From positions 1 to 43,654 of the forward strand of contig JAMPHJ010000011.1 in the NCBI GenBank assembly GCA_023663465.1: a stretch of 43,654 bases of DNA, given 5' to 3'. The number at the start of each line of letters is the position of its first letter. The first letter of the stretch is position 1. The stretch is from Muribaculaceae bacterium (lineage in GTDB: Bacteria > Bacillota > Clostridia > Lachnospirales > Lachnospiraceae). A program made the position numbers and the translations under genes. Shown here piece after piece: positions 1 to 43,654 of this stretch. The notes below the pieces were generated by a model that was not told the DNA's origin, ran no database searches, and saw nothing but the letters and a program-made list of their open reading frames with translations.

Positions 1-55
1 CGGCGTTTTCACAGTACCTGCTTTTGGATTTGTATATTCTGTACAACTACACATT
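1..55. repeat. Right end of a dispersed structured repeat (copy 1, cut by window edge)
   Basis: Bases 1-55 match 14239-14293 with one mismatch (T29 against G14267), then the two sequences diverge. The shared part holds the right arm of the inverted repeat described for the full copy at 14147-14285. Two copies in one 44-kb window indicate a dispersed, probably non-autonomous element. No transposase is visible. The left half of this copy lies outside the window. Confidence 0.75.
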
Positions 56-163
56 ATTAAACTTCCGTTTCGCAATTACCTCACGCAATACTATGAGGTT
101 AGTATCCATAAATATCTGGAAAATATACACAATCTGAGTGAAAAAATGGATGATTCCTTGTAA
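2..163 (+). CDS. Possible C-terminal end of an unrecognised gene
   Basis: The frame starting at base 2 is open for 53 codons to a TAA at 161-163. The last 25 or so residues (roughly QYYEVSIHKYLENIHNLSEK then MDDSL) look like an ordinary helical protein tail. The first 18 codons lie inside the dispersed repeat at 1-55, so either the repeat has become the end of a coding region or the open frame is chance. I do not recognise a family. Confidence 0.25.
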   Translation, partial: GVFTVPAFGFVYSVQLHIIKLPFRNYLTQYYEVSIHKYLENIHNLSEKMDDSL

Positions 164-512
164 AAATACTATCACAGAATCTGCACGTTTGTAAACCCAG
201 TGCAAAATTTGACGAAAATATTGCAATTTTTGTTCTCTTTCTATATAATATTTATGATAAAATTATATTTTCAACTCTTTTATCATCTTTTACAATTATC
301 ATCTTCTATAATAGGAAGGGAAAATTGCACAAATGTTCATGAAACTAGCACACAAAGAAAACTTTAAAAAAGTCATATGCCGAAGTCAATGCAGGCAAAT
401 ATTTTGCGCTCTTTTTCACCCCCCCCCTAACAAAAAATATATCCTTCACTGCCCAAATCCCTGCCTAAGATGCGGGAATACCGACTAATCATTACTTAAA
501 GGAGATAACATC
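164..512. other. 349-bp leader region upstream of the first chemoreceptor
   Basis: This AT-rich gap holds a good sigma-A-like promoter (221-249), a second isolated TATAAT at 307-312, and a run of nine C at 419-427. An AAAGGAG ribosome site lies about eight bases before the ATG at 513. I found no convincing flagellar sigma (TAAA-N15-GCCGATAA) promoter and no open frame worth calling. Confidence 0.6.
221..249 (+). promoter_or_regulatory. Candidate sigma-A promoter for the chemoreceptor gene
   Basis: TTGCAA at 221-226 and TATAAT at 244-249 are separated by 17 bases. Transcription from here would give a leader of about 255 bases that contains the C9 tract. This is a sequence match only. Confidence 0.55.
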
Positions 513-1994
513 ATGAATCCAGAAGTTTTAAAAAGCGAAGAAAAAAGAATGAATCTCATTATGTTTGCATTCTACCTTGTGATACCGGTTGTTGCGTTTT
601 TGTTTGTATTATTTTTCAATGGCGGTTCTATGAAAGACAGCATCGCCCTGATTATGATCGTACTTAGCATACTGATTAAGATATTCGAGAAACCGCTTGG
701 AAAATATGCGAAATATCTGTATGTTTCCATTATGCCGGTAATCGGGGCAGTCATCATTGTTGCGGGCACTCCCGGCGTCTTTGCCGCGATGGTGGAAGCT
801 TATTTTCTCGTACTGATTTTAACGATTCCTTACTATGATTTATCCGTTGTCATCGTATATTCGGCGGTTCTCATCATCTCAAACTTAGCTACCATGCTAA
901 TCTTCCCGGAGCCGTTCCTTGTCATGGACCCCATCCCTATCTGGGTATTTATCGTTATGGTCTATGCACTTGCCGTCATGGTGGCAGTTTTGATTGTTAC
1001 AAGAGCACACACGTTATTTATTGCGGTTGAGACCAAAGAGCAGGAAACGGAAGAAGTGCTTGAAAACGTGCGCACCGCTTTTGAGAGTATGCAGGCATCT
1101 TCCAGTGAAATCTATGACGCCTTACATAACTTTGAAGCCAGCGCGACAGAAATCGCTGCCTCCACCGAGGAAATTTCCAAAAGCGCTGACCAGCAGATTC
1201 AGCAGGTACAGGGAAGTCTTGATATCTTTGGCGATTTGAACGATAAAATTGCAAGCTCTGAAGACCGCGCCATCCAGACAATCGAAAACATCCAAAAATT
1301 AAAGGATAAAAATGAGCAAGGCATCGCTTCGATTACGGAACTTTCTGAGAAATTCCGGGAAAATACCGAAGCCACCAAAACGGCTTCCGAGGGCGTCACC
1401 TTACTGGCGCAGAAATCAAATTCCATCGGTGAAATCATCGAAAGCATCAGTCAGATTGCCAGACAGACCAATCTGCTTGCACTCAATGCAGCGATTGAGG
1501 CGGCAAGAGCAGGGGAAGCCGGAAAAGGGTTTGCAGTCGTAGCGGACGAAATTAACTCCTTATCCTCAGAATCCTCTGACGCAACCAAGAAGATTGATAC
1601 GATTCTACAGGATGTCCTCTCTACGGTATCCGAAATCAACGGCGTCATGGATCATAACAACGTGATTGTAAGCGAATCCAGCGCCAAGTTAAACGACACC
1701 GTCGAAATTTTTGACGCCATCCTGCATTCGTCGGAAGAGGTTATCGAAATTATCAACCTGCTCAAAGAGGAGCTGGACCATATCGTCGCTATCAAAGAGC
1801 AGCTCTCAACCGCCATGCAAAGCGTGGAAGATATTTCCCAGAAGTCCGTGGAAAATACGAAAGAAATCAACGCCTCCACAGAAGCGCAGGCAGTGGGCAT
1901 GGAAGCGATTATGAAGACAATGGAAAATGTACAAAGCAGTATGAGTAAACTTGCTGCTGTACTGAATGTCGAAATGCAGACTGTATCAAAATAA
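513..1994 (+). CDS. Methyl-accepting chemotaxis protein with multi-pass membrane N-terminus
   Basis: 493 residues. Residues about 15-180 contain roughly six hydrophobic helices with no obvious extracellular sensor domain, followed directly by a long coiled-coil MCP signalling domain. The conserved hairpin tip lies at about residues 311-350, with the [20 protein letters not shown] signature and FAVVADEI after it. Proteins of this class form arrays with CheA and CheW and control flagellar direction. The polytopic N-terminus suggests it senses a membrane-associated cue or the energy state rather than a ligand bound by a 4HB or Cache domain. No classical HAMP is evident. An AAAGGAG site supports the start. 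The gene stands alone and ends at a bidirectional terminator. Family call firm; ligand unknown. Confidence 0.93.
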
Positions 1995-2061
1995 TAGTAC
2001 CCATGTCGCCTGACAGTAATATAACATTTGATACTTTATCATTTTCTCATCTAAATTAAAA

Positions 2062-2099
2062 GGTCAAAGCCGGTTATCCTGCCGGCTTTGACCTTTTTT
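2062..2099. terminator. Bidirectional rho-independent terminator
   Basis: A perfect 12-bp stem, GGTCAAAGCCGG (2062-2073) with CCGGCTTTGACC (2082-2093), has an 8-base loop. A run of A precedes it and a T run follows it (2094-2099), so it can end transcripts from both the chemoreceptor gene and the convergent phosphopantetheinyl transferase gene, whose stop codon overlaps the T run. Confidence 0.9.
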
Positions 2100-2784
2100 A
2101 TTCAATAACAATTGTTTCTAAATCCGATGCAAAGTCTGCCTCTTCACAACACACTGCAATCCGGTATCGCACGTTTTCCTGTAGACTGTCCGGCATATGG
2201 TATTCCTTCATAAAATAACTATTGTTATTTATGTTATGCCGCACCGATACACTGCCGTCCTCTTCTACGCTAATCGTAAAAGCGTCGAGCGGAAGAGACA
2301 TGCCCAGTCCCGTTACTTTGAGGAAGCTCTCTTTCATCGTCCAGATTCTAAACATCCGCTCCGCCTGTTCTTCTATGGTCCCAGCCCTGCGTATCCAGGC
2401 AAGCTCTTCTTTCGCAAAAAAGCGTTCCGCCAGACGTTCTTTTCCACTGCGCACCCATTCGATATCATTCCCGACCTCAACGCCGCCAATGCTGCAGATT
2501 GCATAATGCCCGGAATGGGACAGGGAAAAATGTATATCGGGATAGTACCTAAAATAAGGCTTTCCCTGCGCTCCTACGTCGTATTCCATTATCCGCTCTT
2601 CCAGACCATAGTCTTGTAATGCTTTATGCAGGGCAATCCCCGCTCCAAGGCTTCTGTTTTTATCCTTCCAATGCTTCAACAGCGTAATTTTCTGCCGCCG
2701 GTATGGGGACACAAAACCGAGCGCCCGTTCAAAAAGCTTTTCATCTTCAAATTGTCTTACATCAATTATATATGTCCTAATCAT
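2098..2784 (-). CDS. 4'-phosphopantetheinyl transferase, Sfp/AcpT superfamily
   Basis: 228 residues from the ATG at 2784. The frame stays open upstream, but that part overlaps the helicase gene; the chosen start lies 13 bp after the helicase stop and has a GAAGAAG-type ribosome site. The family transfers the phosphopantetheine arm of CoA to a Ser of carrier proteins. Visible motifs are FSLSHSG (86-92), GNDIE (105-109, Mg-binding D107 and E109) and WTMKESFLK (148-156). Its length is that of Sfp-type rather than AcpS-type enzymes. It is last in a minus-strand run with the helicase, the YitT-type protein and the KAS III-like protein. No carrier protein, NRPS or PKS is in the window, so its partner is unknown; it could be the general acyl carrier protein. 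Confidence 0.9.
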   Translation of the reverse strand: MIRTYIIDVRQFEDEKLFERALGFVSPYRRQKITLLKHWKDKNRSLGAGIALHKALQDYGLEERIMEYDVGAQGKPYFRYYPDIHFSLSHSGHYAICSIGGVEVGNDIEWVRSGKERLAERFFAKEELAWIRRAGTIEEQAERMFRIWTMKESFLKVTGLGMSLPLDAFTISVEEDGSVSVRHNINNNSYFMKEYHMPDSLQENVRYRIAVCCEEADFASDLETIVIE

Positions 2785-2797
2785 AACTTCTTCATTT

Positions 2798-4723
2798 TCA
2801 TTCTTCTGCCATAAGGCAATCCTCACAAATCCGGTAAGAATAGTCCCATGGAAGCGGTTTCCCGCAAAGATTACATTTTTTCTCAAACTGCTGCTTATTT
2901 TCCTGCAGACAAACACCGATGGCGCGCTGCGCGGCTTCCCTGTTGGCGTCCAGCATTTCCCTGTCAACTACCCAGTTCATCCTGCCCGCAAACTGGCTGT
3001 ACAAATCCAGCTTCTTATAATAAGATTCCAGCTCTTCCAACGCGCCCCCGTTAGGATATGCCGGACAGCCCTGCTCTTTCGCCGGATTCTCACAGTATTT
3101 CAGCCACAGTCGTAAAACCTCTTTATCTTTGACGTCGAAAGGACAGGTAACCAGCGCAAGCACCCGTTTCTTATCCTGCAGCTGCCCCTGCGCCTTCCGG
3201 TAATTCTTCAGATAGCGGTATTTCCTAACGCTTTCCGCCATCGATATTTTATCATAAAAATCCGCGCCGCCCGCATTTTCCCAGATTTCAATAATCTCAT
3301 CTAACTCCATAGGAATATCCAGCAGCACCTCCGGGAAACCGATTCGTGCTTTTTCCAGAGGATGAAACGCTTCTTTTAGTTTCTTGCCGATATACCCCAC
3401 GTCCACGGCGGACTGCACATATCCGGTATCATAAAACCCGAAACGCCCCGCCCGTCCCGCAATCTGGCGGATTTCTTCTGAGCGTATGCGACGTTTTTCT
3501 GTTCCATCAAATTTAATCGTGTTCATAAACACAACCCGGCGTATCGGCAGATTGATGCCCATGCCGATTGCGTCCGTCGCTACCACGACCTCATGAGAGC
3601 CTTCCGCAAAAAGCTGTACCTGTTCCCGCCGCGTCTTCGGTGGCAGGTTTCCATAAATAACACTTGCTTTTATTCCCTGCATTTCCAATGCCGCCGCAAT
3701 GGCAAGTACGTTTTTCTTGGAAAAAGTAATCAGTGCATCTCCTTTTTCCACATCTCGATTCATATCATATTTTTCCGGTATAAATTCCAGCTTCGTATTC
3801 CGCTCGTGATAGACCAAATCATAAGTATCCCCGCAGCGCGCAATCATCTGGATTAGCAGCTTCTCGGCAATCGGGGACGCGCAGACATGAATTTCCTGCG
3901 CGCGGATTCCCAAAATAGCCCTCGTCCAACTGCTGCCCCTATTCTCATCCTCTATCATCTGTGCCTCGTCAATCACGGCAATATCATAGATTTCCTTTAA
4001 ATCCAGCACTTCTATCGTAGACGCCTGACAAAAGCTGCCCGGCGTCCTGATTTTTTCCTCTCCCGTAATCATGCTGCAGGGCACGCCCGCCGCCGTCATG
4101 GTGTCATAAACTTCCAACGCCAGCAGTCTCAGCGGTCCCAAATAAATCCCCTGATAAGCATGTTTCAGCCGCTGCAGCGCCTGATAGGTCTTGCCGCTGT
4201 TCGTCGGTCCGATGTGCAGGATAAAATTCCTGCGCATACTGCGCGCTTCCGGGTACTGTTTTTCCGGCTCCGCCTCCATCAGCTCCTCAATCCGCCGTCC
4301 CACTAAGGACATCATATAATCGTCCTTATAAATTTCATAGAGGGATTTTTCGCGCAGCAGTTTATAAACGCCTTCCGTCCTGATAATATCTTCCGCCGAT
4401 GCAAAAGGCGCCATCGTCTGTAAAAAAGAGATATCCAGCCGAATCAGCTTGCGCAATACCTTCTTATATTTTCCCAGCAGTTTATACTCTTTATTAGAAA
4501 CCGTATATCCCACGTCCGCCATGCGTTTATGAAGCGGCGCCATATCGTTTAAAATCTGGTGGGCTTCCAGCTTTTTCTTTCTGGCAATCCGCTGCTCCAA
4601 CTGCCTGATATGGCGTTCGCAGCCCCTCAGAAAAGCCCTCTGTTTCGTATAAGGTATTTTTAGAAATGCCCGCCGGTATACTTCCTCAATTTCTTCGCTA
4701 ATTTCATAAGTTACATTTTCCAT
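2798..4723 (-). CDS. Suv3-like DEAD/DEAH-box RNA helicase with C-terminal zinc motif
   Basis: 641 residues. The N-terminal 160 residues are helical and charged. A RecA-like helicase core follows: Walker A GPTNSGKT (172-179), DEAQ motif II (252-255), then a second RecA domain with VVATDAIGMGINLPI and QIAGRAGRFG, the latter the arginine-finger motif VI. GPTNSGKT and this motif VI form are typical of the SUPV3L1/Suv3 group, which unwinds RNA and, in mitochondria, works with a 3'-5' exonuclease. The C-terminus has a four-cysteine motif, CNLC at 617-620 and CEDC at 633-636, likely a zinc ribbon. The start lies 13 bp after the YitT-like gene stop, with a weak ribosome site, so translation is probably coupled. 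Whether it joins an RNA decay complex here is unknown. Confidence 0.88.
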   Translation of the reverse strand: MENVTYEISEEIEEVYRRAFLKIPYTKQRAFLRGCERHIRQLEQRIARKKKLEAHQILNDMAPLHKRMADVGYTVSNKEYKLLGKYKKVLRKLIRLDISFLQTMAPFASAEDIIRTEGVYKLLREKSLYEIYKDDYMMSLVGRRIEELMEAEPEKQYPEARSMRRNFILHIGPTNSGKTYQALQRLKHAYQGIYLGPLRLLALEVYDTMTAAGVPCSMITGEEKIRTPGSFCQASTIEVLDLKEIYDIAVIDEAQMIEDENRGSSWTRAILGIRAQEIHVCASPIAEKLLIQMIARCGDTYDLVYHERNTKLEFIPEKYDMNRDVEKGDALITFSKKNVLAIAAALEMQGIKASVIYGNLPPKTRREQVQLFAEGSHEVVVATDAIGMGINLPIRRVVFMNTIKFDGTEKRRIRSEEIRQIAGRAGRFGFYDTGYVQSAVDVGYIGKKLKEAFHPLEKARIGFPEVLLDIPMELDEIIEIWENAGGADFYDKISMAESVRKYRYLKNYRKAQGQLQDKKRVLALVTCPFDVKDKEVLRLWLKYCENPAKEQGCPAYPNGGALEELESYYKKLDLYSQFAGRMNWVVDREMLDANREAAQRAIGVCLQENKQQFEKKCNLCGKPLPWDYSYRICEDCLMAEE

Positions 4724-4736
4724 CTGATAGACCCCG

Positions 4737-5603
4737 CTACTCTGTCGGCCTCTGGTAAAAATGACCGGTCAATCCTTCCGTCCGTATCGAATTGATAAAC
4801 GCGCCCTCATCCGCCTTCTTAATCTCAGCAATAACAGCCTTACTCTCTTCCTTGGACACGACGGAATAAACGACGGCTCTTTCCCGATGCTCATAAGACC
4901 CCTCGCCTTCTAAAATCGTCGCTCCATGCATACTGATTTTATTAATCGCCCTGCACACGGCTTTCGCCTTCGCCTTGTTCGTCACAATAAATAACGTCTG
5001 TTTCTGATATTTCGTATAGAGCACATGCAGTACCTGCGTGGACGCATACTGATAAATAATGGAATACAACGCCTTGTCCCAGCCAAACAAAACACCTGCT
5101 ATCGCAATGATAATGATGTTAATTCCCAGTACAAGGTTAAAGGAATCCACGCCTTTTTTTTCCGAAAGATAAATGGCGATAAAATCCGTCCCGCCCGTCG
5201 TGGCGTTCATCAAAAGGCATAGGCTGATAACAAATCCGCCAATCATGCCGCCAAACACACTAATCAAAAGGGTGTCATAAGTGATAACAAACCCCGGCAC
5301 GATATCCGTCAGGATACTGGAAAGCACAATCATGAGGCAGGAATACAGCGTAAATTTCTTGCCGATAAACCGGAAACCAATATAAATCGGAATCGTATTC
5401 AGCAATAAATTGACTACCGTATAGGGAATCTCAACATGGAAAAACGTGTTAAAAATCGCCTGTATCAGAATCGTCAGCCCCATGACGCCGCCTGGATACA
5501 GCCCGCCCGCCCGGACAAACGTCTTCGTATTCACTGCCATAATCACCGCAGCCAGACAAATCATGATAAGCCTCTTTCCATCCTTTTTCAAATCGAAACT
5601 CAT
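4737..5603 (-). CDS. YitT family membrane protein (DUF161 plus DUF2179)
   Basis: 288 residues from the ATG at 5603, chosen because a GGAGG site lies directly upstream; the open frame extends to 5660 without such support. Residues about 10-205 form five or six membrane helices with the GGLYPGGVMGLTILIQ and GGTDFIAIYLS motifs typical of the family. The C-terminal 80 or so residues are a soluble DUF2179 domain that usually faces the cytoplasm. The substrate of this family is not established. A run of eight A lies in the codons for EKK near 5154-5161. A TATAAT is present at 5638-5643 (minus sense), so the gene may have its own promoter as well as being downstream of the KAS III-like gene. Confidence 0.9.
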   Translation of the reverse strand: MSFDLKKDGKRLIMICLAAVIMAVNTKTFVRAGGLYPGGVMGLTILIQAIFNTFFHVEIPYTVVNLLLNTIPIYIGFRFIGKKFTLYSCLMIVLSSILTDIVPGFVITYDTLLISVFGGMIGGFVISLCLLMNATTGGTDFIAIYLSEKKGVDSFNLVLGINIIIIAIAGVLFGWDKALYSIIYQYASTQVLHVLYTKYQKQTLFIVTNKAKAKAVCRAINKISMHGATILEGEGSYEHRERAVVYSVVSKEESKAVIAEIKKADEGAFINSIRTEGLTGHFYQRPTE

Positions 5604-5637
5604 ACGCCGCCTCCTATTGTCACAATCGTTTACTGCT

Positions 5638-5643
5638 ATTATA
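5638..5643 (-). promoter_or_regulatory. Possible -10 box upstream of the YitT-like gene
   Basis: A TATAAT on the minus strand lies 35 bases before the start codon. No good -35 stands at the right distance (TTTTTA at 17), so this is a weak call. Confidence 0.3.
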
Positions 5644-5678
5644 TCACTTCCAGAGAACAATAAAAAGCCGCCTTTTTT

Positions 5679-6674
5679 CTAAAATTCATAAAGCTCCGCT
5701 ATCGCAGAATATCCTGCCCCGACGGTACAGATGATGACTTTATTCCCCGGCTTTGCATAAGTATCCCACATCCGGTTCAGGCATAGAATCGGACAGGTAT
5801 TGCCCGTATAACCGTATTCTTTGCCGACGAAGAAATATTTATCCTCCGACACGCCCAGGAGTTTCAGCGTCTCGATATTAAAGACGTCGCTTAACTGGGA
5901 AAAGATATAGTAGTCAATCTCTTCCGCCGCCAGATTATGACGCTCCAGAATCGCCGTAATAATCTTATACCACTGTTTCGTCACAAAATCCATGTTGAAA
6001 GGATTCCATTCCAGCCGTTTTTCATTGGGTTCTATCGCTTTGAGCGGCACCTTGGACATGCCGCATTTCGGATAAGTAATATAATGATGAAAACTGGCGT
6101 CAATCACCGTTTCCGTATCCAGAAATCCCCTGGGCGCATCTTCTTCCTCCGCATAGAGGGCGACGCACGCCGCCGCGTCCGCAAAAGTTGCATATACAAC
6201 CGTATCCGTCCAGAGCGCGATGGGCGTGATGCAGAAACAGCCCACGACCAGCGCGTTTTTAATATCCGTAGCGCGCATATATTTGTATACCACATCAATC
6301 CCTTGTATCATACCGGTGCAGTTACTGTTTAAGTCAAAGGAAACCCTGACGTTTTTCATGCGCTCGCCGTAAAGCCCTACGATTTTCATCGCGTTGGATG
6401 GAAAAAGATATTCCGGCGTATCGGTGCACACGATTACCATTTCCACATCTTCCAGATTCAGCTTATTCTTGCTGACACAGTTTTCAATCGCCTCCTGACA
6501 CATCGTTATCGTATTTTCCCCTTCCGAAATAAAATACCGTTTCCTGCGCCCCAAATGCTCCATCAGACCATGCGCCTGCAAGCCCATCTTCTCAAAGTGC
6601 TCGTCCAGCTCCTGATTATAGACTTTGTGCTTCGGAATATAGACGCCGGTCCCTCTCATTTTAATATTTTTCAT
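5679..6674 (-). CDS. 3-oxoacyl-ACP synthase III-like protein lacking the catalytic His
   Basis: 331 residues, the usual length of FabH-type thiolase-fold enzymes. FabH joins acetyl-CoA to malonyl-ACP using a Cys-His-Asn triad. Here the Cys is kept (SNCTGM, C119; codon 6318-6320) and the Asn is kept (TGNTC, N282). The usual PHQAN box reads FSQLS instead, so the His position is S259 (TCC, codon 5898-5900). The fold is intact otherwise: ADAAACVALYAEE in the middle and the VGAGYSAIAELYEF end. Loss of His suggests it does not decarboxylate malonyl-ACP. It could move an acyl group to another acceptor, or have an altered mechanism. It heads the minus-strand run and is divergent from the GH31 gene. 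I do not give a symbol because true FabH function is doubtful. Confidence 0.85.
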   Translation of the reverse strand: MKNIKMRGTGVYIPKHKVYNQELDEHFEKMGLQAHGLMEHLGRRKRYFISEGENTITMCQEAIENCVSKNKLNLEDVEMVIVCTDTPEYLFPSNAMKIVGLYGERMKNVRVSFDLNSNCTGMIQGIDVVYKYMRATDIKNALVVGCFCITPIALWTDTVVYATFADAAACVALYAEEEDAPRGFLDTETVIDASFHHYITYPKCGMSKVPLKAIEPNEKRLEWNPFNMDFVTKQWYKIITAILERHNLAAEEIDYYIFSQLSDVFNIETLKLLGVSEDKYFFVGKEYGYTGNTCPILCLNRMWDTYAKPGNKVIICTVGAGYSAIAELYEF

Positions 6675-6816
6675 TGCAATCCCATACCTTTCTCTCAGAT
6701 TTTTGGTTCTTTTTTATATTATATTACAAATTATGGCGTCGTTTTTTGCATTTTTTTGTGGAAAATGCGCAATTTTTTCTGGGTTGGATTTCTTGCAAGA
6801 CAAAACAGAAATATTC

Positions 6817-6845
6817 TTGCGATTCTCCCATTTTTTTACTAAAAT
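6817..6845 (+). promoter_or_regulatory. Candidate promoter of the alpha-glucosidase gene
   Basis: TTGCGA (6817-6822) and TAAAAT (6840-6845) have a 17-base spacer, in the 233-bp divergent region between the KAS III-like and GH31 genes. A match of four and five of six positions makes it plausible but not certain. Confidence 0.45.
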
Positions 6846-6861
6846 AGAAGCAAATACGAGA

Positions 6862-6875
6862 GTGATGTCCATCAC
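6862..6875. promoter_or_regulatory. Inverted repeat, possible operator
   Basis: GTGATG (6862-6867), two bases, then CATCAC (6870-6875) form a perfect palindrome about 17 bases downstream of the candidate -10 box of the GH31 gene. This is where a repressor would block transcription. No regulator gene is adjacent, so the binding protein is unknown. Confidence 0.35.
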
Positions 6876-6907
6876 CGAAATTATCCGATTCGAGAAAGGA
6901 GACCTCT

Positions 6908-9154
6908 ATGTTTGGCAGATTACAAAGTTATGAGCAGAAGGAGCAGACAATCCTGCTGCACTACGAAACGCAGACCGTCTGGCTGCAAATCGTAACGGAC
7001 GATATCATCAACGTTTTTATCCCCCGCTCCACTCCCGGCCACCGCTCGAAAGCCGTAGAAGGCGATAAGCAGCTTCCTGCGTCCTGCCATGTGGAAAAGG
7101 CGGAGGAATGCCTTATCCTGACGACCGCTTCCCTTACCTGTAAAATCTACGACGACTTTATGCTGGATTTCTACGACAGGGATGGAAACTTATTATGCGC
7201 TGATTATCGGGGCAAAAGAATTCTCCGGTTTGAGCTTTCGGAAGACATCATCGAACTTCTCAGGAAGGAAGGGCACGAGGCGTACATATCGGGCAGTATG
7301 AACTATACCGTACAGTGCGTGAAAAAATTAGACCCCCAGGACTGTATCTACGGACTCGGCGATAAAACCGGCGTTTTGAATAAGCGGCATTACGAATATG
7401 AAAACTGGAATAGCGACATCCCTGACCCTCACGAGGACAGTTTCAAATCGCTTTATAAGAGCATTCCGTTTTTTATCACGTTGAAGGAAAAAGGCGTTTA
7501 CGGAATCTTCTATGATAATACATACAAAAGTTACTTTAATTTCGGCAAGGAAAACGACGGTTATTACAGCTTTGGCAGCGACGACGGCAATCTGGACTAT
7601 TATTTCATCGGCGGCAAAAATATGCCTGAAATCATCACAAACTATACTTATCTGACCGGGCGTATGCCCCTGCCGCAGAAATGGACTCTGGGCTACCACC
7701 AGTCCCGCTGGGGCTATGACAGTGAGGAAACCTTCCGGGAGCTTGCCGCAAACTATAAAAAATACCGTATTCCGCTGGATGCGCTTCATTTTGACATTGA
7801 TTATATGGACCACTATAAAGTTTTTACCTGGAATAAAGAGCGCTTCCAAGACCCTCATGCTCTGCTTAGCGATTTGAAAAAACAGGGCATTAAGGCGGTT
7901 ACGATTATCGACCCCGGTGTGAAAGTCGAAAAAGATTACCCCATGTATGAGGAAGGCATGGCGCAGGGCTATTTTGCCAAGGCGCCAGACGGCAGCGTCT
8001 ATGTCAATGCAGTCTGGCCGGGCGATGCGACCTACCCTGACTTCGGCAATCCCGCCGTCAGAAAATGGTGGGGCGAACACTTGCAGTTTTATACTGATAT
8101 GGGCGTATCCGGCATCTGGAACGATATGAACGAGCCGGCAAGTTTCAGAGGTCCGCTTCCGGGCGACGTTCTTTTTACGGATGAGGACAGGGTTGCCACC
8201 CATGCCGAAATGCACAATGTCTACGGGCACAATATGGCGAAGGCGACTTATGAAGGCTGGAAGAACCTGACCGGAAAAAGACCTTTCGTCATCACCAGGG
8301 CATGTTATAGCGGTTCCCAGAAATACACGACGGCATGGACCGGGGATAACCAGAGCCTATGGAGCCATTTGCGCATGGCAATTCCGCAACAATGCAACCT
8401 ATCTATCAGCGGTATGCCTTTTGTCGGCACGGATGTGGGCGGATTCGGTGCAGATACGACGCCGGAGCTGCTCATACGTTGGGTGGAGCTTGGCTGTTTC
8501 TCGCCGCTTTTCCGCAACCACTGCGCCAAAGGCAGCATGAATCAGGAACCCTGGCTTTTCGGGGAAGAAACCCTGGACATTTACCGTAAATTCGTAGAGC
8601 TGCGCTATACGCTGCTTCCTTATTTCTATGATTTATGCAGGGAATGCGAGCAGACCGGGCTTCCTATTCTCAGACCGCTTGTCCTGCATTATGAAAATGA
8701 CATCAATGTCAGAAACTTGAACGATGAATTTCTCGTCGGTCGGCAGCTTTTAGTGGCTCCTGTGGTAGAGCAGGGCGCAAGGAAGCGCATGGTTTACTTG
8801 CCGGAAGGCGTATGGTACGATTATTGGACACACGAGCAGTACTCAGGCAGTCAATATTATCTTGTGGACGCTCCTCTGGATATCTGCCCTATTTTCGTCA
8901 AAGCGGGCTCCATTTTACCCAAAGCGCCCCTGCAGCAGTATGTGGGCGAAATCGAAAATCCGCCCCTGATTCTGGAAATCTATCCCGGCGCCGGCTCCTA
9001 TACCCACTACCGGGATAACGGCGAGGACTTTGCTTATCAGGACGGCGCGTACCATGAATATCTGTTTACAACGGATGGAAATGGGCGCCTGGAAACGGTA
9101 AAATTACACGAAGGGTATGAGGATTACCCGGAAATTGTTACACATTTTATATAG
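6908..9154 (+). CDS. Alpha-glucosidase, glycoside hydrolase family 31
   Basis: 748 residues. GH31 enzymes retain configuration and usually release glucose from alpha-linked sugars. The order is an N-terminal beta-sandwich (to about 240), a TIM barrel and C-terminal beta domains. DIDYMDHYKVFTW marks the barrel start. WNDMNEP contains the nucleophile D406, and TGDNQSLW contains the acid/base D480. SPLFRNHC is also typical. There is no signal peptide, so it is cytoplasmic and likely acts on imported oligosaccharides. AGAAAGGAG lies before the ATG. The GH13 enzyme and sugar-type binding protein at the other end of the window fit alpha-glucan use. Exact linkage cannot be read from the sequence. 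Confidence 0.95.
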   Translation: MFGRLQSYEQKEQTILLHYETQTVWLQIVTDDIINVFIPRSTPGHRSKAVEGDKQLPASCHVEKAEECLILTTASLTCKIYDDFMLDFYDRDGNLLCADYRGKRILRFELSEDIIELLRKEGHEAYISGSMNYTVQCVKKLDPQDCIYGLGDKTGVLNKRHYEYENWNSDIPDPHEDSFKSLYKSIPFFITLKEKGVYGIFYDNTYKSYFNFGKENDGYYSFGSDDGNLDYYFIGGKNMPEIITNYTYLTGRMPLPQKWTLGYHQSRWGYDSEETFRELAANYKKYRIPLDALHFDIDYMDHYKVFTWNKERFQDPHALLSDLKKQGIKAVTIIDPGVKVEKDYPMYEEGMAQGYFAKAPDGSVYVNAVWPGDATYPDFGNPAVRKWWGEHLQFYTDMGVSGIWNDMNEPASFRGPLPGDVLFTDEDRVATHAEMHNVYGHNMAKATYEGWKNLTGKRPFVITRACYSGSQKYTTAWTGDNQSLWSHLRMAIPQQCNLSISGMPFVGTDVGGFGADTTPELLIRWVELGCFSPLFRNHCAKGSMNQEPWLFGEETLDIYRKFVELRYTLLPYFYDLCRECEQTGLPILRPLVLHYENDINVRNLNDEFLVGRQLLVAPVVEQGARKRMVYLPEGVWYDYWTHEQYSGSQYYLVDAPLDICPIFVKAGSILPKAPLQQYVGEIENPPLILEIYPGAGSYTHYRDNGEDFAYQDGAYHEYLFTTDGNGRLETVKLHEGYEDYPEIVTHFI

Positions 9155-9235
9155 AAATCCTTAATATTTATATAAGGTAATCAATCCGGCAACGGACTGA
9201 GAATAAGGTAATTGTACTAAAAGGAGGAAGGAAAC

Positions 9236-9661
9236 ATGGCAAAACTAATCATTACAGTAGAAGGAGGAAAAATCACTCAGACACTGAATTTCCTGGACAG
9301 AAATATCAAGGATAACCGATATGTCTATGGGAACGGCAACGAATCCGGTATCGCAGACGACCCGGAAAAGGTATATCAGGATATTCCTGACAGCTTTCGC
9401 ATCACCGAACGATACAAGGAGCTGCTAGAAGCGGTCAATCTGGGGAAAAGCATGATTACCGACGTTATGCGCCATCTCAATGAATTAGAAGAGGAAATGG
9501 AAGATTATGTGATTCCCGCCCCTAGCAGCGAACGGGAACATGTGATTGCCCTAAACAATATAGATATCAAAGCGCTTGCCGACAAAACACCGCATCCGCT
9601 TACAAACGACAAGGACATTGAAGAAGCGATAAAATCCCTTATCCATTCCAGACTGTCTTGA
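9236..9661 (+). CDS. Hypothetical protein, 141 residues
   Basis: A strong AAAAGGAGGAAGG site precedes the ATG, and the protein composition is normal, so this is a real gene. The N-terminus alternates charged and hydrophobic residues (MAKLIITVEGGKITQTLNF), followed by a polar region and a helical, acidic segment (about 78-95, NLGKS to EEEMEDY). There is no signal peptide or membrane helix. It lies 81 bp downstream of the GH31 gene, with two ATAAGGTAAT copies in the gap, and ends before a clear terminator. I do not recognise the family. Confidence 0.75.
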   Translation: MAKLIITVEGGKITQTLNFLDRNIKDNRYVYGNGNESGIADDPEKVYQDIPDSFRITERYKELLEAVNLGKSMITDVMRHLNELEEEMEDYVIPAPSSEREHVIALNNIDIKALADKTPHPLTNDKDIEEAIKSLIHSRLS

Positions 9662-9724
9662 CTATCCTAGTCAAAATCCCAGCGAGGACAGCGGGGAGTC
9701 AACCTTGCAACACTGACACATAAA

Positions 9725-9765
9725 CGGCGGGAAATCCAAGATGGAAATTTCCCGCCGAACTTTTT
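9725..9765 (+). terminator. Rho-independent terminator
   Basis: CGGCGGGAAAT (9725-9735) pairs with ATTTCCCGCCG (9747-9757) and is followed by AACTTTTTA. It serves the 141-residue gene on the plus strand. The T run is on the plus side, so use by the convergent anti-sigma gene is less likely. Confidence 0.8.
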
Positions 9766-11419
9766 ATCTGCTGCGCAGTCCGCTCTTATAATAGAAACAA
9801 GTCTTCTCTGGAATCCGGTGCACCCGCGCATACTCTTCCGTCTGCTCCTCGTCCCGGTATTCCTTCCGCCACTCTGTAGTATCCAGGAAAACCAGCCTTC
9901 CATCGGGAAGCGCACAGGAGCGGCTGCCTTCCCCCCAGATACCCGGTGCTTCATAAGCGGGCAGGATATTCAGTGCGCTTTCCTCGCCCAGATTGTAAGT
10001 AAAGATACCGTCATATCCCCAGAAAACGAAATCCGTATCCGCGCCCGGCGCTATGATATCCAGCATAATCGTATCAGCCGGCACAATATCCAGATACACT
10101 TCATCCAGACAGCCGCCTTCCAAATCGACAGACGCGATTCCCATATGCCAGTTATCTAAATCCGTTCCCGTTTCCACCTGGGTATAGACCCTGCCATCCT
10201 TGCCGATACCGAGACCCGCCATCGAATGGGGCATAAAAGGACTTTCCAGATCGGCGACGATATCCTTCACATAGTTCCCATCCTTATCCAGTACGGATAA
10301 CAGCGTGTTCGAGCCAACTACCCGCAAATAGATATAGCCCTGCTCATCCACAACCAGACTTTTAATCACTCCCCATCCTTTGATTTGACTAGATAAGTCA
10401 ATCTTCTTTTTTAACTTTCCATCCGCACTCAGTACCCAGAGCGCATTTTTGTACTTATCCCCCGCAATGATGGCGCTGGTATCATCCTCATCCGTACGCT
10501 CCATCAGGGCGATATAAATATCCCCTTTCTTATCCTGATAAAGAGCGGTAATATCCGTTTCCACCTCAAAATCATCGAAAAATAGAGTGGAATCGCTGCT
10601 GCCAATTTCCATCTTATGAATCGCATTCCAGCCCATGAGGAAAATACAGTCCCTGCCTGCCGCCATATCCCGTATTTCCAGACTGCCCGTATAGGGAATG
10701 GTCAGTTCCTGGGCAGGATTCCAGATGGCGTCACTTAGAAGGATTTCTTCATCCGTCGCCTCTATCTCTTTTTCCTCCCCTTTCATAAGCTTATCCTTAT
10801 CTTCCTCAGAGACTTCCCCACTCTCTATTTTTTCCCTCATGACCTGTAAGCTGTAGTCCCTTTTATACCGAAAATCAATAATCTGTAATAGTTCCTCATC
10901 CCCTAATTCTTTCTCTGGCAGGAAAAAGGTAGCCGTAACAGCATAAAACGCCACTCCTTTTCCCTTATACTGCGCCGGGTCGGATAGCATCGTCAGCACG
11001 CCCTCTGGAAAACGCGCTTCTTCCCGATAGGCAGTGTCAAGCTCTTTTAACCGCTTTTTCTCTGTATCCGTGTAGGGACGGTTATAATTGTCTATCCCAA
11101 TCTGATTTTGATACAGTCCGCTAAAATAAGCTTCGATTTCCTGCTCGTTCATTGCTTCCATCCGCTGCTGTATGATGTTGACCGCTGCGGTCACTGTTAT
11201 GGAAAACGTCGCAATTAATGCCGCCGCTAAGACGATAGATTTCTTCCATGTCATTTTCCATACGGAATGCCGATTTTGCGGCGTTTGCAAACTGACAAGT
11301 GTGTCGTTTACTCTTTTTTCCAAAGTTTCCGGCAATATCATCTTTTCCTGTTTCGCCATTTGAAATATTGTTTCCTCAAATTTATCAAACTGATGGGATT
11401 CTTTTTTTATTTTATACAC
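9764..11419 (-). CDS. Putative anti-sigma factor with extracytoplasmic propeller-like domain
   Basis: 551 residues, GTG start at 11419 with AAAGGAG ten bases upstream. The GTG lies within the last codons of the sigma factor gene (8-bp overlap), so the two are translationally coupled. Residues 1-65 are cytoplasmic and polar, 68-88 form one membrane helix (SIVLAAALIATFSITVTAAV), and the rest is outside. The outer part repeats blades such as YQDKKGDIYIALME, DEQGYIYLRVVG and GKDGRVYTQVE, which suggests a beta-propeller. The coupling with an ECF sigma gene and this topology suggest that the N-terminus holds the sigma factor while the outer domain senses an envelope signal. No zinc HCC motif is visible, so it is not a classical ZAS anti-sigma. 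Function is inferred. Confidence 0.75.
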   Translation of the reverse strand: MYKIKKESHQFDKFEETIFQMAKQEKMILPETLEKRVNDTLVSLQTPQNRHSVWKMTWKKSIVLAAALIATFSITVTAAVNIIQQRMEAMNEQEIEAYFSGLYQNQIGIDNYNRPYTDTEKKRLKELDTAYREEARFPEGVLTMLSDPAQYKGKGVAFYAVTATFFLPEKELGDEELLQIIDFRYKRDYSLQVMREKIESGEVSEEDKDKLMKGEEKEIEATDEEILLSDAIWNPAQELTIPYTGSLEIRDMAAGRDCIFLMGWNAIHKMEIGSSDSTLFFDDFEVETDITALYQDKKGDIYIALMERTDEDDTSAIIAGDKYKNALWVLSADGKLKKKIDLSSQIKGWGVIKSLVVDEQGYIYLRVVGSNTLLSVLDKDGNYVKDIVADLESPFMPHSMAGLGIGKDGRVYTQVETGTDLDNWHMGIASVDLEGGCLDEVYLDIVPADTIMLDIIAPGADTDFVFWGYDGIFTYNLGEESALNILPAYEAPGIWGEGSRSCALPDGRLVFLDTTEWRKEYRDEEQTEEYARVHRIPEKTCFYYKSGLRSR

Positions 11420-11885
11420 TTATAACACGCTCCTTTAACTGCTTTTTCCCACGAGATAGTCTCGATTTGACCGTTCCTTCCGGTATATGGAGTATTTTTC
11501 CGATTTCTTTGATAGAAAGCTGCTCATAGAAATACAGGATAATGGTTTCCCGATAAGCGATATCCAGCTCCATAACGCTGTCCCAAAGCTCATGGTGCTC
11601 GTCCTCAAAAGGCGGCATATAATCCTCCATATTTTCCGTAGGTACATTGCGTTTGTTCTTCGCATAGATTCTTTTTGCCTCGTTTGCGGTAATCTGCATC
11701 ATCCAGGGGCGGAAGCTTTCCGCCTTTTTCAGTGTATGTAGTTTTTCATACGCTTTCAGGATAGACTCGCTGACCGCGTCCTCAGCATCCTCCCGGTTAT
11801 GCAGAATGCCCAAGGCAAGCCTGTATAAATTCGGCACATATTCTGAAACGATGCTGCCAAACGCTTCCTTACTAATTACAGACAT
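11412..11885 (-). CDS. ECF-type RNA polymerase sigma factor (module 2)
   Basis: 157 residues with region 2 (LYRLALGILHNREDAEDAVS, residues about 20-39) and region 4 (ETIILYFYEQLSIKEIGKIL then HIPEGTVKSRLSRGKKQL, near the C-terminus). ECF factors direct RNA polymerase to a small envelope or stress regulon. An AGGAGGAGG-rich site precedes the ATG. The overlapping downstream gene encodes its probable membrane-bound partner. Autoregulation is common in this class, but I cannot define its promoter here. Confidence 0.93.
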   Translation of the reverse strand: MSVISKEAFGSIVSEYVPNLYRLALGILHNREDAEDAVSESILKAYEKLHTLKKAESFRPWMMQITANEAKRIYAKNKRNVPTENMEDYMPPFEDEHHELWDSVMELDIAYRETIILYFYEQLSIKEIGKILHIPEGTVKSRLSRGKKQLKERVISV

Positions 11886-11983
11886 GCTCCTCCTCCTTTG
11901 GTTTCGCCGGCTTCTGCTTATTATGACCGGGCAGGAAGAAAAAAGGTTCCCGCCAGTTTGATTTTATTTTATTCTATTCTAGT

Positions 11984-13204
11984 TCATTTCACTTCCAGCT
12001 TTCTATAGACCTGATAAGTCAATGGAAACAATAATAAGGATAACACACTATAGAGACAAAACAAGATGCCCATAGCTCCCACAATCCGTCCTCCGATGGA
12101 ATACAGATTGAAGGTAACAAGACTCTGATGGATATCCATCAGCCTATCTGGCAGCAATGCAATGATTTTCCTGCTGATGCGGCTGCCCAGAAAAGAAGGG
12201 ATAAAAAGCAACGCAAACGGAACGATTACCGAAAGCGCCGTGGACTTTGTCTTAGCAGAGACCAGCATAGTCAATAGCAATCCAAACAGAACGCCCACAT
12301 AACCGCCGCAAACAATCAGCAGATACTCCTGCCAATTTGTCAACAGATAGAAGCTTTTCCAACCATCACGGCTGGTCTGAATCATAAGCCCGGCGCCGTC
12401 TGCTCCCAGAAATCCGAATACAATGATAGAATACAACAGCATGACCCCAAAGTAAACCGTCGTCACAAATAAAAAAGCCGCCGCCAGTTTCGCACCAACC
12501 GCCTTTCCCCGCCCATGATACGAGGCATAGAAAACAGCTTCCGCCTTATAGGCAAATTCCCCTGAAAAAACAGGCGCTACCACGAACCCAAGTATCAGAA
12601 ACATGATCATAACTACGGTAGCTGCGTAATAAAAAAACTCGATAAAACCATCTTCATAATCGTACTGCCAGGGTGTTTCCAGCGCCTCATAACGTGCAAT
12701 CAGAAACTCCTGCTCCTCTTCGGTAAACAGGTATTGCTGTTCTTCTTCCGCCAGCCATTCTTTCAGATTCCCCACCCGGTTTTCATAAAAATGCACAGCA
12801 TCTTCCGGCACGAGGGAATCCGGGCGGTAATAGTCCGAGGACCGGAACTTACAGAATGCATACATTAACATATACCGGATATCATGGAATCCCTGTTTCC
12901 AACCGTAGGCGATATTGCTTTCGCGGATCTCTTCAGAGCGTCCCTCTTTTGTCTCGTTGATACGCCTGTTTTCCGCGATAACCTCTGCAATGACTTCTTC
13001 GGTCAATTTCCCTGCCCATTCCTTTTTTGCGGCTTTCAGCTTAGAAATTGCCGCAGGTCCATACTCGTGGTCCCCGTTTCCATTGACATAATAGACGTCA
13101 CGGATGGCAAAGAACCCAACTATCATAAGAAGCCCCGCAAGAAGCAGCATGGCAATCTTCGTCCCCGGTCTCACCCATATTTTTTTCCATTCATAATACA
13201 GCAT
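11984..13204 (-). CDS. ABC transporter permease
   Basis: 406 residues from the ATG at 13204, which overlaps the end of the ATPase gene by 14 bp and has a GGGGGAAGAAG site; the open frame reaches 13246. One N-terminal helix (about 17-35) is followed by a large outside loop of about 150 residues and then five or six helices (from about 195 to the end). This matches ABC-2-type permeases that work with a single separate ATPase, often for export of peptides or lipids, or for antimicrobial peptide resistance. Substrate is not visible in the sequence. It sits between the two sigma modules and may be a target of one of them. Confidence 0.85.
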   Translation of the reverse strand: MLYYEWKKIWVRPGTKIAMLLLAGLLMIVGFFAIRDVYYVNGNGDHEYGPAAISKLKAAKKEWAGKLTEEVIAEVIAENRRINETKEGRSEEIRESNIAYGWKQGFHDIRYMLMYAFCKFRSSDYYRPDSLVPEDAVHFYENRVGNLKEWLAEEEQQYLFTEEEQEFLIARYEALETPWQYDYEDGFIEFFYYAATVVMIMFLILGFVVAPVFSGEFAYKAEAVFYASYHGRGKAVGAKLAAAFLFVTTVYFGVMLLYSIIVFGFLGADGAGLMIQTSRDGWKSFYLLTNWQEYLLIVCGGYVGVLFGLLLTMLVSAKTKSTALSVIVPFALLFIPSFLGSRISRKIIALLPDRLMDIHQSLVTFNLYSIGGRIVGAMGILFCLYSVLSLLLFPLTYQVYRKLEVK

Positions 13205-14078
13205 CTTCTTCCCCCGCTTTCTCACCAAAATAAGATAAAAATACATCTTCCAGAGTCAAGTCTTCTTTTACTGCTTCCGGGTGGGGGCTTTCTTTTGCCA
13301 ACACCCGAAGTTCCATGCCTTGTGGGACAATCCTGCTATTGGATATCTGATACTGTCTGTAGACCTTCCCGGCTTCTTCCCTGGAAAGCGTCAGCCGCCA
13401 TGCCCTATCGGGCGCAGATTGTATGATTTCTTCCGGCGTCCCGCTATGCAGAAGCTTTCCCCCTTTCATCAGAAGAATCTCATTCGCCACGGATTCCACA
13501 TCCGATACGATATGGGTAGATAACAAAACCAGCCTGTCCTGTGCAAATTCGCTCAACAGATTCCGAAACCGTATCCTCTCATTCGGGTCAAGCCCGGCTG
13601 TCGGCTCGTCCAGAATCAGAATTTCCGGCTGGTTAATCATCGCCTGGGCAATGCCCGCCCTGCGTTTCATACCGCCCGAAAGTTTCCGCATCTTCTTCTT
13701 TCGCACCTTAGAAAGCCCCACCTGCGCAATCAGCTCCTGCACCCGCTTTTTCGCCACCGCCTTATGCACGCCCTTAATCAGGGCGATATACATCAGATAA
13801 TCCTCCACCGTAAAATCCGGGTAATATCCAAACTCCTGCGGAAGATACCCCAAAAGTTTCCGATACTCCGCTCCCATTGCAAAGATATGCTGTCCGTCGC
13901 AAAGGATACTTCCTGCGCTCGGCTGTAATAGCGTGCAAAGCATTCTCATGAATGTCGTCTTACCTGCGCCGTTTACGCCAAGCAGACCGTAGACGCCGTT
14001 TTTCATCGTATAAGAAACGTTGCTAACGGCGCTAAATCCTTGAAATTCTTTTGTGAGACTGTTGATTGTCAATTCCAT
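13191..14078 (-). CDS. ABC transporter ATP-binding protein
   Basis: 295 residues. Walker A is GVNGAGKTT (about 34-42), the Q-loop region is GYLPQEFGYYP, the signature LSGGMKRRAGIAQAM, Walker B ILILDEPTAGLDP, and the H-loop LLSTHIVSDVE. All catalytic residues are present. The C-terminal 80 or so residues form an extension typical of ABC-2 exporters. It is followed by, and overlaps, the permease gene, so the two form one transporter. A GAAGGAA site lies upstream. A structured repeat separates it from the upstream sigma/membrane-protein pair, so cotranscription with that pair is plausible but unproven. Confidence 0.95.
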   Translation of the reverse strand: MELTINSLTKEFQGFSAVSNVSYTMKNGVYGLLGVNGAGKTTFMRMLCTLLQPSAGSILCDGQHIFAMGAEYRKLLGYLPQEFGYYPDFTVEDYLMYIALIKGVHKAVAKKRVQELIAQVGLSKVRKKKMRKLSGGMKRRAGIAQAMINQPEILILDEPTAGLDPNERIRFRNLLSEFAQDRLVLLSTHIVSDVESVANEILLMKGGKLLHSGTPEEIIQSAPDRAWRLTLSREEAGKVYRQYQISNSRIVPQGMELRVLAKESPHPEAVKEDLTLEDVFLSYFGEKAGEEDAVL

Positions 14079-14146
14079 TTTATGTCATTCCTTCTTTCCT
14101 AAATATGATATAGATAATTGCAAAACTAGGGTTTGGGCAGCCGTCC

Positions 14147-14293
14147 GTTGTGCAGAATATACAATCCATCGCAGGCACGCTCTCGCTACGGTTCAAACGC
14201 AGCGGTACATAAGATGCCAAAATACGGCATCTAAGTACCGGCGTTTTCACAGTACCTGCTTTTGGAGTTGTATATTCTGTACAACTACACATT
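14147..14293. repeat. Structured palindromic repeat (copy 2, complete), MITE- or REP-like
   Basis: The outer arms 14147-14167 and 14264-14285 are near-perfect inverted repeats (GTTGTGCAGAATATACAATCC against the complement of the right arm). Inside, GCAGG pairs with CCTGC, AAACGC (14195-14200) with GCGTTT (14241-14246), CGGTAC (14203-14208) with GTACCG (14235-14240), and AGATGCC with GGCATCT around a 7-base loop. The whole unit therefore folds into one long hairpin. The right 55 bases recur at window position 1. It sits between the sigma-linked membrane protein gene and the ABC ATPase gene. It encodes nothing convincing. Confidence 0.75.
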
Positions 14294-14320
14294 CTTATAT
14301 TTTAGTTTTGTAATTACCTA

Positions 14321-15100
14321 TTAAATATGATATTTCATCCACGCTCTGTCGCATTCCCGCATCACCCGATTGACTGAATAAGTCAAATACAGCAGTGCAG
14401 CCCCGCAGATGCCAATCCAGACCGGCTCGGATACTGCCAGATATATCTTATCCTCTAGTACGAACAACATCCAGACGGCAGTCCACAGCATTGATAAAAA
14501 GCACGCCATATACTCGGAAGAACAATACCGGCCACAAAGCGTCCGAAAACAGATACAGCATGTCACAATCATGGGCAGGAAAAACTGAACCACCATTTCC
14601 ATTATTCCGACCGTAGTAGTCAATGAAACCACTCCAGTAAAAAACGCCAGAAAGATACCATCCACAACTCCAAAGATAAGCATCCTCGCCGCATAAATCT
14701 GTCTGAGTGAGAAATATGCCGCCCCTTCTATCTCTATAGAATTAGAACTGCGGCTTTTCCATAATTCCGGCACCGCCAGAATGACAAACAAAGACGCCAG
14801 AACGCCCAACGCCCTATGCACAAACAGAACATCTTCCATTTCCTGTAACAGCGTCCCCGCAAGAAACAGAACCACAAACTGCAAAATCCACCATTTTTTA
14901 CGGATATACCACATCTGTTCATAGAGAAACTCAAAATAAGACACCTCTTTTCGCCCCGCCGACTCATAGAAGCATCGTATTGACTCATCGACAGTCTTTT
15001 GAATAATTGACTCATTCAGTCTATCCCTGCCATCCCCGCTGACCATTTCATCTAACCTATCCCTGCCATACGCCCGTAGCCTTTTCTCAATATCCTGCAT
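14321..15100 (-). CDS. Multi-pass membrane protein, probable sigma-factor partner
   Basis: 259 residues. Residues 1-70 are cytoplasmic, charged and helical (DIEKRLRAYGRDRLDEMV with an imperfect repeat GRDRLDE/GRDRLNE). Six or so hydrophobic helices follow from about residue 72. It lies 33 bp downstream of an ECF sigma gene with a GAAAGGAGG site. This arrangement, a soluble N-terminus on a membrane protein directly after a sigma gene, suggests an anti-sigma or signal-sensing role. I do not recognise a named family. Confidence 0.7.
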   Translation of the reverse strand: MQDIEKRLRAYGRDRLDEMVSGDGRDRLNESIIQKTVDESIRCFYESAGRKEVSYFEFLYEQMWYIRKKWWILQFVVLFLAGTLLQEMEDVLFVHRALGVLASLFVILAVPELWKSRSSNSIEIEGAAYFSLRQIYAARMLIFGVVDGIFLAFFTGVVSLTTTVGIMEMVVQFFLPMIVTCCICFRTLCGRYCSSEYMACFLSMLWTAVWMLFVLEDKIYLAVSEPVWIGICGAALLYLTYSVNRVMRECDRAWMKYHI

Positions 15101-15133
15101 GTCGCTGCCTCCTTTCTTTTCCTACCACAATCC

Positions 15134-15679
15134 CTACCGCAGCCACTCCTCCAGCATTTCCCTCGCCCGCCGAATACGATACTTTGCAAGCGGCAGCGAT
15201 ATCTGTAGAATCTTCGCCGCCTCTTTCAGACCAAGTTCCTGAAAATAATGCAAAATGACAATCTCACGCAGCTCCCCAGGAAGCCTTTCCAATGCCGCTT
15301 CTACCAGGACTTTTTCTTCCACCCTCGCAGTCCCTAAGCATTCGCCCGCTTCCGCTCCCGCGCTTCCCAAGCGTCCGCCCGCTTCCATCCCTTCCATATC
15401 CGCCATCGGGATTTCCCACTTTTTTCTCGCATGGTCGATGCATAAATTTCTGGCAATCGTATAAAGATACTGCAAAGCTTTGCCGTTTTGCCGGTAAGAA
15501 ACAAGGTTTCTGAAAAAACGCTCGAATACCTCCTGCGTCATGTCCTGCGCAGAATCCCCATCGGCGCAATGATAACGGCAGTATTGCAGAATCTGCAGGT
15601 AATATTTTCTTACAAATACGTCCATCGCCTCATCGTCGCCGTTTTGCATTTTTCGCACCAAAAGAAAATCCTGCTGCAT
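15134..15679 (-). CDS. ECF-type RNA polymerase sigma factor (module 1)
   Basis: 181 residues. Region 2 covers about residues 22-95 (DMTQEVFERFFRNLVSYRQ and YLYTIARNLCIDHARKKWE), and region 4 about 127-180 (LPGELREIVILHYFQELGLK then ISLPLAKYRIRRAREML). The linker between them, about residues 98-125, is longer than usual and made of an imperfect duplication (EAGGRLGSAGA, then EAGECLGTARV), mirrored in the DNA by two copies of CGCCCGCTTCC. A CAGGAGGGAGG site precedes the ATG. It heads a minus-strand run with the membrane partner and probably the ABC transporter. Confidence 0.92.
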   Translation of the reverse strand: MQQDFLLVRKMQNGDDEAMDVFVRKYYLQILQYCRYHCADGDSAQDMTQEVFERFFRNLVSYRQNGKALQYLYTIARNLCIDHARKKWEIPMADMEGMEAGGRLGSAGAEAGECLGTARVEEKVLVEAALERLPGELREIVILHYFQELGLKEAAKILQISLPLAKYRIRRAREMLEEWLR

Positions 15680-15772
15680 GGAAACCTCCCTCCTGTTTTT
15701 CTAAAAAGCGCTTTCTACTATATATAACGTATCAAAGGACGTGCCGGATAGTCCAAAAAAGAAATTTTACGT

Positions 15773-15826
15773 TAAAAAAACGTCTACCAGCCATAAGAAA
15801 CTGCCTTACGGCTGGTAAACGTTTTT
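15773..15826 (-). terminator. Rho-independent terminator, usable on both strands
   Basis: An 18-bp stem with a few mismatches (15780-15797 with 15805-15822) is flanked by A7 on the left and GTTTTT on the right. Read on the minus strand the stem is followed by T7, ending transcripts of the CmpB-like gene at 15935-16474. Confidence 0.8.
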
Positions 15827-15934
15827 CGCAAATCCCCATTACTTCAACTCCACAATAATCCTTTCTCCGCTGCACTGATATGCCGCTTTTTTTAATCTGT
15901 CCATTCCTGCCCCCACCTTCCCGCATAAGCCTCT

Positions 15935-16474
15935 CTATTCAGCATAAGTAATCCCCCTGCCCGCATTCGGGAAGTCTGCGCAATAAGCCGCATCTACTAC
16001 GAAACAGCAAAGCAGCGCCGCTAAAAGCGCGAGCCGGATTTTCGAGGGGATTTTATGATAAAGCGCCGTATAAAGGGGTATCGCCACGAAAACCAGAAAA
16101 ACGCCGCCCGCACCGAATAAAAGGCAGCTTGTCAGACAGATATAGCCGTCCACATTCAGAAACATGCCGCTATAATCCCACCACTGGATGCCCCACATCT
16201 TTTCCAGAAAATAGCCCGTCGCGTATTCCAGCGCAGAACAGACGCCCATAGATAGGAAAAAGACAAAAAAAGGGCTCCTTTTCCGTCCCCGGAACATAAG
16301 CGCAAGAAACAGCGCCCCCGCGCCATAGACGGGCAGCCAGGGACCTATCAGAATCCCCCGGTTTACGAAAGTCCTCTCCCGCACCAGATAAATGCACACT
16401 TCCCATACCCAGCCCAAAAAAGAAACCAGAAAAAATAACAGTGTATAGTAATCAAAGGAATTTTCTTTTTTCAT
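15935..16474 (-). CDS. CmpB-type putative ABC transporter permease (PF06541) membrane protein
   Basis: 179 residues with five or so membrane helices. The motif FLGWVWEVCIYLVRERTFVN, then RGILIGPWLPVYGAGA, is the hallmark of the family often labelled 'putative ABC transporter permease' in Clostridia. Despite the label there is no cognate ATPase here and the function is not established. It is a single gene with its own downstream terminator. Confidence 0.85.
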   Translation of the reverse strand: MKKENSFDYYTLLFFLVSFLGWVWEVCIYLVRERTFVNRGILIGPWLPVYGAGALFLALMFRGRKRSPFFVFFLSMGVCSALEYATGYFLEKMWGIQWWDYSGMFLNVDGYICLTSCLLFGAGGVFLVFVAIPLYTALYHKIPSKIRLALLAALLCCFVVDAAYCADFPNAGRGITYAE

Positions 16475-16658
16475 ACCTGTTATTTTCTCTGATTTCGCGA
16501 AAGCTATGCATGGAGTAATGGGGTTATTATGTTTTCTCTGCCGGGTCGGATGAGACGATGTTGGAAAAATGTCCTTGACAAATTAAGGATAACAGCTTAA
16601 AATTTCTATAAAAAGAAATGTGGTTTTGTGCCGTACAGCTTTTAGCTCATGCGGGGTA

Positions 16659-17156
16659 CTACGTTTCTTTTTTTATATCTATCATGTCATATAAATATTT
16701 CTTTCCATCATAAGCATGCCTGATAATCATTCTACCTTGAAAATAATTCTTACCAATGACATTACCCTTATCGTCACTAATAGGTAAATTAAATCTTACC
16801 GTACATCTATACCAACCGTATTTTGCATTCTTGGCATGTTTAGGCTCTGTATTTCCTTGAAAAGAGATATTTGTTGCAATTTTAATGAGTTCTGGAATTA
16901 CCTGCGAAGCATTCGCTTTTGCTTTTCCTATCGTACCAAGCGCTTTTGTCGAATATTTACTATTAGCATACTCATCTGGAAAATCAGAACTTATGTAAAC
17001 AACATCTCCCGTTTCATCAATCACATATTCATAACCAATATATTTTTTAAGATAGTTTTCTACACCATTCCAATCTATTTTTCTTTTTCCGCTAAAAATC
17101 ACTGTATCAATTTCTACAACTTTATGTCCTACATCATCCGTGTAAATATTAGGCAT
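16659..17156 (-). CDS. Orphan AT-rich protein resembling phage/ICE polyvalent-protein nuclease-like domains
   Basis: 165 residues; GGAGG lies just before the ATG. It has a polar alpha/beta composition, no signal peptide and no membrane helix. The C-terminal half (about 85-165) has the pattern IPELIKIATN, KNAKYGWYRCTVRFNLPI, then MIIRHAYDGKKYLYDMIDIK, then KE. From memory this resembles C-terminal domains of MuF-type and large polyvalent proteins of phages and integrative elements, some of which are classed as Barnase/EndoU/ColicinE5/RelE-like nucleases. Base composition is clearly more AT-rich than the neighbours, which suggests transfer. It has no recognised immunity partner next to it. It may be a stand-alone toxin remnant or a domain with another use; the assignment is tentative. 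Confidence 0.6.
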   Translation of the reverse strand: MPNIYTDDVGHKVVEIDTVIFSGKRKIDWNGVENYLKKYIGYEYVIDETGDVVYISSDFPDEYANSKYSTKALGTIGKAKANASQVIPELIKIATNISFQGNTEPKHAKNAKYGWYRCTVRFNLPISDDKGNVIGKNYFQGRMIIRHAYDGKKYLYDMIDIKKET

Positions 17157-17200
17157 TCAAATCCTCCATGTAAGTTATAAAAGCAACCGTCTTTTTCCCT

Positions 17201-19135
17201 CTACTCCAACTCACTCAACCCCGTATACAACTCATAATACCGCCCGCGCATCGCCAGCAAATCGTCGTGGTCGCCGCGTTCGATGATTTCCCCATTTTCC
17301 AGGACCATAATCGCATTGGCGTTTCGGACGGTGGAAAGGCGGTGTGCGATGACTAACGTCGTCCGCTGCGCCATCAGTCTGTCCATGCCGTGTTCGATAT
17401 GTTTTTCCGTCCTCGTATCGACGGAGCTGGTCGCCTCGTCCAGAATCAGGATCGGCGCTTTGGAAATCGCCGCCCGCGCGATGTTGAGAAGCTGCCTCTG
17501 TCCCTGGCTCAGGTTCGCGCCATCCCCTTCCAGCATCGTATCGTAGCCGTTTTCCAGGCGCATGATGAAGGAATGGGCGCTGGCGGTTCTTGCCGCTGCC
17601 TCCACTTCCTCGTCCGTCGCTTCCAGTCTGCCGTAACGGATATTCTCTCTGACCGTTCCTGTGAAAAGATGGGTATCCTGCAATACCATCGCAATATTCT
17701 TACGCAAATCGTCCCGTCTGATATCGCGGATATCAATGCCGTCTATCAGAATTTTCCCTTCTTCGATATCGTAAAACCGATTAATTAAATTCGTAATCGT
17801 GGTTTTCCCTGCGCCCGTAGAGCCGACGAAAGCTATTTTCTGTCCCGGTTTCGCATACAAAGATATGTCTTTTAAAACAATCTTTTCCGGCACATAACCG
17901 AAGGTGACGTGCTCCAGCGTTACCGCACCCTTCATTTCCGTCCCCTGTAGAGGCTGATACTGCTTTGCGGATTCGGGCACATGGTAGAAAAATCTGCCGT
18001 CCTGTTCCGTAATTGCCACCGCTTCCGGCGCATCTTCCGCTTCCGCTTCCTGATCCATGACGTCGAAGACACGCTCTGCACCCGCCAATGCGGAAAAAAT
18101 CGTGTTGACCTGCATGGATATCTCGTTAATCGGGCGGCTGAACTGTCTGGAATAGTTGACGAAAATGGTCAATCCCCCTACATCGAATCCTTTCAAAACG
18201 CATAAAATACCGCCGATGCAGGCTGTCAGCGAGTAGCTGACCTGGCTTAGATTGCCCATGACAGGTCCCATAATACCGCCGAAAAACTGTGCCTGAATCT
18301 GTTTATTGCACAAATCGTCGTTCAGATAAGAAAATTCTTCTTTGGCGATTTCCTCATGACAGAACACTTTTACCACCTTCTGACCGGTCATGGTCTCTTC
18401 AATATAACCGTTCAGCGTTCCCAGCGCCGCCTGCTGCTGTTTATAATATTTGCGGCTTCTGCCCGCTACGGCTCTGCCTGCAGCAATCATAAGGGGTGAC
18501 ATAACAACTGTTATTATTGTCAGATACACGTTGGTATAGACCATCAGCGCAAAGGTGCCCACGATATTTATCGCACCAGATATCAACTGCGTGACGGTAT
18601 TGTTCATCATTTCCCCCACGGCGTCCACGTCGTTCGTGAAACGGCTCATAATATCCCCGTGGTTATTGGCATCATAGAATCTGACAGGCAGCTTTCCTAC
18701 TTTCTGGAATAAATCGTCCCGCAGTTTCTGCAGCGCGTTCTGGGATACGGAAATCATGATTCTGGACTGTAAATACTGAGCGATGACAACCACTGCATAA
18801 ATGCACCCCATAAGCGCCAGAGAGCGCAAAAGGTTCTGCCGGTTGCCGTTCTCAGATACCAGATCGTTGATGATCGGGCGCAGGATATAAGAACCCGCCA
18901 GACTCGCCACCGTATAAATCACGATGCAGACGATACAGACCACCAATTTCCATTTATCTTTTCCGATGTAGGAAAAAAGTCTACCCAGCGTTTTTCCTAC
19001 ATTCTGCGGCTTAGACACCGCCATATTGCCTCGCTGTGGTCCGCGTCCCGGTTTTGGTCCCGGTCTGCCTCCCGGCATATCCGGCATAGTCCTATGGTAT
19101 TTCTTTTCCAGCCTTTCTATTCTCGCTTTATCCAT
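17201..19135 (-). CDS. Heterodimeric ABC exporter subunit, catalytically competent half
   Basis: 644 residues: a polar N-terminal extension of about 60 residues rich in Gly, Pro and Arg, six membrane helices (about 65-350), and a nucleotide-binding domain. Walker A is GSTGAGKTT, the signature LSQGQRQ (Gln in place of the usual second Gly position), Walker B ILILDEATSSVD with the catalytic Glu, and the H-loop VIAHRLSTV. The start codon overlaps the stop of the upstream half by one base (TAATG), so the two are coupled. Together they form a multidrug-type exporter like LmrCD or BmrCD. Substrate unknown. Confidence 0.94.
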   Translation of the reverse strand: MDKARIERLEKKYHRTMPDMPGGRPGPKPGRGPQRGNMAVSKPQNVGKTLGRLFSYIGKDKWKLVVCIVCIVIYTVASLAGSYILRPIINDLVSENGNRQNLLRSLALMGCIYAVVVIAQYLQSRIMISVSQNALQKLRDDLFQKVGKLPVRFYDANNHGDIMSRFTNDVDAVGEMMNNTVTQLISGAINIVGTFALMVYTNVYLTIITVVMSPLMIAAGRAVAGRSRKYYKQQQAALGTLNGYIEETMTGQKVVKVFCHEEIAKEEFSYLNDDLCNKQIQAQFFGGIMGPVMGNLSQVSYSLTACIGGILCVLKGFDVGGLTIFVNYSRQFSRPINEISMQVNTIFSALAGAERVFDVMDQEAEAEDAPEAVAITEQDGRFFYHVPESAKQYQPLQGTEMKGAVTLEHVTFGYVPEKIVLKDISLYAKPGQKIAFVGSTGAGKTTITNLINRFYDIEEGKILIDGIDIRDIRRDDLRKNIAMVLQDTHLFTGTVRENIRYGRLEATDEEVEAAARTASAHSFIMRLENGYDTMLEGDGANLSQGQRQLLNIARAAISKAPILILDEATSSVDTRTEKHIEHGMDRLMAQRTTLVIAHRLSTVRNANAIMVLENGEIIERGDHDDLLAMRGRYYELYTGLSELE

Positions 19136-20868
19136 TACGCGCCCACCTCCTTATCCATCTGGGATTCGTAGATTTCCCTATAGGCATTGCAGGAAGCAAG
19201 CAACTGCGCATGGCTGCCCATGCCTACGATTTTTCCTTCCTCCATTACCAGAATCAAATCTGCGTCCATTACGGAACTGATGCGCTGGGCGATAATCAGT
19301 TTCGTGGTATTTTTTAACGTGGTGTGGAAGCACTCCCGTATCTTCGCCTCCGTCGCCGTATCCACTGCGCTCGTGCTGTCATCGAGAATCAGGATTTTCG
19401 GCTTTTTCAAAAGCGCCCTGGCGATACAGAGTCTCTGTTTCTGTCCGCCGGAAACATTCACGCCGCCCTGTCCCAGCTCGGTTTCGTACTTCTGTGGAAA
19501 ACTTTCGATAAATTCCGCGGCCTGGGCTGCTGCTGCCGCTTTCTTGATTTCTTCCTCTGTGGCGTGTTCATCCCCCCACTGTAGATTTTCCAGTATCGTC
19601 CCGGAAAACAGTACGTTTTTCTGCAAGACCATACTTACACCGTTGCGCAGATTTTCCAGCGAATACTCTTTGACATTGACGCCGTCCACGACGACTTCCC
19701 CCTCGTCCACATCGTAAAGCCGGGGAATCATCTGTACCAGCGTGGTCTTACCGGAGCCAGTGGAACCGATGATTCCCACCGTCTGCCCCGGCTCTATTGT
19801 AAAGTGAATATTATCCAGCACTTTTTCGTGATTCTTCTTATAATAACGGAAGGAAACATGACGAAACTCAATCTTTCCTTTTTCTACCTTCTTATCCGGT
19901 AACGCCGCAGTCTCATCCGTCAAATCTATCTCGGTATCCAGCACTTCGCCGATTCTCTTAGAAGACGCAACCGCCCTGGAGCTTTGCAGCAAAACCATAG
20001 CAAGCATCATCAGGGACATGAGAATCTGTGTGACATAAGTAATAAACGCGGTCAAGTCCCCCACCGGCATCTTCCCTTCCAGAATCTGCCCGCCGCCGAA
20101 CCATACCACTGCCAGAACCGTGACATTCATCGCCAGCGTCATAATTGGCATCTGGATAATGACTACCTTAAATGCGTCCATCCCCGCATCTTTTAACGCC
20201 CCATTCGATGCGGCAAAACGTTCTTCCTCATACTCCCCCCGCACAAAAGACTTGATAACCCTGACATTTGTCAGCGTTTCCTGGATATTGGAGTTTAACT
20301 GATCCAGCTTCTTCTGCATAAACTCGAACTTGGGAAAAGCAATGCGGATAATCGTACCGATTGCCGCAGCAAGCAGCGGTCCCACAATCAGGATAATCAC
20401 CGCCAGGGAAGCGTTCATCATAAACGCCATAATCACCGCGCCAACTAACATCCCCGGCGCACGCAGCATCATCCGCAGCCCCATCATAATCACATTCTGC
20501 ATCTGTGTGATATCATTGGTCAGCCTTGTCACCAGCGACCCCGTGCTGAAACCGTCGATATTGGCAAAAGAGAATCTCTGCACCTTTTCAAACAAATCCC
20601 TGCGCAAATCCCTGCCAAAATGCATCGCCGCCTTCGCCGCAAAATAGGCGCCGCCGATTCCCCCCGCCATCATGAGAAACGCCGTGATAATCATCATAAT
20701 GCCTTTGTATACAATATACGCAATATCCCGATTCGCCGCCCCCACATTGATAATGTCCGCCATCATGGACGGCAGCAGCACTTCCCCTACGACCTCCACA
20801 ATCATCATAAGCGGTCCTAACAGAAATGCCGACAAATACGGTTTTACATATTTTCCATAACGTTTCAT
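19135..20868 (-). CDS. Heterodimeric ABC exporter subunit, degenerate-site half
   Basis: 577 residues: six membrane helices (to about 320), then a nucleotide-binding domain with Walker A GSTGSGKTT, signature NVSGGQKQR and Walker B ILILDDSTSAVD. The usual catalytic Glu after Walker B is Asp, and the H-loop reads IIAQRISSV, with Gln where His is expected. These two changes mark the non-hydrolysing site of heterodimeric exporters. The partner gene directly downstream keeps Glu and His, so the pair is a textbook asymmetric exporter. A 160-bp leader with two hairpins lies upstream. Confidence 0.94.
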   Translation of the reverse strand: MKRYGKYVKPYLSAFLLGPLMMIVEVVGEVLLPSMMADIINVGAANRDIAYIVYKGIMMIITAFLMMAGGIGGAYFAAKAAMHFGRDLRRDLFEKVQRFSFANIDGFSTGSLVTRLTNDITQMQNVIMMGLRMMLRAPGMLVGAVIMAFMMNASLAVIILIVGPLLAAAIGTIIRIAFPKFEFMQKKLDQLNSNIQETLTNVRVIKSFVRGEYEEERFAASNGALKDAGMDAFKVVIIQMPIMTLAMNVTVLAVVWFGGGQILEGKMPVGDLTAFITYVTQILMSLMMLAMVLLQSSRAVASSKRIGEVLDTEIDLTDETAALPDKKVEKGKIEFRHVSFRYYKKNHEKVLDNIHFTIEPGQTVGIIGSTGSGKTTLVQMIPRLYDVDEGEVVVDGVNVKEYSLENLRNGVSMVLQKNVLFSGTILENLQWGDEHATEEEIKKAAAAAQAAEFIESFPQKYETELGQGGVNVSGGQKQRLCIARALLKKPKILILDDSTSAVDTATEAKIRECFHTTLKNTTKLIIAQRISSVMDADLILVMEEGKIVGMGSHAQLLASCNAYREIYESQMDKEVGA

Positions 20869-20903
20869 AGTCTAATACGCTCCTTTTCCCCTTGCTGCAT
20901 TGC

Positions 20904-20962
20904 GGGCGTCTGCATGTCGCCCACCCTACGACAAATATGGCTATGCCGGATAGCATAGCCAT
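20904..20962 (-). promoter_or_regulatory. Leader hairpins upstream of the ABC exporter
   Basis: Two stems lie 35-95 bases before the exporter start: GGGCG/CGCCC (20904-20908 with 20918-20922) and a perfect 10-bp stem ATGGCTATGC/GCATAGCCAT (20937-20946 with 20953-20962, 6-base loop). Neither is followed by a T run in minus sense, so they are not plain terminators. They could be a protein-binding palindrome or part of an attenuator. Confidence 0.4.
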
Positions 20963-21029
20963 GAATTTACCGCTGTTCTTATCATACCACATTTCCAAAA
21001 AGTGTCAACTGGTGGTTTCAATAATTCCT

Positions 21030-21212
21030 CTATTCTTTGATATAGTCAATTTCAGTGATATTAATACCGGAAGCTGTTAAGATGACTTTTAATGCTATAT
21101 AACGTCTTTTCATCTTTTTATATGCTTCAGAGTCTTTATCACAAGATTGCATATAATCCTGTAACCTATCAAACTCTTCTACTGACATTTTAAGCATTTC
21201 TTTTTCAGTCAT
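21030..21212 (-). CDS. Small AT-rich hypothetical protein, 60 residues
   Basis: The ATG at 21212 has AGAGGTG seven bases upstream; an in-frame ATG at 21218 is too close to that site. The protein is helical and charged (MTEKEMLKMSVEEFDRLQDY at the start, SGINITEIDYIKE at the end), with no membrane segment. Composition is AT-rich, like the orphan gene at 16659-17156 on the other side of the ABC exporter. I do not recognise the family. It might be an accessory gene left by a mobile element. Confidence 0.65.
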   Translation of the reverse strand: MTEKEMLKMSVEEFDRLQDYMQSCDKDSEAYKKMKRRYIALKVILTASGINITEIDYIKE

Positions 21213-21293
21213 ATACATTCACCTCTTTCACATTGCACTTATACTGATACAAACAAAGTATATCATAACTGAGGCATAAAGTCTATCCAATTA

Positions 21294-22298
21294 TCATTTC
21301 CCAAACCGAATCTCCACACCCCCCGCGGCACACTCAATCCTCATCTCTTTTGCGCTATGATTATCAATACTCCTCTCACTTGCGAGCCCGCTATACTCGT
21401 TGGAGCCTACTTTCACGCTGCCCGCGGCACATTCTATCTCGTAATCGTAATCCGTTTCTTCCCCTTCTAATTCCAAATTCACGCTGCCCGCGGCGCACTC
21501 GATATCTGCGTCACCGTCGATACGTCCTGCCGCTTCGATGGAACCTGCAGCCGCTTCCAAATCCAGACTGTTGACGCTCATATTCTGGAGCCGGATATCG
21601 CCCGCGCCCGCCTCGATGGATAAGTCCCCGGCGTCAACCGCAGCAATATCGGCTTTGCCAGCGCCTACGCTGATACTGATACCGCGTCCTGTCAGCCCTT
21701 CTATGGTAAAATTACCTGCTCCCGCTTCTAAGTCGATTTCATTTGCCCATAAGGCGATGCTTTCTGCATTCCCTGCGCCCATCTCGATACCGATGGAATT
21801 TAAATCCATGCCCGCGGGCAGATACAGATAAACGCTTCCCCTGGACGTTCTGCGGATATTCCAGAAACGGTAGCTTCTTTCATTATAAAGCTTAAACGTG
21901 CCGTTAGACATTCCATATTTTACTTTCGTTCTATTAGAAGAATCGTTCTGAATCCAGATAGCGTCGTCTTCCGATTCCTGAATCACCAGATTGCTCATGC
22001 CAAGCTCGATATCGATTGCCCTGATATTCCCCGCCAGATAATCCGTCTGGGTGCTTTCGGAAGCCCCCAGCGTCTTCATACCGGGCGAGTCAATGTCCCA
22101 ATCGATATCCCATTCGTTCCCGTCAAAAATTCTCATCCAGACCCAGTCAAACTGATTATCCAGAACGCTAAGACCGTTCTCATCTATATTATCCAATTGT
22201 CTGAAACCGCCCATCACACCGCAGATTCCGCAGAGAACGCAGCCGAAGATAAACAGTCCCAGCGCTGTAAGCAAACACCCTTTTGTAAACTTTTTCAT
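21294..22298 (-). CDS. DUF4097-type beta-helix surface protein
   Basis: 334 residues. One N-terminal membrane helix (about 9-30) anchors the protein. From about residue 85 the chain repeats short beta strands with Gly and Ala turns: EMGAGNAESIAL, EAGAGNFTIEG, SVGAGKADIAA, EAGAGDIRLQN, then IECAAGSV three times. This is typical of the DUF4097 'putative adhesin' fold, a right-handed beta-helix-like ladder. It overlaps the DUF1700 gene by four bases (ATGA) and closes the PadR operon. Such operons respond to envelope stress in several Firmicutes; the exact role is not known. Confidence 0.88.
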   Translation of the reverse strand: MKKFTKGCLLTALGLFIFGCVLCGICGVMGGFRQLDNIDENGLSVLDNQFDWVWMRIFDGNEWDIDWDIDSPGMKTLGASESTQTDYLAGNIRAIDIELGMSNLVIQESEDDAIWIQNDSSNRTKVKYGMSNGTFKLYNERSYRFWNIRRTSRGSVYLYLPAGMDLNSIGIEMGAGNAESIALWANEIDLEAGAGNFTIEGLTGRGISISVGAGKADIAAVDAGDLSIEAGAGDIRLQNMSVNSLDLEAAAGSIEAAGRIDGDADIECAAGSVNLELEGEETDYDYEIECAAGSVKVGSNEYSGLASERSIDNHSAKEMRIECAAGGVEIRFGK

Positions 22299-23065
22299 GC
22301 CTTTTTTCCCTCCTTATGAAAAATGCTTTGAAATATCTTGATGATTCCTTTGACAATCGCAGGAAGCAGCACGCCATAAATCATTACCGTAAGCCAGAGG
22401 AAAAACAGCCCGACTGCCATACATACCAACGCGCCGCCAATCATGCACAACCCGCCAAGAGGCGCACCGAACATCAACGCCACGCCGCCTACGAAAAGAC
22501 CTACGCCTACGAGAATCAGCACAACCGCCGTAATGCCAAACCCTAACAGAATCCCAAACAGCGCCCCCAAAACCCCGACAGCGCCGCCGAAAATACCGCT
22601 GCCTATGCCAATTAACACCGGAGCCGCCAGCACGCATAAAATAACGATTAAGGCAATCATGCCGCCGGACATGGGCTTTGATTCCTTTTTCCCATTATCC
22701 GATTTTTCTTCGTAATGATTCGTTCCCGTATAGCCGTCTTTGCCCCATTCTGTCTGAAAGGAATCCCGGTTATCCTGCTTCTCTGCGCCGCTGCCGGTAT
22801 AGAGTACCTCGTTCCTGCTTCCCTGCTCATAGCCGGAAAACCCTTTTTCCGTAAATTCACCCGTATTTCCGCCGTCCGCAAGCCCTGCCTTAATCGTCCG
22901 GGCAAGCTGTTCGGGCGTCCCTAAGGACGCAATAACGCCCTGTTCATTTTCCGCTCCCGCGTCGTCAAAATAATTCTGGTAATACTGTATCGCTTCTTCC
23001 CTTTCCGCCGGTGGCACATCGGCGAGTAATTCCACCAGATTCCTCATAAAATCCGCTCTGCTCAT
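22295..23065 (-). CDS. DUF1700 family membrane protein (HAAS domain)
   Basis: 256 residues. Residues 1-65 match the HAAS pattern (MSRADFMRNLVELLADVPPA, AIQYYQNYFDDAG, ASLGTPEQLA). A polar linker follows, then four or so Gly-rich membrane helices (about 132-245). It overlaps the PadR gene by four bases upstream and the DUF4097 gene by four downstream. In known cases HAAS proteins link PadR-type control to membrane proteins. Role is inferred from this conserved trio. Confidence 0.9.
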   Translation of the reverse strand: MSRADFMRNLVELLADVPPAEREEAIQYYQNYFDDAGAENEQGVIASLGTPEQLARTIKAGLADGGNTGEFTEKGFSGYEQGSRNEVLYTGSGAEKQDNRDSFQTEWGKDGYTGTNHYEEKSDNGKKESKPMSGGMIALIVILCVLAAPVLIGIGSGIFGGAVGVLGALFGILLGFGITAVVLILVGVGLFVGGVALMFGAPLGGLCMIGGALVCMAVGLFFLWLTVMIYGVLLPAIVKGIIKIFQSIFHKEGKKA

Positions 23066-23385
23066 TTTTTCAATCCTCCCTCAAAAATACTGTTTAACTT
23101 AGCGGCATATCGATGCCATTCACTAATGTACAAATTCAATTGTGCCCGTCCTTTTTCCGTAACCTTATAATAACGCCTGTTACGTCCTGCGCACTCCCTA
23201 TCATATACTTCGAGGCACTCATCTTTTTGCAGCCTGCGAAGCACCGGATACAGGGTCGATTCGGAAATCTCAATCACCTGCCGTACCTCTTGCGTTATTT
23301 TATACCCATAAGTGCCCTCCACTTCACTTGATACGACTGCAAGAACAATCGCGTCCAGCAATGCGGCGCCTGTGTTGAAAACCAT
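23062..23385 (-). CDS. PadR family transcriptional regulator
   Basis: 107 residues from the ATG at 23385, chosen for its AAAGGAGG site; the open frame reaches 23469 without support. It is a winged-helix protein: EGTYGYKITQEV, then ISESTLYPVLRRLQKDECLE (recognition helix and wing start), RRYYKVTEKGRAQLN (wing) and a C-terminal dimer helix. PadR repressors control nearby membrane or efflux genes. The promoter 250 bp upstream overlaps an 18-bp inverted repeat, which fits autoregulation of the PadR-DUF1700-DUF4097 operon. Confidence 0.93.
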   Translation of the reverse strand: MVFNTGAALLDAIVLAVVSSEVEGTYGYKITQEVRQVIEISESTLYPVLRRLQKDECLEVYDRECAGRNRRYYKVTEKGRAQLNLYISEWHRYAAKLNSIFEGGLKK

Positions 23386-23600
23386 GCGATATCCTCCTTT
23401 CCCTCTTTTTACATATTTCATACCAATAATCATGCTCCTATCTTTGCTTGCAAATTTGTGCCAGAGCAACTCACTGCGATTTCGGCATATCTTTTCCGGC
23501 GAAAATCGTCGTGAGGAACCAACGATTACAAGATTTGCGCGGCAAATTCTTGATGCTGCCTGAAAGAGTTTTCAATAGCATAAATATTATAAAAATGTAT

Positions 23601-23655
23601 AATATTATATGCCGTATAATATTGTTTCTTCATATACTATACGGCATATAATATT
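23601..23655. promoter_or_regulatory. 18-bp inverted repeat, probable PadR operator
   Basis: Bases 23601-23618 and 23638-23655 are perfect inverted copies (core ATTATATGCCGTAT) with a 19-base spacer. The right arm sits between the -35 and -10 boxes of the operon promoter, so a bound dimer would block polymerase. A direct repeat, TATAATATTGTTT, also occurs in each half. Confidence 0.7.
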
Positions 23656-23664
23656 GTTTGTCAA
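23636..23664 (-). promoter_or_regulatory. Near-consensus promoter of the PadR operon
   Basis: On the minus strand, TTGACA (23659-23664) and TATAGT (23636-23641) have a 17-base spacer. The start site would lie near 23628, giving a leader of about 245 bases before the PadR gene. Confidence 0.75.
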
Positions 23665-23683
23665 TATATATTATATAAAAATT

Positions 23684-26032
23684 TTATCCGGGAAATTTCC
23701 CATGTCTGACTGCCTTTCTGCATTGCCTATAAATATCCCGCATAAACTGCACATCTTCCTCGCGCGTCTTCTTTTTGCCATAGGCGGAAGCCAGCGCCAT
23801 GCCTACGATTTCGCGCGCCTGTTTCTTCGTCATGTCCGGCAGGACTTTTCTGAGCCAGCGGCTAAACTCCGGCGACGTCGAGCGTACCTCACCGGGCATT
23901 CCCGCCTTCTGCAGCGTTTCGTGGACGAGGCAGAATAAGGATAATAACCTGTCATTGGCGCTTTGCCCCCTGCCATATCCATGTCTGTCCAATCCCTTTA
24001 AGACCTTCCGCCATAGCAGGATAGCCAGGATGACGATAGCAGAGAAAATCGCAAAACCGCCCAGATACAGACGGACTTTCGCATAGATTGGCTGTTCTTC
24101 CGGCGCCTCTTCCTCGTCCTCTTCCTCTAAAAGGGACTCCTCTGCCTGTTCCTCAGCCTGTTCTTCTTCCTGCTGCAACGCTTCCTCTTCCTCCTTGGAA
24201 AGCTCGATATTCCGCAATACGCCGATATTGCCCGGCGTACATTCCACCGGAACCCAGCCGATGCCTTCCAGATAGATTTCCGCCCACGCATGGGCGTTGT
24301 CCGACTGTAAAAGCGCAGTGTAATTTCCTTCTGCGTCCATGCTAAAGAGGCTTTCCGGCACGGCATACCCGGTCACATAGCGGGCGGGCACGCCGAACAT
24401 ACGGAACATCAGCGTCGCTGCGGAAGCAAAATGGGCGCTGTACCCCTCTTTCGATTCGTAAAGAAAATACTGCACGAAATCCTTGCCCTCCGGCAGCCGC
24501 GGCACTTCCAGACGATAACGGCAGTTACGCACCAGAAAGGTTTCCACATAGCGGATGATTCCTTCGATGTCGTCTTCCCCGATATCCTGCGCCAGACACT
24601 CTTCCTGCAGCTGTCCGAAACCCTCTGGCACCGCCAGATAATTCTGCTTCACATATGCGCCATATTCCGATTCCGCACGGTCTAATATTTCTTCCTCTTC
24701 TTCTTCGGGGCGCGCCTGCATGGTTTCTATGTAGAGCTGCAGCGGAAAATAGGAAATCTCATCCGCCGCCACGCTCTGGCTCCGGATACTGCCATCGCCC
24801 TGACTGATTTCATAATAGTCGTTCAGATAAGCACAGTAAGGCACAAACGTGTACTGACCGCCGGCGTTGATGTTCTCTATCGACAAAACGCCCATCCCCG
24901 TTTCCACACCCTCCCGCGTTTCCCGGTATATCTGCCGCAGGAAAGGAAGATTCTGGATATAAGTCCGCGGTTTATCCTCCGTATGCCAGTAAATCGCCGC
25001 ATAGTCAAACTGCTCTTCCGGCAGCTCCGCCCATTTATCCCCCTCATAGATGCTTCCGATATAGCCTTTCAGATAAAGGGTCTCTTTCGGCTCTATCGTA
25101 GAGGTCACAAGCAAATCGTCCAGGTTGGTCAATGCATATCCCGCCACATCGCCCAGCGCACCATCCGACGCCCCGCCGCCGGCTGTCTGCACCTGCAGTT
25201 TCCATTTGCCCGCTGAAATCACCGGAAGGTACTCCACCGCCACCGCGACTACCCTGTTCTGCAAATGCGCCCCCCACTTCTGGAAAGCCGGAATCTTCGC
25301 CGGTAACAGCGGCATGAAGACATAGAGACTGATGCACGATGCAAAAAGCACACCCAATGCCGCAACACACGCGGCTTTCTTCTGCACCGACTCCAGGCAG
25401 CGCCTATTTTTATCCCCCTCCGCGCCATTGGCTATATGGTTCCCACGCAGGGCGTATTCCTGCGCGATACAGCCCACGAAATGCAGCAAAAGCAGCGACA
25501 GGGAAATATTGTTTACCTTCCGCCCCATTAACAGGATGACCATGAGTACGGGAAATTCGATGAGAAAAATAGGCAGCAAATCCACCTTCCCTATCGTGGC
25601 AAAAGCCAGAATCAATACCACTACGCAGATAACAAGTGCAAAAAACAGCGTAAGGGCGCCTTTTCCCAGCAGAAACTCCCCCGCCATATCCTGCGTTTCA
25701 TAGCGCAGATAAAAAGAGGCTTTCATCCCCTGTACACAATCCAGAAAGCCCTGTTTCACAAAACTGCCATTGGTCGCCGCGAACAAAACCACGATTCCTA
25801 TGCCCGCGCCGTAAACATACTGCTTATATTTCCTAGGAATATTGATAGAAAAAAACAAAACAAGCGCAAACGTCAGCACGCCTGTTTCCACATACAGCGC
25901 CCATTCGTAACAGGGATAAGAAAAAGCTGAAAAAAAACCGGTGACTACTCCCTCCGTCCCCATCAGCAGCAGGAAGAAGTCGATTAGGAAACAGCTTATC
26001 GGCGAAAGGCACTTTCCCTCCCGCTGCATCAT
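23684..26032 (-). CDS. TgpA-like transglutaminase-core membrane protein with Ser at the Cys position
   Basis: 782 residues from the ATG ATG pair at 26027-26032, 25 bp after the DUF58 stop; the frame is open to 26134. The N-terminal part (to about 245) has six or so membrane helices, followed by a large outside region with a transglutaminase-like core and one late helix, then a cytoplasmic tail. The core reads KEGYSAHFASAATLMF, then VPARYVTGY, then NAHAWAEIYLEGIGWVPVE. His is present; the usual GYC nucleophile is Ser (AGC, 24437-24439). An acidic Glu-rich stretch precedes the last helix. It forms the common MoxR-DUF58-TgpA set, thought to act in envelope assembly. Start is uncertain. Confidence 0.85.
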   Translation of the reverse strand: MMQREGKCLSPISCFLIDFFLLLMGTEGVVTGFFSAFSYPCYEWALYVETGVLTFALVLFFSINIPRKYKQYVYGAGIGIVVLFAATNGSFVKQGFLDCVQGMKASFYLRYETQDMAGEFLLGKGALTLFFALVICVVVLILAFATIGKVDLLPIFLIEFPVLMVILLMGRKVNNISLSLLLLHFVGCIAQEYALRGNHIANGAEGDKNRRCLESVQKKAACVAALGVLFASCISLYVFMPLLPAKIPAFQKWGAHLQNRVVAVAVEYLPVISAGKWKLQVQTAGGGASDGALGDVAGYALTNLDDLLVTSTIEPKETLYLKGYIGSIYEGDKWAELPEEQFDYAAIYWHTEDKPRTYIQNLPFLRQIYRETREGVETGMGVLSIENINAGGQYTFVPYCAYLNDYYEISQGDGSIRSQSVAADEISYFPLQLYIETMQARPEEEEEEILDRAESEYGAYVKQNYLAVPEGFGQLQEECLAQDIGEDDIEGIIRYVETFLVRNCRYRLEVPRLPEGKDFVQYFLYESKEGYSAHFASAATLMFRMFGVPARYVTGYAVPESLFSMDAEGNYTALLQSDNAHAWAEIYLEGIGWVPVECTPGNIGVLRNIELSKEEEEALQQEEEQAEEQAEESLLEEEDEEEAPEEQPIYAKVRLYLGGFAIFSAIVILAILLWRKVLKGLDRHGYGRGQSANDRLLSLFCLVHETLQKAGMPGEVRSTSPEFSRWLRKVLPDMTKKQAREIVGMALASAYGKKKTREEDVQFMRDIYRQCRKAVRHGKFPG

Positions 26033-26057
26033 CTGCCGCTTGCCGGGCAGTATCCCG

Positions 26058-27080
26058 CTATTGCGTTTCTTCGCTTTCCTTCCAGCAGACTTTCCCGTCC
26101 AAATCCATCCAGACGGCGTGAAGCTTTGTCTCATCGATGTCCTTCTCCTTCGTCCATGCGCTCTCTACGGCTCTCTTGCACACTGCCGCGCCTGTCAGTA
26201 TCATCTGATATTCCGTAAATTTCTCTTCATTTTCTATGTAAAAAATCACTCTTTCACCATCCCTGTCCCATATCGCATAATGGGACACCCCCCATTGCAG
26301 GATTTCCCAGGACAGGGAAGACGCCTTATCCAGAAAAACGTCCAGCTCTTCCCGCGATAACTCCCTTTCCTTTTCCTTCTGGAAATCCAGCCCGACCATG
26401 ACGCCGCTTTCCGAGGTTTTGAGATATTCGCGCACCAGCAGGATATCCGTTTTCGCCGTCAGCTTCCAATGAATCTGTCGCATATCATCCCCGTTGCGAA
26501 ATTCCCTGATATCGTAGGTCTCGTATACGTCCGCCCCGTATTTTCCTTCAAAATCCCCCATGTTTCCCAGCGTGTCCTCCGTGATGGCATTCACCCAGGG
26601 CAGCACATAGACTTCCTTTTGGATGGAGTCCACCCGGCATCTGCCAGAGAAAATCCCGAAATAATCGCTTACCGTCAGCTTTTCCAGATAAAACCTGACA
26701 ATCCCGCAGTGGCAGGTCTTTAGCTCCGCTTCCAGCCAGACCTCGCCGCCGGCTTCCGCCATTCCCGACAGCTTCATCCTATCCCACACCCCGGAGCCGG
26801 AATCCTCATAACGAATCCACGCCGTTATCCGGGTCACGGGGAGTTTGCCGGTATTTTTCACCTGCACGGGGATACGGATGGAATCGCAGCGGGTCACCAG
26901 ATTCTCGCTAAGCCGGATTCTTCCCTGCAAATGCGTCTTCAAATACAACATCTGCAACAGCAAAAGGACGCCCATGACGATAGAAGCGCCCAATATCAGC
27001 CGCGTATAATCACTTTCCGACATCAGATAAAAAATACTTACAATTCCCAGAAATAAAACAAATATCACTCTATTTTTCAT
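26058..27080 (-). CDS. DUF58 domain protein
   Basis: 340 residues. Two short N-terminal helices (about 4-47) are followed by a beta-rich outside segment and the DUF58 core, YETYDIREFRNGDDMRQIHW then KLTAKTDILLVREY (about 188-222), which is the family signature. These proteins have a von Willebrand A-like fold and appear with MoxR ATPases. The start overlaps the MoxR gene end by 11 bp, so the two are coupled. Confidence 0.92.
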   Translation of the reverse strand: MKNRVIFVLFLGIVSIFYLMSESDYTRLILGASIVMGVLLLLQMLYLKTHLQGRIRLSENLVTRCDSIRIPVQVKNTGKLPVTRITAWIRYEDSGSGVWDRMKLSGMAEAGGEVWLEAELKTCHCGIVRFYLEKLTVSDYFGIFSGRCRVDSIQKEVYVLPWVNAITEDTLGNMGDFEGKYGADVYETYDIREFRNGDDMRQIHWKLTAKTDILLVREYLKTSESGVMVGLDFQKEKERELSREELDVFLDKASSLSWEILQWGVSHYAIWDRDGERVIFYIENEEKFTEYQMILTGAAVCKRAVESAWTKEKDIDETKLHAVWMDLDGKVCWKESEETQ

Positions 27081-28017
27081 ACTTATCTTCCGGTCTCGGC
27101 ATCCTGACCTGATGCAGGATTTCTTCTATGACCTGTCCTGCGCTTACCTGCCCCATCCTGCTCTGGTGCGCCATCTTCAACCTGTGCCTTGCCACGTCTG
27201 GAAAGATTTCCCGCACATCTTCCGGGATGACGAAATCCCTTCCCCCCAGATACGCCGCCGCCCTTGCCATCCTCGCTACGGCGATAGAGCCTCTGGTACT
27301 CAGTCCCAGCTGAATCTGCTCATGATTCCTCGTGGCATCTGACAATTCGATGATATAGTCCATGATTCTGTCATGGATAAAAACAGATTTTACTTTTTCC
27401 TGCATACGCATCAGTTCCTGTTTCGTAGCCACTGCCTCGATGCTCTCTAAGATTCCTTCCCGCTCCCAGTCCCGCAAAATACTTTTCTCATCCTCTTTTT
27501 CCAGATATCCCATAACGATACAAATCAGAAACCTGTCAAGCTGGGATTCGGGTAACATCTGCGTACCCGTAGCGCCCACCGGATTCTCTGTGGCAATGAC
27601 AAAAAAAGGCTGCGGAACCGGGCGGTTTACACCGTCCACTGTCACGGCATACTCTTCCATCACTTCCAACAACGCCGACTGCGTTTTCGCAGAAGTACGG
27701 TTAATCTCATCCGCCAGCAGCACGTTGCACATGACGGCTCCCTCGTGATACTGGAAACTTCCGCTTTCCCTATCATAAGAGGAAAAACCCGTAATATCCG
27801 AGGGCAGCAAATCCGGCGTAAACTGCACACGGTTCTGCGCAAGCCCCATCGCCCTTGCAACCGCAAGCGCAAGGGTCGTTTTCCCTACTCCCGGAATATC
27901 TTCTATCAGGATATGCCCCTGGGCAAGCGCCGCCATCATGACCTTTCGGATACACTCGTCTTTTCCTATGACAGCCCGCCCTATTTCCTTCATAATCAAA
28001 TCTATTTTCCGCGCCAT
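27070..28017 (-). CDS. MoxR family AAA ATPase
   Basis: 315 residues. Walker A is GVGKTTLA (about 43-50), Walker B LLADEINR, sensor-like FFVIATENPVG and SQLDRF; the C-terminal lid ends in the helical region with LSTRGSIAVARMARAAAY. MoxR ATPases act as chaperones for VWA-type partners, here the DUF58 protein encoded next. A GAAAGGAATC site precedes the ATG. It lies downstream of the sortase genes behind a 33-bp tandem repeat and may share the pilus transcript. Confidence 0.95.
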   Translation of the reverse strand: MARKIDLIMKEIGRAVIGKDECIRKVMMAALAQGHILIEDIPGVGKTTLALAVARAMGLAQNRVQFTPDLLPSDITGFSSYDRESGSFQYHEGAVMCNVLLADEINRTSAKTQSALLEVMEEYAVTVDGVNRPVPQPFFVIATENPVGATGTQMLPESQLDRFLICIVMGYLEKEDEKSILRDWEREGILESIEAVATKQELMRMQEKVKSVFIHDRIMDYIIELSDATRNHEQIQLGLSTRGSIAVARMARAAAYLGGRDFVIPEDVREIFPDVARHRLKMAHQSRMGQVSAGQVIEEILHQVRMPRPEDKYEK

Positions 28018-28034
28018 CTATTATGATTCCTTTC

Positions 28035-28127
28035 TCATGCGTCTTCTTCTTTACTCCTCATGCCTTCCCTTGCGTCCTCTTTCTTACTCCTCATGCCTTC
28101 CCTTGCGTCTTCTTCCTTACTCCTCAT
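28035..28127 (-). CDS. Possible 30-residue repeat-encoded peptide
   Basis: An ATG at 28127, inside the sortase stop region, opens a frame of 30 codons ending at a TGA 17 bases before the MoxR start. It reads MRSKEEDAREG-type units three times because it lies on the 33-bp tandem repeat. It may serve only to carry ribosomes from the sortase gene to MoxR, or be chance. Kept as a low-confidence call. Confidence 0.2.
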   Translation of the reverse strand: MRSKEEDAREGMRSKKEDAREGMRSKEEDA

Positions 28128-28137
28128 GCCTTCCCTT
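28039..28137. repeat. Three 33-bp tandem repeats
   Basis: Units 28039-28071, 28072-28104 and 28105-28137 are near identical, each beginning GCGTC and ending CATGCCTTCCCTT on the plus strand. The last unit contains the stop codon of the upstream sortase gene. The unit length is a multiple of three. There are no spacers, so it is not a CRISPR array. Confidence 0.9.
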
Positions 28138-29151
28138 CTCGCGTTTCTTTCCCCGCCTTGTGCGCACCAGCCCGGAAATCTCGCTGACGCAGAAATAGAG
28201 CAGAATCGCCATTCCGGCAGCAAGTCCATACTTTTCCAAGAGAATCTGCATTTCCGAGTAATGGACGCCCGTCGCGTCTAAGAGTTCGTCCGCCACCGGC
28301 GCAATCTCTTCCCGGACTTCTGTCCTTGTTTCCTCTACTTCCTGCAAATCCGCTTCCCGGCTCCTTATCCCTTCGTTAGAGCGGTATGCCTTGACCAGAT
28401 AACGGTGCGAGTTTTTCGTATAAGGATGGCAGGTCAGAAGCGTGATACAGTCCTCTCCCTGCCCGATTAACACCTTATCAATTTCATCCGGGAGAATCAC
28501 CTGAATATCCGCCACCCTGTAAATCAAGGTGTCAAAAGGCGTAACCACCTGAATCTTATCCCCTGTCTGCAGCAGCTGGATATTCCGAAACATCGGCGTC
28601 GCGCCGCCGCCCCTGTGCGCGGCGACGACCGTATTGGTATCTTCGCCCCCGATGGGCATAGAGGTCTGTCCCAGAACCGCCGCCCCTTTTTTCAGATTCT
28701 CCTGGGAAGCCCCTAGATACAGGGGAAGCTCCACTTCCATCGCCGGAATCCACAAGACCCCGATGATATTATCCCGCAGTCCATACTCCGCCAAATCAAA
28801 ACTGCTATCCTCATAGGAAAAAGCGTCTTTTAACCCCGACTGCCTTTCCTGCCAGATTTGCTCATTATATGCCCGCATATCCCGATAAAGCCGGTCTAAG
28901 GGCGACTCCTGCGCTTCCCCAGAAGACGGCGCCCCGCTCTCTCTGGCGTCTTCCTCTGCGCCCTCATCCGTCTGCTTCTCTGCGCTTTCTTCTGCACGTC
29001 CCGCCCTGTAAGCTTCCGCCGTCTTCTCAAATTCCCGGATGGCGGTTTTTCTTTCATATTGCCCATACAGAAGGCTTGCCTGTGGATACATGCAGATACA
29101 TGCCCCCAGAAGGATGACAAGTAAAGATAACACCCGTAATGTTTTCCGCAT
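28117..29151 (-). CDS. Class C (pilus-type) sortase, second copy
   Basis: 344 residues from the ATG at 29151, which overlaps the stop of the first sortase gene by one base (TGATG). An N-terminal helix (about 7-27) is followed by an acidic linker (50-90), the sortase barrel, and a second helix near 310-330 with a short basic tail. Catalytic residues are H179 (AAHRGG), C241 (TLLTCHPY) and R250 (NSHRYLV). Two-helix topology is typical of class C pilin polymerases. Compared with the first copy it has a longer linker and H in place of T after the Cys. It may attach the tip protein or the pilus base. The stop lies in a tandem repeat. Confidence 0.92.
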   Translation of the reverse strand: MRKTLRVLSLLVILLGACICMYPQASLLYGQYERKTAIREFEKTAEAYRAGRAEESAEKQTDEGAEEDARESGAPSSGEAQESPLDRLYRDMRAYNEQIWQERQSGLKDAFSYEDSSFDLAEYGLRDNIIGVLWIPAMEVELPLYLGASQENLKKGAAVLGQTSMPIGGEDTNTVVAAHRGGGATPMFRNIQLLQTGDKIQVVTPFDTLIYRVADIQVILPDEIDKVLIGQGEDCITLLTCHPYTKNSHRYLVKAYRSNEGIRSREADLQEVEETRTEVREEIAPVADELLDATGVHYSEMQILLEKYGLAAGMAILLYFCVSEISGLVRTRRGKKREKGRHEE

Positions 29152-30104
29152 CACTTTTCGTTTCCTTTGTTTCCTTTCTGCTTCCTCTGCCGCGCTTTTC
29201 TCTTCTCTTTTCTGTCCTTCTCTTTCCTGTCCTTCGCTCCGGCTCCCTGTTTCTGCTTCGCTGCAATCCGTTTCAGCAGAAACAGCATCATCACAAACTC
29301 CACGCCGATGACGAAAATCACCGCCGCAAGCAGGATGGGCCACACGTCGATCACCCTTTTTACAACCATTCCGGTACTAAAGCCCCGGTATCCATCCTCC
29401 GCGCTTTCTACTTCCTCTTCCCCGGTATAAGGCACCCTTATCCCCCTGAGAATCAGCCGGTGGGAATTAATGGCATACGGAGTGCAGGTAACGAGGGAGC
29501 AATAATCTTTTCCCCCAATTACTTTCAAATTGCTCGTATCGTCCGGCTCCACCACCCTAATCTGGTCTACCTGATATGCCAGCGTCTCGTCCAAAACATG
29601 CAGGTAAAACTTATCCCCCCGCTCCATCTTGTCCAAATCGGTAAAAAGCGCGGCGTTTGGCAGTCCTCTATGCCCCGTCAGGACGCTGTGCGTCCCCTCG
29701 CCCCCTAAAGGAAAGGAAGTCTGCTCGATATAACCTACCCCTTTAGAAAGCGCGTCCGCACTTGTTCCATAATAAATAGGAAGATTTACATCTATCTTAG
29801 GAATCGTAATATATCCGAGCGCGCTTCCGACGTCCAGCATATCCAGATAACTCGTGCCCTCCCCGCGCCACTGCCCGCTCTCGTCCTTGAACACCGCCGC
29901 CTGCAACTGGCTGTTGTATTGCTTCGCCGCTTCCTTGATGGCGTCGATTTCTTCCCGCTCCAGATTCGTTATCTCTTCTTCGTATTCCTCGATAACCTTA
30001 GAAGCGTTGCGGTTGTACAGCAGATTACTGAAAAAAGGATACATCGCAATCGCAAAACCGGATAGTATCATCAGAAGTGCGCACGCTCTTTTTATCTTGT
30101 CCAT
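29151..30104 (-). CDS. Class C (pilus-type) sortase, first copy
   Basis: 317 residues. Helix 1 (about 8-29), coiled linker (37-65), barrel, helix 2 (about 255-277), then a 38-residue cytoplasmic tail rich in Lys, Arg and Glu (KDRKEKDRKEKRKARQRKQK). Catalytic residues are H145 (TGHRGLP), C207 (LVTCTPY) and R216 (NSHRLIL). I see no DPW/DPF lid motif in the linker. It lies 21 bp after the pilin gene and is the likely polymerase of that pilin. Confidence 0.94.
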   Translation of the reverse strand: MDKIKRACALLMILSGFAIAMYPFFSNLLYNRNASKVIEEYEEEITNLEREEIDAIKEAAKQYNSQLQAAVFKDESGQWRGEGTSYLDMLDVGSALGYITIPKIDVNLPIYYGTSADALSKGVGYIEQTSFPLGGEGTHSVLTGHRGLPNAALFTDLDKMERGDKFYLHVLDETLAYQVDQIRVVEPDDTSNLKVIGGKDYCSLVTCTPYAINSHRLILRGIRVPYTGEEEVESAEDGYRGFSTGMVVKRVIDVWPILLAAVIFVIGVEFVMMLFLLKRIAAKQKQGAGAKDRKEKDRKEKRKARQRKQKGNKGNEK

Positions 30105-30125
30105 AGCCTTTTGCCCAAATCCCCT

Positions 30126-32327
30126 TTATTCGCTTTCGGGCTTTTTCTTCGTTTTCTTGAAAAGAAGGATTCCCGCAATCATGACCATACAGCCAACCAC
30201 CGCAAACACAAATCCGCCCATACCGCCAGTGGTCGGCAGGGTGAAGCCTTTGGTGTTTAGGATGGTGATTTCATCTATTACTGAAGCAGTACCTTTATTC
30301 ACTGCTATTTTCTGTGTTATTGTCGTATTATCACCGTCAATCTCGTGTTTGATATAAATATAATTGCCTTTATCATCTTTAGAATCATAATCATCTTTAT
30401 AAACGATAGAATATTCTGCACTTAATACCACTTCTACCGGTTTCGATAACAGGTTGTAACCGTCGTTTGTCTTGGTTTCCACAAGATAATAGGTTCCGCT
30501 TTTAAGCCCTTTGACGGAAATTTTTCCATTATTATCTGTCGTTAGGGAATCATTACCATTTATCTTTTTCCAGTATTTTTTGTCAGCATCTGAACCAATA
30601 TCCAGACCAGCCGCTTTTGCAAGCTCATCAGCCACTTTCTCGGCATCACCCTCCGTAGTTTCTTGGTACAAGTCAAAGGTAACTCCGATCAGCCCTTTGT
30701 TAGTTCCATCTTCGTTCTTTTCCTCCCCTTCTTTCACAATATCTAACTGGAAGGTGTAAACTACTGCGGTATCTTCAATCTTATCCTCCGGATCACCGGG
30801 ATCCTCCGGATAATCGCCAGGCTCTGTTTCCGGCTTAGCATATCGGGAATAAATAAGTTGTACGGTATTGGTATTTCCCGCATTCACTATTCCATTCACG
30901 TTGACCGCACCCTCTTGCAGTACGGCGTCATAGGTGATATAAATGTTCTCACCTGCCTTACCTATAATCGTAGCGCTTTTTGTATTAAAGGTAACAGTGA
31001 AACCGTTGGTTGACTCATCTTCGGTCAAAGTATAATTTGTGATCGCACCAGTGACAGCTTCTATCTTATCAGTATCTGCAGTTCCCATTTTTCCATCCTT
31101 TTCTTGATATACTTTTAAAGTTTCTGTTGTATATTTAATATGGTTCGGCGTATCCGTTACCTTAAACGTCTTCAAATTTGCAATATTTTCTGGAACCGTT
31201 ACTTTAATCTGGTAGGAAATCGTGTCGCCGACGCTGTAATCTGCATTCTGAACCCAGTCTTCTTTTCCATTTCCGTCTTTACCTTTTACTTTTTTTTCCA
31301 CATTGGGCTTCTCATTGGTTACGGTAATGGTTGCAGAACCTGTAATCGCATCCACCGTGATATAATCCTTGCCTGCATCTTTAATTGTCCCGTTAGGATT
31401 GACCTCAAATTCATAGGTCTTAGAGAAGTCACCAATATAACCGAAATTATCTCCGATATTTGTTTCGATAAGTCGATAAGTTCCAGGCGGTAATGCAGAT
31501 ATCTTAATTTCTCCATCCGTGTTGGTCGTTAAAGCCACTGCCTTACCACTATCATCCGTTATCGTTACCCCTTCCCATGTGTCGTCTGCTTTTTTACGCT
31601 GTAACACAAAGGTAACTCCTGCCAGTTTCTCTTCGCCACTGCCCTTTTTAATCAATGTCACATCTTTTCCATAGGTGGTAGCATTCTTAGGGAATACATG
31701 AACGTCATAGAGCCAGCTGTTATAATCTACCGTAGTAGGAATGGATACCAAAAATGCGCTTTTCTTCGTAACCTGCGACGGAGCGTCCGTTTCCACGACC
31801 AGATAAATTCCTATGGGAAGATTAGAAAACGTCACTTCTCCGTTTTCATTTGTTTTCGCTGAATCTCCCTGTTTAGTAAGAGTACCATCCGGCATACCCG
31901 ACTGCCATTTTCCATTATTAGTATCCCAATAAATTGCCAGAGTAGGCATCTTATCTGCATTTTCATCTGCAGCCGGAGTTCCATTATAGATTTCTTCCAA
32001 TTCACTAGCATTTTTTACCTGATAAATCGTAAATTCCACATCTTCCAATGGTTTATTTTTTGCCTCTGCTGGCACATCATCGCCTGGTTTACCGGTTCCC
32101 CGAATCCCGTCGTCTCCATTATACTCATATTTATGAATCGTAATACTCCCAGTCTTATTCTGCTCTATACCATCAATAACCTCCGTAAACTCAATCGCCG
32201 GAGCCGCCTCTACCGTCCCTCCAGGCAGCAGCGCCCCCACGATAACCATCCACGCCATCAAAAGCAGTCCTATTGCTGTCCGGGCGCAGCCCTTTGTCCT
32301 ATCCTTTTTCTTCATATTGGTAATCAT
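30126..32327 (-). CDS. LPXTG isopeptide-type backbone pilin
   Basis: 733 residues from the ATG at 32327, which overlaps the adhesin stop as ATGA. An ATG at 32315 is an alternative because AAGGAG lies 13 bases before it. Features in order: signal peptide (to about 43), SpaA/Cna-B-like domains with E-boxes (IYLVVETD, YRLIETN, YYLVETK), a pilin motif VHVFPKN near 209-215 whose Lys (K214) accepts the sortase bond, and a late LPTTG (697-701) with membrane helix and basic tail. Sortase-joined subunits of this kind form the pilus shaft. An A8 run lies at 31290-31297 in the codons for EKK. It follows the tip gene and precedes two sortases. Confidence 0.93.
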   Translation of the reverse strand: MITNMKKKDRTKGCARTAIGLLLMAWMVIVGALLPGGTVEAAPAIEFTEVIDGIEQNKTGSITIHKYEYNGDDGIRGTGKPGDDVPAEAKNKPLEDVEFTIYQVKNASELEEIYNGTPAADENADKMPTLAIYWDTNNGKWQSGMPDGTLTKQGDSAKTNENGEVTFSNLPIGIYLVVETDAPSQVTKKSAFLVSIPTTVDYNSWLYDVHVFPKNATTYGKDVTLIKKGSGEEKLAGVTFVLQRKKADDTWEGVTITDDSGKAVALTTNTDGEIKISALPPGTYRLIETNIGDNFGYIGDFSKTYEFEVNPNGTIKDAGKDYITVDAITGSATITVTNEKPNVEKKVKGKDGNGKEDWVQNADYSVGDTISYQIKVTVPENIANLKTFKVTDTPNHIKYTTETLKVYQEKDGKMGTADTDKIEAVTGAITNYTLTEDESTNGFTVTFNTKSATIIGKAGENIYITYDAVLQEGAVNVNGIVNAGNTNTVQLIYSRYAKPETEPGDYPEDPGDPEDKIEDTAVVYTFQLDIVKEGEEKNEDGTNKGLIGVTFDLYQETTEGDAEKVADELAKAAGLDIGSDADKKYWKKINGNDSLTTDNNGKISVKGLKSGTYYLVETKTNDGYNLLSKPVEVVLSAEYSIVYKDDYDSKDDKGNYIYIKHEIDGDNTTITQKIAVNKGTASVIDEITILNTKGFTLPTTGGMGGFVFAVVGCMVMIAGILLFKKTKKKPESE

Positions 32328-35300
32328 ACTCCTTTCTTTCGCCTCCATTTTCTTCTGGGTTTCCGTTTTCTTCTGGATTCCTTTTTTCTTCTCGGTTCCT
32401 TTTTCCTTCTCGGTTCCCGCTTTCTTCCGGGTTCCTTTTTTCTTCTCCGTTTCTTCTTCCGTTCGGGTTTTTGTTTGCTTGCGACCTTTTTCTTCCGCTT
32501 GGGTTCCTGTTCTTGTCCGGTTTTTTTCTTCCGCTCAGGCTCTTGCTCTTTTCCGGGTTCCTTCTTCCAGTAATGCCGGCCGGTGAAATATAAGCCGCAG
32601 CCTGCAAGCGATAAAAACTCCGCCCCCAGAATATAGAGCACCAGGTTTCCTCCCGTGGCCGGAAGCATCAACAACCCCTGATTGGAAATCGTAAGGGTTA
32701 TGAACATCTTGCCGCTTCTTTCCTCTATCGTTAACGCTTTGCCTTCCGCGGTACTTTGGCCCGCACGGTTTATCACCAGCTCTATCGGTTTTGCCAACAG
32801 ACTGTAATTATCGATGGTTTTCGTCTCCGTCAATCGATAATGCCCATCTGGCAAATCCTCAAACAATGCCTTGCCGCCCTCACCTGTTATCACTTCCCGG
32901 TCGCCAAAAGTATCGTCTTTCTTCCACTTTTCTCCATCTTTGACGTAACGCTCCAGTTGAAGCGTAACCCCTTCCATCTCTTTGGGTGGGTCATCGCCGG
33001 ATACTTTCGTAACTTCCAGATTGGTCAGCGGGTTATAAGTATTGGTAATGTTATATTCTATCTGCTCTCCCTCTTCGTTTTCTGTCACGCTTGCGGTGCC
33101 GCCGGATGCCAGGTAGCACGAATGGTTTTCCTGATAAACCAGCTTTTCGGAATTGTCTGCTTCTTTTACATCTTGGCTTATCACATCAAATTCCCTTGCT
33201 CCCGTTACGATTTTCGTTTCCACGAAGCGGTATTCATACTTCCGCCTTCTTCCCGCGTCGCTCTTTCCATAGAGGGGCAGACCTTCCACATGATACGCCC
33301 AGCCTTTTGTTTCTATCGTAATGATATTGCCGTCGGTGCATTGCAGCGTCCGGGTTTTCGTGTCTGGCTCTCCCTCATCCGGCGGTTTTGTTAAAAGAAT
33401 CTCTACCACGGCTTCCTGGGATGGCGCCTCCGGCAGGTCTGTCTTTTGATAATATTCCACATCCTGAAATTCATATGTTACGCCACTCGCACTATCTCCT
33501 CCAGCCTGCAGGAATCTGCGCTGTAGTTTCAACGTGACGCTCTGTGCCTGTGGCGCCGCGCCCAGATGGGTATTCTTATCGCCCAACTCCCATAGCTTCT
33601 CTCCGCCCATTTCCGCCATCTCTATGACAGGATTGATATCGTTTTCAACCACGATTTTATCTACAATTTCCTCGCCTTCGTCTGCGATAATCGTGCCGCG
33701 ATAGCATTTCTTGGCGGCGTCAAACTCGCCCGTATCGTTTCCGCCACCTACTTGATACATTTTCGAGAGGGAGAAGTCGTCCCTTTCCAGTCCGGCGTTC
33801 AGTAAGGGGAAATCATCACCCGCCGTCTGGATTTCCTCGACGCGGTACTCCGTCCCTGCCGGGATTCCCGTAATCGTAAATACGGACTGACCCGACTCTA
33901 AGAAAATATCCTGCTGCATGACGACTTCCTGGTCGGATTCATACTCCCCATAATCGTTGACGCTTCCTTCAAGGTACATACCCCCCACATTGGAAAAAGT
34001 AACCCGGATGGTATAGGGAATCTCTACATCAATCAGATTATTCTGGTCTATCAAGCTGCCTTCCGACACTTTCACCTGTTTCCTGATTTCCAGGGAACCG
34101 GTTTTGATGGTATTGGTATACTTTAATTTCAAATCGAAATATTGGGTATCGCTTGCCCCTTCCTCATAAGTCCGGAAAAGGATGGTATTTACATTGGTCG
34201 GTTTACTGATATCATCAGGGTCCGTTAGGCTCGTGTCACTTTTCCTTCCATCTTCTGCGCCGGTTCCTGAACCCTGCCGCACCGTCCTGCCGCTTTCCGA
34301 CAATGTCCACGTCACATCGAAAACGTTTTCGTCGCACTCTTCCTGAATCATGAGATAACTGTTGCGTCTGAATTGGTCAGAAAAGATTGCCGACTGGTCA
34401 TCTTTTAGATAAATGCGCCCGGATTCTACATAATAGTCCTTACCGCCCATACTGTATTTCGCGCCGTTTATCGGCTCTAACCCCCGTGTATCATAGGAGC
34501 CGTAGTCCGGTATCTTGTCCTGTTCTTTTTCAAAACCGCTGTCTTCCAGATAGATTGGCGGCGCATTCAGCGTGATATTGTCGATGTACACCGGTTTATC
34601 GTCCCAATAGGCAAATTGAAGACTTTTGATATTTGTATATTGAAACTCCCCGCTTTCCGAACCGTCGAGTTTCTTCAATTTCTGCATCTGGGAAAGATAG
34701 ATTCTGAGACTGGTCCAGCTTCCTGACTGCATCAGACCGCGGGTTCCCACAACCGTCGATTCATTCGCCCACACGCCGATGCGGTTTCCTGCCCCGTCGA
34801 TTAACGCCACGAAAGGAGCCCCCGCGCCCGTCGCCGCATCCAGATAAGCGTCCAGTTCCAGATATCCGTCCTGCATCACCCTCGTGGCAGCAGAAGCGTC
34901 CAGATTCCCGACGCCAATATTTTGCAACAGAAAAGAACGGCCATCCGTAACATCCTGCCCGTCTGTATATTTTTTCTCGCCCGGATACCGGTATTTCAGC
35001 ACACAGTCCCTGCTGCCATCGCTATTCCCCGGAATATCCGCTGTTACAAGCGCTAATTCGGAACCATCCGCCGACTGGATAAACTGCCCTACAGGCGTCG
35101 ATGAAGTAATCTTATCGTAATCCCATTTTAATGCCTCATTCGCAGTCTGGATATCAAAAGCAAGCCCGCTTGTAATCATATTCCGCATGGCGATGGGGAA
35201 GCTTACCTCCGTCTTTAACCTTGTCATGGCTTCCTCAAACTCTTCATTGACCAGACTCTGCCCATCCGCCCCGGTGGTAACAACCTCTTTTTCGACTTCC

Positions 35301-37198
35301 AGATTGTTGGTTTTGGGGAAGTTAAAGGAAATATACATATTGGATTCCCAGAGACCGCGCTCCATATAAAACATGGTCAGTACATGTTGCTTGGAAGAAT
35401 CCAGCTTCTCAAAAGGGTCTGTAAAGGTTCCTTTGCCTGTTGACCTGCATCCTGTCGTAACTGCCTCGCACTTGGCAAAATTGATGCTTCCATCTACCGC
35501 GCCATGATCTCCGCCGATGTCCAGTATCAGATTTCCGTCGATAAATACCCAGATATCGTCGTCGCCCCTGAAAGTAAATTCGATATCCTTCTCGACAATC
35601 TCATCCCCCTGCTTTACCTTTACCATACCATTTGCCGTCATATAGAAAGGAATATCCAGTCTCATACCGAAGGCATAGTTTAATCTGGTGGGTTTTCCAG
35701 TTTCTGAGTTGTCATTAAATGGGAAAAAATTACTTTGCTCAGTCGCAACATATGCCGTATGTCCATGAACGCTGTTGGCAGCGCCCACCCTGTCCAGAAA
35801 ATATTTGCCTTCCTCCGTCTGCTTCATACGCAGCGTCTGGGCTGCATCATAGCTTTCAAACTCCCAGTACCCCGTCGCCGTATCCTTTACAAAAGGAAAC
35901 GAGATGTTTTCAAACACATACCCGATGTTTGTCTGTAAAGAGTTATCACCCCGCAGAAACTGTTTATTAAAATAGGGCGCTTCTACCCCCTTGCCGTCGT
36001 TGTCCGTACCCATCATCAGCTTGTCGCCGATTAATTGGCTGTTAACCAGACCCAGGCGGGCGCCTTGATTATCACTTCCATTATTGTTATCAAACTTAAA
36101 ATTCAGTAATCCGTTGAAGTAAGCGTCAGCCTTGGTAAATTCCCCGAAATACAGGGGCGACTGCCAGCTGCTCGTAGCCAGCGACGTATCCCGGAAATAG
36201 GCGGCGATTGCCTCATTAAACTTCTTCGCCTGTATTCTATGGCTGCTTCCGTCGCCGCCCATGTTATCGTCCGAAACCGTCTTCCGGTTCTTCCCTTCCA
36301 GCTCCAAGTCAGAATAATAATCATAAAAGGTGGAATTGACATACCAGATTCCATCCTCTTTCTTAAATTCGCCCTGCGGGATATTCAGGCTCGTATCCGC
36401 AATACTGCTGCCTGGTTCTAACAATTCCAGTGTTCTTAGGGTATTTGCTTCATAGCCGCCTACTATCGCCGTGAGAAAAATACCCCCCCCCGATGAATTT
36501 TCGCTATCACCGAGGGCGGCAGTTATTTTCTCACTATCTAAAACCTCTGTTTTATTCGCAACATTCGTGGTTCCTGTTTCCTCTATATAAAACCCGTCAT
36601 AGTCCGAAGACTCCAAATCAAAGAGCAGCGTCCCATCCGAGGGCAGAGCTTCCGTCTCTACCCATGTATTTCCTTTTACATAACAGACTGACGCCCCTCC
36701 CGTAAAATCATGCTTAATGAAAATCGGAACGCCAAAATACAGCGGGCGCACTGAACCTGTCCAGCCGCCGTACTTTACGGCAAAAGAGCTTCCATAGACG
36801 CCCTTCTTGGCAATCAGCGTCTCAGTAGTTACCGGCTCGGTTGTATTGCCTGGCTGGCTATCACCCACTTTTTTAATATAAAAACTATCATACTCCGTAC
36901 TATCCAGATCATACACGAAATTTCCCACCGCAGTCCCGATGGAAACCGTACTTACATAAGTATAAGCATCTCCCTCTGCATCTTTTTTTTGCAGAATCAC
37001 TTCCGCGCCGCCCCCATCAAAATCATGGACAACTCGTATTGTGACCTTCCCGTTTTTCTCATCCGCCCGGACGCTCTGGGGCGCAATTCCCCGCTTCATG
37101 GCGCTATCCGGCATTCCTATCATGACTGACAGAGCAAGTATCAAAAGGAATATGGCGAACAGACGCTTCGTGAGACTCTTTTCTTTCGCTTCGTTCAT
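32324..37198 (-). CDS. Large pilus tip/ancillary adhesin with fibro-slime, Cna-B-like domains and LPATG
   Basis: 1,624 residues. Signal peptide (about 10-45), then two related N-terminal modules (about 50-130 and 158-228; shared HDF-GG and DL-S--YD-FYI patterns). A fibro-slime/PA14-like domain covers about 400-630 (GDDDIWVFIDGNLILDIGGD), a beta-rich binding-like region about 640-915, and Cna-B/SpaA-like repeats to about 1510. LPATG is at 1512-1516, followed by a helix and about 84 basic residues. These parts suggest a sortase-attached adhesin at the pilus tip. The codons for SGGG (237-239) hold a G9 tract, and 70-72 an A8 tract. A one-base change in G9 gives an early stop either way. It is the first gene of the pilus operon. 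Confidence 0.9.
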   Translation of the reverse strand: MNEAKEKSLTKRLFAIFLLILALSVMIGMPDSAMKRGIAPQSVRADEKNGKVTIRVVHDFDGGGAEVILQKKDAEGDAYTYVSTVSIGTAVGNFVYDLDSTEYDSFYIKKVGDSQPGNTTEPVTTETLIAKKGVYGSSFAVKYGGWTGSVRPLYFGVPIFIKHDFTGGASVCYVKGNTWVETEALPSDGTLLFDLESSDYDGFYIEETGTTNVANKTEVLDSEKITAALGDSENSSGGGIFLTAIVGGYEANTLRTLELLEPGSSIADTSLNIPQGEFKKEDGIWYVNSTFYDYYSDLELEGKNRKTVSDDNMGGDGSSHRIQAKKFNEAIAAYFRDTSLATSSWQSPLYFGEFTKADAYFNGLLNFKFDNNNGSDNQGARLGLVNSQLIGDKLMMGTDNDGKGVEAPYFNKQFLRGDNSLQTNIGYVFENISFPFVKDTATGYWEFESYDAAQTLRMKQTEEGKYFLDRVGAANSVHGHTAYVATEQSNFFPFNDNSETGKPTRLNYAFGMRLDIPFYMTANGMVKVKQGDEIVEKDIEFTFRGDDDIWVFIDGNLILDIGGDHGAVDGSINFAKCEAVTTGCRSTGKGTFTDPFEKLDSSKQHVLTMFYMERGLWESNMYISFNFPKTNNLEVEKEVVTTGADGQSLVNEEFEEAMTRLKTEVSFPIAMRNMITSGLAFDIQTANEALKWDYDKITSSTPVGQFIQSADGSELALVTADIPGNSDGSRDCVLKYRYPGEKKYTDGQDVTDGRSFLLQNIGVGNLDASAATRVMQDGYLELDAYLDAATGAGAPFVALIDGAGNRIGVWANESTVVGTRGLMQSGSWTSLRIYLSQMQKLKKLDGSESGEFQYTNIKSLQFAYWDDKPVYIDNITLNAPPIYLEDSGFEKEQDKIPDYGSYDTRGLEPINGAKYSMGGKDYYVESGRIYLKDDQSAIFSDQFRRNSYLMIQEECDENVFDVTWTLSESGRTVRQGSGTGAEDGRKSDTSLTDPDDISKPTNVNTILFRTYEEGASDTQYFDLKLKYTNTIKTGSLEIRKQVKVSEGSLIDQNNLIDVEIPYTIRVTFSNVGGMYLEGSVNDYGEYESDQEVVMQQDIFLESGQSVFTITGIPAGTEYRVEEIQTAGDDFPLLNAGLERDDFSLSKMYQVGGGNDTGEFDAAKKCYRGTIIADEGEEIVDKIVVENDINPVIEMAEMGGEKLWELGDKNTHLGAAPQAQSVTLKLQRRFLQAGGDSASGVTYEFQDVEYYQKTDLPEAPSQEAVVEILLTKPPDEGEPDTKTRTLQCTDGNIITIETKGWAYHVEGLPLYGKSDAGRRRKYEYRFVETKIVTGAREFDVISQDVKEADNSEKLVYQENHSCYLASGGTASVTENEEGEQIEYNITNTYNPLTNLEVTKVSGDDPPKEMEGVTLQLERYVKDGEKWKKDDTFGDREVITGEGGKALFEDLPDGHYRLTETKTIDNYSLLAKPIELVINRAGQSTAEGKALTIEERSGKMFITLTISNQGLLMLPATGGNLVLYILGAEFLSLAGCGLYFTGRHYWKKEPGKEQEPERKKKTGQEQEPKRKKKVASKQKPERKKKRRRKKEPGRKREPRRKKEPRRKKESRRKRKPRRKWRRKKGV
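32330..32560. repeat. Degenerate purine/pyrimidine repeat encoding the basic tail
   Basis: The plus strand is almost wholly pyrimidine-rich, made of imperfect units of about 18-27 bases such as GGTTCCTTTTTTCTTCTC. In the minus-strand reading frame these give KEPRRK-type hexapeptides. The regular units explain the extra length of the adhesin tail. Confidence 0.75.
36483..36491. repeat. Homopolymer tract G9/C9 inside the adhesin gene
   Basis: Nine C on the plus strand (nine G in the coding strand) span the end of codon 236 to codon 239. Loss of one G leads to TAG after nine further codons, gain of one G leads to TGA after about fourteen, so either change truncates the protein near residue 245-250 without its sorting signal. 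Confidence 0.9.
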
Positions 37199-37286
37199 TA
37201 TCCATGTACCCTTTTCTATGGCCTTTTATCCCGGTTACAATGATTTACTAATTTTCGACATGATAAGATATAATTATTCAAATATC

Positions 37287-37315
37287 ATTATAAAACGGTT
37301 TACTTGTCAAGTCAA
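37287..37315 (-). promoter_or_regulatory. Near-consensus promoter of the pilus operon
   Basis: Minus strand TTGACT (37310-37315), 17-base spacer, TATAAT (37287-37292). The leader to the ATG at 37198 is about 80 bases. A terminator for the upstream chemoreceptor gene lies just before, so this is an independent unit. Confidence 0.8.
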
Positions 37316-37409
37316 CAACTTCTAGTAGATACTTTACAGGATGACTACAATATCATGGGTTTTATGCAGGTTTTCCTGCCATAGGAGCGACCTTTCCCTA
37401 TAACAGGGC

Positions 37410-37467
37410 AAAAAAATACCCCCTGCCATAGAGAAGCTTTCCGGTTTCCGCTTCTTATGACAGGGGG
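37410..37467 (-). terminator. Rho-independent terminator of the chemoreceptor gene
   Basis: Bases 37419-37437 pair with 37450-37467 (GCCCCCTG-type stem with a few mismatches), and on the minus strand the stem is followed by TATTTTTTT. It separates the chemoreceptor/binding-protein unit from the pilus operon. Confidence 0.85.
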
Positions 37468-37519
37468 CGCTTTCCAAATTTCTTTCTTCAAAGAGAGCCT
37501 GACTGACTGCTCCACTTGC

Positions 37520-39286
37520 CTATAACTGCTTAAATACTTCGGTTTCCCGTTTCAGACTGACTGCAATCGACTGATTATCGTCCATATGCTGCGCAATGCT
37601 TTCCATGTCTTCAAGCAGCGTCTGCGTGCTTTCCGCCGCGCTGCCCACGCCCTTGACGCCTTCGTCGATGGAACGCGTAATCAAATCGATGGAATCCGCA
37701 ATCTCTTCTATCGTGCCCTGCAGACCATCCATCCGCTCCGTAAAGTCGCACATCCTGTTCTCGATATACGCCGCCTTGCCCTGATATTCCGTACCGCCCA
37801 GCGCGAAGTTTTTAAATTCCGGTAAAATAGAGGTATTCAGATAATCTACCAGCTCCTGGGCATTGTCCGCCAAATTGTTGACCGCCTGGATAACGACGCT
37901 GTTGATACTCTGAATCCGGTTTGCCGCCGCCTGGCTTGCCGTGGAAAGCTGGCTGATTTCGGAAGCCACTACCGCGAATCCCTTGCCCGCCTCGCCGGCG
38001 CGCGCCGCTTCGATGGAAGCGTTTAAGGACAAAAGGTTGGTCTTGCTGGCGATGCTTAAAATATCGTTGGTCAGATTGTTGACCTGATCCACGCTTTCAC
38101 TCTCTTTGATCGCCTGTTCCAGCACTTCCAGAATCTGATTGACTTTTTCTTCCGCCGCCTTCATCGTCGTATGCGCCGAATCTTCCATGCTGTTTGCATG
38201 GGCTTTCATCTCTATCGTATACTGTCTGATATCTTCCGTCTGCCCTACGATGGCGCTGACTTCCTGTTTCACTTCCGCAGCATTCGAGTTAATCAAGGCT
38301 GCGCTGGAAGACATTTCTTCCATTGTGGATGACAATTCTTCCGTCATGGAAGACAGATCGGCAACGCTTCTGTTAGACGTCAGCACGCTGTCCCGCACTT
38401 CGTTGACGACGCTTTCCATTTTCACGGAATTATCAGTGATAACTTTGAAAATATCCTGTAATTTTCCCATAAAGACATTGATACCATTGCCCACCGCCCC
38501 AATCTCTCGGTTGGAAAAAATCGTCACACGCTGGGTCAAATCGCCTTCCCGTCTGTCTATCGCCGAAATAATGTCCACGATTTCATGCTGCGTCTTGCCT
38601 AACGGACGGATAACCATGCCAAACACGCTGACAAGCGTATACACTAACGCAATCGCGCTGATAACGATAAATACCATGCTCAGAACCAGAGCCTGACGGT
38701 AAGTGTCATTCTGCTGCACCCTTGCTGCCTGTGCCCGCTGCTGCATGTCCTCTGACAACAGATCGATGCTGTTCTGCATTGCCGCCGCATATTCCGCCAC
38801 TGCACCGTTTGCCAGGGCGTAGGCGCTCTCATTGTTTCCGTGGGCGCTGAATCCCATAACACTTGCTATTTCCCATTTCAAGCCTTCATAATTTTCTAAC
38901 AGCGTCTCGTAATTGCCTCTCTGTTCCGCCGTAATATATTTTTCAAACTCCTGCAAAGAAGTATCCAGCGATGCTTCGTCTTCCCGTATCTCGTCTATCA
39001 GCGAGACCATCGTCTGTAAATCCGTGGCGATGATATGGGAAAGCCCTATTTTATGTATTTCCTGCGTTTCTTTCTGAATTTCCGCAAGCTCCGTGATGCC
39101 CGTCATATATTCGTCCGCAATCTGGGACGCTCCGGCATTGATTCCCTGAATGCTCAGAACCGAAATCACGTTGGAAATAATGGCTACAATCCCGATGATA
39201 AATACGGGAATCAATAAAATAACACTTGTACTTATTCGCCGGTTGCTGTTTGTGGTGTTATTGCTTTGCGTTTTGCTCATTTCCAA
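37520..39286 (-). CDS. Methyl-accepting chemotaxis protein with 4HB-type sensor and HAMP
   Basis: 588 residues as a TTG start at 39286 (GGAG five bases upstream), or 586 from the ATG at 39280 (eleven bases); both fit. Helix 1 (about 23-45), an outside helical bundle of about 155 residues, helix 2 (about 205-228), a HAMP domain (to about 285), then the MCP signalling coil with the tip near 415-445 ([20 protein letters not shown]). It lies 28 bp after the binding lipoprotein gene with no gene between, so the two are probably cotranscribed and the binding protein may present a sugar to this receptor. Terminator follows. Confidence 0.93.
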
Positions 39287-39314
39287 ACTTTCTCCTTTCC
39301 TCGTCCGAACCTGT

Positions 39315-40592
39315 CTAATTGACCGCCGAAGCAGTGATTGCCGTTACCAGATTATCAATTAACTCCTGCGGGGAAGCGCCCTCTGGATTACCCGCAGCCA
39401 GATTGAGACCAAACTGTTCCGTGGGCGTCCAATAAGCGTTACCCACCCGCTGCAAAACGCCATGTTCCGATTGGGCGATGACCGCCTGAATCGCAGGAAC
39501 GTCGTTTAAGGCATCGGAAGCCGCCGCATTGATATTGGAAGGTCCCTGCATACGCTTTTCAAAGCGCAGCATCTGATTCTGCTCATTGCTCATGTAATCC
39601 GCCAGCTTATGCGCCCATTCCACATGTTCGCCATTGGCATCGACGCCTATCAGTTTATAGCCGACGAAGGAAGACATCTGTACCTGCTGCCCCGCGCAGG
39701 TATAAGTCGGCAGCTTGACCGCGCCGTAATCGCTGCCCCATGCCGCTATAACGCCGTCCACATTCCATCCGCCGCTGATGAAAGCAATCACCGTACCGTC
39801 TTCCACGCCTTCCATCATATCGCCTTCCGTTGCCTGCAAAAAGCCCGGATGAGCTGCAATATCCATCATGGACCTTACCACGTCCGCGCCCGTAATCGCA
39901 CCCTCTGTCGTATTCCAGTTGCAATAATTAGTCACGCCGTCTTCATTGATACCAAATTCCAGCCCCGTATTGCCGAAAAAGGAGTACAGATACCAGCCAG
40001 AACCCCAAATCATCGAAAACTTTTTCTCATTTTCCGCCGCTACTTCCAAAATCCTATCCAGCGTCTGCACGTCCTGTTCCGTAAAATAATCCTTATTATA
40101 ATATAGAAAATATCCGTTATCCGCAGTAATCGGATAAGCGTATACCGTATCCAGAATCGTCGCCGCATTTACCGCGCCTTCCAGATTCGCTTTCTGAATC
40201 TCTTCCGCATTGGGCACTCTCGACAGCACGCCCCCTGCAACCAAAGTGTTTAACTGGTCATCCGGGAAAATAAACACATCCGCCGCGCTGTGGACGTCAT
40301 TCAAAATGATATCCCTCGAATCCGCGTCTGTATTGCTTTCCACCAGAATGTCAAATTGCGCTTCCCCGGCGTGCTCTTTTACGAAATTATCCACCATTTC
40401 CTGCGCGATTTCCGTATCCTGCGTCCAGACTTTCAGCGATATTGTACCTTCCTCTGCAGAATTTGCCGTACTTCCTGCGTTCTCCGTATCACTAGAAATT
40501 TCCGCCCCGGATTGAGTTCCCCCGGCGCATCCCGTCAGCAGCAGCCCACATAGCGCTGTGACAGCCATACCTTTTAAAGACTTCCTTCTCAT
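39315..40592 (-). CDS. Solute-binding lipoprotein, MalE-like family
   Basis: 425 residues with a lipoprotein signal (LLLTGCAGG, Cys at about 22). The chain has the two-lobe layout of family 1 extracellular binding proteins: [20 protein letters not shown] at the start, PYPITADN-type hinge region ([19 protein letters not shown]), [11 protein letters not shown], and [14 protein letters not shown] near the end. Such proteins usually feed an ABC importer, but no permease or ATPase is nearby. The next gene is a chemoreceptor. Preference for maltose-like sugars is suggested by resemblance only. Confidence 0.88.
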
Positions 40593-40776
40593 CCGCTTCT
40601 CTCCTCTCGCTGCACCCGCCCGGAATTTCCCGTTTTGCTACAGACAAATGCAAAATACTTCTTTTATTGTAACATAATGCGTCTTTTTTGGCTACTACAT
40701 GAAGATAGAAAATTGATGGCGGCGGGTGTGATTTCCGGCTAATGCGATAAATTTCTGTGTAAAAGTAGGAAAAAAG

Positions 40777-40806
40777 TCTACAAAAACCGCAATTATCTGG
40801 TATAAT
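40777..40806 (+). promoter_or_regulatory. Candidate promoter of the SGNH lipoprotein gene
   Basis: TCTACA (40777-40782), 18-base spacer and a perfect TATAAT (40801-40806) lie 57 bases before the chosen ATG. Confidence 0.6.
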
Positions 40807-40862
40807 AACCCATATGTCATACACGGACATGCCAAAAATTGTTTTCAAAGGAGCACATGCGA

Positions 40863-42044
40863 ATGAAAAAATCAATATCACTGCTTCTTATCGTCCTCAT
40901 GCTATCCGTGCTATTCACCGGATGCGGACAATCAGGAAGCGGGCAGGAACAGGATACCTCCGCGGATACGCCGGATGGTTCCGACGAAGATGCTGCCACT
41001 ACGCCGGATGATTCTGATGCGGAAGATGCGGACGCTTCACCGGATAGTTCCGATGCGGAAGATGCAGACGCTTCGGACGCCTTGTCTAAGGGAACTGGAA
41101 CGGATGAAGACGCCACTGCGGACGTAGAAGCGCTCTCAGGCAGCGTTCAGGCAAGAAGCGCCGATGTGGACGACGACGCCGACGCGGATACAGACGCCGC
41201 CAAAGAAGCGGATGAAGAAGACGCCCTCCCGGAATATACAGTTACTCCGCTAGACGAGCCTAAAATCATGTATTCGACCAGCTCGGTCAATATTAGGAAA
41301 GGTCCTTCCACCGATTTTGAGAGAATCGGCGGATTACGCCTCGGACAGGAAGTCAGCGTCACCGGACAGGCGGATACCGGTTGGTATGAAGTCTTATATA
41401 ATGAGACGAAAGCTTATGTCAGCGACCAGTATCTGCAAGATGAGAAACCCATCGTTGAAACTGCACAGGAAACCGCAGCCCAGCCGGAAGCGGCGCTGCA
41501 GGATGCCGCCCAGCCACAGGATACCCCGGCGGCAGTAGAACCGGTGGTTGAAGTCAAAAGCGTAGCAGGTGTTATTCTTGTAGGGGATTCCAGATTCGTA
41601 CAGATGAAAAACAATGTCGGGGACAATCCCTGCACCTGGATTGCGGAAAGCGGGAAGGGTTATCAATGGTTTAACGAAAACGCTATCGCCCGCATCGACA
41701 GCGTCGTCGGCAAGGGTTCCAAAATCCTGATTAACTTAGGCGTTAACGACCCCGGCAACTTAAAGAACTATCTGAGTCTCGTCAATGCCAAGGCGGAAGA
41801 GTGGGTAGGAAAAGGCGCCACCGTCTATTATTCCTCCGTCAATCCGGTCTGGGACAATCCCTATGTCACGGAAGAACAGGTAGAATACTTCAATGCCCAG
41901 ATGCAGGGGGGACTCAGTGCCAATGTCCACTGGATAGACTCCCACGGCTATTTAAACGCCATCGGTTATAAACTTGTGGACGGTCTTCACTTCAATGCGG
42001 AAACCTATCAGAATTTATATGCCTATTATATGAGTTGTCTCTAA
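40863..42044 (+). CDS. SH3-domain SGNH/GDSL hydrolase-like lipoprotein
   Basis: 393 residues from the ATG at 40863 (AAGGAG nine bases upstream; an in-frame ATG at 40857 is too close). Lipobox LFTGC with Cys 21. Residues about 25-125 are an acidic, low-complexity spacer with repeated SDAEDADAS units. An SH3b domain follows (about 135-195, SVNIRKGPSTDFERIGGL), then a Gln/Pro/Ala linker, then an SGNH core: VGDSR (Ser), NLGVND, and a late DGLHFN (Asp and His). SH3b usually binds cell wall; SGNH enzymes remove acyl groups from sugars or peptidoglycan. The likely role is a wall-bound esterase acting on surface glycans. Substrate unknown. Confidence 0.87.
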   Translation: MKKSISLLLIVLMLSVLFTGCGQSGSGQEQDTSADTPDGSDEDAATTPDDSDAEDADASPDSSDAEDADASDALSKGTGTDEDATADVEALSGSVQARSADVDDDADADTDAAKEADEEDALPEYTVTPLDEPKIMYSTSSVNIRKGPSTDFERIGGLRLGQEVSVTGQADTGWYEVLYNETKAYVSDQYLQDEKPIVETAQETAAQPEAALQDAAQPQDTPAAVEPVVEVKSVAGVILVGDSRFVQMKNNVGDNPCTWIAESGKGYQWFNENAIARIDSVVGKGSKILINLGVNDPGNLKNYLSLVNAKAEEWVGKGATVYYSSVNPVWDNPYVTEEQVEYFNAQMQGGLSANVHWIDSHGYLNAIGYKLVDGLHFNAETYQNLYAYYMSCL

Positions 42045-42051
42045 CATGGAT

Positions 42052-42077
42052 TAAGCCGGGGAATTTTCCCCGGCTTA
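42052..42077 (+). terminator. Hairpin after the SGNH gene, probable terminator
   Basis: A perfect 12-bp stem TAAGCCGGGGAA/TTCCCCGGCTTA with a 2-base gap lies eight bases after the stop region. The T run after it is poor (TACTTAAAAT), so efficiency may be modest. It stands between two convergent genes. Confidence 0.6.
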
Positions 42078-42145
42078 TACTTAAAATAAGCTGTCTCTGA
42101 AATATCTTTCTTTTGCTTAAATGTCTATCTCGCTTAACTAACTGC

Positions 42146-43456
42146 CTACCGCTCCATTTTCCAGAAATACGCACTGTAGGGCGGCAGCTCGCTTCCCGCG
42201 CCGAAGTCGTGGTCTTTTCCACTAATCAAATCCACCGCCGTGCCGCAGCCCGCGTCAAAATGCGCCGTATAGCTCTCGCCGTCCGCATTGATTGCCACCA
42301 GGACACGCTCGTTATCCGTCTTTCTCTCAAAAATACACTGTTTGTTGGTCAGCAATACAGAGCGGAATGTACCATAATTCAAGGCTTCGGAGTTTTTCTT
42401 CGCTTCCGCCAGCGCATGGATGAAATCGCATAATTCATTCCATTCCGGTTTCTCAAAACATGCCCTCAGCGCCGGGTCGCCTTCGCTCTTATGCGCCTTC
42501 GCGCCCCATTCGCTGCCATAGTAAACGCAGGGAATCCCCGGCATACCAAAGCACAACGCATAGATGAGCGGCAGATGTTTCTCATTCGTCAGGATACTCG
42601 CTACCCTCGTCACGTCATGGTTATCCACAAAAGATAACATGTGTTTTCCTCTATATAATGTCCAGTTTTCCGGTCCGAACTGACGCAACAGGGAATGGAC
42701 GATTTCAAACATATTCATACTGTTAAAACTAGAGAACAATCCTTTATAACACTCATAATTGGTAACAGAATGCAGCATTTCCTCATTCATCCACTGATTA
42801 TAGTCCCCGTGCAGTGTCTCCCCTAAGAGATAGAAATCCGGTTTCAGCCCGTTGCAGAAACCGCGGAGTCTGCGCAGGAAATCTTTATCCAGACAATACG
42901 CCACGTCCAGACGCAGCCCGTCAATATCAAATTCCTCTACCCAGCCTTTCACACTGTCCAGAATATGGTTGATAACATCTTCATGGCGCAGATTCAGCTT
43001 GACCAAATCGTAATTGCCTTCCCAGCCTTCATACCAGAGACCGTCGTTATAATTGGAATTTCCATCGAAACTAATCCGGAACCAGTCTTTATAAGGAGAA
43101 TCCCATCTCTTCTGCAATACATCCTGAAACGCCCAGAATCCTCTGCCCACATGATTGAACACGCCGTCTAATATCACCTTGATACCATTCTCGTGCAGCG
43201 TTTTGCAGACTTTGGCAAAATCCGCATTCGTTCCGAGACGGCAGTCTATCTTATGATAATCCCTCGTATTGTATCCATGCGTGTCGGATTCAAACACCGG
43301 TGAAAAGTAAATCGCGTTGATTCCCAGCTCCTTCATATGAGGAATCCAGTCGATGACTTTCAGAATCCGGGATTCCTGCACACCGTCATTCTCAAACGGA
43401 GCCCCACAGAATCCTAACGGATATATTTGATAAAAAACACTTTCATATGCCCACAT
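42146..43456 (-). CDS. Alpha-amylase family enzyme, GH13
   Basis: 436 residues without signal peptide, so cytoplasmic. GH13 region I is DGVFNH (97-102), region II GLRLDVA with nucleophile D184, region III LLGETLHGD with acid/base E213, and region IV FVDNHD with D281. The N-terminal part has SPVFESDTHGYNTRDY. The short length and lack of extra carbohydrate-binding modules suggest a maltodextrin-type glucosidase or neopullulanase-like enzyme. AAAGGAG precedes the ATG. With the GH31 enzyme and the binding protein it fits breakdown of imported alpha-glucans. Confidence 0.94.
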   Translation of the reverse strand: MWAYESVFYQIYPLGFCGAPFENDGVQESRILKVIDWIPHMKELGINAIYFSPVFESDTHGYNTRDYHKIDCRLGTNADFAKVCKTLHENGIKVILDGVFNHVGRGFWAFQDVLQKRWDSPYKDWFRISFDGNSNYNDGLWYEGWEGNYDLVKLNLRHEDVINHILDSVKGWVEEFDIDGLRLDVAYCLDKDFLRRLRGFCNGLKPDFYLLGETLHGDYNQWMNEEMLHSVTNYECYKGLFSSFNSMNMFEIVHSLLRQFGPENWTLYRGKHMLSFVDNHDVTRVASILTNEKHLPLIYALCFGMPGIPCVYYGSEWGAKAHKSEGDPALRACFEKPEWNELCDFIHALAEAKKNSEALNYGTFRSVLLTNKQCIFERKTDNERVLVAINADGESYTAHFDAGCGTAVDLISGKDHDFGAGSELPPYSAYFWKMER

Positions 43457-43526
43457 TGCACTTTTCTCCTTTTATTTCCCGACAGCCGTTATTTTTATGT
43501 ATGCTGCCACTATTTTTTTACCTCTG

Positions 43527-43649
43527 TTATTGTATCACAAGAAAATTGCTTGCGCAATTATCTACAAGAAAATCGCCAGCGATTATCTTGGAAAGGGCGC
43601 TTTGTTCTTCCACGTTGATTTGCTTTAGATTTTTGGCTTCAAATTTCAT
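43527..43649 (-). CDS. Possible small or partial protein at window edge
   Basis: A 40-codon frame (MKFEAKNLKQINVEEQSALS then KIIAGDFLVDNCASNFLVIQ) runs from an ATG at 43649 to a TAA at 43527-43529. The frame is still open at the window edge, so it could be the end of a longer gene. Its last half lies on two short hairpin repeats. I do not recognise it. Confidence 0.3.
   Translation of the reverse strand: MKFEAKNLKQINVEEQSALSKIIAGDFLVDNCASNFLVIQ
43529..43557 (-). promoter_or_regulatory. Weak candidate promoter of the GH13 gene
   Basis: Minus strand TTGCGC (43552-43557), 17-base spacer, TACAAT (43529-43534), about 70 bases before the ATG. It overlaps the hairpin repeats and the possible small frame. 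Confidence 0.35.
43537..43591. repeat. Two adjacent direct repeats, each with a short hairpin
   Basis: Two units begin ACAAGAAAAT and end ATTATCT. Their centres are different palindromes, AATTGC-TTGC-AATT type and AATCGC-CA-GCGATT type, so stem bases have changed on both sides together. Confidence 0.55.
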
Positions 43650-43654
43650 ATTGA

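Follow-up and report, generated by a model that had tools for sequence, protein, structure and literature searches.

A G tract in the first gene of a sortase pilus operon

Blautia is a common gut commensal, and the window analyzed here is a stretch of 43,654 nucleotides from a Blautia draft genome of 3.15 Mb. On its minus strand lies a gene for a surface adhesin of 1,624 amino acids ending in LPATG (32324..37198), followed by genes for a SpaH/EbpB-family LPXTG major pilin (30126..32348; NF033902; 740 amino acids counted from the first ATG) and for two class C (pilus) sortases of 317 (29151..30104) and 408 (28117..29343) amino acids, both matching NF033745 above cut-off. The succession of adhesin, pilin, and two class C sortases marks the locus as a sortase-assembled pilus operon with the adhesin as its first gene, and the class C sortase genes adjoin the LPXTG pilin, as is expected of operons of this type. 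Upstream of the adhesin start, by approximately 90 to 117 bases, is a sigma-A-like promoter on the same strand (TTGACT and TATAAT spaced by 17 bases, 37287..37315), a candidate identified solely by its consensus match at 11 of 12 bases; five promoter-like sites were found, compared with a mean of 1.6 in shuffled sequences. Past the sortases and on the same strand, positions 23684-28017 hold genes for a MoxR-type ATPase, a DUF58 protein, and a transglutaminase-domain protein.

The adhesin begins with a hydrophobic segment, read by eye as an export signal, and carries a fibro-slime domain at residues 537-624 (TIGR02148, scoring 53.6 bits where the cut-off is 45) together with Pfam matches to DUF7601 (residues 1034-1131) and SpaA (residues 1393-1482). 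No vWA domain was among its Pfam matches, and a sequence search of the PDB returned a SpaA-like domain as the sole match. From operon order, protein size, and the fibro-slime domain, we infer a tip position for the adhesin. Approximately 90 Lys/Arg-rich residues (32333-32568), coded by imperfect tandem repeats of 18, 36, and 54 bases, follow the LPATG motif and membrane helix, which is long for the tail of a sorting signal. An alternative pilin start, ATGA at 32327, sits directly behind AAAGGAG and overlaps the adhesin stop codon, so translational coupling may link the pilin to the adhesin; the choice of this pilin start over the first ATG is likewise a reading of the sequence.

Nine consecutive Gs lie within the adhesin frame and leave it open. 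The tract (36483..36491) is C9 on the plus strand and G9 on the coding minus strand, beginning at the third base of codon 236 and ending at the second base of codon 239 (TCG GGG GGG GGT, Ser-Gly-Gly-Gly), and nine is thus the in-frame (ON) length in the assembly. Removing one G yields a product of 244 amino acids ending at TAG (36463..36465, minus strand), whereas adding one G or removing two yields products of 249 and 248 amino acids, respectively, both ending at TGA (36450..36452, minus strand; the positions of both stops were derived by hand from the slipped translations). The fibro-slime domain, DUF7601, SpaA, and LPATG all lie downstream of the tract. The initial annotation had placed the G9 across codons 236-239 of a 1,624-residue adhesin, which the window sequence and open reading frame bear out. 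It had also predicted a TAG nine codons after the loss of one G and a TGA approximately fourteen codons after the gain of one, ending the product near residue 250 without the fibro-slime domain or LPATG; these predictions are correct when codons are counted from 236, and both the domain and the sorting motif lie past the stops.

The adhesin gene accordingly has a long coding mononucleotide tract at which indels truncate the product, an anatomy that fits phase variation by simple repeats. Moreover, the position of the tract in the first gene of the operon, between the export signal (by eye) and the LPXTG motif, reproduces a layout described in Bifidobacterium. Counted against phase variation was its location at codon 236, which is further into the gene than several other tracts are in theirs. 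The second G9 run of the window (419-427, minus strand) lies outside any frame of at least 100 codons, some 85 bases ahead of a gene for methyl-accepting chemotaxis (513-1994, plus strand), and the sister species, a close relative, also has G9 there (L061).

Long G runs in the window and the genome

Synonymous chance would give the same nine Gs if a Gly-Gly-Gly loop behind TCG simply drew the codons GGG GGG GGT, with a slightly faster mutation rate and no selected switching. We consider this explanation unlikely overall, although it is the alternative that survives best, and codon usage in the window lends it support. GGG accounts for 240 of the 1,030 glycine codons in window genes, and synonymous resampling of the adhesin produced a run of at least nine in 232 of 4,000 draws (5.8%). 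Similarly, the window contains two G9 runs and four windows of eight consecutive Gs, where dinucleotide shuffles averaged 2.76 and 32 of 100 reached four; this difference is not significant. Taken by itself, a single G9 is weak evidence and hardly beyond chance.

Across both strands of the genome, exact run counts were 200 for G6, 19 for G7, 12 for G8, 16 for G9, two for G10, and one for G11. Counts therefore drop tenfold from G6 to G7, continue to fall to G8, and climb again at nine, a shape that runs counter to the chance explanation. Extrapolating the drop between G6 and G7 gives an expectation of 0.19 runs of nine or more, where 19 were seen, while a model of independent, identically distributed bases expects 8.9 exact G9 runs, a figure similar in order of magnitude to the observed 16; both nulls are crude. 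The raw number of G9 runs in the genome is not large, but the shape of the length distribution, with few G7 and G8, is odd. Among the tracts of at least eight Gs, 28 of 31 are exactly eight or nine long.

Frames broken at G tracts across Blautia

Tracts were classed by whether one long frame continues through them (continuous), two long frames are split at them (split), or they belong to a remaining class (other); positions drawn at random from these loci served as the control for splits. All counts follow the stricter of two split rules, as a looser rule based on the longest frame on each side calls more tracts split. In the adhesin-bearing genome, the 19 tracts of at least nine Gs comprised six split, two continuous, and 11 other, and several of the last are intergenic or antisense, which was counted against phase variation; in the sister species (G039), the 22 such tracts comprised nine split, two continuous, and 11 other. 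Further Blautia genomes contributed 32 tracts in 29 loci, those returned of many more, with seven split, seven continuous, and 18 other. Random positions were split in 3.9% of cases in the adhesin-bearing genome and in 3.9%–5.5% across the three sets. The splits shared a common direction, 20 of 22 having a +1 offset, as if one G were too many.

Reading the same tracts on the C strand tempers this result. Splits on the C strand numbered two of 19 tracts in the adhesin-bearing genome (six of 19 on the G strand) and five of 22 in the sister species (nine of 22 on the G strand), or 7/41 versus 15/41 when pooled (Fisher p 0.08, paired exact p 0.10). Some of the surplus of splits relative to random positions therefore reflects where tracts are located, which shrinks the apparent link between tracts and broken genes in favor of a chance run, and slightly lowered our confidence that the adhesin tract is phase variable. 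Tracts of eight Gs behaved differently from longer ones, with seven of 12 in the adhesin-bearing genome and nine of 11 in the sister species continuous, and only 0 of 12 and one of 11, respectively, split. In both genomes, then, G8 is usually in frame while G9 is often broken. The adhesin and one other locus (L020) owe their open frame at nine Gs to a final G in the codon ahead of the glycines.

At least two split loci clearly represent one gene broken into two pieces, judging from a profile match and from homologues. The pieces of L005 match positions 47-199 and 214-325 of the Acyl_transf_3 profile, the second piece below the curated cut-off, and the halves of an MBOAT acyltransferase gene at L022 lie in frames 2 and 3 but share one frame in all six of the homologues retrieved from other Blautia. 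A search of the sister species with L022 matched the first 238 query bases only and did not recover the tract-bearing gene. The presence of tracts of at least nine Gs in broken genes of surface type, with these two clearly single genes among them, counts against a chance run. The gene classes look surface related: L001 and L012 encode membrane proteins (L012 with a weak PMT_2 match below cut-off, L001 with no match), L019 has DUF285/BspA-type repeats, and acidic regions of low complexity occur in L018, L019, and L020, with starts resembling signal peptides by eye in L018 and L020. A search with L020 gave no match in the sister species and short N-terminal matches in two other genomes. The sister species adds acyltransferase-like and membrane proteins, and similar protein types occur among 13 loci from other Blautia, all read by eye.

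Tract lengths in the sister species

The adhesin tract in the sister species is the same G9, in frame, within DNA of 95.7% identity, so the length is nine in both of the two genomes that have the tract. This equality is compatible with a chance run. An unchanged G9 in relatives, one of the outcomes that the initial annotation named as refuting its proposal, was thus observed in the sole close relative found, but a single genome at 4-5% divergence says little.

Other tracts do differ. Pairing tracts of at least eight Gs in both genomes by matching flanks, after cross matches from a dispersed repeat (L010, L023, L033, L056, L072, L076) were dropped, gave 14 pairs, of which ten were equal in length (five 8/8 and five 9/9, the adhesin among the latter) and four were not: L007/L073 (10/9), L010b/L076 (9/8), L015/L072 (11/9), and L023/L056 (9/10). 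At L010b, the frame is closed with nine Gs, whereas at its sister counterpart L076 the frame is open with eight Gs from the same start codon, by eye. Ahead of the two tracts the sequences differ further, by substitutions and an indel of three bases, which leaves the single-G difference as the source of the frame change (also by eye); under the stricter rule, L010b was classed as other because of its short upstream part. Elsewhere in the lineage, tracts of the same kind vary in length and in frame, as phase-variable tracts are expected to. The L015 tract occupies the ribosome-binding-site position just ahead of the ATG of a secreted-protein gene, and its G11 (G000:C136) compared with G9 in L072 (G039:C78) could represent translational phase variation through spacing, as opposed to a frameshift. 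A dispersed repeat of approximately 100-140 bases was observed beside L010, L023, L033, L056, and L076, in both sister species.

Long G runs are slippery for polymerases, and slippage could occur in transcription or translation, instead of or beside replication, with stutter or frameshifting producing a mixture of full-length and truncated protein from one genotype. The many splits that are one G off frame could be tolerated if expression leaks through in this manner, but the four of 14 shared tracts that differ between the sister species indicate that lengths do change in the DNA, and we regard this account as improbable. An assembly artefact, by which tract lengths in draft genomes are consensus errors and an apparent OFF G9 may truly be G8, is more doubtful still: both close genomes are draft assemblies (182 contigs for the adhesin-bearing genome, and the sister titled a MAG), a systematic extra G would produce just such a one-sided +1 offset, and annotated tract lengths can differ from those in the population, as cautioned in PMC9187656, but the two assemblies agree on an in-frame adhesin G9, and adding a fixed extra G to G8 does not account for L005 and L007 (both G10) or L015 (G11).

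Age of the adhesin tract

The N-terminal 500 amino acids of the adhesin were matched at E up to 0.001 in three of the 77 genomes searched in Blautia, and at E up to 1e-10 in six of 397 genomes of the family, the adhesin-bearing genome included in both counts. In a homologue with 66% identity (G070), the site reads TCA TCA GGG GGT, a run of five Gs. Runs of at least six Gs are absent from all six homologous loci that were retrieved, although only two of them (L116 and L117) align across the site of the tract. Taken together, the five Gs in G070 and the lack of longer runs in L116 and L117 argue that the adhesin tract is not an old conserved switch, and its absence from farther homologues is also what a chance run would predict. 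The survey of orthologues found no tract-length variation at the adhesin, with the sister species alone sharing the tract, which is known from this pair only and lies in an indel-rich stretch. One of these homologues (L116, in genome G351 of another genus; 59% identical) contains an in-frame TAG in its N-terminal part, with no listable homopolymer.

Phase variation of the adhesin and pilus

Weighing these observations, we conclude that the adhesin G9 is probably a working slipped-strand phase-variable locus, captured here in its ON state. On/off phase variation, as the initial annotation proposed, is partly supported: it is favored by the anatomy of the locus and by the broken genes and length differences at other tracts, while the in-frame G9 of the adhesin in both genomes that carry it weighs against it. 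Under phase variation, the tract would act as a hypermutable contingency tract, with slipped-strand mispairing during replication altering its length. A length of nine, or of nine plus or minus three, would give the full LPATG-bearing adhesin (ON), and other lengths would place a stop at residues 244-249 (OFF), leaving a fragment that would keep the export signal but could be neither anchored nor sorted. Because the adhesin is first in the operon and its stop codon overlaps the likely pilin start, the OFF state should also cut expression of pilin and sortase, and would do so through lost translational coupling and transcriptional polarity, such that the whole pilus may be phase variable. Slippage at the adhesin tract, polarity, adhesive function, and the resulting phenotype are all properties that we infer.

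A close parallel is available in Bifidobacterium breve UCC2003, for which PMC9187656 describes a G tract in the first gene of each of two sortase pilus clusters, bbr_0113 and bbr_1889. In that strain, transcription drops after the early stop (polarity), and electron microscopy revealed pilus-like structures in in-frame strains and not in the parent, although the authors state that they have no direct evidence for the pilus proteins; bbr_0113 is annotated with G11, out of frame, and populations with G11 and G12 were reported (PMC9187656). As in B. breve, the Blautia locus belongs to a Gram-positive gut commensal and has a sortase-dependent pilus cluster with a G tract inside the first gene, where the in-frame length joins export signal to LPXTG and other lengths truncate the product (PMC9187656). 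However, B. breve belongs to another phylum, its tracts follow upstream open reading frames of 24 nt and 197 nt whereas the Blautia G9 is at codon 236 and in frame, and it is in B. breve that length mixtures and pilus-like structures were demonstrated (PMC9187656). Contingency loci with G/C homopolymers in Campylobacter and Neisseria (PMC6321876, PMC5084427) likewise provide many repeat-driven switch genes per genome, surface genes included, but differ from those described here in that Blautia is Gram-positive and 28 of the 31 tracts of at least eight Gs in the adhesin-bearing genome are exactly eight or nine long. The poly(A) tract that reversibly inactivates inlA is the same type of coding-homopolymer frameshift in a surface protein gene, with poly(A) in place of poly(G) (PMC2831843).

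A wider set of G-tract genes in Blautia

The adhesin tract probably belongs to a wider set of G tracts in surface-protein, acyltransferase, and glycosyltransferase-like genes of this Blautia. Exact G9 runs were present in 27 of 31 Blautia genomes, with a maximum of 81 in one. We lean, by little more than an even chance, toward a genus-wide poly-G phasome, in which many species would have tens of G8-G11 tracts switching pili, LPXTG and BspA-type surface proteins, and enzymes for acylation or glycosylation of surface polymers; as a rule, G8 would be ON and G9 OFF, with the adhesin an exception that is ON at nine by virtue of the preceding TCG. A search of open-licence literature found, among the papers listed, none on homopolymer phase variation in Blautia or on phase-variable Blautia pili. 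The wider set of Blautia surface genes broken at G tracts is the more interesting result. If the pilus adhesin and the surface-polymer enzymes do switch stochastically through G-tract slippage, cells of one clone would differ in adhesion, in phage receptors, and in their visibility to the immune system, consensus genomes would misreport some surface genes as broken, and the Bifidobacterium precedent would represent a parallel solution in another phylum.

The distribution of exact G9 runs was uneven among the genomes searched. Five of them (G005, G010, G012, G014, and G018) contain 39-81 each, compared with 0-16 in 23 of the 31, and in G014, G018, and G019, at least three quarters of the exact G9 runs are on one contig strand.
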